Source: Sphingopyxis terrae subsp. terrae NBRC 15098 (GTDB lineage: Bacteria > Pseudomonadota > Alphaproteobacteria > Sphingomonadales > Sphingomonadaceae). Taken from it: 64,000 nt of DNA. The position numbers and the translations under genes are program-made. The stretch is taken from positions 868,001 through 932,000 of the forward strand of contig NZ_CP013342.1 of NCBI RefSeq assembly GCF_001610975.1, given 5' to 3'. Of this stretch, positions 1 through 64,000 are shown one piece after another (the stretch's first letter is position 1; the number at the start of each line of letters is the position of its first letter). The notes under the pieces are model-generated. The model was not told the origin of the DNA. It did not search any database and saw only the letters and a program-made list of their open reading frames with translations.

Positions 1-332
1 CTTCCTCGGGGTCGAACCTCGGTCCGGCGAGCAAAGCGCTCGCCGATCGCGTCGCCGCCGACGTCAAGGCCCTCACTGCAACGGCACCGGGCCGCCCTGT
101 CCCGCCCGACCTGGTGACGACCTCCGCCTCGGGGCTGGACCCCCACATCAGCCCCGAGGCGGCTTTTTTCCAGATTGCCCGCGTGGCGAAAGCGCGCGGC
201 ATCGACGACGCCAGCCTCCGAGCACTGGTCGAGGCATCTGTCGAACACCCGTTGGCAGGGATCCTTGGCGACAGGCGCGTCAACGTGCTGATGCTCAATC
301 GGGCACTCGACGCGCGCTTCCCGACGAAATAG
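1..332 (+). CDS. kdpC: Potassium-transporting ATPase subunit C, C-terminal part
   Basis: KdpC is the small single-span subunit that stabilises the KdpFABC high-affinity potassium pump in the inner membrane. The frame is open from base 3, so the 5' end lies outside the window. About 109 residues are visible. They include the KdpC signatures SSGSNLGP near the left edge and [11 protein letters not shown], followed by an alpha-helical region ending in [12 protein letters not shown]. The stop lies 9 bp before kdpE, so the two are probably co-transcribed. The family assignment is secure; only the start is missing. Confidence 0.93.
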
Positions 333-341
333 GCTGGCCGG

Positions 342-1034
342 ATGGTGCCACCGGCAAAAATCCTGATCATCGAGGACGATGCCCATATCCGGCGGCTGCT
401 GCAGGCCACGCTGCAGCGCGCCGGTCATCAGGTGATCGAAGCTGACAGCGCCAGGCAGGCGATGGCCCTGTTCGACATCGAGCGGCCCGATGTCGTGCTG
501 CTCGATCTCGGCCTGCCCGATCGTGACGGGCTGGAATTGATCGAGCCGCTGCGGCTGCGCTCGAACGCCACGCTGATCGTCGTATCGGCGCGCGAAAACA
601 GTGTCGAGAAGGTGACGGCGCTGGATCTGGGCGCCGACGACTATGTCACCAAGCCCTTCGATACCGAGGAATTGCTCGCCCGGATCCGCACGGCGCTGCG
701 CCACCAGCGCGCGTTCGCGTCCGGCGAGGAACCCACCGTTGTCGAGGCGGGCGCGCTGCGAATAGACCTTGCGCACCGCCGCGTCTTTCGCGGCGCCGAG
801 GAGGTTCATCTGACCCCGAAGGAATATGGCGTCCTGGCCGAACTTGCGCGCCGTCCCGACCGCGTCCTGAGCCACACCCAATTGCTGACCTCGGTGTGGG
901 GTCCGGCCCAGGCCGATCGCGTGGAATATCTGCGGATCGTCGTCCGCGGACTGCGCCAGAAACTGGAAGAAGATCCGTCGCAACCGAAGCGGATCGTCAA
1001 CGAACTGGCCGTGGGGTACCGGCTGCGGACCTAG
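342..1034 (+). CDS. kdpE: OmpR-family response regulator KdpE
   Basis: This 230-aa regulator controls kdp transcription in response to low potassium or osmotic signals. The N-terminal receiver domain (about residues 5-118) has the acidic pocket IIEDD, the phosphoacceptor Asp in VVLLDLGLPD and the Lys in YVTKPF. The C-terminal winged helix (about 130-228) has the LTPKEYGVL and VLSHTQLL segments typical of OmpR/PhoB proteins. The position 9 bp behind kdpC supports KdpE over other OmpR-type regulators. The sensor kinase kdpD is not between kdpC and kdpE and must lie elsewhere, probably upstream of the window. Confidence 0.9.
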   Translation: MVPPAKILIIEDDAHIRRLLQATLQRAGHQVIEADSARQAMALFDIERPDVVLLDLGLPDRDGLELIEPLRLRSNATLIVVSARENSVEKVTALDLGADDYVTKPFDTEELLARIRTALRHQRAFASGEEPTVVEAGALRIDLAHRRVFRGAEEVHLTPKEYGVLAELARRPDRVLSHTQLLTSVWGPAQADRVEYLRIVVRGLRQKLEEDPSQPKRIVNELAVGYRLRT

Positions 1035-1083
1035 TTTGGCCGATTTCGGACAGTCAGCTTTTGCCCCGGCAAATGCGATGCCG

Positions 1084-2364
1084 TCATGCCGGCCGCCGAG
1101 CATAGTGGCCGAAGGCAGCGATGACGGCATAGCAAGCGGCGGGAAGGAGCAGCGCGAGCCCAAGATGCCCGGTGAGGTCCGCGATTGCACCGGTCGCGAG
1201 CGGGACCACGGCACCTCCAAAGATCGCGATATTGATGATCCCTGACCCGTCGGCAGCGCGGGGACCGAGCTTTTCGGACGCGAGGCTGAAGATCGTCGGG
1301 AACATGATCGCGTTCATCAGGCCTATGGCAAGCAGGCTGTAGCCCGACAGAGCACCGGTCGTGCTGGTGGAGACAAGGATCAGCGCGATCGCGCCGACCG
1401 CGACCCAGGCGAGCAGCTTGCCCGGACTGATGACGCGCATCACTGCCGATCCGATGAAACGCCCAGCCATCGCGCCGCCCCAATAGAGTCCGATGAGCTT
1501 GCCCGCCGCCTGTTCCTGCAGGGCCAGGACGTGCCCCTGCATCAGGTAGCTGACGATCAACGACCCGATCGACACTTCAGCGCCAACATATAGGAAGATG
1601 CAGAGAGCGCCGAAGCCGAAACGCGGACGCCTTAGCAGGTCAAAACCCGCAAACGCGGCACTCGCCTCATGCCGCTCGCCCTTCAGGCGCTTGCGGAACA
1701 TCCACACGGTCGCCGCCACGACCGCAAGCGCGACCGCAATGCCGAGATAGCCATGCACAATCGCGAGGCTTTCGGAAGTGCGATAGGCGTCGAGCTCGGC
1801 GCCCGATAGCTGATCGGCGCTCACTTTTGCCAGACCGCCGAGGATAAGCGTCGACCCTGCGACCGGGAACAGCGTGGTACCCAGCGAGTTGAACGCCTGT
1901 GCGAAGGTCAGGCGGCTGTGCGCTGTCTCAGGCTTACCAAGCAGCGAGATCAGCGGATTGGCAACGACCTGCACGATAACCACCCCGCTCGCGAGGACAA
2001 ATAGCGCAAGCAGGAACAGGCCATAGGTCGCATTCTGCGATGCCGGAATGAACAGGAGACAGCCTACCATCATCGTAAGCAGGCCCGCGACCGCACCGCG
2101 CATATAGCCGATCTTCTTGACAAGCTTCGCCCCCGGTATCCCGATGAGCAAATAGGCGGTGAAGAAGCAGAACTGTACGAGCATTGCCTGCGTGTAGTTG
2201 AGAGTGAATAGCTCCTTCAGCTTCGGAATGATCACGTCGTTCAGAGACGTGATCCCCCCGAAGATGAAGAACAGCCCCATCACGAACAGCCGCAGCTCCG
2301 GTGCGTCGACATAAGCTTCCGTTCCTGCATCCCCGGCGCTGGTCGGGGCGGGCGTATGGGCCAT
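1084..2364 (-). CDS. FucP-type sugar:H+ symporter (FHS family, MFS)
   Basis: This 426-aa inner-membrane protein has about twelve hydrophobic segments. The N-terminal region (FVMGLFFIFGGITSLNDVI, then a KLVKKIGYMRG loop) and the FAQAFNSLGTTLFP segment are characteristic of the fucose/glucose/galactose permease family of the major facilitator superfamily. It is the last gene of the minus-strand maltodextrin operon, 82 bp after the GH97 gene, so it likely imports the glucose released by the upstream glycosidases. The substrate is inferred from context. It converges with kdpE, with only 49 bp between the stops and no clear terminator. Confidence 0.85.
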   Translation of the reverse strand: MAHTPAPTSAGDAGTEAYVDAPELRLFVMGLFFIFGGITSLNDVIIPKLKELFTLNYTQAMLVQFCFFTAYLLIGIPGAKLVKKIGYMRGAVAGLLTMMVGCLLFIPASQNATYGLFLLALFVLASGVVIVQVVANPLISLLGKPETAHSRLTFAQAFNSLGTTLFPVAGSTLILGGLAKVSADQLSGAELDAYRTSESLAIVHGYLGIAVALAVVAATVWMFRKRLKGERHEASAAFAGFDLLRRPRFGFGALCIFLYVGAEVSIGSLIVSYLMQGHVLALQEQAAGKLIGLYWGGAMAGRFIGSAVMRVISPGKLLAWVAVGAIALILVSTSTTGALSGYSLLAIGLMNAIMFPTIFSLASEKLGPRAADGSGIINIAIFGGAVVPLATGAIADLTGHLGLALLLPAACYAVIAAFGHYARRPA

Positions 2365-2446
2365 CCTGCTTCTCCAAAATAGTCCTATCGACGATAGGTG
2401 ATGTCGTTATCGCGATCCGTAGGGTCGGCCATAATCAGGACGCGTA

Positions 2447-4489
2447 TCATTTACCCGCGGCAAGGCGCATGGCGGCGCCGCCGCCGGGCGCGAGCCACAG
2501 GGTATAGCTATCACCCTTTTTCACCTTGATCCTGTCGTATGCGATGCTGTGCCGCGCTTCGGTCAGATAAGTGGCGCCGTCGCCGTCCTTATAAATCGTC
2601 GCGACGTAGGTTCTGCCCGGTTCCAGAAAGTCGAAGCGCAGCGTCAACGTCCGCGCCGTCGCATCGTTGACGCCGCCAACATACCAGTCAGCACTGTTGC
2701 GGTCCTTGCGCGCGAAAATAGCATAATCCCCGACCTCGCCCGCGATCAGGTGGCTTTCCGACCAGTCGGCCGGCACTGTCGAGATGAAATCGAGCTCGCG
2801 CGGAAACTTCTCCAGCGTTTCGGGGAAATCGGCCGCCATCTGGATCGGCGAATAGATGGCGAGATAGAGGCCGAGCTGCTTCGCCAGCGTCGAAGCCAGC
2901 GGCGCATGGTTCGCACCCTCGAGACTGAGGACCCCTGGCGTGAAGTCCATCGGCCCCGACAGCATCCGCGTATAGACGAGCGTCGGTTCGTGATCGGGGC
3001 CGTTTGCGAAGGCGCCCCAGGCATTATATTCCATGCCCCGGGCGCCTTCGCGTGCGACCCAGTTGGGATAGGTGCGGCGAAGACCGGTGTCCTTCACCGG
3101 CTCGTGCGGATCGACCGCCACATGATATTTGGCGGCGGTCTGGACGACCTTCAGATGATGCTGCACTTGGCGCTGGCCGTCGTGCCACTCCATCGCAACG
3201 CTGTCGGCGGTGTCGCCCGGCGCGATGATGCCGCCCGCGTCGGCGACATAGCCGGTCTTGACCGTCCCGACGCCGAGCCGGCCGTACAGCTTCATCGCAT
3301 CGTCGAGCTGCGCCTCGTAAACCTTGATATTCCCGCCGGTTTCATGGTGTCCGATCAGCTGGACATGCTTAGCGCGGGCATAGTCGGTAACCGCCTTCAG
3401 GTCGAAATCGGGAGTCGCCTCGGTAAAGCTGAACTCGTCGCCGTGGCCGAACCAGTTGCCGTTCCAGCCCTTGTTCCAGCCCTCGACCAGCACGCCGCCG
3501 AAGCCGTGCTTGGCTGCGAAATCGATCGTCGCTTTCGTGCGCTCGGTTGTCGCGCCATGCTTCGGCCCCTCGGCCCAGGTCCAATCGCCGCGGATCATGC
3601 CCCACCAGATGCCGACATATTTCATCGGCTTGAACCAGCTGACATCGCCCAGCTTGTTCGGTTCGTTGAGATTGAGCTCGAGGTCGCTTTCGACCAGCCC
3701 CGCCGCGCTGTCCGCAATGCGGATCGTGCGCCATGGCGTCGCGAACGGCAGGTCGCGCACGACGCGCGGCCCCTTCGACGAGGGTGCCAGCGTGGCGCGG
3801 AATTTCTGCCCTTCGGCGCGCTTCAGCCACATCCCCGAATAGTCGACGAGCGCTGCCTCGTGGAACGACAGATGCGTCCCGTCGTCGAGCCGCACGGTCA
3901 TCGGGGTGTGCGCGGTGGCGACGGCATCGACCGGCGTCTTTTGATAGATTTGCTCGTACCGGTTCCACTCGCCGGCGGTGATCCACCACGCCTTGCCCTT
4001 GGGCACCAGGTCGAACTCGGTGATTTCCTCGGCAATCTTCGCGGTCTTGAGCCCCGCCTGCTCGGGGAGCTCGTAGCGAAAGCCGATGCCGTCGTCGAAC
4101 AGGCGGAAGCGGACGTTCATCGCATGGCCGCCCCAGCTTTCGTTCTGGCGCAGGCGAACGAGCAGTTCGTTGTGGTGGTCGCGCACGAAGCGGCGTTCGC
4201 CCCAAGGCTGTTCCCAGCGGCTGTCAGCGCTCGCGCGCTCGATGCCATCGATCGCGAAGCCGCGCTGGAGGCCGATCCCGTCGGTGAGCAGGAAGCCGAG
4301 CTTCGACGGCGCGAACAGCAATTGCCCCTTGCGCGACAGCGACCAGGTCGGCCGCTGATCGTTGTCGGTCGCGACGGTCAGCACCAGGCTACCGTCGGGC
4401 GAGGTTGCGGTGACCGACGCGGGCGCCTCCTGCGCGACGGCGGGTGACGCGGCGAGAAGCGCGAGCGGGGCAAGGCGAAGCATGGACAT
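2447..4489 (-). CDS. Glycoside hydrolase family 97 alpha-glucosidase (SusB-like)
   Basis: This 680-aa secreted or periplasmic enzyme would release glucose from the non-reducing ends of alpha-glucans. It has a signal peptide (MSMLRLAPLALLAASPAVAQ), an N-terminal beta-sandwich, and a barrel with GVLVEGWNKGWNGNW, a HHETGG motif, VKTGYVADAG, HEPVKDTGLRRTYPN and GPMDFTPG. These match GH97, and the HHETGG and YPNWVAREG glutamates match the inverting (SusB) subgroup. The start at 4489 is chosen because its ATG overlaps the stop of the upstream GH13 gene in a TGATG arrangement and begins exactly at the signal peptide; an in-frame start 33 bp further upstream would add a non-signal leader. Confidence 0.9.
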   Translation of the reverse strand: MSMLRLAPLALLAASPAVAQEAPASVTATSPDGSLVLTVATDNDQRPTWSLSRKGQLLFAPSKLGFLLTDGIGLQRGFAIDGIERASADSRWEQPWGERRFVRDHHNELLVRLRQNESWGGHAMNVRFRLFDDGIGFRYELPEQAGLKTAKIAEEITEFDLVPKGKAWWITAGEWNRYEQIYQKTPVDAVATAHTPMTVRLDDGTHLSFHEAALVDYSGMWLKRAEGQKFRATLAPSSKGPRVVRDLPFATPWRTIRIADSAAGLVESDLELNLNEPNKLGDVSWFKPMKYVGIWWGMIRGDWTWAEGPKHGATTERTKATIDFAAKHGFGGVLVEGWNKGWNGNWFGHGDEFSFTEATPDFDLKAVTDYARAKHVQLIGHHETGGNIKVYEAQLDDAMKLYGRLGVGTVKTGYVADAGGIIAPGDTADSVAMEWHDGQRQVQHHLKVVQTAAKYHVAVDPHEPVKDTGLRRTYPNWVAREGARGMEYNAWGAFANGPDHEPTLVYTRMLSGPMDFTPGVLSLEGANHAPLASTLAKQLGLYLAIYSPIQMAADFPETLEKFPRELDFISTVPADWSESHLIAGEVGDYAIFARKDRNSADWYVGGVNDATARTLTLRFDFLEPGRTYVATIYKDGDGATYLTEARHSIAYDRIKVKKGDSYTLWLAPGGGAAMRLAAGK

Positions 4490-6129
4490 CAATGTTCGAT
4501 CCGGATCCAGAGGGCACCGCAAGGCGGCAAGGTGTCGGCGTCGGCCCCATTGATCGCCACGATCGGCGTTCCGCCGCGATGCTGCGCGGCAATGTCAATG
4601 GACTCCCCGCCGAGGTTGAAGAGGCAGCGGATCGTTTCGCCTCCGGTCACGCGGTCGAAGACCAGCAGGTCGCCTTCGGCCACCCAGCCGCCGTCGCGGC
4701 CGTGACGGAGCGCGGGATGCGCTGCCCGCAGCGCGACGAGCCGCCGCGTCAGGTTGAGCAGCGACGCGGGGTCGCTATCCTGCCGGTCCACCGCGAGGCC
4801 GGCGTGCGCGTCACCCAGCGGCAGCCACGGACTGGCGGACGAAAATCCGGCATGCGCCGCATCCCCCGCCCACGGCAACGGCGTCCGCGCGCCGTCGCGC
4901 GACAGGGTCAGCGGCCAGTTCTTCAGCGCTTCGGGATCCTTGACCATCTCGAACGGGATATCGACCTGATCGAGCCCCAGTTCCTCGCCATTATAGATGA
5001 TGATGTTGCCGCGCAGCGCACACAGCAGCGCCATCTTCATGCGCGAATAGGCGGCGGCATCGACGCCGGCGGGCGTCCAGCGCGACACCGCGCGCGGCGC
5101 GTCGTGGTTTTCAAAGGCCCAGCTCGGCCAGCCGATACCCGGCGCGTCGGGCCATTGCTCGGCAGCTTCGCGAACGAGCTTCGGCGTCAGCCGGTCGGCG
5201 TAGAGGAAGTCGAAACCATAGGCGCTGTTCAGGCGCCGGTCGCCCGCGGTGAACAGCTTCATCTCGCGCACCGCATCGTCGCCGCCAACCTCGGCGACGG
5301 TGAAGCTGCCGCCATATTCGTCGGTCAGCGCGCGAATGCGTTCGAGGAACAGCGGGATGTCGGGATGCGACTGGTTGTAGATTTTCAGCTGAAAATCGAA
5401 CGGCCGGGTGCGGACCTTGTTCGACGGCGGCGCCGGCGGATTGTCGCGCAATTCGGGATCGTGCATCGCAAAATTGATCGCGTCGATGCGGAACCCGTTG
5501 ACGCCGCGGTCGAGCCAGAAGCGGACCACGTTCAGCAACGCATCCTGCACCGCGCGGTTGTGGACGTTGAGCTGCGGCTGGGTCCCCAGGAAATTGTGCA
5601 TATAATATTGGCCGCGCCGCGCGTCCCACGTCCATGCCGGACCGCCGAACACCGACTGCCAATTAGTCGGCGGCGAGCCGTCGGGCTTCGCATCGGCCCA
5701 GACATACCAGTCGGCCATCGCATTATCCCTGCTCGCGCGGCTGGTCGCGAACCAGTCGTGCCGATCCGACGTGTGTGCAAAGACAAGGTCGGTCGTCACC
5801 TTCAGACCCAGCGCGTGCGCGCGCGCGACGAGCGCGTCGAAATCGTCGAGCGTCCCGAAGATCGGATCGACGCCGTAATAATCGGCAATGTCGTATCCGA
5901 AATCGTCCATTGGCGAGGGATAGAAGGGCGACAGCCAGATTGCATCGACACCCAGCGAGGCAACATAATCGAGCCGCGCGGTGATGCCGGCCAGATCGCC
6001 GATCCCGTCGCCGTTTGAATCGGCAAAGCTGCGCGGATAAATCTGGTAGATCGCCGCGCCCTTCCACCACGGCAGGTCGGCGTCGGCGACGGCGTGCGGT
6101 TGTTTGGCAAGGCTATGGTTCGTCGTCAC
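4489..6129 (-). CDS. GH13 alpha-glucosidase
   Basis: This 546-aa member of the alpha-amylase superfamily probably hydrolyses maltose and short maltodextrins. The start is WWKGAAIYQIYPRSFADS, typical of alpha-glucosidase and oligo-1,6-glucosidase. Catalytic regions are visible: DLVFAHTSD (region I), GFRIDAINF with the nucleophile Asp (II), FTVAEVGG with the acid/base Glu (III) and FENHDAPR (IV). No signal peptide is evident, so it is probably cytoplasmic. It lies 15 bp downstream of the GH13 amylase and overlaps the GH97 gene, which shows operon structure. Maltose specificity is inferred from context. Confidence 0.9.
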   Translation of the reverse strand: MTTNHSLAKQPHAVADADLPWWKGAAIYQIYPRSFADSNGDGIGDLAGITARLDYVASLGVDAIWLSPFYPSPMDDFGYDIADYYGVDPIFGTLDDFDALVARAHALGLKVTTDLVFAHTSDRHDWFATSRASRDNAMADWYVWADAKPDGSPPTNWQSVFGGPAWTWDARRGQYYMHNFLGTQPQLNVHNRAVQDALLNVVRFWLDRGVNGFRIDAINFAMHDPELRDNPPAPPSNKVRTRPFDFQLKIYNQSHPDIPLFLERIRALTDEYGGSFTVAEVGGDDAVREMKLFTAGDRRLNSAYGFDFLYADRLTPKLVREAAEQWPDAPGIGWPSWAFENHDAPRAVSRWTPAGVDAAAYSRMKMALLCALRGNIIIYNGEELGLDQVDIPFEMVKDPEALKNWPLTLSRDGARTPLPWAGDAAHAGFSSASPWLPLGDAHAGLAVDRQDSDPASLLNLTRRLVALRAAHPALRHGRDGGWVAEGDLLVFDRVTGGETIRCLFNLGGESIDIAAQHRGGTPIVAINGADADTLPPCGALWIRIEH

Positions 6130-6144
6130 GCGTCGTTTTTCCGC

Positions 6145-7953
6145 TTATTCGTTGGCCTGGCATATGGCGGTGCCGAAGGCGGGGAGAGTGAGGGACAGGC
6201 TGCCCGGTGCGGCGGCGTGCGCCGGGCAGTCGCCAAGGAGCGACGTAAAGGCCGCGCTTTTCATGTCGATGGCAATATTGGCCGAGACGGGCGTTGCAGA
6301 CGTATTGAACGCCAGTAGCACTTCGCGGCCGGAGTCGGGATCGAACCGCGAGACCGCGAGCAAGCCCGGCTTTTCCGAAATGGCGCGCAGCTTCGTCGTC
6401 CCGTGCAGCAGCGCGGGCGTCTTGCGGCGGATAGCCGAAAGCGCCGCGATCTCGCGGTAGAGCGGATGCGCCGGGTCGAAATTGGCCGACGCCGTGGTCG
6501 CATCGGTGCCGATCAGATCGTTGTCGTTATAGACGTCGACCGTCGAGGCGAACATGTCCTCGCGCGCGAGCTGGTCGCCCCCGTCGGACACGAAGCCCTG
6601 CTCGTCGCCAAAATAGATCGTCGGGACACCGCGCAGCGTCAGCAGCATGGCATGGCCCAGCATCACGCGCTTCAGCAGGTCGTCGGCGCTCGCACCGGGG
6701 TTTGCCTGCTTCACGAACATCGCGAAGCGGCCCATGTCGTGGTTGCCGAGGAAGGTCGGGAGTTGCAGCGCCGCGGCCGGCCCGCCCTTGTACAGCACAT
6801 CGCCATCGAACAGCCGTTCGAACACGGCGGTTCCGGTTGTTCCGCCGACCGCATCGATCACCGCGCGCGCAAAGCTGAAGTCGAGCACCGCTGGCAATCC
6901 GGCGACGCGCGTGTGGCGCGCCAGCGATCCGGGGTCGACCGCGTCGTTATAGACTTCCCCGAAGATGTGGAAATTCGGAATCCCCCGCGCTTTCGCCCGC
7001 GCCAGCATCGCGGGCACGAAGGCCTGCCAGAATTCGGGGTTCACATGCTTCGCGGTGTCGATGCGGAATCCGTCGATCCCGAACGCGTCGATCCAGCGGC
7101 CATAGATGTCGATGAAGCCCTGCACGACCTTCGGATCCTCGGTCGCGAGATCGTCTAGCCCTGCAAAATCGCCATAGAGCGCAGACTCGCCAACCCAGTC
7201 GCTGTTGCCGCGATTATGATAATAGATCGGGTCGTTCAGCCACGCCGGCACCTTGGCCTTTTCCTCGCCCTGCGGCACGACGGGCGTATAGGCGAACGAT
7301 GGATCGGTCAGCTTTGCCCAGTTTTCGGGCGAGCGATCACCGTCGCCGACGAAACCCCGATTGATCGCCGCGCCGCCGGCACCGCCGCGCCGTGAAAAGG
7401 GATAATCGGCAAGGCTGCGATAGCGATACCCCGTCCCGTCGCCTTCGGTGTAGCGAATGACGTCGGCGGTGTGGTTGGTGATGATGTCCATATAGACCTT
7501 CATCCCGCGCGCGTGCGCCGCGTCGACGAAGGCCCGGAATTCGTCATTGGTCCCGAAGTGCGGATCGACGCGCGTGAAATCGGTCACCCAATAGCCGTGA
7601 TAACCAGCGCTTTCGTCGCCCTTGGGTCCCTGCACCGGCTTGTTCTTGAAGATGGGGGCGAACCAGATCGCGGTCGCGCCCATCCCCTGGATATAGTCGA
7701 GCCGCTTCGTCAGCCCGGCAAGATCGCCACCGTGATAGAAGCCCTTGGCCGACGGATCGTAACCGGTTGCGAGCCGGTCGCCCGTCAGTCCGCCGCGATC
7801 GTTGCGCGGGTCGCCATTCTCGAACCGGTCGGGCAGGACGAAATAGATCACTTCTTCGGTCGCGGGACGCGCGCGGACGTCGGCGAGGCCGGCCTGCGCC
7901 AGCACCGGAAGCGGCGCCAACATCAGCGCAAGCGCGGCGAGCCCGCGGATCAC
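6145..7953 (-). CDS. Secreted GH13 alpha-amylase or cyclomaltodextrinase-like enzyme
   Basis: This 602-aa GH13 enzyme has a cleavable signal peptide (MIRGLAALALMLAPLPVLAQ), so it acts in the periplasm or at the surface. IYFVLPDRFENGDP and FYHGGDLAGLTKRLDYI are typical of extracellular amylases and maltogenic enzymes. MDIITNHTADV, FRIDTAKHV (nucleophile), FGEVYND (acid/base) and FLGNHDMGRF give the four conserved regions. The start overlaps the halogenase stop by 4 bp (ATGA), which suggests translational coupling. It would shorten dextrins before uptake or in the periplasm. Whether it prefers linear or cyclic dextrins cannot be read from the sequence. Confidence 0.88.
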   Translation of the reverse strand: MIRGLAALALMLAPLPVLAQAGLADVRARPATEEVIYFVLPDRFENGDPRNDRGGLTGDRLATGYDPSAKGFYHGGDLAGLTKRLDYIQGMGATAIWFAPIFKNKPVQGPKGDESAGYHGYWVTDFTRVDPHFGTNDEFRAFVDAAHARGMKVYMDIITNHTADVIRYTEGDGTGYRYRSLADYPFSRRGGAGGAAINRGFVGDGDRSPENWAKLTDPSFAYTPVVPQGEEKAKVPAWLNDPIYYHNRGNSDWVGESALYGDFAGLDDLATEDPKVVQGFIDIYGRWIDAFGIDGFRIDTAKHVNPEFWQAFVPAMLARAKARGIPNFHIFGEVYNDAVDPGSLARHTRVAGLPAVLDFSFARAVIDAVGGTTGTAVFERLFDGDVLYKGGPAAALQLPTFLGNHDMGRFAMFVKQANPGASADDLLKRVMLGHAMLLTLRGVPTIYFGDEQGFVSDGGDQLAREDMFASTVDVYNDNDLIGTDATTASANFDPAHPLYREIAALSAIRRKTPALLHGTTKLRAISEKPGLLAVSRFDPDSGREVLLAFNTSATPVSANIAIDMKSAAFTSLLGDCPAHAAAPGSLSLTLPAFGTAICQANE

Positions 7954-9455
7954 GCCGCCACCGCCGCGCGCGAGGTCGCCGCAAGGAAATCGTCATAGCT
8001 CGCCATTTGCGCGACCTCCGCTTCGACCATCGCCGCGACGCCGGCCATATAGCGCGCGAGGTCGTCGGCGCCGATCCCATCGGCGAGCGGATGCCACGCG
8101 CGCGGCGCAATCCCCTGCCCCACCAGCACTTGCAGCCAGCCCGATTCGGTGAACAGCTCCTCATGCTCGCGGAAGATGAGCCCCTGCGCGCGGAACAGCT
8201 CGATCTTCGCCGCGAGCGTGTCGGGAACCGGCATCTCTGCCCGGTCGCGCCAATAGGCCGTGTCGCGGCGTTCGGTCGCCTTGAAATGCAGGATGATGAA
8301 GTCGCGGATACGCTCCCACTCGAAGTCGCTCTGCCGGTTGAACTCGGCGGCGACGGCGGGGTCGGCAGCGCCCGATGGCAACATCTTGAGCAGCCGCGAT
8401 ATGCCGGCCTGCACCAGATGGATGCTCGTCGATTCGAGCGGCTCCATGAAGCCGCTGGCCAGGCCAAGCGCGACGACATTGCGGTTCCACATCCGGCGCC
8501 GCTTGCCGCTGACGAAGCGCAGCCGGTTCGGTTCCGCCTGCGCGGGTCCGTCGAGATTGGCAAGCAGGGTCGCGACGGCCTCGTCGTCCGTTACATGGTC
8601 CGAAGAATAGACATAACCATTGCCGATCCGGTGCTGCAGCGGGATACGCCACTGCCAACCCGCGTCGCGCGTCGTCGCGCCGGTCCACGGCAGCTGCGGC
8701 GTGGCGCCGTGCGCGCACGGCACCGCCACCGCGCGATTGTTGAGAAGCCAGTGCGACCAGTCCTCATATCCGGTTTCGAGCGCGTCCTCGATCAGCAAGC
8801 CCCGGAAACCCGAACAGTCGATGAAGAAATCGCCCTCGACAGACCGCCCGTCATCGCACGCGACGCCGGTGACATCGCCGGTCTCGCCATTCAGACGGAC
8901 ATCGACAACTTTCCCCTCGATCCGCTCGACACCGCTCACTTCAGCGCGGCGGCGCAGAAAGGCAGCGTAGAGCGCGGCGTCGAAATGGAATGCATAGGGC
9001 ATCTCGAGCAGATGCGGCGATGTGCGCGGCGCGCCGCGCTGCATTCGCCGCGCGTACGCGGCCCGCTCGTTGAGAGAATAATGGTCGAGCGTTTCGGCCA
9101 CCCCGGCCGCCCGCGCGCGCAACCAATAGTGATGGAACTCAAGCAGGCCGAGCCCGCGCCCGACCGCGCCGAAGGCGTGCATGTAGCGATGACCGGGCCG
9201 CGTCCAGCCGTTGAATTCGATGCCGAGCTTGATCGTGCCCTGCGTCGCGGCAAGAAACTCATCCTCGTCGATGCCGAGTGCGTCGTTGAACAGACGGATC
9301 TGCGGGATCGTCGCCTCGCCGACGCCGACGGCGCCGATCGCGTCCGATTCGACGAGCGACACCGACCAGCCCGCCGGCAAAAAGCGGCGCAAGCAGGCGG
9401 CCGCCATCCAGCCTGCCGTGCCTCCGCCGATGATAACTAGCCGCATGGGGGACAT
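7950..9455 (-). CDS. Tryptophan-halogenase-family flavoprotein
   Basis: This 501-aa protein belongs to the flavin-dependent tryptophan halogenase family. The FAD-binding GGGTAGWMAA lies at the N-terminus. GTIKLGIEF supplies the conserved Lys, WQWRIPL is the WxWxIP motif, and FMEPLESTSIHLV carries the catalytic Glu of known halogenases. The start at 9455 follows a CAGAGG ribosome site; an in-frame ATG 30 bp upstream lacks one. It lies between a TonB receptor and an amylase, an arrangement seen in other TonB-receptor loci of sphingomonads and Caulobacter relatives where the substrate is unknown. True halogenation of tryptophan is unlikely from this context. Confidence 0.85.
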   Translation of the reverse strand: MSPMRLVIIGGGTAGWMAAACLRRFLPAGWSVSLVESDAIGAVGVGEATIPQIRLFNDALGIDEDEFLAATQGTIKLGIEFNGWTRPGHRYMHAFGAVGRGLGLLEFHHYWLRARAAGVAETLDHYSLNERAAYARRMQRGAPRTSPHLLEMPYAFHFDAALYAAFLRRRAEVSGVERIEGKVVDVRLNGETGDVTGVACDDGRSVEGDFFIDCSGFRGLLIEDALETGYEDWSHWLLNNRAVAVPCAHGATPQLPWTGATTRDAGWQWRIPLQHRIGNGYVYSSDHVTDDEAVATLLANLDGPAQAEPNRLRFVSGKRRRMWNRNVVALGLASGFMEPLESTSIHLVQAGISRLLKMLPSGAADPAVAAEFNRQSDFEWERIRDFIILHFKATERRDTAYWRDRAEMPVPDTLAAKIELFRAQGLIFREHEELFTESGWLQVLVGQGIAPRAWHPLADGIGADDLARYMAGVAAMVEAEVAQMASYDDFLAATSRAAVAA

Positions 9456-9489
9456 AAGATCAGCCTCTGCCCTGTAGCGCAACAAGAGG

Positions 9490-9519
9490 ACGGGGGCGGC
9501 GCGACCCGGCCGCCCCCGT
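9490..9519 (-). terminator. Intercistronic GC-rich hairpin after the TonB receptor gene
   Basis: Perfect 10-bp arms, ACGGGGGCGG and CCGCCCCCGT, enclose a 10-nt loop 11 bp after the receptor stop and 35 bp before the halogenase start. There is no T-run. It may be an attenuating or mRNA-stabilising hairpin that keeps receptor transcript above the enzyme genes. Confidence 0.5.
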
Positions 9520-9529
9520 CAGGGAGGGT

Positions 9530-12355
9530 TCAGAATTTGAACGAAGCGCCCGCGAGGTAGCGGCTGCCATAGACCTGATAGTCGATCACCGCCCGGCTAT
9601 CGCGCGGATCGTCGGTGACGAAGGGCTCGTTCGTCAGATTCTGGCCCTGAATGAAGAGCGACAGCCCCTCGAGCGCGCTGCCCGGCTGGAAGTCATAGCC
9701 GATTTGGGCATCGACGATCGTCTCGGCGCGGGCGCGGCGACGGACACGATTGCCGCCGAAGCCCGACAGCTCGCCGATGAAGCTCGACCGGTAGCGCGCG
9801 CTGACGCGAGCGTTGAAGCCCCATTTCTCGAAATACGCTGTGCCGTTGGCGACCCATTTCGAATAGCCGGGAATATCCTGGGCCGGCGCACCCGGCGTCG
9901 GCTGGATCTTGGTCTTCGTATAGGACGCACCGCCCGTCACGCCGAAACCGTCGAGCGCCGATACCAGCTCACCAAGGGGCAAGGTACCCGCCAGTTCGAC
10001 GCCGTAAAGCTTGCCGCCCTTGCCGTTGATCGGGACGTTCGCGGTGCCCAGATAGTTCACGATGATCGGATTGCCGTTCACGTCGAGGCCCGGATCCTGG
10101 ATCGGATAGCCGGTGAAATCGAAAGCGACGTCCTGATTGTAGATATAGCTCTTCAGATCCTTGTAGAAGAGCTGCACCGCCAGATAACCCTTCGACCCGA
10201 AATATTTCTCGAACGTCAGGTCGGCGGCATTGGCGCGCCACGGACGCAGGTCCGGGTTGCCCGCGTCGCCGCGGACGACGGCGCACTGGCGGCCGACGGG
10301 GCAGACGCCGTTGCCGACGTCGCCGATCGTCGTGCCATATTTCAGCGACGCGCGCATGTCGTCGAGGCGCGGACGGATGATCTCGCGCGCCAGGCTGAAG
10401 CGGACCACGAAATCGCTGGCGGTGCGCAGCGACAGGTTCAGGCTGGGCAGCACATCGACATAGTCGGTGCTCGCACGCTGCGGGATGCCCTGGATGTTCG
10501 GCGAACCGTTCGCATTCTGGCCGATATAGGCGGCGCTCGCACCGTTCGAGTTCTGGTCGGTGAAAATCGCCTGCACGCCGACATTCCCGGTCAGCACCGA
10601 CGAACCCATTTCCTGGTCGATGTTGGCCTGGAGATAGGTGGTCATCAACTTTTCGGACACGTCGTAGGATTTGACCACGACGTCGCCATAGGGATTGGCG
10701 ACCAGCTGGTAGATGCCGGCCGCGAGCAGGTCGCGCGGGTCGTAGCTGACGACGGGGCCCAGCCCGAGGTAGGACAGGTTGGTCGTGCCGAGGCGATATT
10801 GTTCGGGGATCGGCACGCTGGTCAGGCCGTCGGTGTTGGCGACGAGACCGACAAAGGCTTCGTCGGGAACCAGGCTCTTGCTGCGATCGGTATAGTTCAC
10901 GCCGAACTGCACCGATTTCAGGAAGCCGTCGAGCTCGCGTTCGACTTCGACGCGATATTGCCAGAGTTCGTCCTTGATGATGCGGTTGTTGTAATAGCCG
11001 TCCTGGCCGCCGCGGATGCGCGTACCGTCGACACCGGTCTGGTCGCCGCCCCAGCCGAGCGGGCTGGTGAGCTGGATCAGATCATAGTCGCCATAGTTCA
11101 GGCCGGGGCTGAACACGGTGCCGTTGCGGTCGCTGCTGAAGCCGATCGTATCGGTCGCGCCGACGCCCGCGCCGCGCCCGGTGCCGGCATTGCTTTCGAG
11201 GATCAGTTCGTTGCGGTCGGTCTTCGACAGGCTGATATCGGCGGTGACGTTCCAGCCGTTGTCGCCTTCCCAGCGGTTGTTCCAGCCGAAGCTGTAGAGC
11301 TTTGCCTGCCGTTCGAAGACGTCGTTGCGCACGACCCCCTCGACATTGGTGAAGGTGCCCGACCGCGCGAAGACATATTGGCCGCTGCTGTCGACGTCGG
11401 TGACATTGACCCCGGCGCCGCCGAAGGCGAGGGGCAGCTCGATGCCGCGCTTGATCTGGTCGTCCTTGAAGTCCGAATAGAAGGCATCGATCGTCGAGGT
11501 GAAATTGGGGCTCGGCCGCCACTGCACCGTGCCCTGCAGGCCAAGCCGCGTCAGCTGGGTCGAGGTCGCGTAGCTTTTCGACCCGCCGATGACGACCGGG
11601 TTCGCCGCGGTACCGTCGCCGGCATAGCCCCAAGCGTTGAATTCCTGGATCTGATAGGGTTCGTCGACATAGCTCGCCGACAATGCGATCCCCAGCGTGT
11701 CGTTCGCGAACTGGTCGACGTACACCCCGTTGACGCGGTAGCCATATTTCTTCGACCCGGCGTTCAGCTTGCCGATTTCGGCCCAGCTGCCGCGCCCGCC
11801 GACCGAGATGACGCGCTTGCCATAGTCGAGCGGACGGATCGTGCGCAGGTCGACGGTACCCGAAAGCCCCTGCCCGACGATCGACGCCATCGGGGTCTTG
11901 TAGACGAGCACCTGATTGATGACTTCGCTCGGATACTGGTCATATTCGACCGCGCGGTTGTCGCCGGTCGAGGTCTGTTCGCGGCCGTTGAGCAGCGTGG
12001 TCGAGAAGTCGGGAGCGAAACCGCGGATCGAGATCGCGTTCGAGCGCCCCGATACGCGCTGCGATGTCAGGCCCGGCAAACGAGCGATCGATTCGGCGAT
12101 CGAGGCGTCGGGCAGCTTGCCGATATCCTCGGCCGAAATCGATTCGACCACCTGGTCGCGGTTCTTCTTGGCATTGACGGCGCTTTGCAGGCTGGCGCTG
12201 AAGCCGGTGACCACGATCTCGCCCTCGCCGCTCGAATCGTCCGCAGACGAAGCGCCGGCATCCTGTGCCAAGGCGACGCCCGGCGCGAAGACAATCGAGG
12301 CGAGGCCAAGTGCGAGGGCACTGCCGCCGCGGCGAAGGCTTTTGTTGTTTGTCAT
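9530..12355 (-). CDS. TonB-dependent receptor for maltodextrin-like substrates
   Basis: This 941-aa outer-membrane receptor would take up maltodextrins using TonB energy. It has a signal peptide (LALGLASIVFAPGVALAQ), a plug domain beginning EIVVTGF and containing ISAEDIGKLPDASIAESIARLPG and SIRGFAPDFSTTLLNGR, and a long beta-barrel ending in the aromatic C-terminus AGASFKF. The plug sequence is the type common in Caulobacter and sphingomonad receptors for carbohydrates. It is first in the operon, faces the LacI gene, and has a palindromic operator about 140 bp upstream of its start. The maltodextrin substrate is inferred from the glycosidases downstream. Confidence 0.93.
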   Translation of the reverse strand: MTNNKSLRRGGSALALGLASIVFAPGVALAQDAGASSADDSSGEGEIVVTGFSASLQSAVNAKKNRDQVVESISAEDIGKLPDASIAESIARLPGLTSQRVSGRSNAISIRGFAPDFSTTLLNGREQTSTGDNRAVEYDQYPSEVINQVLVYKTPMASIVGQGLSGTVDLRTIRPLDYGKRVISVGGRGSWAEIGKLNAGSKKYGYRVNGVYVDQFANDTLGIALSASYVDEPYQIQEFNAWGYAGDGTAANPVVIGGSKSYATSTQLTRLGLQGTVQWRPSPNFTSTIDAFYSDFKDDQIKRGIELPLAFGGAGVNVTDVDSSGQYVFARSGTFTNVEGVVRNDVFERQAKLYSFGWNNRWEGDNGWNVTADISLSKTDRNELILESNAGTGRGAGVGATDTIGFSSDRNGTVFSPGLNYGDYDLIQLTSPLGWGGDQTGVDGTRIRGGQDGYYNNRIIKDELWQYRVEVERELDGFLKSVQFGVNYTDRSKSLVPDEAFVGLVANTDGLTSVPIPEQYRLGTTNLSYLGLGPVVSYDPRDLLAAGIYQLVANPYGDVVVKSYDVSEKLMTTYLQANIDQEMGSSVLTGNVGVQAIFTDQNSNGASAAYIGQNANGSPNIQGIPQRASTDYVDVLPSLNLSLRTASDFVVRFSLAREIIRPRLDDMRASLKYGTTIGDVGNGVCPVGRQCAVVRGDAGNPDLRPWRANAADLTFEKYFGSKGYLAVQLFYKDLKSYIYNQDVAFDFTGYPIQDPGLDVNGNPIIVNYLGTANVPINGKGGKLYGVELAGTLPLGELVSALDGFGVTGGASYTKTKIQPTPGAPAQDIPGYSKWVANGTAYFEKWGFNARVSARYRSSFIGELSGFGGNRVRRRARAETIVDAQIGYDFQPGSALEGLSLFIQGQNLTNEPFVTDDPRDSRAVIDYQVYGSRYLAGASFKF

Positions 12356-12496
12356 CTATGCTCCCCTGGCTTCGACGGGTTCGCGCGCCCAGCATCAGGG
12401 GAAGCGGCTGCCAGCCGCGACCATCCTCTCCGATGCGTGGGATGATCCCATCTTTCGCCCTCGCAATTGAGGCCAATCGGCTGCGAGGGCCATAGG

Positions 12497-12508
12497 GTAT
12501 ACGTATAC
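12497..12508. promoter_or_regulatory. Putative LacI-family operator O1
   Basis: A perfect 12-bp palindrome, GTATACGTATAC, lies between the divergent TonB receptor and lacI-type genes. An 11/12 match lies before the permease gene at 13703. A central CG flanked by inverted arms is the usual form of a LacI-family operator. It could control both divergent promoters. Confidence 0.65.
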
Positions 12509-12662
12509 GCATAATATGCGCATTCCCGACGTGTCGCCCAAATGCCACAGCGGCTGTTCGAAGCGCGATGGGACTTGCAAAATCTTGGCAGGACCGCGGT
12601 CGCCGGTTACTTTGTACGCGCTGAGCGACCAACGATAAGGGCGCCGCGACCGGGAGAACAGC

Positions 12663-13697
12663 ATGGGCCGACCACCCTCCGTCAAGCCGACGAGTTTCGA
12701 CATCGCCTATCTTGCCGGCGTCTCGCAGCCGACGGTCTCGCGCGCACTGCGCGGCAGCAAATCGGTCAGCGCTGCGACCCGGGCCAATATCGAACGCATC
12801 GCACGCGAACTGAATTACATGGTCGACAAGAATGCGTCGAGCCTGCGCTCGCAACGCACCCACACGCTCGCGCTGCTCTTCTTTGAAGATCCGACGCCTG
12901 ACGAATCGATGATCAACCCCTTCTTCCTGTCGATGCTGGGATCCATCACCCGCGAATGTGCGCTGCGCGGATATGACTTGCTCATCAGTTTTCAGCAGAT
13001 GCACAACGACTGGCACGTCGCCTATCAGGACAGCCACCGGTCGGACGGGATCATCCTGCTCGGCTATGGCGACTATCAGCTATATCTCAGCAAGCTCGAG
13101 CATCTGGTCGAGATGGGCACTAATTTCGTTCGCTGGGGCTCGGTGTCGAGCGATGGGATCGGGTTGACGGTCGGGTCGGACAATGTCGGCGCGGGCGAAC
13201 AGGCGGGAGCACACTTGGTGGAAATAGGCCGCCGGGCGATCGCCTTCCTCGGCGATGCGTCGGACCATGCGCCCGAATTCCAGGACCGCTACACCGGTCT
13301 GTGCCGTGCGCTTCGTGCCGCCGACATCGTGCCAGATGCCGCGCTTCAACGCGACGCGATATCCTCGGAGGCATCGGGCTATGCCGCGGCGCAGTCGTTG
13401 CTCGCTGGCAGAAAGCGATTCGACGCGATCTTCGCGGCAAGCGACCTGATCGCGATCGGCGCAATGCGCGCACTCTCCGAAGCAGGGCTGAAACTCCCGC
13501 AGGATGTCGCGATCATCGGCTTCGACGACATTCCCGCCGCTGGCCTGACTTCACCGACGCTCACGACGGTCATGCAGGACATGAAGGGCGCAGGGACGCT
13601 CCTTGTCGATGCTCTTCTCGCCAGCATCGACGGGCGACCGGTCGAGCAACGCATGTTGCCCGCCCGGTTGATCAGGCGACAAAGCACAGCAGTTTAG
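12663..13697 (+). CDS. LacI-family transcriptional regulator
   Basis: This 344-aa regulator has an N-terminal LacI helix-turn-helix (FDIAYLAGVSQPTVSRALRG, about residues 11-31), a hinge (ASSLRSQRTHTLALLF) and a periplasmic-binding-protein-like sensor domain that ends with the family motif DVAIIGFDD. It is divergent from the TonB receptor operon and 5' of the SLC45-type permease. It probably represses both in the absence of maltose or maltodextrin, by analogy with maltose regulators of other alphaproteobacteria. The inducer is not known from sequence. The ATG follows a GGGAGAACAGC ribosome-binding stretch. Confidence 0.92.
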   Translation: MGRPPSVKPTSFDIAYLAGVSQPTVSRALRGSKSVSAATRANIERIARELNYMVDKNASSLRSQRTHTLALLFFEDPTPDESMINPFFLSMLGSITRECALRGYDLLISFQQMHNDWHVAYQDSHRSDGIILLGYGDYQLYLSKLEHLVEMGTNFVRWGSVSSDGIGLTVGSDNVGAGEQAGAHLVEIGRRAIAFLGDASDHAPEFQDRYTGLCRALRAADIVPDAALQRDAISSEASGYAAAQSLLAGRKRFDAIFAASDLIAIGAMRALSEAGLKLPQDVAIIGFDDIPAAGLTSPTLTTVMQDMKGAGTLLVDALLASIDGRPVEQRMLPARLIRRQSTAV

Positions 13698-13702
13698 TCA
13701 AC

Positions 13703-13714
13703 GTATTCGTATAC
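13703..13714. promoter_or_regulatory. Putative LacI-family operator O2
   Basis: GTATTCGTATAC matches the O1 palindrome in 11 of 12 positions. It lies 5 bp after the regulator stop and about 85 bp before the permease start, where it could repress a promoter for the permease gene. Confidence 0.6.
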
Positions 13715-13799
13715 GTGGTTGCCGCGCGCTTGCCCCGCACGCCACCCGCTGCAACACGTCTTGCCGACAACAGCCGTCAGCGGCCATGGGAGAGAGATG

Positions 13800-15293
13800 A
13801 TGGAAAAGCCGCGGCAGGGTTTCGCCGGCATGTGGAACGTCAGTTTCGGCTTTTTCGGCATCCAGATTGGTTTCGCGCTGCAAAATGCGAACATGAGTCG
13901 CATTTTCCAATCGTTGGGCGAGGATATCGAGAAATTGCCCGGACTGTGGGTCGCGGCACCGCTGACCGGGTTGCTCGTCCAGCCGATCATCGGCCACATG
14001 AGCGACCGTACCTGGCTCGGCCGCCTTGGTCGGCGGCGCCCCTATTTCCTTGCCGGCGCCCTGCTCGCGACGATCGCGCTGTTCCTCATGCCCGAAAGCC
14101 CGTCCATCTGGTTTGCGGCAATGATGCTGTGGGTTCTCGACGCATCGCTCAACATTTCGATGGAGCCCTTCCGGGCGTTCGTCGGCGATATGCTGCGCAA
14201 GGATCAGCACAGCATCGGTTATGCGGTGCAGACCGCCTTCATCGGTGCCGGTGCGGTCGTCGGCTCGTTGTTCCCGGCGCTGATGGAGGCGGCAGGCGTC
14301 GCCAATGTCGCGCCACCGGGGCAGATTCCCGATACGGTTCGCTATGCTTTCTGGTTTGGCGGACTGGCCCTGTTCCTCGCTGTGTTGTGGACCGTCGTTT
14401 CGACCAGCGAATATACCCCTGCGCAGATGGCTGTGTTCGAACCCGCGAATGCAGACGATGCTCCGACCGGGCCCGCGCTGGCGTCGCGCAGCCACATCGG
14501 CAACGTTGGCTGGATTGCCGCCGGGCTGGCAGTCATCCTGATTCAGCTCGAATTTGCGCTGCTGCGCGAGGTGCTGCTGCTCGGCACGCTGTTGATCGGT
14601 TATGGCCTGGCCAGCATGATTGCCATCGCGCTCGCGCGCCGCGGCTATGAAAAGAACATGCTGTCAAGCATCGTCGGCGACTTTGCAGGAATGCCGCCGC
14701 TCATGAAGCGGCTCGCGGCGGTACAGTTCTTCAGCTGGTCTGCGCTGTTCATCATGTGGATCAATACCACGCCGATCGTCGCCCAATATCATTTCGGCAC
14801 GACCGACGCGGCCAGTGCGGTTTATCAGGCGGCGGGCAACTGGGTAGGCGAGCTGTTCGCGATCTATAACGGTGTCGCGGCCGTTGCCGCTCTGACGCTG
14901 CTGCCGTGGTTGTCGCGCCATCTGGGACAGGCGCGGACGCACATGGTGGGGCTGGCCTGCGGCGCGATCGGTTTTGCGAGTTTCTTTTTGCTGCGAGATC
15001 CGACGCAGCTGATCTTCAGCGAAATTTTCATCGGTATCTTCTGGGCCTCGGTCCTTGCCATGCCCTATGCGATCCTTGCGTCGAGCCTGCCACAGGCAAA
15101 GCTCGGCATCTACATGGGTCTCTTCAACATATTCGTCGTCATCCCGCAGCTTCTGGTCGCCACAGTCATGGGGTCGATCATGCAAGCGCTTTTTCCTGGC
15201 GAGCCAATCTATACGATGGCCTTTGCGGCGCTCGCCCTGATGATGGCGCTCGCCGCCATGGCGCGTGTCGACACGGCATCGATCACCCAATAA
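13800..15293 (+). CDS. SLC45/GPH-type MFS sugar transporter
   Basis: This 497-aa inner-membrane protein has about twelve hydrophobic segments. WNVSFGFFGIQIGFALQNAN and the loop GHMSDRTWLGRLGRRRPY are characteristic of the SLC45/sucrose-type branch of MFS transporters, which in Caulobacter-type maltose loci carry maltose across the inner membrane. The start at 13800 gives better spacing to the GGAGAG ribosome site than the adjacent ATG at 13797. With the LacI regulator and operator O2 immediately upstream it is the likely maltose importer, while the FucP-type permease at the other end would take glucose. Confidence 0.85.
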   Translation: MEKPRQGFAGMWNVSFGFFGIQIGFALQNANMSRIFQSLGEDIEKLPGLWVAAPLTGLLVQPIIGHMSDRTWLGRLGRRRPYFLAGALLATIALFLMPESPSIWFAAMMLWVLDASLNISMEPFRAFVGDMLRKDQHSIGYAVQTAFIGAGAVVGSLFPALMEAAGVANVAPPGQIPDTVRYAFWFGGLALFLAVLWTVVSTSEYTPAQMAVFEPANADDAPTGPALASRSHIGNVGWIAAGLAVILIQLEFALLREVLLLGTLLIGYGLASMIAIALARRGYEKNMLSSIVGDFAGMPPLMKRLAAVQFFSWSALFIMWINTTPIVAQYHFGTTDAASAVYQAAGNWVGELFAIYNGVAAVAALTLLPWLSRHLGQARTHMVGLACGAIGFASFFLLRDPTQLIFSEIFIGIFWASVLAMPYAILASSLPQAKLGIYMGLFNIFVVIPQLLVATVMGSIMQALFPGEPIYTMAFAALALMMALAAMARVDTASITQ

Positions 15294-15878
15294 CCGCCGC
15301 CCTGCTGCGGGTCGCGGCCGAATGTTCCGGCCCTCATCAGGCTTTTTGGGAAGGCAGGTGGTGGTCGTTACGTGATGACGTGGACAGCCTCTGCACTAGC
15401 GTATCCGTGCAACGATGCGGCCGTTGTCCTCTATGTTTCTCGAACTGCCCCGCGGCGACTTCCGGACAAGCCGGGCTGCCGACGAACTGCCCGATTTCAG
15501 ATGCAACTGCGAGGGTCGGCCTTGATCAGCTTAGGGAGAAAACTGGGGTTTTCCGTCCCTTGGCTGAGGCACAGCACCGGCTGGCTGGGGCGGCAGGCCC
15601 AACTGGGAATTCACAAAGCATTGATAAGAAATCGTTTTCAGGTAAGCCTCTTAAAGAATACCCGCCTTTAGCCCGGAGTTTGAGTGAGCTTGTGCGAGCT
15701 CTTTTGGCACGCCGCGCGTAAAATCGATGAAGCGTTCATCTCCTGCGGCAGGATGAGTTGACAGCATTCCGCGCAATGCAGCGGGCAAGATCCTGCGCCG
15801 GACGCTGCGCGAACCCTTGGAACCGGCACGAAAGAAGAGCCGGCTGAGCCGGCAGCGCCGCGAATTGAGGAGAGAGAG
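15294..15878. other. 585-bp intergenic stretch without a recognised gene
   Basis: Open frames here have no family signature and weak ribosome sites. The last 60 bp hold a GCCGGC-TGA-GCCGGC inverted repeat and the GAGGAGAG ribosome site of the DUF1254 gene. A promoter for that gene must lie here but no clear consensus was found. Confidence 0.5.
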
Positions 15879-17510
15879 ATGACGATCCAGACCTATCGCC
15901 AGCCGATGGCGCGGCGGCATTTGCTGCGCCTTGCCGCGACGCTGGCGGTCGCCGCCGCGGCTTTCTCGCCTGCCGTTCGCGCGATGACGCAGCCCGGAAC
16001 CGGCGATGCCGCCATGCAAGCAGCCTTCAACTATGCCTTTCCTTTGTTCGAATTTGCGCGGATGGAACAGACGCTAACCGAATCCGTCGGCGGCCCGGGA
16101 ACGCTCAACCGCATCAAGCAGCGCTCGCAGCTCTCCGATTATCGCTCGCGCAACGTCACCGCCCCCAACAACGACACCATTTATTCCTCCCTGTTTCTCG
16201 AGCTTTCGGGTGGGCCGGTCGAGGCGTCGATCCCGACGATGCGCGATCGCTATTTCTCGGTCGCGTTCATGGACGCGTTCACCGACAATTTCGCCTATCT
16301 GGAAACGCGTACGACGGGCGGCGAAGGCGGGCGGGTCTGGGTCGTCAGCCCCGATTGGAATGGCAAGGTGCCCGATGGCGTTCGGCTTGTGCAATCGACC
16401 ACCAACGATGCCTGGATGCTCGCGCGCATTCTCGTCGATGGACCGGACGACCTTCCTGCCGCGGAAGCGTTGCAGCAACAGATCAGCGCGACTGTTGCCG
16501 CCGACCGGCCGCCGGCGCGGGGCTTCAACGTGCGCGCGGAACGCGAAGCGAGCGATGCCGCCAATTTCCTCGCGGTGGTCAATGAAATGCTCAAACGGTC
16601 GAAAGGCGGCGCGGGACAGCTGGTGCGCGCCGAACGCTTCGCGGCGCTCGGCATCGGCGCCGAAGCGCCGCCGCCCTCGCCCGCCCTCCTCGCCGCTTGG
16701 GCAGCCTATCTGCCATCGGGTATCGCTGACCTGCGGCAGGGCTTTCTGTTCCGTGACCTGGTCGTCAACGGCTGGAGCTATCAGCCGCGGGGCGTCGGCG
16801 ATTTCGGCACCAACGACCATCTGCGCGCGATGATCGCGCTCGGAGGCATCGCCGCGCTGGGCGAGCAGGAGGCGATGTATTTCCATGCGAACTTCGATGC
16901 CAGCGGCGAGCGGCTGAACGGCGCCAACAACTACCGCTGGCGCTTGCCGCCCGGCGGCGTTCCGGCCGACGCCTTCTGGTCGCTGACCATGTATGATGCG
17001 CAGGCGGACGGGCGCTATTATCTCGTCGAAAATCCCCTCGCTCGCTATTCGATCGGGGACCGGACACCAGGGCTGGTACGCGAAGCCGACGGCAGTATCG
17101 TCATCTTGATCCAACGCGATCGACCCGAAGGCGCAATGGCTGCCAACTGGCTGCCCGCCCCTGGCGGAACGATGCGCCTCGCGCTGCGCGCCTATATGCC
17201 GCGAGCCGAACTCATCGAACGCAATTGGCGCGTTCCGCCGCTGGAACAGGTCGTCGCCAAACCAGCGCCGGTTCCTGACGCGATGCGCGAGGCGCATCGT
17301 TCTGCTCAATGCTTCGGCCATGGTCACTTTCTCATCAACGCCGCACTGGAAGCAAGCGTTTCGATCACGCGGACCGAATATGCCCGCCGCAATCCTACCA
17401 TCGCGGCGCCTCGCCCTTCGAACGTTGATCGGCCCATTCGCAATAATGGGGCGCGAGCTCTGCGGGCAGGCCAGCCTCGAACCGGTCATCGAGGGGATAA
17501 TGCAGCATAG
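15879..17510 (+). CDS. DUF1254/DUF1214 secreted protein with extended C-terminus
   Basis: This 543-aa exported protein has a twin-arginine-like leader (ARRHLLRLAATLAVAAAAF). The DUF1254 domain (about residues 65-190) includes RNVTAPNNDTIYSS, and the C-terminal DUF1214 domain (about 330-440) includes FWSLTMYDAQADGRYYLVENP. The biochemical role of the family is not established. Similarity to the family ends near residue 455 (NWRVPPLEQV). The following 90 residues are low-similarity sequence and overlap the convergent nucleotidyltransferase gene by 116 bp. This suggests the native stop was lost when the two genes were joined by a rearrangement. Confidence 0.8.
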   Translation: MTIQTYRQPMARRHLLRLAATLAVAAAAFSPAVRAMTQPGTGDAAMQAAFNYAFPLFEFARMEQTLTESVGGPGTLNRIKQRSQLSDYRSRNVTAPNNDTIYSSLFLELSGGPVEASIPTMRDRYFSVAFMDAFTDNFAYLETRTTGGEGGRVWVVSPDWNGKVPDGVRLVQSTTNDAWMLARILVDGPDDLPAAEALQQQISATVAADRPPARGFNVRAEREASDAANFLAVVNEMLKRSKGGAGQLVRAERFAALGIGAEAPPPSPALLAAWAAYLPSGIADLRQGFLFRDLVVNGWSYQPRGVGDFGTNDHLRAMIALGGIAALGEQEAMYFHANFDASGERLNGANNYRWRLPPGGVPADAFWSLTMYDAQADGRYYLVENPLARYSIGDRTPGLVREADGSIVILIQRDRPEGAMAANWLPAPGGTMRLALRAYMPRAELIERNWRVPPLEQVVAKPAPVPDAMREAHRSAQCFGHGHFLINAALEASVSITRTEYARRNPTIAAPRPSNVDRPIRNNGARALRAGQPRTGHRGDNAA

Positions 17511-18396
17511 CCTCGGCGATGGCATCGAGAAGGAGCAACCCCTGTTTGCGGTCCTTGCCGCGCTTCAGCGGGTTGCGCTTCGCCTGTCTCGACATCCACA
17601 GCTTCTGAAGCGCGAACCAGCGCGGATCGGGAGCGACAATGCGCGCGGGGCTACCGTCGCGGCAGATAAGAACCTGGTCGACGGGTCGTCCCTCAAGCAG
17701 CCATTCCTGTTCGGGAAGTGGTATGGGTTGCGGCCTGTCGATCCGCGCCATGGTTCTCGCTCGCGAGGGCGCTGCCAATATTTCCACCTCATAGGCTTTG
17801 GCGTTGCGCGCCTGAAAGCTGCGCTCGGTATTGACCGTGAAGGTCGGGTCGACCGCTTTCAACAGGTCCCAGACGACCTGCGCATTGTGCTGTGGATCGG
17901 TCTCGGCCCACGCAAGATCGAAATCAGCGGTCTCGTCCGGAAGTTCGGGAATGAAGCCACCGGCCTCGAGCGCATAGGCGGCGACCGCATTGGTGCCGAC
18001 GACGAGCAGGGCGCCGCCGAGAAGACCGCGCCGGTCGGCCTCGCGCAAAATCGGCCCGGCCTCGTTGGCGATCATTGGCACCCGCACCGCGCGGGCGATC
18101 GCGGCGCTCTCGCCAAGCGCAGTCCGGCTTGTCGCGCTGCGCGCCTTCAGCGTCTCCTTCTCATATTTATAAGCGTCAAGGCGCGCGGCCTGCTCATCGG
18201 ACCAGGGACCAAGGCTCTTCGCATTGCCCCGGCGGTCGAGCAACTGGTACAGATAGGCGCGCCCTGCCACCTCCTTGCGCGCAAGATTATAGGGGAGCTT
18301 CGCGAGCCCGCGTTCGGCTTCGACCCAGACCTCGTACTTTTGACGCAAATTGACTAGTGCGCGCGCTTGCTCGTCGGAGAAGATCCTAATTGCCAT
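17395..18396 (-). CDS. Nucleotidyltransferase-fold protein (GSU2403-like, PF12281 type)
   Basis: This 333-aa protein has an N-terminal helical region followed by a nucleotidyltransferase fold: GGALLVVGTNAVAAYALEAGG, then a TADFDLAW segment with the paired acidic residues expected for metal binding. Related folds occur in abortive-infection toxins of the AbiEii type, but no antitoxin gene is adjacent, so a toxin role is only a possibility. The ATG at 18396 is preferred over an in-frame TTG at 18414. The upstream repeat GCAGGATAA begins 8 bp before it on the plus strand and covers the ribosome-site region. It converges with, and overlaps, the DUF1254 gene. Confidence 0.75.
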   Translation of the reverse strand: MAIRIFSDEQARALVNLRQKYEVWVEAERGLAKLPYNLARKEVAGRAYLYQLLDRRGNAKSLGPWSDEQAARLDAYKYEKETLKARSATSRTALGESAAIARAVRVPMIANEAGPILREADRRGLLGGALLVVGTNAVAAYALEAGGFIPELPDETADFDLAWAETDPQHNAQVVWDLLKAVDPTFTVNTERSFQARNAKAYEVEILAAPSRARTMARIDRPQPIPLPEQEWLLEGRPVDQVLICRDGSPARIVAPDPRWFALQKLWMSRQAKRNPLKRGKDRKQGLLLLDAIAEAMLHYPLDDRFEAGLPAELAPHYCEWADQRSKGEAPRW

Positions 18397-18403
18397 CGCA
18401 AAA

Positions 18404-18442
18404 TTATCCTGCAATTTTTGGATTGTGTCAATCGCAGGATAA
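18404..18442. repeat. Inverted repeat 1 upstream of the nucleotidyltransferase gene
   Basis: TTATCCTGC (18404-18412) and GCAGGATAA (18434-18442) are perfect 9-bp arms around a 21-bp AT-rich spacer. They cover the leader of the nucleotidyltransferase gene and suggest a repressor-binding or hairpin element. Confidence 0.7.
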
Positions 18443-18494
18443 CTGTCCTATTTTCAACTGTTTAAATGACGTATCCAAAGTGTGAACTCGCCAT

Positions 18495-18529
18495 TTGTCC
18501 TGCATAATACCCCCCGTATCGCAGGACAA
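18495..18529. repeat. Inverted repeat 2 upstream of the nucleotidyltransferase gene
   Basis: TTGTCCTGC (18495-18503) and GCAGGACAA (18521-18529) are perfect 9-bp arms with a 17-bp spacer. They differ from repeat 1 by a single base per arm. The centres of the two repeats are about 89 bp apart, as in a two-operator arrangement. Confidence 0.7.
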
Positions 18530-19341
18530 GCAGCGCGCGAAAGATAGCCGCGCAGGTGCAGCGGGCCTTGATACCGACTAGGCACCGGCAGCTCCGCGAA
18601 GGACGCACTCACTCGCGTTCGGTGCGCTCCGGCAATATGGCAGTTTCGTCAACGGCGCGTGCAAACGCACCACCGTCCCGGGCGCGGATCTCGCGGCGTT
18701 CGTCCGGCAAAGAGCGCTCGGCGAAACGGGTGAGACGAGCGTCGTGAATCTCTCGGGCGTCGAGCGCGGCATCTCCGACGCAACACGGGCGAATAATAGT
18801 CGACAGCAATCCAGGGGGAGAAAGTAGGGCACGGCTCTTGCTGTCAGGGCCGACGTAACCAGCCCACGCGGGCCGATATGGATGGAGCTTAATTCAGGAA
18901 ATGGGGGCACGGTGCTGGTCGCAGAGCATAATGCGGCCATGTTCGGCTTGCAGGCGGATGCAGAAGGGCCGCAGTCGGGAGATTTCCAAGTTACCCCAAG
19001 GCGTTGACATCCAGTCGACCATCTGTTCACCGCGGACATGATTATGGACGGTGATCTCGGAATTCTTTTTTTTCACGACTCGCTCATCCCGCTCGACTTT
19101 CGCAACGGTCACCGCCGGATCGTGCGAAATCCAGATGCCGGCCTCGCGCCGAGAGCGGCTCTGTCGACCAAGGGTTCACCATAAATCAGCATGCCAAGCT
19201 TTACGGGAGAATTTCGATGCTGGCCAGCCGCTGAATGGTCGCTTCCGTCTCGCGCATGAAGCGAACGTACAAGTGAGACTGGCAACCCCGAGCGAGCGGT
19301 CCGACAGCGTCCGACGACGATCACCGGCGCCTTGCTTTGCG
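18530..19341. other. Gene-poor stretch, probably degraded sequence
   Basis: No recognisable gene. On the plus strand a frame around 18620-18830 reads protein-like (VPGADLAAFVRQRALGE) but has no start and no known family. On the minus strand short open pieces between 18894 and 19324 also fail to match any domain. The region sits beside two genes with signs of rearrangement and is best read as decayed coding DNA. Confidence 0.45.
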
Positions 19342-19653
19342 CTAGGCGGGGCGGTTGGCGAGGATTGCATCCAAAAGGCCGGGAAAGCGTTGCTCGAATT
19401 CTTTGCGGCGCAGCCTGTTGATCATCTCGCGGCCGACCTGCGTCGTCTCAATCAGTCCTGCGGCGCGCAGCAACTTGAGGTGGTTTGACAGCGTGCTCTT
19501 GGGAATCGAGTCGCACGGCGCTGCGTTGGTGCAGCTCAGCTGCTCGGTGCCGGCCAGGCGCGCGACCATGGCCAGACGGTTGGGATCGGCGAGCGCATGG
19601 AGCGCCAGCTCGAGCGGCACGTCTTCCAGCCTGGGATGGGTGAAGCGGGGCAT
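19342..19653 (-). CDS. ArsR-family winged-helix repressor
   Basis: This 103-aa ArsR/SmtB-type regulator starts with MPRFTHPRLEDVPLELALHA, then LADPNRLAMVARLAG and the recognition helix SKSTL-type segment IPKSTLSNHLKLLRAAGLI, ending with a winged hairpin. No metal-binding CxC motif is present in the usual helix, although two Cys (SCTNAAPC) lie in the middle, so it probably senses something other than arsenic. The start at 19653 gives the normal family length; longer open sequence upstream crosses the operator. It is divergent from an SDR gene, which it probably represses together with itself. Confidence 0.85.
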   Translation of the reverse strand: MPRFTHPRLEDVPLELALHALADPNRLAMVARLAGTEQLSCTNAAPCDSIPKSTLSNHLKLLRAAGLIETTQVGREMINRLRRKEFEQRFPGLLDAILANRPA

Positions 19654-19684
19654 AGATGCAATATAGGCCCGCGACGCAATTTTA

Positions 19685-19707
19685 ATAGTTCGGGAATATT
19701 GAACTAT
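19685..19707. promoter_or_regulatory. Putative ArsR-type operator
   Basis: Inverted 7-bp arms ATAGTTC and GAACTAT flank GGGAATATT. The site lies in the 128-bp gap between the ArsR and SDR starts, the usual place for an ArsR repressor dimer, and overlaps AT-rich sequence likely to hold both promoters. Confidence 0.6.
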
Positions 19708-19781
19708 AGAATTGGCGATCCATCTTGTGCCTTGCCGGCAGCGCACGACGCCGTGATCGCGGGCAAAATTGGAGAATTCAC

Positions 19782-20516
19782 ATGTCACTTCTGGGCAAAA
19801 AAGCGCTCGTCACCGGCGGATCGCGCGGTATCGGTTCGGCGATCGCCAGGCGCCTCGCGGCCGATGGCGCGGCGGTCGCGATCACCTATTCGGGAAACAA
19901 GGCGGCGGCCGACGAGACAGTAGCGGCGATCGAGCGCGCGGGCGGCACCGCCTTTGCCGTTCAGGCCGATGCCTCCCAGCCCGAGCCGCAGCGGGCGGGC
20001 GTCGAACAAGCAGCGGCCGCGCTAGGCGGGATCGATATCCTTGTCCACAATGCCGGCGTCGCCGAATTCTCTACCATCGCCGATGACACTGACGAGAGCT
20101 ATGACCGTCAATTCGGGGTCAATGTGAAGGGCCTGCACGTCGGCACGCGCGCGGCGCTGCCGCACCTGCGCGACGGGGGGCGGATCATCCTCATCGGCAG
20201 CATCTCGGGCGAGATGGCGTTCCCCGCGACCGCGATCTACAGCGCGACCAAAGCGGCAGTGGCGGCGCTGGCGCGCGGCTGGGCAAAGGATCTCGCCTCG
20301 CGCAATATCCTCGTCAACACCGTGCAGCCGGGCCCCATCGACACCGATATGAACCCCGCTGACGGCGAGTTCGCGAAGCAGATGATCGGTTCCATTCCGC
20401 TCGGTCGCTACGGCCGGGTCGAGGAGATCGCCGGCGCGGTGTCGTTTCTGGCCGGCCCAGATGCGACCTACATCACCGGAACAACGCTGAACATCGATGG
20501 CGGTGCGTCGGCCTAG
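19782..20516 (+). CDS. Short-chain dehydrogenase/reductase, intact copy
   Basis: This 244-aa classical SDR is an NAD(P)-dependent oxidoreductase. The Rossmann nucleotide motif TGGSRGIG is at about residues 11-18, the NAG motif in LVHNAGVAEF, the catalytic Ser in GSISGEM and the YSATK pair (Tyr and Lys) follow, and it ends TLNIDGGASA. It resembles 3-oxoacyl-ACP reductase family members; the substrate is unknown. The start is chosen by the family N-terminus. The last 32 codons and about 215 bp beyond the stop are repeated almost exactly at 38369, which marks this gene as the left edge of a duplicated junction. Confidence 0.9.
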   Translation: MSLLGKKALVTGGSRGIGSAIARRLAADGAAVAITYSGNKAAADETVAAIERAGGTAFAVQADASQPEPQRAGVEQAAAALGGIDILVHNAGVAEFSTIADDTDESYDRQFGVNVKGLHVGTRAALPHLRDGGRIILIGSISGEMAFPATAIYSATKAAVAALARGWAKDLASRNILVNTVQPGPIDTDMNPADGEFAKQMIGSIPLGRYGRVEEIAGAVSFLAGPDATYITGTTLNIDGGASA

Positions 20517-20731
20517 TCGCGGGAGCGGCCCCTCCGCCCGGCGGAGGGGTCGTCGCCTAGCTTTACCGCACGCGGCCGCGAACCATTGCCGGTCCGCCTC
20601 CATCCGGTCCGGTACCAAGCCGGCTCCGGCACCTGTCGCTTACATGCTCAGGTGGCCGGCCATAGCTGCCCGCCCGCTTTCAGAGGCAGAAATTCGGAAA
20701 CGGTCAGACTTGGCTGGAATGGTCCCGCCCG
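20421..20731 (+). repeat. 311-bp direct repeat, left copy
   Basis: Bases 20421-20731 align without gaps to 38369-38679 with 7 mismatches (304/311). The unit holds the last 96 bp of the SDR gene, its terminator hairpin and about 180 bp of noncoding DNA. The two copies are in the same orientation and bracket about 18 kb. Confidence 0.97.
20529..20549. terminator. GC hairpin between convergent SDR and TonB receptor genes
   Basis: CCCCTCCGCC and GGCGGAGGGG form a perfect 10-bp inverted repeat 13 bp after the SDR stop. No T-run follows. The same hairpin is present in the right repeat copy at 38477-38497. Confidence 0.6.
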
Positions 20732-20785
20732 GAAGCGGAAAAGCCGCTTCTCGGGCATCGGATCAGGAAAGCGGTCGTTCGACGA

Positions 20786-23101
20786 CTAGCGGAACTTGAA
20801 GCCGACGTTAACGCCGTAGGTGACAGGCATTCCGGTAAAGCGGATCACGGCATCGCCGCGCCGCGCCGCGGTATTCCAGTAATATTCGTTTGTGACATTC
20901 TGCGCATAGAGACTTGCCGTCCACGCGCCGTCGGCGTCGCCGATTCCGGCGCGCAGGTCGAGCAAGCCATAGTCGTCGATGAACAGCCGAGCGTCGGGTT
21001 TGAAATCGCCATAGGTCGAGCTGCGGTAGGTATAGTTGGCGCCGATGAACGCTTCCTTCGATCCGCCTACATCCCAGCGATATTCCAAGTCGGCGTTGAC
21101 CTGCCACTTTGGCGTGTAGGGGAAGCGGAAGCCGTTGAAGTCGGTGACCGCGCCGAATGCGGTGTAGTTGGAGAAGGATCGCGTGACCTTGCTGTCGATA
21201 TAGGTCGCGCCCAGATTGGCACGCAGGCCCTCCACCGGTGAGACGACGAGCTGCAATTCCGCCCCCTTGATCCGCGACTTTGGTACGTTGACCAGCGCCT
21301 CGAGCGGGCCGAACACCGGCACGATCGTGCGGCCCTTCAACTGCTTGTCGAGATAATCATAGTAGAAGAGGGCGCCGTTGATCTGCACGCGGCGGTCGAG
21401 CAGCGCCGATTTGAACCCAAGCTCGTAGGCCGTTACCTGCTCCTGCCGCACCGGCTTGTATTGCGAGAAGCGATTGCCCGCGAGCGTAGCGAAGGAGCCG
21501 CTCTTGTAGCCGCGGCTGACGCTGGCATAGAAGAGCTGGCCCTCTGCGGGCTTCCATTGCAACACGCCGCGCCAGGACAGATTGTCTTCCGGCAGGCTGC
21601 CGGCAAATTTGCCGGGACGCCCCGCGTCGTCGAACGTCACGCAGCCGCCGAGCGGGATCGTTCCCGACGGAAGGCCGAAGATCAGCTCGAAGCCGCGCGC
21701 ATAGGTGCCGTTGCCGGCGTTGAGCGTGCACCCCGAAAAATCGACCTTGGTATCGGTGTAGCGCACGCCGCCGATCAGGGTCAGCGTGTCGGCGATCGGC
21801 ACGCTCACATCGGCGAAGGCCGCGATGCTGCGATATTTTGTGTCGCCGAGCTGCGGCACCAGCTCGATCGACGGGAAGCCGAAGCGATCGAACACATGCG
21901 CCGACGATTGGTCGTTGAGCCGCTGGGTGAGCAGCTCGTGCGTCTTGCCCCATTCATAATTGCCGCCGAAGATCCATGAACCGTCACCCATCAACGAACC
22001 GGCAAGCCGCAATTCCTGACTGAAGGACTTGATGTCGCCTTCGAGGAAGACGTCGGTAAGCCGCAACGTGGTGCCGTCCGATTCCTGCCCATAGGCTTCC
22101 TTGAAGCGCGTATAGGCCGAGATCGAGGTGAGCGTGATGTCGTCGCTGACGTCGATCTCGCCGCGCAGCGCGGCCTGCACCTGCCAATTGTCCTTCTTCA
22201 GCGGGAAGCTGGTGCCCCAATCAGCCGCGCGATTATCCTCGGGAGCGACCGGATAGGTCGGCAGACGCGGATCGAAAAAGCCGGCGGATTGCTGGAAGGG
22301 CGCAGTAAACTGCGGCGCCTGCGTATCGCCATGATCCTGGTAGGCGTTGACCATCAGGTTGAGACGCACCGTGTCGACGGGCCGGAAAGCAAGCTGGACG
22401 CGCCCCTGCGTGAACGCACGCTGGCCGAGGCTGGCATCGCGCGTGTAGCTTTTCTGCCAGTCACCGCCACCTTCATGGCGCAACGAAATTCGGACTGCCA
22501 GCGTGTCAGACAGCGGTCCGCTCGCATAGCCTTCGACGCTGAACCTATTGAAGCGTCCATAGGACAGCGCCAGCCCCGCCTCCGGCGTCCAGGTTGGCTT
22601 GGCCGAAATATAGTTGATCGCGCCGCCGGTTGCGTTCGATCCGAAAAGGGTGCCCTGCGGCCCCTTGAGCACTTCGACCCGCTCGAGATCGAAGGAGGCG
22701 CCCGCCGTCATCACCGAATAGGGAATGGGCACTTCGTCTGTATAGACCGTGACCGTCGGCTTTGCGGCAAGGCTGCTGTCGAAGAAGCCGATCCCGCGCA
22801 GAAAATAGACCGGTGTGCCAAAGCCGCTGTTGATCGCGTTGAAGCCCGGGGTCACTTTCACCAGTCCCGCGACGTCAGTTACGCCCTGCGCCTGCAGATC
22901 GTCGCCCGACACCGCCGTGATCGACAGCGGCACACTGTTGATGTTCTCGCTGCGCTTTTGCGCGGTCACGATGATTTCGTTGGTACCGACCGCTTCCTCA
23001 TCGCCAGCAGGCGCAGCCTCTTGCGCCGCTGCCTGATTCGCGAGCAACGCCAGCAGCAGGGCCGCGACCGACGACGAACTATGCATCTTTGAAAGCGCCA
23101 T
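20786..23101 (-). CDS. TonB-dependent receptor
   Basis: This 771-aa outer-membrane receptor has a signal peptide (VAALLLALLANQAAAQ), a TonB-box-like EIIVTAQKR, a plug domain with VTDVAGLVKVTPGFN, YFLRGIGFFDSS and VEVLKGPQGTLFGSNATGGAINY, and a C-terminal barrel ending NVGFKFR. The plug type is the one common in sphingomonad catabolic loci for small hydrophobic or aromatic compounds. The start at 23101 follows GGGAGGG. It is divergent from the TetR gene with an 18-bp operator between them and is probably the uptake route for the substrate of the CoA-dependent operon downstream of TetR. Confidence 0.92.
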   Translation of the reverse strand: MALSKMHSSSSVAALLLALLANQAAAQEAAPAGDEEAVGTNEIIVTAQKRSENINSVPLSITAVSGDDLQAQGVTDVAGLVKVTPGFNAINSGFGTPVYFLRGIGFFDSSLAAKPTVTVYTDEVPIPYSVMTAGASFDLERVEVLKGPQGTLFGSNATGGAINYISAKPTWTPEAGLALSYGRFNRFSVEGYASGPLSDTLAVRISLRHEGGGDWQKSYTRDASLGQRAFTQGRVQLAFRPVDTVRLNLMVNAYQDHGDTQAPQFTAPFQQSAGFFDPRLPTYPVAPEDNRAADWGTSFPLKKDNWQVQAALRGEIDVSDDITLTSISAYTRFKEAYGQESDGTTLRLTDVFLEGDIKSFSQELRLAGSLMGDGSWIFGGNYEWGKTHELLTQRLNDQSSAHVFDRFGFPSIELVPQLGDTKYRSIAAFADVSVPIADTLTLIGGVRYTDTKVDFSGCTLNAGNGTYARGFELIFGLPSGTIPLGGCVTFDDAGRPGKFAGSLPEDNLSWRGVLQWKPAEGQLFYASVSRGYKSGSFATLAGNRFSQYKPVRQEQVTAYELGFKSALLDRRVQINGALFYYDYLDKQLKGRTIVPVFGPLEALVNVPKSRIKGAELQLVVSPVEGLRANLGATYIDSKVTRSFSNYTAFGAVTDFNGFRFPYTPKWQVNADLEYRWDVGGSKEAFIGANYTYRSSTYGDFKPDARLFIDDYGLLDLRAGIGDADGAWTASLYAQNVTNEYYWNTAARRGDAVIRFTGMPVTYGVNVGFKFR

Positions 23102-23166
23102 AATTTCCCTCCCGATGACCATCTGTAACGCTATGTTCCGATCAGGAAAGAGCGCTCAGATCTTTG

Positions 23167-23184
23167 TTACCGTCCGGTCGGTAA
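23167..23184. promoter_or_regulatory. Putative TetR operator 1
   Basis: TTACCGTCCGGTCGGTAA has perfect 6-bp outer arms (TTACCG/CGGTAA). It lies in the divergent gap between the TonB receptor and TetR genes. A closely related 18-bp site is found before the crotonase operon at 24057. Confidence 0.7.
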
Positions 23185-23319
23185 TATTGATTGCAATCAT
23201 TGTCAAATCGGCAATGAAGGCGACACCTATTGACCAGCGGGTCGTGAACGACCTATGCCTCACGCGCAGGGGCAGGCAGGATAGCCGCAGCGAGCGGGCG
23301 TCCGGCAAATGGGAAAGCA

Positions 23320-23970
23320 ATGGCGGAAGCATCCAAGAAGACAGGGGCGGCGTCGACGCCCACCCAGAAACGACCGGGTTCGACCGCGAGGCCGGGGCGC
23401 AAGCGCGGCAGCGTCAACAAGGAAGTGATCATGGGGGTCGCCTCCACCATGTTCCGCGAGCGGGGCTATGATCGCACGAGCCTCGACGATATCGCCGCGG
23501 GTCTGTCGATCACCAAGCCCAGCCTTTATTATCATTTCGCGAGCAAGGAGGAGATCCTGCTCGAATGCATCGCACGCGGCTATATCCTGTTTCAGCAGAA
23601 AATAGCCGATCGCGACGATATCCGCCTCCCCGGCCGCGAACGCGTCCGCATCTTCATCGAATGCTATGTCGATCTGTTGCAGGATAATGTCCTGTCGATG
23701 ATCGTCGCCGACGAACGCGTGATGAGCGACGCCGGCAAGGCCAAATCGCGCAACTACAAGCGGATGCTGAACCGCGACCTGCTCGATCGGCTCGAAGTCG
23801 GACGCAAGGACGGATCGCTAGCCTTCGACGACGCGCGCATCATTTCGTTCGGCATCTTCGGCATGGTCAACTGGATGACGCACTGGCAATCTGCGGCGCT
23901 GCTGATCGAGCCCCGCACGGTCTCCAACCAGTTCGTCGCCATGATTCTCGACGGCATCGGCAAGCCCTGA
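23320..23970 (+). CDS. TetR/AcrR-family regulator
   Basis: This 216-aa regulator has a basic N-terminal tail and a TetR DNA-binding domain (about residues 32-80) with FRERGYDRTSLDDIAAGLSITKP and LYYHFASKEEILL. The C-terminal ligand domain resembles the acyl-CoA-responsive TetR_C groups. It precedes the catabolic operon by about 120 bp and is divergent from the TonB receptor gene. Two near-identical palindromes at 23167 and 24057 fit autoregulation and control of both neighbours. The ligand is probably an acyl-CoA intermediate of the pathway, but this is inference. Confidence 0.9.
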   Translation: MAEASKKTGAASTPTQKRPGSTARPGRKRGSVNKEVIMGVASTMFRERGYDRTSLDDIAAGLSITKPSLYYHFASKEEILLECIARGYILFQQKIADRDDIRLPGRERVRIFIECYVDLLQDNVLSMIVADERVMSDAGKAKSRNYKRMLNRDLLDRLEVGRKDGSLAFDDARIISFGIFGMVNWMTHWQSAALLIEPRTVSNQFVAMILDGIGKP

Positions 23971-24056
23971 GCTGATCCAAAAATCTGCATTCCCGTGCAC
24001 CTCGCGGCCATTCAAACCGCGAGTTGACAGCCCGTTTCGACGCGCTTATGACAATG

Positions 24057-24074
24057 TTACCGACTAGTAGGTAA
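24057..24074. promoter_or_regulatory. Putative TetR operator 2
   Basis: TTACCGACTAGTAGGTAA shares outer TTACCG and GGTAA with operator 1 and has the same 18-bp length. It lies 14 bp before the first crotonase start, where bound TetR would block transcription of the catabolic operon. Confidence 0.68.
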
Positions 24075-24088
24075 TAAAAGGATAAGCG

Positions 24089-24879
24089 ATGGCCGACTTC
24101 CGTTATCTGAATACCAGCGTCCAGGACGGCGTCGGCATCCTCCAACTCAATCATCCCGAGGTACGCAACGCGCTCGGCTGGGAGTTGCACGAGGACATCA
24201 TCGCCGCGCTGCGCGCCTGGGAAGAGGATGACGCGGTGTCGTGCGTGCTGTTTATCGGCAATGAGGAATATTTCTGTGCCGGCTGGCGCGTCGACATCCT
24301 GAACACGGCGAGCGACGACGATCGCCGCCGTTTCAACGATCTCGCGCTCGCGCTGATGAAAGCGATTTACGACTTCGGCAAACCGTCGGTCGCGGCCGTC
24401 GCCGGCGTCGCGCCCGGCTACGGTATGGACGTCGCCAATATGTGCGACATCACCGTTGCGTCCGAAAATGCCCTCTTCGGATCGACGCAGGTCAAATATG
24501 CGATGAACGGCTTTTATCACGGCATTATGGCGCGCGTCGGCAAACAGCATGCCCGCCGCCTCTATTACACCGGCGACCCGATCGACGCGCACGAAGCGCT
24601 GCGGATCGGCCTCGTCAGCGAAGTGACGCCGGTTGGTGAACTTCGGTCGCGGTCGCTGACGCTCGCCAAGCAAATCGCCGAGATGGGCCCCGAACTGGCA
24701 AAGATCTTCAAGGGCGTCGCGCTGCGCGCGTCGAACATGGATCATCTCGGCGCGCTGCAATATGAGCTGACCGTAACCCATGACCTGCTCCAGCGCGGCA
24801 TTTTCCGCGAGCGCATCGCGCGCGGCTTCGACCGGCTCAAGGCCGGTAAAAGCGTCGCTATCGAACGCGCCGGAAAGCC

Positions 24880-24883
<4 letters not shown>
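24089..24883 (+). CDS. Enoyl-CoA hydratase/isomerase family protein
   Basis: This 264-aa crotonase is the first gene of the CoA-dependent operon. The oxyanion-hole segments are EEYFCAGWRVDIL (about residues 64-76) and VAPGYGMDVANMCDI. The usual acidic residue of hydratases is replaced around the second segment by GYGMD, so hydration, isomerisation or a retro-aldol reaction cannot be told apart. It overlaps the acyl-CoA dehydrogenase gene by 4 bp (ATGA). Confidence 0.88.
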
Positions 24884-26043
<1,160 letters not shown>

Positions 26044-26074
26044 TCCGAAATCCCGAAATCCAGGAGTGAAGAAT

Positions 26075-26842
26075 ATGGCAAAGCACGGTACGATGCGCAG
26101 CGAGGTGAAAGGCGGGGTCGCCACCATCTTCCTCGACCGCCCCGACAAGAAGAATGCGCTCAGCACCGAATTGTTCGAGGATCTTGTCGAAACGCTTCAA
26201 CAATGGCGGCGTGACGACAGCGTCGCGGCGGTCGTCATCACGGGAACCGAGGAATATTTCTCCGCCGGACTCGATCTCGATACGATGAACTGGAAGAGCG
26301 AGGAAGAGCGGCTGCGCTGGTATGACGCCACTTATTATGGCTATCTCGAACTGCTCGAATACCCCAAGCCGACGATCGCGGCGGTCGCGGGACCGACCTT
26401 CGGCGGCGGTTGCGACATCGCGGTTTTCTGCGACATCCGCATTTCCAGCCCCAACGCCAAATTCGGCTTTCCGCAGATCCGCTTCGGCCTGACCCCCTTC
26501 GTCGATCCGCTGCAGCGCATCGTCGGGCAGAGCCAGGCGAAACTGCTCGTGCTGACGGGGCGCCGCATCGACGCGCAGGAAGCGCTGCGCATCGGCCTGA
26601 TCGACGAGATCGCGCCCGAAGGAAAATTGCTCGACACGGCACAGGCGATGGCCGGCGAGATCGCCTCGACGACCGTGCCGACCGTCGTGCGCACCACCGA
26701 AATGCTGCGTCGCAGCTGGGCGATGGATCCGATGGGAGCTTATGTATACGGACATGTCCAGTATCGCGATGTCCACTGGAACCCGGCGATTTCGGACCGC
26801 ATGCTGGCCGCGCGCGCCAAGGTCGGGTCGGGAACGCGCTGA
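26075..26842 (+). CDS. Enoyl-CoA hydratase/isomerase family protein
   Basis: This second crotonase of the operon has 255 residues, with EEYFSAGLDLDTM and AGPTFGGGCDIAVFCD forming the oxyanion hole. It is about as different from the first crotonase as two members with separate steps would be. The ATG at 26075, after CAGGAG, is preferred over an in-frame GTG at 26066. It likely catalyses hydration or thiolytic/retro-Claisen cleavage in the same pathway; the precise step is not readable. Confidence 0.88.
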   Translation: MAKHGTMRSEVKGGVATIFLDRPDKKNALSTELFEDLVETLQQWRRDDSVAAVVITGTEEYFSAGLDLDTMNWKSEEERLRWYDATYYGYLELLEYPKPTIAAVAGPTFGGGCDIAVFCDIRISSPNAKFGFPQIRFGLTPFVDPLQRIVGQSQAKLLVLTGRRIDAQEALRIGLIDEIAPEGKLLDTAQAMAGEIASTTVPTVVRTTEMLRRSWAMDPMGAYVYGHVQYRDVHWNPAISDRMLAARAKVGSGTR

Positions 26843-26852
26843 CGGGCGAACG

Positions 26853-27710
26853 ATGACCGGCTCTCCTCCCCTCCCCTCCGCCGCTTTAGAAGGATCGGCC
26901 ATCGTGGTCGTCGGCGCGAGTCGCGGGCTCGGCCGGCAATATGCCGCCGACCTCGCGCGCGCCGGCGCCCGCCTTGTCCTCACAGGGCGCGGCAACGAAG
27001 TTGATGCTGTCGCGTCCGCCATCCGGCGAAGTCGCGGAAGCGCCATAGCGGTGCGATGCGACATCCGCGATCCTGCCCCTTTCGTCGAAGCGGCGCTCGC
27101 CGAATATGGCGCAATCGACGGGCTGGTGGTCAACGCGGGCGTGGTCCGCGACCGCAGCTTCGCAAAGATGACGGCAGATGAATGGTCGGAGGTGATCGAC
27201 GTCCATCTCGGCGGCAGCTTCGCCTGCGCCAAGGCGGTGTGGGAGCCGATGACGGCCCGGGGACGGGGTTCGATCATATTCACCACCTCGGGCGCGGGCA
27301 TGCACGGAGCCTTCGGGCAGGCGAATTATTCGGCAGCCAAAGCCGGTATCATCGGCCTGATGAAGACGCTGGCAATCGAAGGCGAACGGGTCGGAATTCG
27401 CGCCAACGCCATCGCGCCAATGGCTCTGACCGAAATGACTGACGGCGTCTTTTCCGACCGCATGAAGCATGGCTTGCGTCCCGAACAGATTTCGCCCTTT
27501 CTGATCGCACTGCTCGATCCCCTGTCGACGCGCACCGGCGAAATCGTCGAATGTGGCGGCGGCTGGGGCGCGCAGGTGCGTTGGCAGCGAGCAGCGGGCG
27601 ATCGGGTGGCGGCGGCACCGTTCGGTCCCGAATTCGATCTGCCGGAGACGACCGCCGATTCGCTGAGCGCCGCACTTGGCGACCCGCGGACGATGTACAG
27701 GATGGCCTGA
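26853..27710 (+). CDS. SDR-family 3-hydroxyacyl-CoA dehydrogenase-like protein
   Basis: This 285-aa SDR has the nucleotide motif VVGASRGLG, the NAG motif VVNAGVV, the catalytic Ser in TTSGAGMHG and a YSAAK pair in QANYSAAKAG. The arrangement resembles the dehydrogenase domain of peroxisomal-type multifunctional enzymes, which would fit oxidation of the 3-hydroxyacyl-CoA produced by the crotonases. A C-terminal extension of about 50 residues follows the GEIVECGGGW end of the SDR core. The start follows a 10-bp gap after the crotonase; the stop abuts the CoA ligase start. Confidence 0.87.
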   Translation: MTGSPPLPSAALEGSAIVVVGASRGLGRQYAADLARAGARLVLTGRGNEVDAVASAIRRSRGSAIAVRCDIRDPAPFVEAALAEYGAIDGLVVNAGVVRDRSFAKMTADEWSEVIDVHLGGSFACAKAVWEPMTARGRGSIIFTTSGAGMHGAFGQANYSAAKAGIIGLMKTLAIEGERVGIRANAIAPMALTEMTDGVFSDRMKHGLRPEQISPFLIALLDPLSTRTGEIVECGGGWGAQVRWQRAAGDRVAAAPFGPEFDLPETTADSLSAALGDPRTMYRMA

Positions 27711-29525
27711 ATGGAGTTTGCGAGTCCCCCTGCCCCGAGCGTGACGCTCGACCGCCGCGACGATGGCAGCATCATCCTGCGCTCGGGCCTGCCGCTCGGC
27801 CCGGTCCCCAAGTCACTCGCGCATGTCTTCGACGAACAGGCCGTACGCACGCCAGATGCGATCTTCATGCGCCAGCGCGGCGCGAACGGCGCATGGCGCA
27901 GCATATCCTACGGCGACGCGCGCCGTGCCGCCGATGGCCTCGCCCAATGGCTGATTGATCGGGGGATCGGTGTCGGCGACATTATATCCTTTCTGTCCGA
28001 GCCTTCGATCGAACATGGCATTGCCGCCATCGGCGTCCAGCGGAGCGGCGCAGCGATCGCGCCCGTCAGCGTCGCCTATTCGCTGATGTCGAAGGACCAT
28101 GCCCAGCTCCGCCAATGCGTCTCGGTGGTCGGCGCGAAGGTCGTCATCGTAGACGACGCGGTACGTTACGCCGCTGCGCTGCGCGCGCTCGCGCCGCTCG
28201 GGGTGACGATTGTCGCAGCGTCGGGTACGGTCGAGGGGCTCGCCATCACACCCTGGGCCGAAGTCGTCGCGACACCGCCAAGCCCCGATGTGGCCGAGCG
28301 CATGGACGCGATTCGGCCCGACCAGATCGCGCGCATCATCTATACGTCGGGTTCGACCGGATCCCCCAAGGCGACGCCGCAGCCGCACGCCAATCTCAAC
28401 ATCACCATCGCGCAGAATCGCGCGCTCGGCCTGCTCGAGTTCGGCGACGAATCGCCACAGATCCTCGAAGCAATGCCGTTCAGCCACATCATGGCGGGCA
28501 ACTTCAACTTCAACAACACGATCGCCGCCGGCGGCACGATATGGATCGACGATGGCAAGCCGACCCCCGAGCTGTTCGCCAGGACGCTGGCGAATCTGCG
28601 CGACGTCGCGCCATCCTATTTCATCACCGTGCCGCTGGGCTACACGATGCTGTGTCAAGCGCTCGAGGCAGATACCGACCTCAGCCGCCACTTCTTCTCG
28701 CGCCTCAAATTCCTGGGTTTCGGAGGGGCCGTGCTCGCCGAAGATGTCCGTGACCGGCTAACTGCGCTGTCGATCGCCGCGCGCGGGAAGGCGGTACCGA
28801 TCTTCTCCTTCTACGGCGCGACCGAGTATCTGTTCGGGACGCTCAAATACTGGACCGAAGGCGGGACCGACGTGATCGGGCTTCCCCTTCCCGCCACGGA
28901 CCTCAAGCTCGTTCCGTTCGACGGGCGGTACGAGATGCGCGTCAAGGGACCGACAATGATGCCGCAAAGCGGCTATATCGGCGCGCCCGAAGCCTCCGCA
29001 TTGCTGTTCGACGAGGAGGGCTATTTCCATACCGGCGACGCCGTCCGCTTCGCCGACCCCGACGAGCCGCGGGCCGGGCTGGTCTTCGCGGGCCGGTTAT
29101 CGGAAGATTTCAAGCTTGATTCGGGCACCTATGTCACGGTCGAGGCGCTCCGGGTGGCCCTGCTGGCGGCTTGCGGCCCGCATGTTGCGGAGGCCGTAAT
29201 CTGCGGCCTCAACCGCCCCTATCCGTCGGCGCTGCTGTGGCTCCGGGCGGGCGAGAACGGCACCGAAACGCGTGCTGCGATCGCGTCAGCGATCGCCACC
29301 TTCAACGCGTCACAGAGCGGCGCCGCGCGCCGGATCGGCGCGGCCCTGATCCTCAACGAGCCGCCGTCGTTCGAAACCGGCGAAGTGACTGTGAAAGGGA
29401 ATGTGGCGCAGCGTGTCGTACGCGAACGACGATCCGCCGATGTCGATCGGCTTTACGCAGCTCGCCCCGACGCGGACGTGATGATCTTCGCCGACAGGGC
29501 TCGCAAGCTGGTCGGGGCCGGCTGA
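27711..29525 (+). CDS. AMP-dependent acyl-CoA ligase, feruloyl-CoA-synthase-like
   Basis: This 604-aa ANL-superfamily enzyme activates a carboxylic acid to its CoA thioester through an acyl-AMP. It has the P-loop IIYTSGSTGSPKATPQ, the A5-type segment FSFYGATEYLFGT, the hinge region YFHTGDAVRF and the C-terminal catalytic Lys in GEVTVKGNVAQ. The N-terminus (DGSIILRSGLPLGPVP) resembles feruloyl-CoA synthases and related aryl-propenoate ligases. It provides the entry step for the operon. Adjacent to the SDR (stop TGA directly before ATG) and overlapping the NTF2-like gene. Confidence 0.9.
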   Translation: MEFASPPAPSVTLDRRDDGSIILRSGLPLGPVPKSLAHVFDEQAVRTPDAIFMRQRGANGAWRSISYGDARRAADGLAQWLIDRGIGVGDIISFLSEPSIEHGIAAIGVQRSGAAIAPVSVAYSLMSKDHAQLRQCVSVVGAKVVIVDDAVRYAAALRALAPLGVTIVAASGTVEGLAITPWAEVVATPPSPDVAERMDAIRPDQIARIIYTSGSTGSPKATPQPHANLNITIAQNRALGLLEFGDESPQILEAMPFSHIMAGNFNFNNTIAAGGTIWIDDGKPTPELFARTLANLRDVAPSYFITVPLGYTMLCQALEADTDLSRHFFSRLKFLGFGGAVLAEDVRDRLTALSIAARGKAVPIFSFYGATEYLFGTLKYWTEGGTDVIGLPLPATDLKLVPFDGRYEMRVKGPTMMPQSGYIGAPEASALLFDEEGYFHTGDAVRFADPDEPRAGLVFAGRLSEDFKLDSGTYVTVEALRVALLAACGPHVAEAVICGLNRPYPSALLWLRAGENGTETRAAIASAIATFNASQSGAARRIGAALILNEPPSFETGEVTVKGNVAQRVVRERRSADVDRLYAARPDADVMIFADRARKLVGAG

Positions 29526-29944
29526 TGCTCTGGAGCCTACCCCCGTCGGTTGCGGCTTTTCAGGCCTTGTTCGAGCGGCTCGCGCCCGACGTCGACATCT
29601 GGCTGCGCGACGACGTCGAACTTCGTCCACCCACTTATGGCAAGTCGTGGACCGGCAAGGAGCTGGTTGGCCGCTTGCTCAACTTTGCATCGCGGGAATT
29701 CGGCGGGCTTGTTTACACTGATAGCTGGTGCAACGGCGACCGCTATGCGCTGCGCTTCGAGGGAGAAATCGAAGGCAGACATTTTTCGGGGGTCGACATC
29801 GTCAGCCTCGACCGCGAGGGGCTAATTGCGCGCATCGAAATTTTCGCGAGGCCGCCCGCTGCGATGCTGGCCCTACGCGACCGGATGGGAGCCCAGGTGC
29901 AGGCCGATCCGGTCGCTGCGCGCCTGATGGGTCTAGCCGCGTGA
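29525..29944 (+). CDS. NTF2/SnoaL-like small protein
   Basis: This 139-aa protein of the nuclear-transport-factor-2 fold is likely an isomerase, hydratase or binding protein for a polyketide-like or ring substrate. FEGEIEGRHFSGVDIVSLDREGLI is the typical central sheet of the fold. The ATG at 29525 overlaps the ligase stop as TGATG, which decides the start. The exact function is unknown. Confidence 0.7.
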   Translation: MLWSLPPSVAAFQALFERLAPDVDIWLRDDVELRPPTYGKSWTGKELVGRLLNFASREFGGLVYTDSWCNGDRYALRFEGEIEGRHFSGVDIVSLDREGLIARIEIFARPPAAMLALRDRMGAQVQADPVAARLMGLAA

Positions 29945-30378
29945 CGATGGACCGCACGCAAGGCGAATGGCGTCCGCTCAATTTCGATGATCCATTTTGC
30001 GCGCATGTCGGCGGGATGCAGATGCTCCATACGGGCGACAGAGCCGAACCGGTCCGCTTCGGGCTCGAGGTGCAGCCGCATCAGTGCAACCGCTTGGGTT
30101 TCTGTCACGGCGGGCTGCTCTCGACCTTTCTCGATATCGCGCTCGGCGTTTGCGCGATCGAGATTTGCGGCCACGACTGGGGCGGACCCACAATTAATCT
30201 CAGCGTCGATTTCCTGCAAGGCGCCCCCATGGGCGACTGGATCGAGAGCCGCGTCATCCTGGAGCATACGACCCGCAGCCTGATGTTCGTGACCGGATCG
30301 GTCGTCGGATCGCCCGGCAAGATCGCCAGGGCTACCGCTTTGTTTAAGCAGCCGCGGTCGGCGCCGATCACCGCCTGA
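29941..30378 (+). CDS. PaaI-type hotdog-fold thioesterase
   Basis: This 145-aa protein has a hotdog fold, with the helix motif GFCHGGLLSTFLDIALG typical of PaaI/YdiI-like acyl-CoA thioesterases. A GTG at 29941 overlaps the previous stop (GTGA); the ATG at 29947 is an alternative start that would shorten it by two residues. In this operon it could release CoA from dead-end intermediates. Confidence 0.8.
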   Translation: MTMDRTQGEWRPLNFDDPFCAHVGGMQMLHTGDRAEPVRFGLEVQPHQCNRLGFCHGGLLSTFLDIALGVCAIEICGHDWGGPTINLSVDFLQGAPMGDWIESRVILEHTTRSLMFVTGSVVGSPGKIARATALFKQPRSAPITA

Positions 30379-30397
30379 CCGTAACGGAGAAGATATT

Positions 30398-30946
30398 ATG
30401 CATGCAAGCGATACCGCAGGTGCGAACCGCGAAACCTATGTCGGATTGCCTATGGCCGATGCGGTCACCCAAGACTTCGTCCGCGATTTCGGTAGCCGCT
30501 GGGAAGCGGCATGGAATTCGCACGACACCGACGAAGTGATGGCTCTTATCCACCCGGACATCCGATGGAACGACACGATATTCTGGCCCGATGTCATCCG
30601 CGGCCAAGATGCGATGCGCGCCTATGTCGACAAGATCTGGGCCGTCATGCCCGACGTGCAATTCCGCGAAGTCCAGCTTTTCGTTGCAATCGATTCCGGG
30701 CGCGCACTTTATCTGTTCGAGCAGACGTCGAGCGCACCGCCAGCTTCGGGCAAGGATACAAGGGCCACCACTTATGGCTGCGACATTTTCCTGGGATTCC
30801 GCGACGGGCTGCTGTCCGATTATATGGCGCAATACGAGATTACCGACATGATGCGCCAATTCGGCATGCTGCCGCCGCGCGGCCAGCGCATCGGCGGCGC
30901 ATACTTGCTCTCGCTATTGGGCGCCGAGTCCGCCAAGCGAAGCTGA
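30398..30946 (+). CDS. SnoaL-like NTF2-fold protein
   Basis: This 182-aa protein has WEAAWNSHDTDEVMALIHPDIRWND, the standard opening of SnoaL-like domains, then a DVIRGQDAMRAYV segment. Length and fold fit polyketide-cyclase-like or ring-modifying proteins. It lies 20 bp after the hotdog gene and 25 bp before the nitronate monooxygenase-like gene in the same operon. Substrate unknown. Confidence 0.75.
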   Translation: MHASDTAGANRETYVGLPMADAVTQDFVRDFGSRWEAAWNSHDTDEVMALIHPDIRWNDTIFWPDVIRGQDAMRAYVDKIWAVMPDVQFREVQLFVAIDSGRALYLFEQTSSAPPASGKDTRATTYGCDIFLGFRDGLLSDYMAQYEITDMMRQFGMLPPRGQRIGGAYLLSLLGAESAKRS

Positions 30947-30970
30947 ACGACATATTGGAGGACGGCCGAC

Positions 30971-31945
30971 ATGGGTATCAAGACGCGCATTACCGAGAAA
31001 TTCGGCATCGACACCCCGATCATCATGGGCGGCATGACCGGCGTGGGCTATGGCCCGCTGGTCGCCGCGGTCGCCAATTCCGGTGCTCTGGGCTTCATCA
31101 CTGCGCATATGTATCCGTCCGGCCAAGCGCTGTTCGACGAGATAGAGGCGACGCGCAGGCTGACCGACAAGCCCTTTGGGGTGAACCTCACCCTGCTGCC
31201 GTCGATCAACCCCATCCCCTATGACGATTACCGCGAGGCGATCATTGCCAGCGGGATTAAGATCGTCGAGACCGCGGGCCGCGCGCCGACCGACCATCTT
31301 CCGCGCTTCAAGGACGCCGATGTCACGGTGATCCACAAATGCACATCAGTGCGCCATTCGGTTTCGGCGGTGAAGAAGGGTGTCGACATGATCAGCATCG
31401 ACGGCTTCGAATGTGCGGGCCACCCCGGCGAGGACGATGTGGGGTTGGTTGTGCTGCTCCCTGCGACGGTCGATGCGTTGCCCGACACCCCGATCATCGC
31501 TTCGGGCGGGATGGCCGACGGCCGCAGCCTGATCGCCGCGCTCGCGCTTGGTGCCGATGCGGTGAATATGGGCACGCGCTTCTGCGCAACGGTCGAGGCC
31601 CAGATCCATAACAATGTGAAGCAGCGCATCGTTGACGCGAGCGAACTCGACACGGTGCTCGTCGGCCGCACCCTGCGCAACACCGCGCGCGTCGCAAGAA
31701 ATGCCGTCTCGCTCGAGGTCGCCGAGATCCAGCGCGATCCGACCAAGACGTTCGACGATGTCCGCCACCTGATGGCGGGCGTACGGGGACGCGAGAATGT
31801 GCTGCGCGACGGCGACGTCGATGGCGGCATTTGGACGAGCGGTCAGAGCCAGGCGCTGATCCACGATATTCCGACCTGCGCCGAGCTGGTGCAGAATATC
31901 ATGGCGCAGGCTGAAGCCGTGCGGGATCGACTTCGGTCGTCTTAG
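30971..31945 (+). CDS. Nitronate monooxygenase-family FMN protein
   Basis: This 324-aa TIM-barrel flavoprotein belongs to the 2-nitropropane dioxygenase group. It has the family start TPIIMGGMTGVGYGPLVAAVAN, the cis-peptide region GFECAGHPGEDDVG with the conserved His, and the phosphate-binding IIASGGMADGRSLIAALALGADAVNMGTRF. Members act as nitronate monooxygenases, enoyl reductases or quinone reductases, and the substrate here is not known. It is probably the last gene of the operon starting at 24089; the next gene is on the opposite strand. Confidence 0.85.
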   Translation: MGIKTRITEKFGIDTPIIMGGMTGVGYGPLVAAVANSGALGFITAHMYPSGQALFDEIEATRRLTDKPFGVNLTLLPSINPIPYDDYREAIIASGIKIVETAGRAPTDHLPRFKDADVTVIHKCTSVRHSVSAVKKGVDMISIDGFECAGHPGEDDVGLVVLLPATVDALPDTPIIASGGMADGRSLIAALALGADAVNMGTRFCATVEAQIHNNVKQRIVDASELDTVLVGRTLRNTARVARNAVSLEVAEIQRDPTKTFDDVRHLMAGVRGRENVLRDGDVDGGIWTSGQSQALIHDIPTCAELVQNIMAQAEAVRDRLRSS

Positions 31946-32363
31946 GCGCATGCAATTAGGTGGCTGCGAAGCAACTACTCGTGGCCGGACACCGCGCCGG
32001 AAGGCATCGACCGCTGCGGGATTGCCCAGCACGACGCGCAACGCGTCGAACGGCGCGTCCTCCAGCGCCCGGGCGATCAGCCCCAGCCATTATATCCCTC
32101 GGGTATTGCGATGCCATAGACGGGCTACAAGCCGCGCGATGCCGCCGGGGGGCGTCCACCCATCACTCCATTCTGGCCTTGGAAGCGTTGTCCCGCCAGC
32201 GGCCGAAAACGCCGACTCTGGCCGCCTTCTGCCTGTCCGGCAAAAAGGCGGAGGAATGTGGAAAGCCGTCATTCGGGAGAGCCAATCACTGGGGCTGCTT
32301 CCGACCAACTCACGCAGTTTCCGGAACTGGCCGCGAATGACAACTCCGGAAAAAATCGGCAGC
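31946..32363. other. 418-bp gap with a possible gene remnant on the minus strand
   Basis: No intact gene. On the minus strand a frame from about 32089 downward reads WLGLIARALEDAPFDAL and continues for some 30 residues into the end of the nitronate monooxygenase gene. A stop just upstream removes any start. It looks like a short piece of a lost gene, with no family assigned. Confidence 0.4.
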
Positions 32364-33098
32364 TCATCCCTGCGCAGTCGGTCGGATGACAATGCTTCCC
32401 ACATCGACATCCGGCGGTTGCTCGATTGCATAGATTATACCGCGAGCGATAGCGTCCGGGGGGATCGCTATGGGCCCGAGACGTTCCTCGATCATCCTCT
32501 TCGTAGGTTGATCGGTGATGCCGTCGCCGAAGTTCGTCGCGATCATTCCTGGTGACACCTCCGTCACGCGAAGGTTGGGACCAGCTTCTTGCCTGAGCAC
32601 TTCGGTAGCTGTGCGCACCGCGTTCTTGGTGGCGGCATAGACACCCATCGTAGGGACGATCTGGACGCCCGCCGTCGAGACGACGTTGATCACATGGCCG
32701 CTATTCTGTTTCGCGAACACTGGAAGGGCGGCCGCGATGCCGTAAAGGGTGCCGCGCAGATTTACATCGATCATGGCATCCCAGCCGTCCACGTCCAACG
32801 CGTCGAAGCGGGAGATCGGACCGATCCCCGCGCAATTGACAATGACATCGAGCCTTCCAAAGTGCTCGACTGCCAGCCTAACAAGAGCTTCGAGATCAAC
32901 CCGGCGCCGGACATCGGTAGCCTCGGACACGGCATTCCCGCCCGCTTCGATGATCGTGTTCACGACTTCGACAAGAGCGTCTTCACGTCGCGCGCCCAAC
33001 ACGACAGACGCGCCCTGTCCGGCCAGCAGCTTCGCGGTAGCTCGGCCGATGCCACTGCTCGCACCTGTGATGGCCACAACTTTACCTTCGATACCCAT
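32364..33098 (-). CDS. Short-chain dehydrogenase/reductase
   Basis: This 244-aa SDR has TGASSGIG, the NAG-type VNCAGIG, the catalytic Ser in VVSTAGVQ and the YAATK pair. The ATG at 33098 follows GAGGAG at a normal distance; an in-frame ATG 18 bp upstream would overlap that ribosome site. It is divergent from an AraC-type regulator gene, a common arrangement for regulated SDRs. Substrate unknown. Confidence 0.9.
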   Translation of the reverse strand: MGIEGKVVAITGASSGIGRATAKLLAGQGASVVLGARREDALVEVVNTIIEAGGNAVSEATDVRRRVDLEALVRLAVEHFGRLDVIVNCAGIGPISRFDALDVDGWDAMIDVNLRGTLYGIAAALPVFAKQNSGHVINVVSTAGVQIVPTMGVYAATKNAVRTATEVLRQEAGPNLRVTEVSPGMIATNFGDGITDQPTKRMIEERLGPIAIPPDAIARGIIYAIEQPPDVDVGSIVIRPTAQG

Positions 33099-33138
33099 CG
33101 TCAATCTCCTCAACATGACGATAGGCAGGCAACGTGCG

Positions 33139-34095
33139 ATGATCTATGCGGCTTTATCTATGGTTTTGTCGCAATCGTCCAAGACTCAATCGGATCCACT
33201 GTCCGATGTTCTCGGCGTGCTTGGCGCACAGGTGACAAGGCGCACCCGAATGGAGGCGGCAGGACGGTGGGCCTTCGCATTTCCAGCAGTCGAGCGGCTG
33301 AAGTTCGTGGCAGTGCTGCGCGGCAGCCAGTGGATATTACTTCCGGGATGTCCGCCCCAGCGCCTGAACGAGGGAGATGTGTGCCTGCTCGGGCGTACTG
33401 CCTATGCCGTGGCAAGTCACCCCAACGAGAAACCCAGAGATGGGGGTGCGCTTTACGCGATCGGATCGGACGTCGCCCACGTCGGCGGGGATGATGTGAT
33501 CGGGATAGGCGGAAGCGTCACATTCGGCGCCGGCAACGCAGACTTCCTGCTCGATATGTTTCCCACATGTATGATCGTTCCTCGATCCTCACCGGGGGCC
33601 GACGCGGTTACGACGATCCTTGATCTTATTAACAGTGAGTTCGAGCGAGACAGGATGGGCAGTCAGATCGTGACCGCCCGGCTTGCCGACGTGCTGGTGG
33701 TCGAGGCTATCCGCGCCTATGCAAGCCAGATCGGAGGCGACAAGATAGGCTGGTTCCGGGCGCTGACCGACGCAAGGATTGGCCGGGCGCTTCGAGCCAT
33801 GCATGGCGATGTTGCCCGCCACTGGACGGTTGCGAGCCTTGCCAAGGTGGCTGGCATGTCGCGCGCAAGCTTTTCGGCCGAATTCTCTCGTATTGTGGGG
33901 CAACCGCCGCTGACCTATCTGCGGCTATGGCGTCTCACGTTGGCTCGCGCGGCGCTGGTGGACGGCGATGTGACGGTCGCCAGCATTGCAAACAGGATCG
34001 GCTACATGTCTCAAAGCGCCTTCGGAAATGCGTTCCGCCGCAGCTTCGGGGTTTCACCCAAGGCTGGTTCGCGCTTGAAAGAACAGCATAGCTAA
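33139..34095 (+). CDS. AraC-family regulator with cupin-type sensor domain
   Basis: This 318-aa regulator begins with a cupin_6-like domain (DPLSDVLGVLGAQVTRR, then AFAFP and ILLPGCPPQRLNEGD) and ends with an AraC helix-turn-helix pair. Its second helix includes IANRIGYMSQSAFGNAFRRSFGVSP. It is divergent from the SDR gene, which it probably activates or represses. The start is uncertain: ATGs at 33115, 33139 and 33160 are in frame, and 33139 has the best upstream purine stretch (AGGCAGG). Confidence 0.85.
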   Translation: MIYAALSMVLSQSSKTQSDPLSDVLGVLGAQVTRRTRMEAAGRWAFAFPAVERLKFVAVLRGSQWILLPGCPPQRLNEGDVCLLGRTAYAVASHPNEKPRDGGALYAIGSDVAHVGGDDVIGIGGSVTFGAGNADFLLDMFPTCMIVPRSSPGADAVTTILDLINSEFERDRMGSQIVTARLADVLVVEAIRAYASQIGGDKIGWFRALTDARIGRALRAMHGDVARHWTVASLAKVAGMSRASFSAEFSRIVGQPPLTYLRLWRLTLARAALVDGDVTVASIANRIGYMSQSAFGNAFRRSFGVSPKAGSRLKEQHS

Positions 34096-34206
34096 GAATA
34101 AAGCTAGCAAAAATGGACGGAATATTTTCCGCCAATACTTCAGTCGCCCGGCTATGCATTTGCTTTGCTTGGCACCTCCGCCCCAGGCCGCCGGCAGTCG
34201 GGCAGC

Positions 34207-34988
34207 TTAGGTCGTGTTGACAAAAGACTTCAGCCATAGGCGCGAGGCGGCGAGGTTGAGGAAGCTCTCGAACGAGAGAAGTGTCTTGTCGTATCGGGTG
34301 GCGATCCGTCGTTGCTGTTTGAGCTTGCCGAACATTCGCTCGACGCGGTTGCGGTCCCGGTAGCGTCGATAGTCGGGATGCTCTGGCACCTTGCGGTTCG
34401 AGCGGGGCGGGATGATCGGCAGGATGCCCCGGACGAGCAGGCTGTCGCGGAAGCGATTACCATCATAGCCCTTGTCCGCGAGCAGCGCCTTGGGTGTGGC
34501 GACGGGGATCGCCATCAGCGGTTCGGCGGCCGTGTAATCAGAGGCCTCGCCGCCGGTCAGGATGAAGCCGACAGGCAGTCCTTGATTGTCGCAGCGGGCG
34601 TGGATCTTGCTCGTAAAGCCGCCGCGTGATCGACCAAGAGCGTTCGCACAAGCCCCCCTTTTCCGCCCGCTGCCGAGACGTGGCCGCGAACGCTGGTGCT
34701 GTCGATCATGTGTTGCCAGTCGTCGGTTAGACCCAGATCGACCAGCGTTTGCAGCAAGGCATCCCAGACACCCTGTTCGGCCCAGCGGCGGAAGCGCACA
34801 TAGACCGAGTTCCATTTGCCGTACCGCTCGTGCATGTCGCGCCAGGGGCAGCCGACCCGCAGCACGTGAAGCATTCCATTGAGGAAGAGCCGGTTATCGC
34901 CCGCGGGCCGCGCCCAACGGCCGCGCTCAGGCGGCAGCAGTGGCCCGATCAGTTCCCACTCCGCATCCGACAAATCCCCGCGACCCAT
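34207..34988 (-). CDS. IS5-family transposase, orfA and orfB joined by -1 frameshift
   Basis: The first frame (34988 down to 34557) carries the DUF4096-like start LSDAEWELIGPLLPPE and the first catalytic Asp in HMIDSTSVRGH. The second frame (open from 34815 down to 34207) carries LADKGYDGNRFRD, with the second Asp, and DRNRVERMFGKLKQ, with the Glu. Homology passes from one to the other near 34653-34662, where the minus strand reads AAAAGGGGGG. The shift needed is -1, as in IS427-type programmed frameshifting. The TAA stop of the second frame is formed by flanking bases including the TA target. Confidence 0.85.
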
Positions 34989-35058
34989 GACTGCTCCTCA
35001 AAAAGCAGTCTTGAATCAGAAGGAGGCGGGCTTGGGAATCCCTTTTGTCAACACGGCC
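34210..35058 (-). mobile_element. IS5-family insertion sequence (IS427-like)
   Basis: 849 bp bounded by imperfect terminal inverted repeats: GGTCGTGTTGACAAAAG at the left, and GGCCGTGTTGACAAAAG read inward from the right (16/17). A TA dinucleotide flanks both ends (34208-34209 and 35059-35060), consistent with the 2-bp target duplication of the IS427 group. It encodes one transposase in two overlapping frames. Both ends and both frames look intact, so it may still be active. Confidence 0.9.
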
Positions 35059-35131
35059 TAGGAAATAGCAACCTCGAAAGACGACGTCTCGCGGCGCCTG
35101 AACCGTGGCGCGGTCAGCGACGGAAGAGCGG

Positions 35132-35803
35132 TCACGACGACGATCGAGCAAATCTCTCTGCCACGAAATCCCGACCGAGGCGCAGGCCCACCGGATCGAC
35201 GTTGTGTGCGACGCCGTATGATAGATGTGTGGTGACGTTGACACCGAGATGCTTCAGCTGGCTCTCTGACATATGGAGCGCTGCGACCGGGACCACGGGA
35301 TCCGCTGTTCCATGGATCAACAGCACCGGCGGCTTCGGGAGGCCGCCATTCTCAAGCCCGGCGGACCCGGCCAGCATGCCCGAATAGCCCACAACCGCAG
35401 CAACGGCGCGCGGCCGACGCAGTCCGATCTGAAGCGCCATCATTGTACCCTGGCTGAAGCCGACCAACGCCAGATCGGCCTCGGTCAGGCCATATTGGTC
35501 AAGCTTGCGATCGATGAAGGCGTCGACCGCGGGGGCCGCCGACGCAGCGCCCGCGGCGAGGGCCGATGGCGCAAAGCCCGACAAGCCCCACCATTGATAG
35601 CCCGCACCCATCATGCCGCAGCGCTGCGGCGCGTGCGGCGCCAGAAACAGTGTGTCGGGAAGCGCCTCCTGCCACGCTGGCGCGAGCGCGATCATGTCAG
35701 ACCCGCTCGATCCGAAGCCATGCAGCAGCAGGACTATGTTCTCAGGCGGTTGTCCAGAGCGCGGCTTGAGGCTGGCGCCGTTCACGATTTTGGGAAAGTT
35801 CAT
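35132..35803 (-). CDS. Carboxylesterase/phospholipase-type alpha/beta hydrolase
   Basis: This 223-aa serine hydrolase of the bacterial carboxylesterase II group has the oxyanion segment LLLHGFGSSG, the nucleophile elbow LVGFSQGTMM, the catalytic Asp in GTADPVVPV and His in YGVAHNVDP. No signal peptide is present, so it is cytoplasmic. The substrate is a short ester by family analogy. It lies between the IS element and the HTH/HipA pair with a 72-bp gap to the latter, and has no obvious link with either. Confidence 0.88.
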   Translation of the reverse strand: MNFPKIVNGASLKPRSGQPPENIVLLLHGFGSSGSDMIALAPAWQEALPDTLFLAPHAPQRCGMMGAGYQWWGLSGFAPSALAAGAASAAPAVDAFIDRKLDQYGLTEADLALVGFSQGTMMALQIGLRRPRAVAAVVGYSGMLAGSAGLENGGLPKPPVLLIHGTADPVVPVAALHMSESQLKHLGVNVTTHLSYGVAHNVDPVGLRLGRDFVAERFARSSS

Positions 35804-35875
35804 GCCCCCAATATGGGCATCGATCGCAATTTGTCAGCCGCGGTGGCGCTTCCCCGGACCGCGTTCCAACCGAAA

Positions 35876-36874
35876 TCAGCGCTTCACGCCAGATTTCAGC
35901 GCCGCTGCGCGGAACTCGTCGAGTTCGGATCCGACGAACTGAGGCGTTGCGTCGAACCCGTCGAACAGGTCGTAGAGCGGCACCAGCGTGCGGTGGATGA
36001 CGTCCGCGAAATCCCTCTGCAACTCGTCGATGCTGGTGGTCGTTGCAAGCTTGGCCGCGCTCGTGCGGCTGCGCTGCGTGTCGACGAGCGGCCATTGGCG
36101 GAGCGGCGCCGCCCACGAGACGAGCTGGCGCCCTTCGAGCCCGGTGTAGCTGCTTTCGTAGCGCACGGGAGTGGCAGGATCGAGGTCGAGCGCGACGGCG
36201 AGATTGAGGATGTGGACGAAGACTTCGGCGGTCCGCCAGACGGGCAGTGTGAGATCGAAGATCGTTCCCGGCTCGAGATTGCTCGACCCGTCCTCTTGAT
36301 AGCCGCGCCGCAAATAGCCCTTGAGGTCGCCGGACACCTGCCAGAAGTCGCTGTGCGCCGCGTCGATGAACATGCGGTCGGCGGCCGGATTTCCGAGCCA
36401 GCATTCGATGACGCCATCGCGGATGATCGGACGAATGCTCTCTTTGGCAGGCACCCAGAAGGGGGACCATCCCGAGGTCGCCGGCAAGCGCGCCAATATG
36501 TTCCGAAGCTCGCCAAGTGTCTCGCCACGCTCGCCGTGCCCGATTTCATAGGCGTAAGTTACCGCCCCCAGCGGCTGACGCGACGGATGCGACGGGTCGA
36601 GCGGCGCCACCAGCTCTTCCCAGCGCTGACGTGCAGCGCGGATGAAGGCCGCGAAGCTTCCCGGTGCGCTGGGCAGGATCACCAGTCCCAGCGCGTCGAG
36701 GATGTTGAAGACTTTCTCGAGGCGAAGCTTGATATCGCCCTGCTCGAACGCGTTGACGGTCGGCAGGCTCACGCCGGCCAGCGCAGCGAGCGACTTTTGC
36801 GTATGCCCCTCCGCCTTGCGGCGGCGTATCGCCTCGTCGACGAGGGCGGGCCAATCGAGCGGACCGCTACTCAT
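35876..36874 (-). CDS. XRE-type HTH protein with large C-terminal domain, HipA partner
   Basis: This 332-aa protein has an N-terminal Cro/CI helix-turn-helix (GHTQKSLAALAGVSLPTVNAFE, about residues 23-44) followed by about 270 residues without a known domain. Its start overlaps the HipA stop by 4 bp (ATGA), so the pair is translationally coupled. HipB antitoxins are usually below 110 residues and encoded upstream of hipA, so both the size and the order are unusual. It probably represses the operon and neutralises the kinase, but the added domain could have another role. Confidence 0.75.
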   Translation of the reverse strand: MSSGPLDWPALVDEAIRRRKAEGHTQKSLAALAGVSLPTVNAFEQGDIKLRLEKVFNILDALGLVILPSAPGSFAAFIRAARQRWEELVAPLDPSHPSRQPLGAVTYAYEIGHGERGETLGELRNILARLPATSGWSPFWVPAKESIRPIIRDGVIECWLGNPAADRMFIDAAHSDFWQVSGDLKGYLRRGYQEDGSSNLEPGTIFDLTLPVWRTAEVFVHILNLAVALDLDPATPVRYESSYTGLEGRQLVSWAAPLRQWPLVDTQRSRTSAAKLATTTSIDELQRDFADVIHRTLVPLYDLFDGFDATPQFVGSELDEFRAAALKSGVKR

Positions 36875-37992
36875 GCGAATATCCTCCGGCTATTTTCTTC
36901 GACGCCCTGCTTGAAGCGCGCACGGAAATCGCTTTCGGCGACAGGTGTCCCGAAGCGCAGGGTCTTGGGATCGCCAAGGCGCTTCGCGAGGTCGGCGAGC
37001 GCGAGATCCACCGCCGCCTTGGGCAGGCCAATTTCTTGTCCGAACGTCTCGAGGACGGCGCGCGAGAGCGTGTCGAACTCGCGTTTCTTCCCGCCGATCG
37101 CGAGCGCGGTCTCGCGGCTGAACGGATAGAGAAGGCTGTTCAATAGATCGTAGGCGGGGCTAAGGCGCAGGCCCTCGGGCTTTTCGAGCAGCGAGAAGTT
37201 CTTGAGATGCGCATCGGCGTTGCCGAGCGCGAAGTTGAAGACGACGAGCCGGAAATAGCGATCGAGATCGAGCCGCGGGCGCGCCGAGTAGGCTGTGATC
37301 GCGCTTGCCGCTTCCTCATAGCTCGAATCATATTTGCCGCCGAACTCGGCGCCCCGGGGCTTACCCAGGATTTGTGCAAAATCCTCGAGCCGAAGTCGTT
37401 CCTCGCCGTCGCGATCGAAGCGCTCGACGAGGAGTGCGAGCCCCTCGATCCCCGCGATGACCGCGGGCCTCGCGCGCGTGATCTCGGCCTCGCCCAATAT
37501 CTCGCGCGCGAGCGTCAGGCTCAGATTCTCGTTCTGGACGAGCGTCGGTTCGTCATTGTGGTTGAACTTCGCAATGTACGTCGCCGGATCGCCGGCTTCT
37601 ACCGAGGGGCGGTAACCCGACCCGTCGTGCCAGGCGAGCAGCTTGCGCTGAACACCCGACACCGTACGCGAGGCGGTGACCGCGGCCTCCTCGGTGACGC
37701 TTCCCTCGACATTATGGACAGGAGCGATCCCGTCGGCAGGAAGTACCCCGACCGCGCCGATACAGTCGGCGCCATATTGCAGCAGGATACCGAAATCATC
37801 CTGGTCGGACGCGCCGCCCGCGCGCGCCTGCAATCCGCGAAGCCAGCCTTCGGGGCCGAGGTGCTGGAAAAAGGGTATCAGTCCACCGCGATAGACATGA
37901 TCGCGCCGTGTCGCCGGCAAGGCGCAGGCGATGTCGGTACTCCAGCCGCCCGCATAGGTGAACTGGCTGTCGCTGCCTATCTCGCTCAACAA
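36871..37992 (-). CDS. hipA: HipA-family Ser/Thr kinase toxin
   Basis: This protein of at least 373 residues belongs to the HipA family, whose members phosphorylate targets such as glutamyl-tRNA synthetase. The kinase features are TVSGVQRKLLAW (phosphate loop), YIAKFN, LALLVERFDRDGEERLRLEDF, NADAHLKNFSLL with the catalytic Asp, and LSPAYDLL with the metal-binding Asp. The given start is a TTG at 37992. Clear family similarity (AIITFKGKPAG) continues in frame upstream to about 38040, with the frame open to 38076, but no ATG, GTG or TTG occurs there. The true start may be a rare codon, or the 5' end is damaged. Confidence 0.82.
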   Translation of the reverse strand: MLSEIGSDSQFTYAGGWSTDIACALPATRRDHVYRGGLIPFFQHLGPEGWLRGLQARAGGASDQDDFGILLQYGADCIGAVGVLPADGIAPVHNVEGSVTEEAAVTASRTVSGVQRKLLAWHDGSGYRPSVEAGDPATYIAKFNHNDEPTLVQNENLSLTLAREILGEAEITRARPAVIAGIEGLALLVERFDRDGEERLRLEDFAQILGKPRGAEFGGKYDSSYEEAASAITAYSARPRLDLDRYFRLVVFNFALGNADAHLKNFSLLEKPEGLRLSPAYDLLNSLLYPFSRETALAIGGKKREFDTLSRAVLETFGQEIGLPKAAVDLALADLAKRLGDPKTLRFGTPVAESDFRARFKQGVEENSRRIFA

Positions 37993-38090
37993 GCCTGCCG
38001 GCTTGCCTTTGAATGTGATTATGGCGTGCCGATCGGGGATGGCGCGACTCCGACTTAAAATTACGTTGCAGGCCGCCTACTACAACGCAC

Positions 38091-38262
38091 AATTTAAAGC
38101 AACCTTGATTCCTGATGCCCATTTCACATCATTGCGCCTTTAAATTTACTCACTGATAGGAATGACAGAGAAACTGGAAATGGCTATCCCGCCACGCATC
38201 AGAATCAATTTAAAGCGAAATTGACGTCGCAACCACCTCCAAACATACGCTACCTTTAAAGC
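38091..38262. repeat. Four AT-rich AATTTAAAGC-type boxes upstream of hipA
   Basis: Boxes at 38091-38100 (AATTTAAAGC), 38136-38146 (inverse, GCCTTTAAATT), 38207-38216 (AATTTAAAGC) and 38253-38262 (CCTTTAAAGC) lie in an AT-rich leader unlike the GC-rich surroundings. They are candidates for operators of the HTH protein. Confidence 0.6.
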
Positions 38263-38368
38263 ATTGCGTATGTGCGGTTGAACAGAAGTAGGGGCCCGCC
38301 CGCCCATAAGGCGCGGGCACTTGCGACCAAGCGCCGCGCACGCGACTTCACCCACTCGCTCTCCCCGG

Positions 38369-38464
38369 GAGGAGATCGCCGGCGCGGTGTCGTTTCTGGC
38401 CGGCCTAGATGCGACCTACATCACCGGAACAACGCTGAACATCGATGGCGGTGCGTCGGCCTAG
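38369..38464 (+). pseudogene. 3' fragment of a short-chain dehydrogenase gene
   Basis: The last 32 codons of the SDR at 19782 are repeated here (EEIAGAVSFLAGLDATYITG and onward to DGGASA and a TAG stop), with one amino-acid change, Pro to Leu. No 5' part is present. It is the displaced end of the SDR at the right edge of the 18-kb segment. Confidence 0.92.
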
Positions 38465-38679
38465 TCGCGGGAGCGGCCCCTCCGCCCGGCGGAGGGGTCG
38501 TCGCCTAGCTTTACCGCACGCGGCCGCGAACCATTGCCGGTCCGCTTCCATCCGGTCCGGGACTAGGCCGGCTCCGGCAACTGTCACTTACATGCTCAGG
38601 TGGCCGGCCATAGCTGCCCGCCCGCTTTCAGAGGCAGAAATTCGGAAACGGTCAGACTTGGCTGGAATGGTCCCGCCCG
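38369..38679 (+). repeat. 311-bp direct repeat, right copy
   Basis: Matches 20421-20731 with 7 substitutions and no gaps. It begins abruptly after unrelated sequence (CTCTCCCCGG) and ends where the copies diverge at the GCCCG shared by both. It carries the SDR 3' end and the same terminator hairpin (38477-38497). Confidence 0.97.
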
Positions 38680-38819
38680 ACTTCGGACAGACTGCTTCTC
38701 GGTCGGAATGTAGAGGAGCAGACATTCCAATCCGGCCAAGGAGCAAGCGGGCGCATGACTGTTTTGAGGTCAACTGGGAAATCACCGCGTGAGACAGCTT
38801 GCCGAGCGCGCGACCATTC

Positions 38820-39731
38820 TTAAAGCTGTGCGAGCCGTCCGGCTGCAAAGTCGCGCGCGAGCGCGATAAAGGCCTGGAAGGCGGCAGAGGAATTGCGCCG
38901 ATTGGAATAATAGAGGCACAGCGGCGCAAGTGGCGGCGTCCAGTCTTCGAGAATGCGGATGAGCCGGCCCGCGGCGATGTCTTCCCGCACATCGGCTTCC
39001 ATGAAATAACCGATTCCCACGCCGTTTATTACTGCGATCCGGGCAAGCGATGCTTCGTCCAAGGTGATCGGCCCCTCGACATCGAGCTGTAATTCTTCGC
39101 CGCCCTTCTCGAACCTCCATCGGAACAACGCGCTATTGGGAAGCCGGATGCGAACGCAGGGATAAGCAAGCAGCTCCTGCGGCACATTGGGGATCGCCCT
39201 GCCTTCGAAAAATGCGGGGGACGCGGCAACCGCCATGCGTCGCATCTGGCCCAGTGGAATGGCGATCGCATCGCTGGGCACCAGATCTTTGCTGCGCACG
39301 CCCAGATCGAAACCCGCTGCTACGACGTCGACAAGCCGCCCCTCGGTGACGAGGTCGATATGAACCTGCGGATAGCGTTGCAGATAGGTCAATATCAGCG
39401 GCGCCATGATTTCGCGCGCTGCGGTCGCGAAGGCATTGATGCGCAGTGTGCCGGACGGCATTTCCTGCTGGGAGCGCGCCGTATCCATCGCTTTTTGGAT
39501 GCCCTCGAACGCTGGCTTGATCTGTGCAACGAAGATCCGTCCTGCATAGGTAAGCGAGACGCTGCGCGTTGTGCGATTGAACAACCGCACCGCAAGCTCC
39601 CGTTCGAGTTTGGCTACCGCATTGCTGATGGCGGTGGTCGACATGCCAAGCTCGAGCGCCGCTGCCCGAAACGAGCCGCATCGAACGATCGCGAGAACAG
39701 CTTCGAGCTCAATGAGCGAATGGCGAGTCAT
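38820..39731 (-). CDS. LysR-family transcriptional regulator
   Basis: This 303-aa regulator has a LysR helix-turn-helix ([29 protein letters not shown], residues 14-42) and a C-terminal ligand-binding domain with [23 protein letters not shown]. The [15 protein letters not shown] linker is standard. The start at 39731 gives the family N-terminus. It is divergent from a SnoaL/SDR pair 97 bp away, which it probably regulates. The effector is unknown. Confidence 0.9.
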
Positions 39732-39827
39732 TATCCCGATTTCCGTAACACGATATAGCGATTTGTCTCGATTATCAGGCGGTAAGTCCATCGCTAAATT
39801 GCACTCGTAACAATCGAGGAGATGATC

Positions 39828-40157
39828 ATGTCATTCGAACTACCCAAGCCGATCACCGACTTTATCGAGGCAAATGCGCGCCTCGATCTTGACGGCATGA
39901 TGAAGCACTTCCTGCCTGACGCCGTTTTCACGGACAACGGCAAGGATTTCGTCGGGGAAGCCGAAATTCGCAGGCTGCTCAAGGACGAAGCGATCGCGGT
40001 CAAGGCGATCTTTGAGCCCGACACTTATCGGGAGGAAGGCGGCGATATCGTGCTCGAAGGTCCCGCTCATGGCGAATTCCCCGGCAGCCCGATTCGGTTC
40101 ACCTATCGCTTCAAGATGGAAGGTGACGCCATCAAAGCCCTGGAGACGACGGTATGA
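39828..40157 (+). CDS. SnoaL-like NTF2-fold protein
   Basis: This 109-aa NTF2-like protein has [20 protein letters not shown] and [21 protein letters not shown], the usual first half of SnoaL_2-type domains. The ATG at 39828 lies 6 bp after GAGGAG; an ATG at 39822 abuts that site. It overlaps the SDR gene by 4 bp (ATGA) and the two probably form one regulated unit under the LysR protein. Confidence 0.8.
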
Positions 40158-40942
40158 GCTTCAAGGCAGATCCGGCCGAATTCGCCGGCAAGCGCGTCCT
40201 TGTCAGCGGCGGCACCAAGGGGCTCGGCCGTGCCACGGTCGAGCGCTTCCTTGCCGGCGGAGCCCGTGTCGTCACGGCCGCCCGCACGATCAAGGATCCC
40301 ATCGACGGCGTCGAATATGTCCAAGCCGACCTGACGACCGCGGAGGGCGGCGAAGCGTTGGCCAGGACGGCACTCAAGCGGCTGGGCGGCATCGACATCC
40401 TCGCCCATGTCGTCGGCGGCTCGGCTTCGCCGGCGGGCGGGTTCGCCGCGCTGACGGACGATCACTGGCTCGCCGAGTTGAACCTCAACCTGCTGGCGAC
40501 GGTCCGGCTCGACCGGCTGCTGATCCCGCAGATGCTCGAGCGGAGCAAGGGCACCGTGGTGCATGTCACCTCGATCCAGTCGGTCCTGCCGCTGCCCGAG
40601 TCCACCACCGGCTATGCCGCCGCCAAGGCGGCGCTGAGGACCTACAGCAAATCAATCTCGAAGGAGCTCGGCCCCAAGGGCGTGCGGGTCAATGTCGTCT
40701 CGCCAGGCTGGATCATGACGGAGGCCGTCGGGGATTTTCTCGAAATGCTGAGGTCAGCCAATGGCGGCACGATCGAGGACGCGCGCCAGTCGGTGCTCGA
40801 TGCCCTGGACGGGATTTCGATCGGACGGGGTGCCGAGCCTGAGGAAGTGGCGGACCTTATCGCCTATCTCGCGTCCGACCGCGCTGCCGCGATCCACGGC
40901 GCGGAGTTTGTTATCGATGGCGGCACGATCAGTACGGTATAA
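40154..40942 (+). CDS. Short-chain dehydrogenase/reductase
   Basis: This 262-aa SDR has VSGGTKGLG as nucleotide motif, AHVVGGSAS at the NAG position, the catalytic Ser in VTSIQSVLP and the YAAAK pair. It ends EFVIDGGTIS. Translation is coupled to the SnoaL-like gene. The VVGGS form of the NAG motif is that of the SDR subgroup related to short-chain oxidoreductases with SnoaL partners. Substrate unknown. Confidence 0.9.
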   Translation: MSFKADPAEFAGKRVLVSGGTKGLGRATVERFLAGGARVVTAARTIKDPIDGVEYVQADLTTAEGGEALARTALKRLGGIDILAHVVGGSASPAGGFAALTDDHWLAELNLNLLATVRLDRLLIPQMLERSKGTVVHVTSIQSVLPLPESTTGYAAAKAALRTYSKSISKELGPKGVRVNVVSPGWIMTEAVGDFLEMLRSANGGTIEDARQSVLDALDGISIGRGAEPEEVADLIAYLASDRAAAIHGAEFVIDGGTISTV

Positions 40943-41073
40943 GGACGGCCTCCCGGCGTTCGCAGGGTCGCGGATGCCGGGAGTTGGCGGACTCTCGCAG
41001 ATCGAAAAGGTGTCGCCCATGACCGCCACGGACTGGCGGCGACGGCCGACGACGTTTGAAAGAAAGGCCCCCC

Positions 41074-41655
41074 ATGCCTGATTCTTCCTCCTGCGAGCGC
41101 TGCAGTTGGGCACAAAGCGATCCGCTGATGCGGGACTATCATGATGCCGAATGGGGCGTCCCTCAGCGTGATCCACGGATGCTCTGGGAAATGCTGATGC
41201 TGGAGGGATTCCAGGCAGGCCTCGCCTGGATCATCATCCTGCGCAAGCGTGAGGCATTTCGGGCCGCCTTTGAGAATTTCGACCCGGTCAAGGTCGCTGC
41301 CTTCGGCGCGCCGGACATCAATCGGTTGATGGCGGACCCGGGTATCGTGCGGGCCCGGGCCAAAATAGAAGCCACGATAAGAGGCGCGCAAATCTACTGC
41401 GAAATGCAAGCTCGCGGCGAGGATTTCTCGGAATTCTGTTGGTCCTTTACGAATGGCGTTCCGATCCTTGGTAACGGTCGGAGCTGGCCCCCGAGCACAG
41501 CGTTGTCCGAAATAATATCCAAGGAGCTGAAGCGGCGCTGCTTCAAGTTTGTCGGTCCGACCATCACCTACGCGTGGATGCAGGCGGTTGGCATCGTCGA
41601 CGATCACTCTGTTGGGTGCTTTCGCCGTCAGGTCGAGCCCCTGGCAAGACGTTAG
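41074..41655 (+). CDS. tag: DNA-3-methyladenine glycosylase I
   Basis: This 193-aa base-excision enzyme removes 3-methyladenine from alkylated DNA. CERCSWAQSDPLMRDYHDAEWG and GLAWIIILRKREAFR are the signature Tag segments, and the zinc ligands (Cys near the N-terminus, the YHD His, and the DDHSVGC His and Cys at the C-terminus) are all visible. The aromatic and acidic residues of the pocket are in place. It stands alone, about 130 bp after the SDR. Confidence 0.93.
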   Translation: MPDSSSCERCSWAQSDPLMRDYHDAEWGVPQRDPRMLWEMLMLEGFQAGLAWIIILRKREAFRAAFENFDPVKVAAFGAPDINRLMADPGIVRARAKIEATIRGAQIYCEMQARGEDFSEFCWSFTNGVPILGNGRSWPPSTALSEIISKELKRRCFKFVGPTITYAWMQAVGIVDDHSVGCFRRQVEPLARR

Positions 41656-41805
41656 GGTGGCTGTGCTTCATCAGGCGCCACCAGTATGCCGACGGGGCCA
41701 ATTAGCTGGTTCGGGGAGGACAACCACGAAAGCCGAAACGCAGCAAGGCTAGTGAATAAGCCCAGCTGGGGAACAGGCAAACCTCCGAATGGCCGAAATC
41801 AGTCG

Positions 41806-42237
41806 TTAAGGTTGCTCGCGTTGCTCAACTGAATCTGCGCCTATCCGCCACAAACCTTCGCTGATCCGGGACAGGCTGCTCCTCGCTGGCGTCCACATCA
41901 AAGGCGTTTCCGCTTTCCCGAGACTTATTACACCGTCGGTCTTCGCCCTCTCGTAGTCGCAGATAACGGCGCCAACCTCGTCCTCTGGGCAGCGAACGTT
42001 GCGGATGTAATAATTTTGATGCGGCCCATAATAGCAGGCAAGCTCATCGCAACGAATTAGCTCGGGCGACTTCATAGCGAAGACGGCGGTCTCAGAATTG
42101 AAGCGGGCTGCGCCGAGTCTATCCGAATTAGGGCCTACGATAGGGGTCGTGCAACCTGATGCGATCAGAACCACCGTAAAAGCAGCAGCACTATCGCGCA
42201 AAGCGCGCCTCGCAATCAAGGTGTGTCCGCATCCCAT
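41806..42237 (-). CDS. Putative lipoprotein
   Basis: This 143-aa protein has a basic start (CGHTLIARRALRDS), a hydrophobic segment and a lipobox LIASGC, so it is probably anchored in a membrane after Cys cleavage. The mature part holds several Cys (RCDELACYYG, VRCPEDEVGAVICDY) that may form disulfides. No family is recognised. The start at 42237 is chosen to give a proper lipoprotein signal; a start 36 bp further up would precede it with hydrophilic residues. Confidence 0.65.
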   Translation of the reverse strand: MGCGHTLIARRALRDSAAAFTVVLIASGCTTPIVGPNSDRLGAARFNSETAVFAMKSPELIRCDELACYYGPHQNYYIRNVRCPEDEVGAVICDYERAKTDGVISLGKAETPLMWTPARSSLSRISEGLWRIGADSVEQREQP

Positions 42238-42535
42238 GAACCGGCAGGATAATTGGATTTTGCTCCAGCGCAATGTCGACTTCCCAGCCCAACCCAGCCT
42301 TGGCGCGGCCCGCTATGCCGTCGATCGCCGCAACTCCTGGGTCTGGCCGGTATCGGCCTATCGGCTTTCGGGCGGTGGTTCTGAAGGAGCGGGCATACGA
42401 AACCGATGGGGCGGCGATGACAGCTCGCGACCGCTAACGGACCTGCACGGGTCCGGACGTCTCTACCCCCTGTGGACATATCGCGCGCGGCATATTATGT
42501 ATGGTCTATTGCATGGCTTTATGTAGGTATTGTAT

Positions 42536-42955
42536 ATGGCTGAGGAACTCGAGGCCCGCGAGAAATGGGTGTGGATATATAAATCCGGTCTCCACGGTCT
42601 CTGCCCGCGCTGCGGACAGGGCCGGATGTTCAAGCGTTGGCTTAAGGTCACGGATCAATGCCCGACTTGCGGCTTGAACTATGATTTTGCGACGCCCGAT
42701 GACGGACCCGCTTTTTTCTCCTTATGCTTTATCGCTTTTCCCCTCCTCTTTCTGGTTGTGTGGTTCGAAGTCGCTTTCAGCCCACCCTGGTGGATGCACG
42801 CGCTCGTCTCGGTGCCGCTTATGATTATTCCTTGCGTCCTCGCGCTCCATCCGATCAAGGGATGGCTCGTCGCATCCCAATATGTGAACAAGGCGCAGGA
42901 AGCGGGGACAGACGCCCTTTGGGCCAAACTCAATGCGCGCGCCAAGGAGGAGTGA
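42536..42955 (+). CDS. DUF983 membrane protein
   Basis: This 139-aa protein has two zinc-ribbon-like CxxC pairs (CPRCGQGRMF and CPTCGLNY) at residues 24-54, then two or more hydrophobic helices. That is the DUF983 pattern found next to cytochrome oxidase genes in many alphaproteobacteria. It stands here just upstream of a MocR-type regulator gene (6 bp). Function unknown; a respiratory assembly role is inferred from other genomes. Confidence 0.88.
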   Translation: MAEELEAREKWVWIYKSGLHGLCPRCGQGRMFKRWLKVTDQCPTCGLNYDFATPDDGPAFFSLCFIAFPLLFLVVWFEVAFSPPWWMHALVSVPLMIIPCVLALHPIKGWLVASQYVNKAQEAGTDALWAKLNARAKEE

Positions 42956-42961
42956 CCAGGC

Positions 42962-44326
42962 GTGGTCAAGAAGGACTGGTTTCCCGATCTCGATAGCGCT
43001 GATGGACCCAAATATCTGGCGATCGCCGAATCTATGGCCGCGGCGATCGAAGCGGGCGACCTGCGCGGCGGTGACCGCCTCCCCCCGCAGCGTGATCTCG
43101 CTGCCCGTCTCGGTGTCGATCTTACCACTGTCACCAAAGCTTATGACCAGGCCCGAAACCGCGGCTTGATTGTGGCGCGCGGACGCGCCGGAAGTTTCGT
43201 CCTGCCACAGGACGTAATGGCCGCGGGGCCGCCTCCGCGCGATACCGGCATGAACATGCCGCCCGAAGTGGAAGGCGGGTCGCTGCTTGCATTGTGGGAG
43301 CGAACGACCAGTGCGCTGCTGAGCGCGCCCGGCGCGGGAGGCCGCCTCCATTACGTCCCGGCCGGTGGAAGCGAAGCCGATCGGATCGCAGGCACGAAGA
43401 TTTTCGAGCGCGTCAGCCTGGCGAGCCATCCGGACGAAGTAATCGTAACCTCGGGCTCGCAGAACGCCCTGCACGCGATTATCGGCGCGACGCTGGCGCC
43501 CGGCGATACGGTCGCCTGCGGGCCCTATGTCTATCCAGGCTTCCTTGCGCTCGCCCGAAAAGCCGGGTTGAAGCTCGCGCCCATGACCCGCATTGAGGCA
43601 GCGAATCTGGAAGCCCTTTGCCGAACGAGAAAGATCGCCGCTCTTTACCTCGTGCCGACCAACGACAATCCGACGACGACGACGCTGAACGCGGACGAGC
43701 GGGCGGCCATCGCCGAGGTCGCTCTGCGGCACGCTATCCAGATCATCGAGGATGATGCCTATGGTCTGCTGGACGAGCGGCCGCTGGCACCTCTGGCCAG
43801 CCTGGTGCCGGAACTTGGATGGTACATTGCGACCAGTTCGAAGATCATCTCGCCGGCATTGCGCGTCGCGCATGTCCGGGCGCCGTCCCTCCGACAGGCG
43901 ATGGCTCTGGCCGCCGTGGTGCACGACACTAATGTGATGGCGCCTCCGCTTAACGCCGCGCTCCTGACCTGCTGGGTCGAAGACGGCCGCTATGACCGGC
44001 TGATCGCCGAAACGCGCGCGGAGGCCAAAAGGCGCCAGGCGCTTGCAGCCGAGATTTTGCCACCCGCAAGCTATGCCGCCCATCCTTGCGGCTACCATCT
44101 TTGGGTGTCGCTTGGCGACGACGACAACGCGGCGCAGATCGGCAGCGCTCTTGCCGGCGCAGGGATGACCGCAATATCGGCGGACAGCTTCTCAGCCGGC
44201 GACATGCGCGCGCCAGCCGTGCGTGTATCCCTTGGCGGAGCAATTGACACGGCGGGCCTGCGGCGCGGGCTAACGATGCTCTCGTTGTATTTGACGTCTG
44301 CCGGGCCACTGCCGCCGGTTATTTGA
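42962..44326 (+). CDS. MocR-type GntR regulator with aminotransferase domain
   Basis: This 454-aa protein has a GntR winged helix (LPPQRDLAARLGVDLTTVTKAYDQARNRGLI, about residues 41-72) fused to a fold-type I aminotransferase domain. The domain shows VTSGSQNALHAI, YLVPTNDNPTTTTL, IIEDDAYGLL and the PLP-binding Lys in ATSSKIISPALRV. The GTG at 42962 is used. Such regulators sense vitamin B6 or amino-acid-derived ligands. Its target is probably itself and DUF983; the ligand cannot be read from sequence. Confidence 0.9.
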   Translation: MVKKDWFPDLDSADGPKYLAIAESMAAAIEAGDLRGGDRLPPQRDLAARLGVDLTTVTKAYDQARNRGLIVARGRAGSFVLPQDVMAAGPPPRDTGMNMPPEVEGGSLLALWERTTSALLSAPGAGGRLHYVPAGGSEADRIAGTKIFERVSLASHPDEVIVTSGSQNALHAIIGATLAPGDTVACGPYVYPGFLALARKAGLKLAPMTRIEAANLEALCRTRKIAALYLVPTNDNPTTTTLNADERAAIAEVALRHAIQIIEDDAYGLLDERPLAPLASLVPELGWYIATSSKIISPALRVAHVRAPSLRQAMALAAVVHDTNVMAPPLNAALLTCWVEDGRYDRLIAETRAEAKRRQALAAEILPPASYAAHPCGYHLWVSLGDDDNAAQIGSALAGAGMTAISADSFSAGDMRAPAVRVSLGGAIDTAGLRRGLTMLSLYLTSAGPLPPVI

Positions 44327-44380
44327 TGCCGTGCGAAGCTGGCCGATTGCTGACGGGCAGCTTTAAACCGACTTCGTGTG

Positions 44381-44411
44381 TAAAGCCGACGTTGCACGAC
44401 AACCGGCTTTA
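44381..44411. terminator. Convergent-gene hairpin
   Basis: TAAAGCCG (44381-44388) and CGGCTTTA (44404-44411) form an 8-bp inverted repeat with a 15-nt loop between the MocR gene and the anti-sigma gene stops, overlapping the latter. Confidence 0.5.
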
Positions 44412-45104
44412 GCGGTCCCAGCCAGCGTCACGGGCAGCGCGTTCGGCTGCGGCATCGAACGCATCACCTGCCATCATCGCTGCCGTAGCCGCCGCGAGGT
44501 CGCCCGACGACGCCTGCCGGTACGCGCGGGCCTTCTGACCGGCCGCGGTGCGTTCGAGCGCCCAGCGACCGTCTTCGCGGCAGCCGATGCCCGACAAGTC
44601 GCGACCCGCGAAGCTGCGGCAGATACGGCCCGCCCTATCGCGAAAGCTCAGAGCGATGCGGATATCGGCGTCGGCCGGCTGATTCGATGCCAGCTGCGTG
44701 TCGAGCGCTTCGGCCAGACCTCCCGACGCGACCAGCATACCGTTGGCACTGGTCACGTCCGGCGCCGGCGCCCAAGGCCGGAGGCCGAGGGTCAGACCCA
44801 GCAGCAGCGATGCGGCGATAGCGCCCCAATTGGCGGGCGCGAACCGCGCGCGCCTTGCTTCGCGGCGCTCGGACAGGCTGGTGTCCACGCCCTCCCCGAC
44901 CAACAAGGCGCGCAGGCGATCAGGCACCGGTTCATCGACCACAGGTGCGAAATGCGCGGAAATCTGGGCGCTCAGCACACGATAACGCGCAATCTCGGCA
45001 GCGAGGGCGGCGTCGCTTTCAGCGTCGCGTTCGATCCGGCGCGCGGTCAGATCGTCGAGTTCGCCGTCGACATAAGCAGCGATGGTAGCGGGGTCGAAGC
45101 TCAT
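44409..45104 (-). CDS. Transmembrane anti-sigma factor
   Basis: This 231-aa protein starts with TIAAYVDGELDDLTARRIER, typical of anti-sigma factors that bind ECF sigma factors at the N-terminus. It has a single membrane span at about residues 93-112 (GAIAASLLLGLTLGL) and an outer domain of about 110 residues with a Cys pair (RICRSF, GIGCRED). It overlaps the sigma gene by 4 bp (ATGA), the standard sigma/anti-sigma layout. The zinc-binding HxxxCxxC motif is absent, so it is not a ZAS-type anti-sigma. Confidence 0.85.
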   Translation of the reverse strand: MSFDPATIAAYVDGELDDLTARRIERDAESDAALAAEIARYRVLSAQISAHFAPVVDEPVPDRLRALLVGEGVDTSLSERREARRARFAPANWGAIAASLLLGLTLGLRPWAPAPDVTSANGMLVASGGLAEALDTQLASNQPADADIRIALSFRDRAGRICRSFAGRDLSGIGCREDGRWALERTAAGQKARAYRQASSGDLAAATAAMMAGDAFDAAAERAARDAGWDR

Positions 45105-45589
45105 GCGGCCTCTCCAAGCAAATGCATCAGCGTTTCACGTCCACGCGCGAGCCGCGATGTCACGGTGCCGATCGGCACCTCCAATATGTCCGCCGCCTCG
45201 CGATAGGCATAGCCTTCCACCAGCACGAGCATCACAACCTCGCGCTGCTCATCAGGAAGCCGGGCCATCGCGCCGTCGACGTCGCCGCGCAGCGCGCCCG
45301 CCTCAACCTCGGCGATCCCGTCGCCGGCGATCTGCGTGACCGCGTCGTCAATCGGGGTATGGACGCCGCGCCGGCCAGCAACACGGCGGTGGTCGATCCA
45401 GAGGTTGCGGGTGATCCGGTACATCCAGCTGTCCAGTCTCGTTCCTTGTTGCCATTGTTCGCGCGATTTCAAGGCGCGCTCGATCGCCGCCTGACACAGG
45501 TCGTCGGCATCGCTGGCGCTCTGCGCCAGCCCGCGCGCAAAGCGACGCAGGCGCGGTAACAGCTCGACCAGTTCCTCTTCGAAGCGCAT
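45101..45589 (-). CDS. ECF RNA polymerase sigma factor
   Basis: This 162-aa sigma-70-type ECF factor has region 2 (DADDLCQAAIERAL and WMYRITRNLWIDHRRVAGRR, residues 28-73) and region 4 (LPDEQREVVMLVLVEGYAYREAADILEVPIGTVTSRLARGRE, residues 111-152). The ATG at 45589 lies in the divergent gap near the palindromic promoter at 45612-45643, whose minus-strand half is 29 bp before the start. That fits autoregulation. With the adjacent anti-sigma factor it controls, by inference, the protease and glycine-rich protein genes on the other side. Confidence 0.92.
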   Translation of the reverse strand: MRFEEELVELLPRLRRFARGLAQSASDADDLCQAAIERALKSREQWQQGTRLDSWMYRITRNLWIDHRRVAGRRGVHTPIDDAVTQIAGDGIAEVEAGALRGDVDGAMARLPDEQREVVMLVLVEGYAYREAADILEVPIGTVTSRLARGRETLMHLLGEAA

Positions 45590-45611
45590 CGCTCTCTTTT
45601 CGGTTGTTTGA

Positions 45612-45643
45612 GGAAGAAACGATGACCTTCTATCGTTTCTTCC
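45612..45643. promoter_or_regulatory. Palindromic bidirectional ECF promoter
   Basis: GGAAGAAACGAT (45612-45623) and ATCGTTTCTTCC (45632-45643) are exact 12-bp inverted arms. On each strand they read GGAAG-N17-CGTT, an ECF-type -35/-10 pair. The plus-strand promoter serves the protease, the minus-strand one the sigma operon. The same GGAAG-N17-CGTT recurs at 46981. Confidence 0.75.
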
Positions 45644-45689
45644 ACATCCTGCTAAATTTTCCGGCAAGACGATGGGCGCGAGAGTAACG

Positions 45690-46961
45690 ATGCGAATCTG
45701 GACGACAGGGCTGGTGGCAATCTGCCTCGCGATCGGCGGTGCTGGTCCGCGTGCAGCGGCGCAGGTCGCGCTGCCGTCGGCGCAGTTGCCCGAGGCCGGG
45801 CGGGTCCTGTCAACGCTGCCCGACACGGGTGTCCTTGAACGTCTGGTCGCGACGAGCGAGCGGCTGACGCAGCTTCGGCTCGACCGCATCGACGCGCTGG
45901 TGCGTAACCATCGCGACAGCATCGAGCTCGACGATCGCGGCGAGCCCGCGGTGCGCGGCGTGCTGATCGCCAGCGGCGTCGACGACGCCATGATCCGGCG
46001 TGCGGCAGAGGCAGGTTTCGCCCTGATCGAGCGCGAGCGTATCGAGGGACTCGATCTCGATCTTGCACGATTTTCTGTGCCCGAAGGGCGCCGCCTGGCC
46101 CGCGCGCGCAAACAGCTTGCGAAGCTGCTGCCCGCTGCCGCGGTCGATGCCGACAATCTCTATTTCGCGAGCGGCCCCGGCGGCGCACTGCCCAGGTCGG
46201 CGCTCGCGACGACTGCGGGCGGCGGCAAGGCCAGCCTTGGCCTGATCGACGGCGGGGTCGCGGCGCATCCGTCGCTGGCGGGGCGTGTCGAGCAGCGCGG
46301 CTTTGCAAGGGGCGCCCCGACGGCGAGCCGCCACGGCACGGCGGTTGCCTCGCTGCTCGTCGGCAGCGGCGCGATAACGGGCGCCGCCGCCGGACAGCGG
46401 CTACTGGCCGCCGATGTCTATGGCACCGATCCCGCCGGCGGGAACGCCAGCGCGATCGCCCGTGCGCTCGGCTGGCTTGCGCAAAGCCGCGTCGCGGTGA
46501 CGACGATCAGCCTGGTCGGTCCCGACAACAAGCTGCTGTCGGCCGCGGTGCGGCGTGCGCAACAGCGCGGAATGTTTATCGTCGCCGCGGTCGGCAACGA
46601 CGGGCCCGCAGCGCCGCCCGCCTATCCGGCCTCCTATCGGGGTGTTTTTGCGGTGACCGGCGTCGACGCGAAAGGGCGCGTTCTACCCGAGGCGGGCCGC
46701 GCGCTGCACGTCGATTTCGCCGCACCCGGCGATGCGGTGCTGGCGGCGACGGGCACCGCGGGCACCGACCGGCTGCGCGGAACCTCCTTTGCCGCACCGC
46801 TCGTTGCGGGGCGGCTGGCCCTTCGCTATCCCGCTCCATCGGTGGACCGCATCGGTCCGGCCGTCACCGGGCTGGTGATGGAAGCGCGCGACCTTGGCCA
46901 TAAGGGGCGCGACAAAGTCTACGGCCATGGCCTGATTTGCGGCGCTTGCGGCGGCCGCTGA
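45690..46961 (+). CDS. Secreted S8 (subtilisin-type) serine protease
   Basis: This 423-aa exported protease has a signal peptide (WTTGLVAICLAIGGAGPRAAAQ), an N-terminal propeptide-like domain of about 150 residues, and the subtilisin triad Asp (GLIDGGV, about 187), His (SRHGTAVASLL, about 215) and Ser (GTSFAAPLVAG, about 366). The usual DTG reads DGG. An oxyanion Asn lies in AVGNDGPAAPPAYPA. The ATG at 45690 begins directly at the signal. The gene follows the divergent ECF promoter, so it is probably induced by the ECF factor in envelope or surface stress. Confidence 0.88.
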   Translation: MRIWTTGLVAICLAIGGAGPRAAAQVALPSAQLPEAGRVLSTLPDTGVLERLVATSERLTQLRLDRIDALVRNHRDSIELDDRGEPAVRGVLIASGVDDAMIRRAAEAGFALIERERIEGLDLDLARFSVPEGRRLARARKQLAKLLPAAAVDADNLYFASGPGGALPRSALATTAGGGKASLGLIDGGVAAHPSLAGRVEQRGFARGAPTASRHGTAVASLLVGSGAITGAAAGQRLLAADVYGTDPAGGNASAIARALGWLAQSRVAVTTISLVGPDNKLLSAAVRRAQQRGMFIVAAVGNDGPAAPPAYPASYRGVFAVTGVDAKGRVLPEAGRALHVDFAAPGDAVLAATGTAGTDRLRGTSFAAPLVAGRLALRYPAPSVDRIGPAVTGLVMEARDLGHKGRDKVYGHGLICGACGGR

Positions 46962-46980
46962 CACTTTTTCGATATTTTCC

Positions 46981-47006
46981 GGAAGAAAGTCGAACACGCC
47001 ATCGTT
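46981..47006 (+). promoter_or_regulatory. ECF-type promoter of the glycine-rich protein gene
   Basis: GGAAG (46981-46985) and CGTT (47003-47006) are separated by exactly 17 bp. The site shares GGAAGAAA and ATCGTT with the divergent promoter at 45612. The expected transcription start is about 40 bp before the gene start at 47055. Confidence 0.65.
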
Positions 47007-47054
47007 CTCTCCACAGGCCCCACCCCCTCGGGTCGCACATTCAGGAGTAGGACA

Positions 47055-47978
47055 ATGGCACATCGTATTTTCATTCCGGCCATCGCGCTCGCCGCCACGG
47101 CCATGGCATTTTCGACGCCCGCTTCGGCGCAGCTGCTGGGCGGCAGCGGCGGACTGACCGGCGGCCTCGGCGGATCGCTGGGCGGTACGCTCGGCAATCC
47201 GGCCGGTCCCATCGGCGGCACGCTCGGCAGCGCGGGCGAACTTGGCGGCACCGGCCGCGGCGACGCGAATATCGACCGCCGCTCGGGCCGTGTGCAGGGC
47301 AAGGGCAATGCAGGGGCAAACGGCAAGGGCACGGCGAACGGAAACGCCAATCTTCTCGGCAACCCGATCGGCGGGACGGTCGATGGCTCCGGCAGTGCTT
47401 CGGGCAACGGCAGCCTCGACGCGCAGGCCGTCGGAACCGATTTCGTCGGCCAGACCGCACGCAGCGCCGTCGGCACGGCGCAAGGAACCGCTTCGACCGT
47501 CACCGGAACGGCGCGCGGCGCGGTCGGCAACGTCCGCGATCGAACGGGTGGCGCAGCTTCGGGCCTTTCGGGTGCCGCGAACGGCGCGGGCTCAGGAGCG
47601 GGCGGCTTCCAGGGCAGCCTTGGCCAGTTGGCCGTCGCGGGCAGCGGCGCCGCATCGGGCGCGGGCGTGTTCGCGGTCGAACCCGGCATGGCGGTGACCG
47701 ACGCGCGCGGCAAGGTAATCGGCTATGTTCAGGATATCCGTCAGACCGGCCGCGGTGTTGTGCAGGCGGTGACAGTCGAGGTCGGCAACCGTGTCGCGAC
47801 GATCCCCGCCGCAAGCTTTACCGGATCGGGCGATGTCCTCGTCACCGGCATGACCAAGGGCGAGCTAAAGAAAGCGGCCGAACGGCAGCAAGATGCCGGC
47901 GGCCAGCCGCAGAACGAGGCCGCTCCGCAGGCCGCACCCGCGGGCCAGCGCGCCGAGCGCGGCGCCCGCAAAGATTGA
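47055..47978 (+). CDS. Secreted glycine-rich protein with PRC-barrel-like tail
   Basis: This 307-aa exported protein has a signal peptide (IALAATAMAFSTPASAQ), a low-complexity glycine/serine/alanine-rich middle (GGSGGLTGGLGGSLGG and repeats rich in GNA, GTA), and a folded tail (about residues 210-275: AVEPGMAVTDARGKVIGYV and VVQAVTVEVGNRVATIP) that resembles a PRC-barrel. The C-terminus is basic and disordered. It is probably a surface or periplasmic matrix component under the ECF factor. No function is established. Confidence 0.75.
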   Translation: MAHRIFIPAIALAATAMAFSTPASAQLLGGSGGLTGGLGGSLGGTLGNPAGPIGGTLGSAGELGGTGRGDANIDRRSGRVQGKGNAGANGKGTANGNANLLGNPIGGTVDGSGSASGNGSLDAQAVGTDFVGQTARSAVGTAQGTASTVTGTARGAVGNVRDRTGGAASGLSGAANGAGSGAGGFQGSLGQLAVAGSGAASGAGVFAVEPGMAVTDARGKVIGYVQDIRQTGRGVVQAVTVEVGNRVATIPAASFTGSGDVLVTGMTKGELKKAAERQQDAGGQPQNEAAPQAAPAGQRAERGARKD

Positions 47979-47999
47979 GACCCACCGGCCCCAAAGGGG

Positions 48000-48027
48000 A
48001 ATGCGCCGGCCATCGTGCCGGCGCATT
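48000..48027 (+). terminator. Hairpin after the glycine-rich protein gene
   Basis: AATGCGCCGGC and GCCGGCGCATT are perfect 11-bp arms around a 6-nt loop, 22 bp after the stop at 47978. A short T-rich stretch (TTCTG) follows. Confidence 0.75.
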
Positions 48028-48119
48028 CTGACGCCTGGCGGCGTCTGAAACTCTCAACGATTCCCGACCGTCGGCTTTCAGATTGCAAACCAAAGAAAGC
48101 GGACGGGAGCTACTTCCAG

Positions 48120-48294
48120 GAAAAGTTTGGCCGCAGCGTATTTGTCAGTGCCGCGCCGTGCGCCTACCCGCCTTGTCTGCGCATCCGGCTCCGGCGCCGA
48201 GGAAATGCGCCTTCGGCTCCGCGGTCACCTGATCGATGGCAATGTCCTCCGTTACCGCTTCTATCGCCCTCCGGCCCCGCATGAACGGCCATGA
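48120..48294 (+). pseudogene. Decayed paralog of the 72-aa protein at 58498
   Basis: The frame ending at 48294 reads RLVCASGSGAEEMRLRLRG, then HLIDGNVLRYRFYRPP, closely matching the C-terminal half of the protein at 58498 (RLVC-GAEEMRLRLRGHLI-FYRPP). Upstream, a weakly similar piece (RSVFVSAAP against QGVSISAIEP) continues in a different frame, consistent with a small deletion. No good start codon or ribosome site is present, so it is probably inactive. Confidence 0.6.
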
Positions 48295-48467
48295 GGCCGG
48301 CACGAGATTCTGCGGTCGGCGAACGACTCTGCCGAACTCGAATAATATCGGTATTCGTGCCGCACATTTATCGGGATGTGCTATAGACATCCCATCACCT
48401 GAAATCGAACAAGCTCGATGTGACAGAGGGACGATCCGTGCTCTCGCTTGATGCAGGAGCACACACC

Positions 48468-48656
48468 ATGTGCCTTATTCAATTGCTCGAAGACGAGCAG
48501 ATCGCGCTCGCGCGATACGCCGCCGCAACAAATCCCTCGGCGATCGACCGTTATGGGCGCCTGATCGAGGGGATCGGTCGGCGTCTGACGGCCTTTCCCT
48601 ACCAGCATCGCCCCTATTTTCCGCTCAACAGATTGCCGACGCAAACGGCTCGCTAG
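48468..48656 (+). CDS. Small hypothetical protein (62 aa)
   Basis: A short frame beginning MCLIQLLEDEQIALARYAAA follows an AGGAG ribosome site at a 9-bp distance. It is rich in Leu, Arg and Ala, likely helical at the start and basic at the end (PYFPLNRLPTQTAR). No family is recognised. It lies between the decayed paralog and a second small basic gene. Confidence 0.5.
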   Translation: MCLIQLLEDEQIALARYAAATNPSAIDRYGRLIEGIGRRLTAFPYQHRPYFPLNRLPTQTAR

Positions 48657-48703
48657 CACGTTCGCGAACACGCGCATCCTGAAACCCAAGAAAGATATCT
48701 GAC

Positions 48704-48838
48704 ATGGCCAAATCGCAAAAACGCAGCAATCGCGAAATTCGCAAACCCAAGGCCGCCAAGGCGAAGCCGCCGACCGCGCTCGCAGCCCAAGAGGCCTCCG
48801 CGGTGCAGATGACCGTCAAGCCGAAGGGCAATCGCTGA
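48704..48838 (+). CDS. Small basic hypothetical protein (44 aa)
   Basis: The 44-codon frame begins MAKSQKRSNREIRKPKAAK and ends TVKPKGNR. It is very rich in Lys, Arg and Ala and has the look of small basic proteins of sphingomonads that are annotated only as hypothetical. No strong ribosome site is seen (AAGAAAGATATCTGAC precedes it). The stop lies 7 bp before the 3' end of the oppositely oriented oxidoreductase pseudogene. Confidence 0.6.
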   Translation: MAKSQKRSNREIRKPKAAKAKPPTALAAQEASAVQMTVKPKGNR

Positions 48839-48845
48839 CGCGCCT

Positions 48846-50081
48846 TCAAAAACTGCGGTGGAAGCTGACCAGATCGGCGTCGGGATCGCCATAGCCGCAA
48901 ATCAGGCCGCGCAGCATCTGCGCGGCCATCATCGAGAAGGTGATGCCATTGCCGCCATATCCCATCGCGGCGTAGCAGTTCGGCATGCCGGGAATGCGGC
49001 CGATGGTCGGTGTCCCGACCGGGCTGTCACCGAAACTGCCGGCCCAGCTATAGGCAGGCGTCGCGTCCACTCCTGGCAGCAGGGAAGCAAGCTTTCGCGA
49101 CAGCGTCGCTGCTTTATCGGAGAGCTTCGCATCGCGGAGAGCTGGATCGCTTATTTCTTCATCCTCGCCGCCGCAGATGATTTCTCCGCGTGGGGTCGTC
49201 CGGATGTAGAGATAGGGATCGGCGGCTTCCCATATCATCGCGGCGGTCGGCCAGATGGCCCGCGGCTGCGGGCGCGTCGCGATCGACCAGCTCGAGATGA
49301 TCTTGTTCCCCTTGCGAGGAATCCCCTTCATCATCTCATAACCCGTTGCCATGACGACATGGCGCGCGCGAATACTTGGCCCGCGGGCCGAGACCAACGC
49401 TACACCTTCACCCGTCGGCGCGATGTCGCAGATATCGACGGGCGAGTAGAGCCGGGCGCCCCGTGTCAGCGCGACGTTCAGATAGCCTGCCGTCAGGCGG
49501 CGCGGATCGGCGGAATAATTGCCAAAGCCTAGCAGCGCGTGGCGTCCCTTGATCCCGTAGCGATCCAGCACTGCGGCCGGTTTGAGCAGCTCGACCTCGA
49601 ACCCCGCGCGCCGCCGGGCGTCGGCTTCATGCGCAAGACCTTCGGCGTCGAGGACGTTGCCGTCGAGATAGATCGAGGCGCGCGTCGCCCCATCGACGGC
49701 AAGGCCCAGCCGCTCGGTCCGTTCGCGTAATGCGTCAACCGACTGGCGCGATCGCCGCCAGATGCGTTCGGCCTTTTCGCGCCCGATCCGCTCGGCCATC
49801 GAGGTCAGCGGGATATCGAGCTCTTATTGCAGCAGGGCGGTCGACGCGGCGGTCGATCCTTCGGCGGGACCCCGGCGATCGACGATCACGATGTTGAGCC
49901 CCGCTTCCGACAACGTCTCCGCGATCAGCGCGCCCGACACGCCAGCCCCGACGACGACAACGTCGCACGCGATATCCCTTATCAGCGACCGCGCAGCGAT
50001 CGCGGGACGACGCCGTGCCGACCAGATCGACTGGCCGGTCCTAAGATAGCGATGATGGGTCGCCGATGCGCGGCTCACCAT
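48846..50081 (-). pseudogene. FAD-dependent oxidoreductase interrupted by one in-frame TAA
   Basis: A 411-codon D-amino-acid-oxidase-type flavoprotein gene. The first 85 codons (50081 to 49827) carry the FAD-binding CDVVVVGAGVSGALIAE and end ASTALLQ. A TAA at 49826-49824 follows, then the same frame continues ELDIPLTSMAERIGREKA to a normal stop at 48846, with GYGGNGITFS near the end. Relatives have LLQYELD here, so a Tyr codon (TAT) probably became TAA. A start at 49799 would lack the FAD-binding motif. It is last in the minus-strand train, 9 bp after katE. Confidence 0.85.
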
Positions 50082-50090
50082 GACGGGCGA

Positions 50091-52238
50091 TCAGGCAAGA
50101 TCGCGCACCTTGGCTTCGCGGGCCCAATGGCGCCGGGTGCCGACGCTTTCGAACTTGTCGATCGCAACGACACCGCCGTCCTTCTCGACCCCCGCCTTGT
50201 CGAGCAGCAATTGCGTCGCTTCGTCATGCGCGATCGTCTTGCAATGGCCATAAGCGTCCATGAACCACTGGACCGCCGCGCCCTGCCCCGACAGCGCCTT
50301 GGCCTGTTCTTCGGTCAGGATCGAAGCCACCGCGTCGAACAGCACCGAGGGCGAGCCCGCGAGCTGGCCGTCGGCCTTGAGCGTACCGCCCTTGACCTTG
50401 ATCCCGCCGACCTTGGGCGCGACGAGGAAGACGGTGCCACCGGCGCTTTCGATGTCGCCCTTCAGCTTATCGATCACCGCCTTGTCCGATCCTTCGGCAA
50501 AGAGGATCGCGACCTTGCGGCCCTCCATCGTATCGTCGGCATTCTTCTGGATAGACAGCGCGTCGGAGGTTTTGAGATCGACCGGCGCACGCGCAGCCTT
50601 TTCCTTCGCCGGCAGATCGATCGCGAGTCCCATGGCGACACGCGTCGCGAGATCCTCGTCGATGTTGCGAAGCTGGCCAACGACCCGGGCGCGGACGTGA
50701 TCGAGTGTGACCTTCGACAGTTCGAAAACCAGCGCCGAGGCGATATGCGCCTGCTCATTCTCGGTCTGCGACAAATAGAACATGCGCGCCTGGCTGAAAT
50801 GATCGGCGAAAAGCGCCGCGCGAATGCGCAGCTTCTGCGCGGGATCGTTGCGTTCGTCATTGGCGGCAAAGCTCTTGAAACCCGTATCGGCGCTTGCGCG
50901 CGGACCGCCATTCTCGCCGGCCTCGGCAAGACTGTTGGGTTCGTAATTGGCGCGCCCGGTCGGCACGAGCGTCTGCATCATCCCGTCGCGCTGGAAATTG
51001 TGAAACGGACATTTGGGCGCGTTGATCGGTATCTGGTGAAAATTGGTCGTTCCCAGCCGCGACTTCTGCGTGTCGAGATAGGAAAAGAGCCGGCCCTGCA
51101 GCAGCGGATCGTTACTGAAATCGATGCCCGGAATGATATTCGACGGCAAGAAAGCGACTTGTTCGGTTTCGGCGAAGAAATTGTCGACATTGCGGTTGAG
51201 CGTCATACGGCCGACGATGTCAACCGGGATATCTTCCTCAGGGATCAGCTTGGTCGCGTCGAGCACGTCATAAGGCTGCTTCTCGGCGAAGGCTTCGTCG
51301 AACACCTGCACGCCCAGATCCCACGCCGGGAAGTCGCCCGCTTCGATCGCCTCGAACAGGTCGCGGCGAAGGAAATCGGGATCGGCACCCGCGATCTTGA
51401 CCGCTTCGTCCCAAGTCGTCGACTGGATGCCGAGCACTGGCTTCCAGTGGAATTTGACGAACTTGCCCTCGCCATCGTCGTTGACGAAGCGAAAGGTGTG
51501 GACGCCGAAGCCCTCGATCATCCGAAAGCTGCGCGGGATCGCGCGGTCGGACATCGCCCACATGATCATGTGCATCGCCTCCGGCATCAGGCCGATGAAG
51601 TCCCAGAAGGTATCGTGCGCGCTTGCTGCCTGCGGATAGCCGCGATCGGCCTCCATCTTGACGCTGTGAACGAGGTCGGGGAATTTCATCGCGTCCTGGA
51701 TGAAGAAGACCGGGATATTGTTGCCAACGAGATCCCAATTGCCGCTGTCGGTGTAGAGTTTGACCGCAAAGCCGCGCACGTCGCGCGGGGTATCGACAGA
51801 TCCGGCGCCGCCCGCGACGGTCGAGAAGCGGGCGAAGACGGGGCAAGTCGCGCCCTCCTTTTGCAGGATCGACGCCTTTGTCAGCCCGGGGATTGCCTTG
51901 GTGCATTCGAACACGCCGTGCGCGCCCGAGCCGCGGGCGTGGACGATGCGCTCGGGGATACGCTCGTGGTCGAAATGGAAGATTTTCTCGCGAAGTACAA
52001 AGTCTTCGAGTAGCGTCGGCCCGCGTTCGCCGGCGCGCAGCGAATTCTGGTTGTCCGAGATGCGGTGGCCGAAATTGTCGGTGAGATAGGCGGACGCATC
52101 GGCGACCCCATCCGCGACGGCCTGATGCAGTTCATAGCCATTCCCCCGGCTATCGGCTTGCTCAATCTGGCGCTCTCCCGGCTGATGGTCGCGAAGGGCG
52201 TGGTCGGTCGCAGGGGACGGCGCGGACTTCTTGGCCAT
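50091..52238 (-). CDS. katE: Large-subunit catalase (HPII type)
   Basis: This 715-aa clade-II catalase decomposes hydrogen peroxide. The active-site His is in [13 protein letters not shown], Asn in [14 protein letters not shown], and the proximal haem Tyr in [14 protein letters not shown]. About 150 extra C-terminal residues ([20 protein letters not shown] and on) form the flavodoxin/DJ-1-like domain of HPII enzymes. A large catalase preceded by an oxidoreductase gene in a stress train fits the general stress response of sphingomonads. The start follows AAGGAACC. Confidence 0.95.
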
Positions 52239-52290
52239 GGTCGGTTCCTTGAATTTTGAGGGGCTTGCCTCCTCAACCCCCCGCTCGCGC

Positions 52291-53280
52291 TTAGGTTTCG
52301 CCGCGTGTCGCTTTCTCTGACTGTTTCTGGTCGACCATCACATTCCCATCCTGTTCGCGCAGCCAATTGTGGAGCCGCGTCGCCGCCATCGCGCCCTGTC
52401 CCGTCGCGACGCTGATTTGATCGAGACCTTCGATGACGTCGCCCGCGGCATAGATGCCGGGAAGCAGTCCGTCCGAAAAGGCGCTGAACGGAATGCAACC
52501 CTTTGGATCGGTCAGCGGATCCAGCATCGCCGCTAGTTCGCTGCGGGGTGTCGATCCGAACGCGGGATAGACCGTATCGAACCGGCGCGGCGCGGTTTCC
52601 CCCTCGATGGCAACAAGCATCTCGTCCTCAGTAGCCTCAAGTCGCAGCACCCGGCCTTCGATAACATCGACACCGCTCGCCGCGAGTTCGCGCCGCTGCG
52701 CTTCGGTGAGCGCAACCTGCCATTTCGGGATCAGCGTGACGTCGCTCGAATATTGCCGCAGGAACATCGCCTCTGCGGCGCCATGCAGGTCGGAGCCGAG
52801 AACCGCGATCCGCTCGTTGCTATGTTCGAAGCCGTCGCAGATCGGGCAATAGCGAAGCACCCCGTTCCGAACCGCCGCGTTATGATCCCCGCCGTCGAGC
52901 TTCGCGAGATTGGTGTCGACGCCCGTCGCCAAGATCAGACCGCGCGCGTTGACGGTACCCCCGCCTTCGAGGCGCGCGTGAAACATCGTCCGGTCCTCGT
53001 GCCGGGCGATTGCGACAACCCGGCGCTCGACTATCTCGGCGCCGTAACGCGTGGCATGATCGCTCATGCGCGTGATGAGATCGCGACCCGCGATGCCGTC
53101 CGGAAATCCAGGGACATTGCGCGAACGCGGCACCCACAGGGCGCGCGAACGTCCGTCATGTACCACACGTACTTTTCTCCGGTAGCGCGCGAGATACAGT
53201 GCGGCCGTCAGACCGGCTGGCCCCGCGCCGACGATCAATACATCGATCGCCGATCCTTCGCCTGCAGAAAACGGCGTCAT
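52291..53280 (-). CDS. Thioredoxin-reductase-like FAD/NAD(P) oxidoreductase
   Basis: This 329-aa flavoprotein has the FAD motif VLIVGAGPAGLTAALYLARY, the redox site CPICDGFE at about residue 145, a second nucleotide-binding region (IAVLGSDLHGAAEA) and GIYAAGDVIEGLDQIS at the C-terminus. The CPIC replaces the usual CATC of thioredoxin reductases, so the partner may differ. The start overlaps the GH130 stop by 4 bp (ATGA). It lies 52 bp before katE. Confidence 0.88.
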   Translation of the reverse strand: MTPFSAGEGSAIDVLIVGAGPAGLTAALYLARYRRKVRVVHDGRSRALWVPRSRNVPGFPDGIAGRDLITRMSDHATRYGAEIVERRVVAIARHEDRTMFHARLEGGGTVNARGLILATGVDTNLAKLDGGDHNAAVRNGVLRYCPICDGFEHSNERIAVLGSDLHGAAEAMFLRQYSSDVTLIPKWQVALTEAQRRELAASGVDVIEGRVLRLEATEDEMLVAIEGETAPRRFDTVYPAFGSTPRSELAAMLDPLTDPKGCIPFSAFSDGLLPGIYAAGDVIEGLDQISVATGQGAMAATRLHNWLREQDGNVMVDQKQSEKATRGET

Positions 53281-54581
53281 TGTGCGGCCCGCGCCGGATA
53301 ATCCATGGCCGCGAGGATTTCCGTTATCGCGACGAACGCAAAGCAGACCGAGCTGTCCGCGACGCCATAGGGGAGGAAGATATCGTCGCCGACGCGGATC
53401 GCGCCGCAGGTGTACACGACATTGGGGACATAGCCCTCGCGATCCTCGTCGGCGGCGGAGAGGATGGGGTTGGCGGTACGTCCGATCACCTTTGACGGAT
53501 CGGCCTTGTCGAGCAGCACGGCGCCGATCGAATATTTGCGCATCGCACCAACGCCGTGCGTGAGCACCAGCCAGCCCTCGTCGAGCTCGATCGGCGCGCC
53601 GCAATTGCCGATCTGGATTAGCTCCCATGGAAAGCGTGGTTCGAGCAGCAGTTCGCCGTCCTCCCACTGATCGACCGCGTCCGAGCGCAGCAAGTAGAGA
53701 TTCTTGCCGTCCTGCCGACCGATCATGCAAAATTGCCCGTCGATCTTGCGCGGGAAAAGCGCCATACCCTTGTTACGCCCCGCCTTGCCTTTGATAGGGG
53801 TCAGGGTGAAATCTTTGAAATCGCGGGTCCGGAGCAGTTCCGACTGGATGTCCCGGCCGCTGTAGGCCGTGTAGGTCCCTATCCATTCGCTCTTGCCGCT
53901 GTCGCGCTCGAACTCGAGCAGCCGGAGATCCTCGAGACCGTTGCGCTGCGCCTCGGTGATCGGAAAGATCACGGTTCCGGACAGTGAGCTGTCCTTCTGA
54001 CGGTAGAGCGAAACGACATCGTCGGGCTTGTCCTCGCGATGCTGACCCGGCATCGCCGCAGTGGCGAAAGCCGGCTGCGGCATCAGAGTCAGTTCGCGGT
54101 CGCCCGTGACGATCCCCTCCCGAAAGGCGATCGTCGAAATATGGCCTTCGCCGACCGCCCGCAGCGACAGCAGGATTCGGATGCAACCTTCCCCCAGGCC
54201 CGTCTGGTCGGGATGGCGCACGACGCTGGGGTTCATCACCGCCGCTGCGGCGTAGCTATATTCGTGGCAAAAATAGGCGCCGATCAAGAGACGCATCTCG
54301 TGCTTCAGCGTCAGGGCTTCGAGACCGAGCTTCGGTTCGATCTGCTTGAAACGGTCCTCGAACACCTTCTCGATCTGCCAGTGCCGATCGGCGAAATCGC
54401 GCAGGACCACGCCGAGTTCGGCGCGCACGGTGCGCGTATCGAGCGCAACGATTTCGCGTGCCAGACGCTTCACGCGCTCAAGATCGGGGCCGGAAGCTTG
54501 CCATGCGAGGTGAAAAGGCCGGACGACAACGCGCGTCGGGTCCGCGTGGAGCCGCAATTCGTCGTGGACCAGATGCACCAT
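53277..54581 (-). CDS. GH130-family glycoside phosphorylase
   Basis: This 434-aa protein resembles GH130 enzymes, which phosphorolyse beta-mannosides and related oligosaccharides. It has MNPSVVRHPDQ, then SEWIGTYTAYSGRDIQSEL, GRNKGMALFPRKIDGQFCMIGRQDG, and near the end NCGAPIELDEGWLVLTHGVG and DREGYVPNVVYTCGA, all typical of the family's five-blade propeller. It is 7 bp downstream of the GT4 gene and overlaps the next gene by 4 bp. The linkage acted on is not known; the partner glycosyltransferase suggests a stress-linked oligosaccharide. Confidence 0.85.
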   Translation of the reverse strand: MVHLVHDELRLHADPTRVVVRPFHLAWQASGPDLERVKRLAREIVALDTRTVRAELGVVLRDFADRHWQIEKVFEDRFKQIEPKLGLEALTLKHEMRLLIGAYFCHEYSYAAAAVMNPSVVRHPDQTGLGEGCIRILLSLRAVGEGHISTIAFREGIVTGDRELTLMPQPAFATAAMPGQHREDKPDDVVSLYRQKDSSLSGTVIFPITEAQRNGLEDLRLLEFERDSGKSEWIGTYTAYSGRDIQSELLRTRDFKDFTLTPIKGKAGRNKGMALFPRKIDGQFCMIGRQDGKNLYLLRSDAVDQWEDGELLLEPRFPWELIQIGNCGAPIELDEGWLVLTHGVGAMRKYSIGAVLLDKADPSKVIGRTANPILSAADEDREGYVPNVVYTCGAIRVGDDIFLPYGVADSSVCFAFVAITEILAAMDYPARAAQ

Positions 54582-54588
54582 AATCCCC

Positions 54589-56865
54589 TCAGTCGACTTT
54601 GCGGATGAAATCCCGAATGGAATAGGTCGCATGCTGATAGGCGAGAACCGACTCCGCACCCTCATTGAGATTGAGCCCGCGCGGATTTATGCCGTCCTTG
54701 CTGGTGCCCGTGAGCACATCGCCGACAATCACACCGCGATCATTGGCTCCGGTAAACCATTCATAAGCACGCCGCGCATGCGCCAGCCAGATATCGTCGC
54801 CGGTCACGTCATAGGCGGCTGAAGCCGCGTCGATCGCCGCCCAAACTTCAAGCGGCTGCTGGTCGAACGGCCGCGGTAGCGCGTAGGCCTGACCGAAGCA
54901 GTCGGACCCGATCGGGCGATAATGACCATGGGGCGCAATCTGAAGGTCGTTGATCCACCGAAGCGTCGCGACCCCGCACGCGGTGACGTCCGCGCGCTCC
55001 AGCCGCACTCCCGCGCGAAGCATCGCTTCGGGCAGGCGGCAATTATCGTAGGCGAGCACCGGTTCGAACCATTGCCAATCCGGCCGCGCTGCGGCTCCGT
55101 ATAGCGCGTTCAGCCGCTCAGCGCCGCTGCGCAATAGCCGGTTCGCCAGATCATGTTCGGGATGCCCGGCAAGCACGAAGTCGGCGCCGAGCAACGCGAA
55201 AGCGATTGCGCGCGGCGACCCGAAATCCAGCGCGGACGCCGCAGTGCGCTCGAACAGCTCAAGCGCCCACTGCCGCAGCCCCGGATCGCGGGCATCGCGC
55301 GCCGTTGCGCCGAGTGCCCAGAGGGTTCGTCCACAGCTATCCTCGGACCCAACATCCTCGAGCCAGTTGCCTCCGAAGCCCATGAAGTTGCGAAATTCGC
55401 CCCGGTCCGGGTTCCACGCATGCTGCACAAAGGCCGCAAAGACCGTGGCTAGCTGGCCGCACCTGCCGAGCGCGTCTTCGCCGAGCCGATGCATCAGCAT
55501 CAGAGCGCGTGCATTGTCATCGACGCAATAGCCATGCGCACGGTCGGGGATCATGTGAACGCTATGCTGGAGGATGCCGGTGTCGTCGCAAATCCGAAGG
55601 AACCCCTCGATGCCGATCCGGTCGGGAATGGGCGCGGCTTTCGGCACCACGCGGCTTTCGGCGATCAGGGCGCAGCTTCGCTCGGCAAATGCAGGCCAGA
55701 TCATGTCACGGCCGCGGTCATAGGCGCGCCCCTGCAGCGTGCGCAGCCGATCGGCATCGCCAAGCAGAAAGCGGACCTCGTTCGCGATCGCTTCGCTATC
55801 GTTGAAGGGTACCAGCACGCCATGATTATCAGCGAGCAGCTCGACCGCGTGGACATAGGGCGTCGAAATCACGGCCTTGCCCAGTGCCACCGCATAGGCG
55901 AGCGTGCCCGACGTCGATTGCTGCGCACCGGTATAGGGCGTTATATAGATATCGGCGGCCTCGAGCAGATCGAGCAGATCATCGGTTTCCATGAATGCAT
56001 CAATCCAGCGGACATGCGCATCGACCCCGAGCGAGACGGCGAGCGCCTCGAGCCGGTCGCGATAAGCCTCGCCTTCATGCGCCAGCAGGTTGGGATGCGT
56101 GGCACCCGCGATACAATAGAGGAAGTCGGGGTGATCTTCGACGATCGCAGGCAATGCCTCGATAACCGCCTCGATCCCTTTGCCCGGAGACAGGAGCCCG
56201 AAGGTCAGTGCAACCTGTTTGCCCGCAAACCCGAACCGCGGCTTGAACTGCGACGCGCGCCCAAATGGGCGGTCGGGAACGCCGTGCGCGATCAGTGCAA
56301 TTTGATCTTCATCAGCCCGATAGACGCTGCGCAGCAGATCGCCCGAGCGTTCGGACATGACGAAGATCCGCGCCGCGCGTGCAATCAGCCGATCCATAAC
56401 GCGGCGCTGATCAGCATCCGGCTCGGCCAGCACCGTGTGCAGCGTTACCACCAGCGGCGCAGCAACGCGATCGACCAGTTCAAGGATCATGTCACCCGCG
56501 GATCCTCCGAACAGTCCAAACTCGTGCTGCAGCCAGACAATGTCAGCGCAACTCGCCTCGATCTGCCGGGCCGCGTCGATGAAGCTGCTAACATCCCCTT
56601 CGGTTATGATTCCGCGAACCACTGGATCGAACAGGATGGGGGCCGCAGCCGGCGCCATCGCATAGACATCGACCACAAGATCAGGCGCGGCTTCGGCAAG
56701 CGATGCACGGACGTCCGCGGTGAAGGTCGCGATACCGCAGCGTCGGGGGATAAATCCGCCGACCAATGCCATCCGTCCTCCAGACCAGCGTCCGGGAAGA
56801 ATCCTCTGGCCCGTCTCCAGACTGTCAGCGATAAAGCTGCGGTCAAGCGTTTCATACACAGGCAT
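54589..56865 (-). CDS. GT4 glycosyltransferase fused to an alpha/alpha-toroid domain
   Basis: This 758-aa protein has an N-terminal GT-B glycosyltransferase (about residues 30-380) with GGFIPRRCGIATF, LTFGLLSPGKGIEAVIEALP and the donor-binding ITPYTGAQQSTSGTLAYAVALGKAVIST. The C-terminal half (about 420-758) reads as a helical toroid, with HGYCVDDNARAL and ENHP-type aromatic helices such as GRTLWALGATARDA. Such fusions are paired with GH130 genes in several proteobacteria. The ATG at 56865 is chosen after GGAAGG. An EcfG-like promoter lies about 90 bp upstream. Confidence 0.85.
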   Translation of the reverse strand: MPVYETLDRSFIADSLETGQRILPGRWSGGRMALVGGFIPRRCGIATFTADVRASLAEAAPDLVVDVYAMAPAAAPILFDPVVRGIITEGDVSSFIDAARQIEASCADIVWLQHEFGLFGGSAGDMILELVDRVAAPLVVTLHTVLAEPDADQRRVMDRLIARAARIFVMSERSGDLLRSVYRADEDQIALIAHGVPDRPFGRASQFKPRFGFAGKQVALTFGLLSPGKGIEAVIEALPAIVEDHPDFLYCIAGATHPNLLAHEGEAYRDRLEALAVSLGVDAHVRWIDAFMETDDLLDLLEAADIYITPYTGAQQSTSGTLAYAVALGKAVISTPYVHAVELLADNHGVLVPFNDSEAIANEVRFLLGDADRLRTLQGRAYDRGRDMIWPAFAERSCALIAESRVVPKAAPIPDRIGIEGFLRICDDTGILQHSVHMIPDRAHGYCVDDNARALMLMHRLGEDALGRCGQLATVFAAFVQHAWNPDRGEFRNFMGFGGNWLEDVGSEDSCGRTLWALGATARDARDPGLRQWALELFERTAASALDFGSPRAIAFALLGADFVLAGHPEHDLANRLLRSGAERLNALYGAAARPDWQWFEPVLAYDNCRLPEAMLRAGVRLERADVTACGVATLRWINDLQIAPHGHYRPIGSDCFGQAYALPRPFDQQPLEVWAAIDAASAAYDVTGDDIWLAHARRAYEWFTGANDRGVIVGDVLTGTSKDGINPRGLNLNEGAESVLAYQHATYSIRDFIRKVD

Positions 56866-56954
56866 AGCCTTCCGGAGATGAAGCCCCGAAGGCCTCACGC
56901 GCAATTTTTCAGAGTAATGGAGTTCGGCAGGGTCCTGCGGTTATCGGCAGAAAC

Positions 56955-56979
56955 AACGGTTCATCTCGGAACTTGTTCC
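56955..56979 (-). promoter_or_regulatory. EcfG-type general stress promoter
   Basis: On the minus strand GGAAC (56979-56975) and CGTT (56958-56955) are separated by exactly 16 bp. This is the consensus of the alphaproteobacterial general stress sigma factor. It lies 90 bp before the glycosyltransferase start and would serve the five-gene train ending at katE and the oxidoreductase pseudogene. Confidence 0.7.
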
Positions 56980-57102
56980 ACTCGAAACGCTCGACACTCC
57001 TGCTCGACAGGCAAGCCAAGGTCGGCGGTACGTCATCGCCGCGAGGTCGATTCCACTTGCTGTCGGCAAGCCTGCCATCAAGATCGGAGCCAAACAGCTG
57101 TT

Positions 57103-57717
57103 TCATGGAAGCTTCGCTTGCTGATCGCCACGGGTCGCCCCACGCAGCCGCCGCGCAGCAGCTTTGGCATCATCAAGGTTGGAATAGCGATAACCCCCGA
57201 CTGCATATCGTTCGGCATAGGTCCGAACGATGCCCTCCTCCTCCTCATCCTCGTCGGCCGGCGGGCGCAGGCCTCCGCCCTCGCCTTCCCATGCCGAGCG
57301 TGCCGAAGCGGCGTCGATCGCCGCCGCAAGTTGGCCGTTCTCCAGCCCCAACGCACCATAGAAGTCGCGCCCGACCGCGAGAAGGGTCGCGCGAATATCG
57401 AAAGGCCGCGGATCAGAGCCGCCCGCAGCGGGATTGTCATGATTTGCTCGCTCGAAGGCCTTCGCCATGAGCAATTCGGCGATAAGCACGTCACTCACGA
57501 GATCGTCCATCGCGTCAACCGGGTCCACGGGCGGCGCGACGAGAGCGGCAATGGCTTCGGCGTTGCCGTCCAATCCACGTCGCTCGCGATATTCGTTGAT
57601 CCGTTTGGCATAATAGCGCGGCAGGTCGAAATTGGGCACCGACTGCCCCTCGCGGCGCGCCCGACCAACCGCCATCAAAGCCATCTGGTGGTGGTGCAGC
57701 AGTTCATTGAGGTCCAC
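57103..57717 (-). CDS. Hypothetical protein (204 aa)
   Basis: A cytoplasmic protein starting VDLNELLHHHQMALMAVG, with a helical centre (DPVDAMDDLVSDVLIAELLMAKAFERA), an acidic stretch (PADEDEEEEGI) and a basic end. No family is recognised. The GTG at 57717 follows AAGGAGCCGATTT, a good ribosome site, and gives an N-terminus that also occurs in the short gene at 60038. It lies upstream of the glycosyltransferase train in the same orientation. Confidence 0.7.
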   Translation of the reverse strand: MDLNELLHHHQMALMAVGRARREGQSVPNFDLPRYYAKRINEYRERRGLDGNAEAIAALVAPPVDPVDAMDDLVSDVLIAELLMAKAFERANHDNPAAGGSDPRPFDIRATLLAVGRDFYGALGLENGQLAAAIDAASARSAWEGEGGGLRPPADEDEEEEGIVRTYAERYAVGGYRYSNLDDAKAAARRLRGATRGDQQAKLP

Positions 57718-58195
57718 AAATCGGCTCCTTCGGCGGGAGCACAATGGTCTCTCAGTCGCCAACACGCGGTGGAAGCAGGCGATGCAGGAAAGATGGGGTC
57801 CCTGGCAAAGGATTGCAATGAGCAGAGCCAGAGGCGGAGACGGTCGAAGCGCAAATGCGCCGCCATCCGCCGCAGCTTCACGTCTATCGCGCCCCAGCAG
57901 GCGGAAACATATCCAGCCCCGGCAAGTCGATGCGCTGTTTCTTTTGTCGCAACCGCAAAAATGACCCGATTGCATCGGCGACGTGCATCTGCCGGGCGGT
58001 CGGGCCCCTACCCGGGACGCCGGCCCGCATTGTAGCCCGGCACAAACTCGTAAGCGAAGCGTCCAAAGCCGACGCGCGATCGTCTGGCCCTTACAACCGG
58101 GATTTGAAGTCCCATATGGGCAAGATCGCGGCTTGGATTCTGTAGGCAGCCGCGGCTGAGAGACAGCGCGCTCCCGCTTACGAAGGAGCCGCACG
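57718..58195. other. 478-bp gap between divergent genes, no gene recognised
   Basis: The gap holds the ribosome sites of both flanking genes and several short open frames without family features. Promoters for the 57103 and 58196 genes are expected here. I saw no GGAAC-N16-CGTT in it. Confidence 0.45.
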
Positions 58196-58501
58196 ATGAA
58201 GTCCGACATGGATAAGGAAAAGTCGGCGGAATTGACCGAGCCGAGGGTGCTCAAGCGAAGGTCGTACCGCAGCTTCCGGAAGAGCCAAGAACCCTTCCCG
58301 CTCGATGATGCGCGCCGGCAAGGCAATATCAGCCAGCTCGCATTCCTGCTTATGGGCGGCCGCGATCCCGCGGTGGCGTTTCTCAACACCGAAAATACCA
58401 AGCTCGGCGGTCGTCCGCTGGTCATAGCAACCGCAAGTGCCGACGGTTACGCGCAGGTGGAGGCCGCCATTCGGGCGTCGGTGCCCGGAGCACCGTCATG
58501 A
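58196..58501 (+). CDS. DUF2384-like (Xre/MbcA/ParS-type) small protein
   Basis: This 101-aa protein has a basic start (EPRVLKRRSYRSFRKSQE) and a C-terminal segment DPAVAFLNTENTKLGGRP that matches the DUF2384 antitoxin domain, which normally reads WL-tpn-LGGR-PLEL, followed by DGYAQVEAAI. It lacks an obvious helix-turn-helix. The stop overlaps the start of the next gene by 4 bp (ATGA). In other systems DUF2384 proteins neutralise RES-domain toxins, but here the partner is a different small protein. Confidence 0.7.
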   Translation: MKSDMDKEKSAELTEPRVLKRRSYRSFRKSQEPFPLDDARRQGNISQLAFLLMGGRDPAVAFLNTENTKLGGRPLVIATASADGYAQVEAAIRASVPGAPS

Positions 58502-58716
58502 GCCGGGCGATGAACCTGTCGCTGTCCGAAGCCGAAGTACGGCGCCTGTGCCTTGCACAGGGCGTAAGCATCAGCGCGATCGAACCGCTACTGTCGGGAG
58601 GCACCCGCCTCGTTTGCACCGCGAGTACGGGCGCCGAGGAAATGCGGTTGCGCCTTCGCGGCCATCTAATCGAGGGCGAGGTCAAACGGTTCCGCTTCTA
58701 TCGCCCGCCTTCCTAG
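58498..58716 (+). CDS. Small hypothetical partner protein (72 aa)
   Basis: It begins MSRAMNLSLSEAEVRRLCLA and has GTRLVCTASTGAEEMRLRLRG followed by an aromatic, basic end (KRFRFYRPPS). No RES or other toxin fold is visible. Translation is coupled to the DUF2384-like gene. A decayed paralog of its C-terminal half is at 48120-48294. Function unknown. Confidence 0.65.
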   Translation: MSRAMNLSLSEAEVRRLCLAQGVSISAIEPLLSGGTRLVCTASTGAEEMRLRLRGHLIEGEVKRFRFYRPPS

Positions 58717-58978
58717 CGCCGAACGGCCATGTTCTTCGGTGATGGCGTCCCGCTCGCGGCAACTTGCTCGGCGCAGGCGGCGGCACGAATGTGCCGATCG
58801 CAAGGCGGCGTGATTCTACTCCGATATCCGAGCCGCGATAGCTTTCGCTCAGATCGTCGCGACAATTGCTTGATGATCACCCGCACGCGGACTGTCAGGA
58901 GGCAGTACCGGGAGGTCGCTGCTCCGGAATCGTTGCATAGGGCATGGTCGATATTATCACCCCGCCCTAGCATTGAGC

Positions 58979-59446
58979 ATGGCTCGTCCCCACATCAAGC
59001 CTATCGCATTCCATGCCTCGGGCGCAGGTGCGACTGAGAGATTTCCCATGCTCCCGCTCGCGGCTGGAGTCGGGTTCATGGCATATGTTTCGAATAGCCA
59101 CACGCAAAGGCTTGGGTTGGCACCGGCCAGGGCGCAGCTAACAGGATCTTCCGCGCTGCCAAAGCCGGCCGGGGGATCTGCAGTCGAGAGTTGGGAAAAT
59201 GAAGGCGGCCGCCTGTCGCGGTTTACGCTTTCCCGAAGGCCTATTCCCTCGGCTCCCGAACCTTCGGTCACCGAATCGGATAGGCAAAAGGCCGAAATTG
59301 ACTGGCTGACGCATAAACTCGCCGACGACTTTGCCCATGGACGCGTGGGAAAGCGATATAGCACCTATCAGCATCGCTCGCGCGTCATTCGCCAACTCGC
59401 GGCTATATGGAAAGCTGACCTGCCCTGCCCCGCCAGGCCAGCTTGA
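58979..59446 (+). CDS. Hypothetical protein (155 aa)
   Basis: A frame of 155 codons from ATG 58979. The C-terminal half is the more convincing: AVESWENEGGRLS, then a helical DRQKAEIDWLTHKLADDFAHG. The first 30 residues include a possible hydrophobic stretch (MLPLAAGVGFMAYV), and internal starts at 59048 or 59078 are possible. No clear ribosome site is seen. Family unknown. Confidence 0.45.
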   Translation: MARPHIKPIAFHASGAGATERFPMLPLAAGVGFMAYVSNSHTQRLGLAPARAQLTGSSALPKPAGGSAVESWENEGGRLSRFTLSRRPIPSAPEPSVTESDRQKAEIDWLTHKLADDFAHGRVGKRYSTYQHRSRVIRQLAAIWKADLPCPARPA

Positions 59447-59490
59447 CACGGCGCAAGGCCGGCCCAGACGCGAACCTTCTTCCCATAAAC

Positions 59491-59901
59491 ATGCACAGAT
59501 TTCTTCTCGCGGGGACGATTGCCGCGATCGCCCTTGGCCCGCCCGCTGCGGATTCGCGAACGGCGGGAAGCCGCGTCGATTTCGGCGAGATGACCGGGGG
59601 CGACCAGCGCCGCGTTTTTCTTCAGGTCCGCGCCAATATCATTGCGCGGCTTACGATCGATTCGATCAACCGCGGATTGCTCAAGCTCGCAAAAGATGAC
59701 GCCGCTGAAAACGCAATCCGCTACACCGCAACCTTGAACGGCACCGCCATTGATCTGCGCCAGCATTTCGAAACGCGGCTGAATTTGCCTCGAACCATCG
59801 CCGGATCGTCGCTGCCCTTCGATTTGCGCCTTGGTGATGTTGGCGCACGTGTCGCCGGGACTTACACCGATTTGCTCACCATCGAATTCAGTCCCCTTTA
59901 G
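59491..59901 (+). CDS. Exported hypothetical protein with a C-terminal beta-domain
   Basis: This 136-aa protein has a signal peptide (HRFLLAGTIAAIALGPPAADS) and a beta-rich mature part that ends VAGTYTDLLTIEFSPL. That ending resembles spore-coat-protein-U or fimbrial-type beta-sandwich domains, which usually end GTYTDTLTVTV. The usual Cys pair is missing. The ATG at 59491 begins directly at the signal. It may be a surface protein; assignment is tentative. Confidence 0.55.
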   Translation: MHRFLLAGTIAAIALGPPAADSRTAGSRVDFGEMTGGDQRRVFLQVRANIIARLTIDSINRGLLKLAKDDAAENAIRYTATLNGTAIDLRQHFETRLNLPRTIAGSSLPFDLRLGDVGARVAGTYTDLLTIEFSPL

Positions 59902-60037
59902 CGGTAAATTATGTCCCTCGAGCGAGGCGTAAACCTTGCAAAATCATGCTTTCCTCATCATATTCCTTCAATCGCGGATCCTATTTTGCATGGCTGCGAC
60001 CGAGAGACGATCGTGCTCCCGCCCACGGGAAACGGAC

Positions 60038-60286
60038 ATGGATCTCAAACAGCCCCTTCATCATCACCCTATATCCCTTACGGCGATCGCCCGCGCGGGG
60101 CGTGAGAGCCGAAGCATGCCCGCCGTTGGTCTTCCCGGCTGTCGCGTGAAATGGATTACCAAATTTCGCGACATTTGTGATTTCGCCGATCCATGCTCCA
60201 ATCCAGCCCGCGACTGGGACCTCCTTCTCTTGGCCGACCGGCCTAGACCCCAAACGCAGGGCATCATCTCCCCGTCCCTTCCGTGA
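60038..60286 (+). CDS. Short paralog of the 57103 protein (82 aa)
   Basis: It starts MDLKQPLHHHPISLTAIARA and continues GRESRSMPAVGLPGCRVKWI, aligned with the first 45 residues of the protein encoded from 57717 (DLNELLHHHQMALMAVGRARREGQ and on). After that the sequences part and this frame stops. It may be a truncated copy or a small gene with a shared targeting or binding module. Confidence 0.55.
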   Translation: MDLKQPLHHHPISLTAIARAGRESRSMPAVGLPGCRVKWITKFRDICDFADPCSNPARDWDLLLLADRPRPQTQGIISPSLP

Positions 60287-60382
60287 ACGGTTCGGCGAGA
60301 GCCCGACACGGTGCGGCGCGTTCAGACCTGAAAGCGACCGTAACGCCCTTCAACCCCGATGCTGCGCGCCTATATTGCGCCG

Positions 60383-61066
60383 ATGACCGACCAGCCCCTT
60401 CGACTGGGCCGGCGAACCTTGATGATATCCGGTGCAGCTGCCGCGGCCAGCGTGCTCGCGCGCTCTTCGGCGGGACCGCTTGCAGGTCCGATGCCAGGCC
60501 GCGAGATCGCCGCGGCCCCGCTACCGAGACCGGACACGCAGACTATCAGGGACGCCGCGCTCGATCCGCAGCTGCTGCGCAAGGCGCTCGCAGCGATCGA
60601 CCGCCATGCCAAATCGATCCGGCATCGCGATCGCATCGCAATCGTCGACTTTTCGGCGCCGTCTTCGGAACCCCGGCTTCATTTCCTCGACGTTGAAAGC
60701 GGCCGGGCGTCACGCCTACTTGTCGCGCATGGCAGCGGGTCCGATCCGCACCACACCGGCTATGCCGAACGCTTCTCGAACGCGCCTGGCTCGAATGCGT
60801 CGAGCGAGGGCGCATTCGTGACCGGCGATTATTATGTCGGCAAGCATGGCCGATCGCAACGCCTCGCCGGTCTTGACCCGACCAACGATCACGCGATGGA
60901 GCGTGCGATCGTCATCCATGGCGCCTGGTATGCGAACGAGGACATGATCGCGGTGCATGGCAAATTGGGCCGCAGCCAAGGTTGCTTCGCGGTCGGTGAG
61001 ACATGTCTGAAGGCGACGTTCGATCATCTCGGCACGGGCCGCCTGCTGTACGCGGCCCGCGCGTAG
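60383..61066 (+). CDS. Murein L,D-transpeptidase-catalytic-domain protein
   Basis: This 227-aa exported protein has a twin-arginine-like leader (LGRRTLMISGAAAAASVLA) and a catalytic domain of the PF13645 type: AHGSGSDP, then VIHGAWYAN and the active-site HGKLGRSQGCFAV with the Cys. It would make L,D-crosslinks in peptidoglycan or attach proteins to it. The start at 60383 removes a short leader before the twin Arg. It is next to a second L,D-transpeptidase gene. Confidence 0.85.
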   Translation: MTDQPLRLGRRTLMISGAAAAASVLARSSAGPLAGPMPGREIAAAPLPRPDTQTIRDAALDPQLLRKALAAIDRHAKSIRHRDRIAIVDFSAPSSEPRLHFLDVESGRASRLLVAHGSGSDPHHTGYAERFSNAPGSNASSEGAFVTGDYYVGKHGRSQRLAGLDPTNDHAMERAIVIHGAWYANEDMIAVHGKLGRSQGCFAVGETCLKATFDHLGTGRLLYAARA

Positions 61067-61163
61067 GATATGCGCCGAAGAAATAGCTGCGCATTCCTTC
61101 CGTAACCGGAACGCTCCCGTGCACTCCAGGGTTAGCTGTCTAAGCCCCCTTGAGGAGAATTAT

Positions 61164-62591
61164 GTGCGTTACGGTATGATTGCCTGTTCGTTGCTTGCCC
61201 TTTCCTTCTCGCTTTCCGGATGTAATTCCTCCTCCAACTCCTCCCAATCGGGCGTAACCGCCGAAAATGCCCGCTGGACCGACGCGACGGCCAAACAGCT
61301 GCGCAAGGCGATCGATCGCCGCGCCGCGCACGGGCTCGACCGGATGCGCTTCGAGGTGCCCTCGAATACCGAGGATCAGGCCGCGCTCACTCAGAGCGCG
61401 CTCGGCTACGCCGCCGCACTCGCCCGCGGCGCGTCCGATCCTGCGAAGCTCAGCGACATCTACACCATCCCGCGGCCGGACCCCAATCTCAAGACTGGCC
61501 TCGCCGAGGCGCTCGCCAAGGGCAAGGTCGACGACTGGCTCTCGGGCCTCGTGCCGCAGGATGACACCTATCGCGCGCTCTCGAAGGCCTATCTCGCGCT
61601 CCGCAAACCGGGCGACGCCCCGGCGGCGGCCATCCCCGACGCCCCCAAGCCGCTCAATCCCGGCGCGAACGATCCGCGCATCCCCGCGATCGCGCGGCAG
61701 CTCGTCGCGTCCGATTATCTCGAGCGACCGCCGGCACAAAGCGAGACCTATGGCCCGGACATGGTGAACGCCGTGCGCCGCATGCAGGCCGATTATGGGA
61801 TCAAGCCCGATGGCGTGATCGGGAAAGAGGCGCTTGAGATCCTCAACCTCTCCGACAGCGACCGGGCACGGACGCTAGCGGTCGCGATGGAGCGGATGCG
61901 CTGGCTCGATCGCAATCCGCCCGCCAATCGCATCGACGTCAATCTCGCCTCGGCGCGGCTTGCCTATTGGCGGGACGGCAAGCTCGCGGACACGCGCAAG
62001 GTCGTCGTCGGCAAACCCGAGACCGAAACGCCGCAGCTCGGATCGCCGATCTACCGGCTTGTCGCCAATCCGACCTGGACCGTCCCGCGCTCGATCCAGA
62101 GCAAAGAGATCGCAGGAAAGGGGTCCGCCTATCTTCGCCGCAACAATATGATGTGGGAGGACGGCTGGATCGTCCAGAAGCCTGGACCAAAGAATTCGCT
62201 CGGGCTCGTCAAGTTCGACATGCAGAACGAGCATCAGATCTACCTTCACGACACGCCAGCGAAGCAGCTGTTCAGCGAGGTGCAGCGCCAGCGCAGTCAT
62301 GGCTGCGTCCGCGTCGAGGATGCGCTGGGCTTCGCCGCGATGCTTGCGAGGGATGAGGGCATATCGACCGAGTGGGAGAAAGCGCGCGCCATGGGGAAGG
62401 AAAGCTTCGTTCCGCTGCCCAAGGCGATACCGGTGCGCCTGACCTATCAGACCGTCCTGTTCGACGAAGCGGGCGAGCCCGTGATCCGCGCCGATCCCTA
62501 TGGGTGGAACGACCGTGTGTCCGCCGCGCTCGGCTTCCCCGCCAGCGAAGGCCATCGCCTTCGTCCATCGGGGTCAGATGTCGGGCCCTGA
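61164..62591 (+). CDS. L,D-transpeptidase (YcbB/LdtD-like), lipoprotein
   Basis: This 475-aa protein has a lipoprotein signal (MIACSLLALSFSLSGC), a helical region, a peptidoglycan-binding PG_binding_1 domain (VNAVRRMQADYGIKPDGVIG, about residue 210) and a YkuD catalytic domain (about 270-430) with LVANPTWTVP, IYLHDTP and SHGCVRVEDAL, where His and Cys are the active-site residues. The GTG at 61164 is chosen because GAGGAG lies 6 bp before it and it begins just ahead of the lipobox signal. It likely forms 3-3 crosslinks in the cell wall. Confidence 0.9.
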   Translation: MRYGMIACSLLALSFSLSGCNSSSNSSQSGVTAENARWTDATAKQLRKAIDRRAAHGLDRMRFEVPSNTEDQAALTQSALGYAAALARGASDPAKLSDIYTIPRPDPNLKTGLAEALAKGKVDDWLSGLVPQDDTYRALSKAYLALRKPGDAPAAAIPDAPKPLNPGANDPRIPAIARQLVASDYLERPPAQSETYGPDMVNAVRRMQADYGIKPDGVIGKEALEILNLSDSDRARTLAVAMERMRWLDRNPPANRIDVNLASARLAYWRDGKLADTRKVVVGKPETETPQLGSPIYRLVANPTWTVPRSIQSKEIAGKGSAYLRRNNMMWEDGWIVQKPGPKNSLGLVKFDMQNEHQIYLHDTPAKQLFSEVQRQRSHGCVRVEDALGFAAMLARDEGISTEWEKARAMGKESFVPLPKAIPVRLTYQTVLFDEAGEPVIRADPYGWNDRVSAALGFPASEGHRLRPSGSDVGP

Positions 62592-62659
62592 CCCGGTCAA
62601 GACATCGCGGGCAAACAGCGAACACCGGATCCCGCAGCCGTGCTTCCACCCAAAAAAAT

Positions 62660-62687
62660 AGCGCCCGCCCGTGAACCGGCGGGCGCT
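62660..62687 (-). terminator. Hairpin with T-run for minus-strand transcripts
   Basis: AGCGCCCGCC and GGCGGGCGCT form a 10-bp stem with an 8-nt loop. Read on the minus strand the hairpin is followed by TATTTTTTTG, a classical rho-independent signal for the minus-strand genes at 62827-63389. It is also 68 bp after the L,D-transpeptidase stop. Confidence 0.8.
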
Positions 62688-62826
62688 AGATGAAGATATC
62701 TGTCCTCGCAGGAGGAAGAGCTCTTCAGGGTCGCCCGGTGCGATTAGACCGACCAGCGGCGCCGTGTTTGTATCGAAGCGACAAAAAAGACGGATGGTCT
62801 CGTCTCGAGCCGCCTCGCACCCGCCT

Positions 62827-62973
62827 CTACAATTCGAGACGGTCCCAGAACTCCTTCCCGGTCAGCCGCCGCGGCTTTTCTCGCTCGGCAGGCAGCTCGT
62901 GCCGCCACGACGGGTGCGGCAGCGGCGGCGCAACGCGGTCATATTTTCCTTCGGGCTTCCGGTCACGGCTCAT
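62827..62973 (-). CDS. Small hypothetical protein (48 aa)
   Basis: A frame of 48 codons begins MSRDRKPEGKYDRV and ends LTGKEFWDRLEL. It is basic and proline-rich and has no family match that I recognise. GAGGAGTCGACG precedes the ATG at a normal distance, and a rho-independent terminator lies downstream at 62660-62687, so it is likely a real gene. Confidence 0.65.
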   Translation of the reverse strand: MSRDRKPEGKYDRVAPPLPHPSWRHELPAEREKPRRLTGKEFWDRLEL

Positions 62974-63122
62974 CGTCGACTCCTCGCCATGGTGAACCTT
63001 CTGACAATGCTCAAGTTCCCTTCCCAAAAGGATTTTTCGGGAGCGAGACGAGCTGTCGAAACGGCGGACATGTGGCGCGAATGCGCGTCTTCGCCCGCAT
63101 GCGCACACACGACCGATCGCCG

Positions 63123-63389
63123 TCAGAGACCCGCTTTTTCGAGAGCCGCGACAAGCTCGCTATCGACCTCGGCAATGGCGCCTTTCGGCGACAGGCGATT
63201 GAGCAGCGTCTGCACGCGCCTCTGCGCGACCTGCAATGCCTTGTGCCGCACTTCGCGGGTCCGGTTGGTCCGCCACGAGCGGCTTTCGCCGAGCAGCGCC
63301 GCCCATTTCGCCTCTTCGGCCTCCAGCACAGCGAGCGCGAGACGGACGCCGTCGCGCTGTCCGCGAGCATAATCTTCACCCACAGCCAT
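63123..63389 (-). CDS. Hypothetical protein (88 aa)
   Basis: This small protein starts MAVGEDYARGQRDGVRLALA and is largely helical, with many Arg and Leu (REVRHKALQVAQRRVQTLLN). It may be a coiled-coil or DNA-binding protein. No family is recognised. It lies between the small gene at 62827 and the DUF1206 gene in the same orientation. Confidence 0.55.
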   Translation of the reverse strand: MAVGEDYARGQRDGVRLALAVLEAEEAKWAALLGESRSWRTNRTREVRHKALQVAQRRVQTLLNRLSPKGAIAEVDSELVAALEKAGL

Positions 63390-63430
63390 ACTCCGGGACC
63401 ATCGCATGCCGCAGCGAAGCGCTCACTTGC

Positions 63431-64000
63431 CTATCGCGCGGCAGACTTGAGGCGCGCCACCACATCCTCGTCGCGGATCCGGCGCCAGCGCGCCTCGACG
63501 AAGCTGTGCACGCCGAACAGGAACAAGCCCGCGGCGACGAGCGGATAGAGCCATTTGTTCTCGGTGAGCGAGGACAAGGCATCGCCGAGGCCCTTGACCT
63601 CGCCCGCCGATCCGAACCACCCCGCCTTGACGAGCGAGATACCGATCACTGCGAACACCACCGCGCGAGCCGCGAGACCGGCGCGTCCAACGGGTACGAC
63701 CCATGACGGCGCTCCCGGCGCGAGGTCGCGCATGAACTCGGTGGTCCAGGCCTTGGTCGCCTGCTGAGCCGCGGCCGCGACAAAGGCGAGACCGATCAAG
63801 CCGAGCAGGGTGCCGCCCAGCGGCATATCGAGCAGCATTCCCGCCGCTTCCTTCTCACGGCCGCCGCTGGATGCCTCGCCCGAGGCGAGGCGGGCCGCCG
63901 CCCAGGCCAACACAAAATGGGCAAGCCCGCTTGCGGCATAGCCGACGCGGATCGCGATGCCCTTGGCATCGCTGCCCCTGCCTTCGCTGTCGAGCGCGGC
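63431..64000 (-). CDS. DUF1206 membrane protein, partial
   Basis: The frame is open to the right edge of the window, so the gene starts beyond it. The visible 189 residues show repeated pairs of hydrophobic helices with the DUF1206 pattern (RVGYAASGLAHFVLAWAAA, then RAGLAARAVVFAVIGISLV and LYPLVAAGLFLFGVHSFVEA). The family has three such repeats. It is an integral inner-membrane protein of unknown function; a GTG inside the window at 63913 could be mistaken for the start. Confidence 0.85.
   Translation of the reverse strand, partial: AALDSEGRGSDAKGIAIRVGYAASGLAHFVLAWAAARLASGEASSGGREKEAAGMLLDMPLGGTLLGLIGLAFVAAAAQQATKAWTTEFMRDLAPGAPSWVVPVGRAGLAARAVVFAVIGISLVKAGWFGSAGEVKGLGDALSSLTENKWLYPLVAAGLFLFGVHSFVEARWRRIRDEDVVARLKSAAR

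Follow-up and report, generated by a model that had tools for sequence, protein, structure and literature searches.

A conserved 32-bp palindrome between an ECF sigma factor gene and a subtilase gene as a strong candidate for two superimposed, opposed promoters

The window, by which we mean the whole 64-kb stretch of DNA that was analysed, is part of a genome of 3.98 Mb. On its minus strand, positions 45101-45589 encode a protein of 162 aa which matches Pfam Sigma70_r2 and Sigma70_r4_2 as well as NCBIfam sigma70-ECF, all above the cut-off. This protein contains only the sigma regions 2 and 4, its size fits membership in the ECF (group IV) sigma factors, its solved ECF relatives include 6jcy and 5zx2, and its identity to Sphingopyxis homologues reaches 94%. 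The end of the sigma gene is overlapped by the gene of a probable anti-sigma factor (44409-45104, minus strand, 231 aa), whose position directly after the sigma gene is kept among homologues. The product shows a single hydrophobic stretch by eye and matches NCBIfam antisigma (24.5 of 100 bits) and Pfam NepR (20.1 of 25.7 bits) below the cut-off. On the plus strand, an S8 subtilase is encoded at 45690-46961 with an alternative longer start at 45672 (Pfam Peptidase_S8, 89.2 bits; apparent signal peptide by eye). It is followed by the gene of a glycine-rich protein (47055-47978, plus strand) with an apparent signal peptide by eye, for which Pfam and NCBIfam searches gave no match.

The ECF sigma gene and the protease gene flank a 32-bp palindrome, as described in the initial annotation, whose coordinates 45612-45643 proved to be exact. 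Its sequence is GGAAGAAACGATGACCTTCTATCGTTTCTTCC, or GGAAGAAACG-N12-CGTTTCTTCC when written with 10-bp arms. It is the only match in the window at up to three mismatches, and none of 100 dinucleotide-preserving shuffles of the window contained a match. Together with a count of zero for the order-wide reversed-pattern control (see below), this excluded a chance origin of the palindrome. The motif GGAAG-N17-CGTT had been noticed in both directions, and a genome-wide scan indeed returned both copies, at 45612-45637 on the plus strand and at 45643-45618 on the minus strand. As this motif occurs at 22 sites in the genome, fewer than the 38 of the reversed-pattern control, it carries little weight by itself, and the palindrome with its placement constitutes the non-chance part.

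Key evidence is provided by a site that was absent from the initial annotation, i.e. a predicted one-way sister promoter, GGAAGAAA-N14-CGTT, at 46981-47006 on the plus strand, which precedes the glycine-rich gene. GGAWKAA-N15-CGTT has five exact matches in the genome: both strands of the palindrome, this one-way site, and two sites away from the locus overlapping ORFs, one located inside an ORF (L021) and the other overlapping ORFs on both strands (L133). Also in relatives, a one-way site precedes the glycine-rich gene, and some of them carry one beyond the far side of the anti-sigma gene as well. Because the one-way promoters of the same loci show this form, the promoter was defined as GGAWKAAA-N14-CGTT. 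Thereby, an arm of the palindrome can be read as a -35 element fused to the reverse complement of a -10 element (GGAWKAAA and AACG give GGAWKAAACG) with each -35 overlapping the opposite -10, so that the palindrome comprises two opposed ECF-type promoters, fully superimposed. The predicted protease-directed promoter spans 45612-45637 on the plus strand, with the -35 element GGAAGAAA at 45612-45619 and the -10 element CGTT at 45634-45637, and its transcript would start near 45644. The predicted sigma-directed promoter spans 45618-45643 on the minus strand, with GGAAGAAA at 45643-45636 and CGTT at 45621-45618, and a start is expected near 45611-45609. The two-part motif is found in front of both the sigma operon and other genes in the locus, in keeping with ECF membership of the sigma factor. 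A wide regulon was considered and discarded, since the one-mismatch genome scan (67 + 62 sites vs 35 + 51 in the control) was too noisy.

For analysis of conservation, sigma homologues were retrieved by protein alone, yielding 80 loci, and the upstream DNA was read for the 52 closest among those listed. Three of these (L072-L074) had no such element by eye and were removed before counting; the 49 counted loci (L023-L071) are sphingomonads, and L075-L102 lay outside the inspected set. Both promoters, requiring at least 6 of 8 positions of the -35 and 4 of 4 of the -10 on each strand, were present in 48 of the 49 loci, and 45 of the 49 carried a perfect double promoter. The lone exception (L060) has no protease homologue alongside. 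Searching 296 genomes of the order for GGAWKAAACG-N12-CGTTTCWTCC at up to one mismatch gave 70 copies in 69 genomes, while the reversed-pattern control gave zero in the same genomes. Each of the 70 copies lies just upstream of a sigma homologue; the coordinate difference to the start of the sigma match is 22-58 bases. The sigma protein search covered the same number of genomes of the order (296) under identical handles, and all 79 listed hits with at least 139 bits were entered in the cross-table together with one 115-bit hit in genome G110, which was added since a palindrome adjoined it; weaker hits were left out. A palindrome was found beside 69 of the 72 sigma hits with at least 150 bits. 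The three exceptions were a near-palindrome in G110 (L194), a locus in which no protease was found (G288, L188) and a locus with a distant protease (G237, L189). None of the seven entered hits between 139 and 150 bits had a palindrome. In a class-wide scan at up to one mismatch, 7 of 290 genomes matched: two in the family of the window, three in two other families and two more. In the two other families all three copies are perfect, each flanked by genes for a sigma homologue (48-52% identity) and a divergent protease homologue (38-51%). The last two (L245, L246), both one-mismatch matches from outside the order, are in loci without these genes: one promoter half is damaged, the six window proteins searched gave no match, and the two were taken as chance.

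The tie to the divergent protease was analyzed in a wider set of 90 loci, comprising the window, the 49 sphingomonad loci, 20 loci retrieved for the palindrome and 20 sigma hits taken mostly for palindrome absence (19 having no copy within one mismatch and one having it). The double promoter was present in 70 of 71 loci with an estimated protease start within 260 nt, in 1 of 16 loci with a more distant protease (L031) and in 0 of 3 loci without a detected divergent protease homologue; 40 of the 90 loci were chosen by outcome, and the unbiased figure is therefore the 48 of 49 given above. In the exceptional locus among the 71 (L198), the palindrome is missing and the estimated distance to the protease start is 233 nt. 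In two of the three loci without a detected divergent protease homologue, the sigma-directed promoter was intact or nearly so: L060 keeps it (7 of 8 and 4 of 4) with CGGT as reverse -10, and L188 keeps it completely (8 of 8 and 4 of 4) with just 3 of 8 positions in the reverse -35. Damage to the protease-directed -35 (6 or 7 of 8) was also observed in L041, L059 and L194, where a protease is present. When the 90 sigma proteins were arranged in a tree, three changes were needed to account for the palindromic rows, namely one split from a supported 17-row set and the rows L060 and L188. A tree of 68 rows, to which the three copies from other families had been added and in which Sphingopyxis was thinned to 15 rows, needed three changes again with bootstrap unsettled; both trees were midpoint-rooted, so the relative age of the layouts is not readable from them. 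The palindrome is kept across genera and broken in the two protease-less relatives within the clade, which suggests selection for two-way use.

To compare the arms, 56 distinct palindromes were set against the 78 distinct one-way sites that the same loci yielded to a pattern fixing positions 1-3, 6, 7 and 23-26 and restricting positions 4-5. Arm positions 1-10 pair with their partner in 41 to 56 of the 56 distinct copies and positions 11-16 in only 10 to 34, in counts which, like the conservation figures, include kin loci and are uncorrected for kinship. The 12-bp arms originally proposed therefore apply to the sequence in the window, but across relatives just the outer 10 bp act as arms. Positions 9-10, belonging to the opposite -10, read CG in 56 of 56 palindromes, and positions 30-32 at the end of the opposite -35 read TCC in all 56, whereas both are variable in one-way sites. 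Neither in palindromes nor in one-way sites is the spacer very informative. The base at position 4 of the -35, A or T, was compared 80 times across the two arms and the one-way promoter and was identical in 75 cases (A throughout in 40, T throughout in 35), only the protease-directed arm differing in the other 5, as predicted if one shared sigma factor reads every site. Within the recognition-helix stretch SRLARGR of region 4, an A stands at sigma residue 148 in 44 of 49 GGAA loci and a V in 29 of 32 GGAT loci. This residue is a candidate for -35 specificity, and kinship alone could explain its tracking of base 4.

Other explanations of the palindrome have to be weighed against these data. It might be the operator of a dimeric transcription factor controlling both genes, with the likeness to ECF promoters being secondary; two inverted 10-bp half sites at a distance of 22 bp would be well suited to binding by a dimer, and the arms are kept far better than the centre. 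However, the arm corresponds exactly to a -35 plus a reversed -10, and -35 and -10 pieces at the 17-nt spacing also precede other genes of the locus without any inverted repeat, which leaves only a slight chance for such an operator. Even less likely is an RNA hairpin, an attenuator or terminator, in which the repeat is kept for base pairing. As RNA, the region 45605-45690 does fold with a stem of 12-13 bp (-24.7 kcal/mol, z -2.08), and base 4 of the arms changes jointly on both sides. Yet base 4 also varies in one-way promoters, where a partner arm is absent, and base 5 is unmatched in 15 of 56 copies, 13 of which show the G/T choice found also in one-way sites. Furthermore, the starts predicted from the -10 elements fall at or outside the ends of the palindrome, so neither transcript would hold both arms, and a search for a terminator-like site in 45400-45900 found none. 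We regard this as the least credible of the explanations.

The promoters could also be real but read by the general stress sigma factor EcfG instead of the neighbouring ECF sigma factor. EcfG, whose -10 is likewise CGTT, might in principle recognise the element, and the EcfG of Sphingopyxis granuli uses the similar GGAAC-N16-CGTT according to the part of PMC7083833 available to us. But the sites described here are GGAWK-N17 and not GGAAC-N16, and the AAC of the EcfG -35 is given in the same part of that source as almost invariant (mismatch in 3 of 79). Among all arms examined, no GGAAC -35 was found, all being GGAWK or variants thereof. Reading by EcfG is therefore judged to be very improbable, less so than the hairpin and slightly more so than the operator. 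The EcfG palindrome GGAACG-N15/16-CGTTCC occurred at 46 sites in 37 of 147 genomes and the reversed-pattern control was higher (more than 100), so that palindromy as a general rule for EcfG promoters was rejected.

We consider it highly probable, judging from sequence and conservation, that the element serves the neighbouring ECF sigma factor as a bidirectional promoter, made of superimposed GGAWKAAA-N14-CGTT copies and used in a mutually exclusive manner. Mutually exclusive use had been proposed before and is supported by geometry, as the complete overlap of the promoters makes simultaneous binding by two polymerases implausible. The sigma-polymerase complex would bind the element in either orientation, one polymerase at a time. 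One orientation would lead to transcription of the sigma and anti-sigma genes, i.e. autoregulation, and the opposite one to transcription of the S8 protease gene. At low activity, the directions might be nearly independent, while at high activity they would compete and thereby limit the self-amplification of the sigma factor. In E. coli, competition at bidirectional promoters is reported in the available part of PMC12825309 only when activity is raised; by analogy, a weak signal might lift both transcripts independently and a strong one oppose them. It is conceivable, though somewhat less likely than not, that the locus represents a hard-wired competition device between sigma/anti-sigma and protease, in which self-amplification is capped, the flanks set the ratio, and two-way use is dropped upon loss of the protease.

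The flanking DNA probably biases the choice of direction. An A/T run of at least 6 within 30 nt upstream of the -35 was found for the sigma-directed promoter in 59 of 71 loci and for the protease-directed promoter in 12 of 71 loci. In the window, the A/T tract on the protease side is located at 45653-45660 (no strand assigned); it possibly serves as an UP-like element of the sigma-directed promoter, and may thus favour the sigma-directed complex, or it belongs to the protease leader. The protease-directed -10 is CTATCGTT in 36 of the 39 Sphingopyxis-type loci, and the sigma-directed -10 varies, with 12 of 39 sharing the commonest form. The constant CTATCGTT may favour the protease direction. 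The symmetric output in both directions that had been suggested at first is thus not borne out, since asymmetric flanks and -10 context leave equal output without support.

Bidirectional promoters of E. coli and Salmonella, as described by Warman, Grainger and co-workers in the accessible parts of PMC12825309 and PMC10268837, are housekeeping promoters with a shared symmetric -10 and starts 7-25 bp apart. They have in common with the present element the symmetry of the DNA, one type of polymerase starting both ways and mutually exclusive binding. In contrast to them, whole ECF promoters appear to be superimposed here, with each -35 on the opposite -10. The overlapping -10s and 7-25 bp start distance of Warman et al. 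are not seen: the -10 elements of the palindrome (45618-45621 and 45634-45637) do not overlap, and the predicted starts are expected to be about 33 bp apart. As predicted from its sequence, the element departs from known bidirectional promoters in register and sigma class, with a reciprocal -35/-10 overlap instead of a shared -10. In the hrpL/hrpJ divergent region of Pseudomonas syringae, the ECF holoenzyme was proposed to restrain transcription of its own gene (PMC5263251, available part), which is a partial precedent for a sigma gene restrained via a divergent promoter. There, however, transcription of hrpL depends on sigma-54 and distinct sites are involved, whereas here the same ECF motif points both ways in one palindrome. 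In Alphaproteobacteria, nepR-ecfG and phyR have divergent EcfG-dependent promoters that amplify the response (PMC8103513, PMC7083833, both in the parts available) and likewise represent two divergent units at a sigma locus under the same ECF sigma factor. They differ in that the EcfG palindrome is unenriched in genomes, and 'Palindrom' and 'bidirectional' do not occur in the texts of PMC8103513 and PMC7083833. A literature search mainly at the level of titles and abstract openings, with subscription papers largely outside, found no description of a palindromic ECF promoter.

We therefore see the palindrome as a strong candidate for a promoter that works naturally in both directions, usable by one polymerase at a time. 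Previously described bidirectional promoters, as far as the available parts of the sources go, arise from -10 symmetry, while in this case it is a whole promoter that has been conserved in palindromic form across genera. This would offer a compact natural system for measuring the extent to which sigma autoregulation is limited by competition for a single site, and possibly a two-way part for synthetic circuits driven by a single sigma factor.

Further layouts were observed among the relatives. More distant sigma homologues have no palindrome, and some of them, namely L199, L201, L205 and L206, have two separate divergent GGAATAA-type promoters. One genome (G110) carries two divergent sigma paralogues, the one at L194 with the near-palindrome and the other at L195 (G110:C1:1596200-1600800) with a palindrome of a different -35 flavour, GGAATAAA/GGAAGAAA. 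In L060 from Sphingopyxis sp. JAI108 (3535-4989, minus strand, and upstream of 5001), a second sigma paralogue faces a divergent PAS/HWE histidine kinase gene and not a protease gene. In L031, upstream of 5001, 285 nt separate the palindrome from the sigma start. This exceeds the distance in near relatives by about 260 nt and gives the appearance of a DNA insertion between promoter and gene. In L048, L062 and L070, a one-way promoter about 1.3-1.7 kb downstream of the sigma start precedes a small ORF of 110-125 residues with shared sequence (e.g. PIAGVYN), which faces the anti-sigma gene; the corresponding position in the window is occupied by a GntR/aminotransferase gene.
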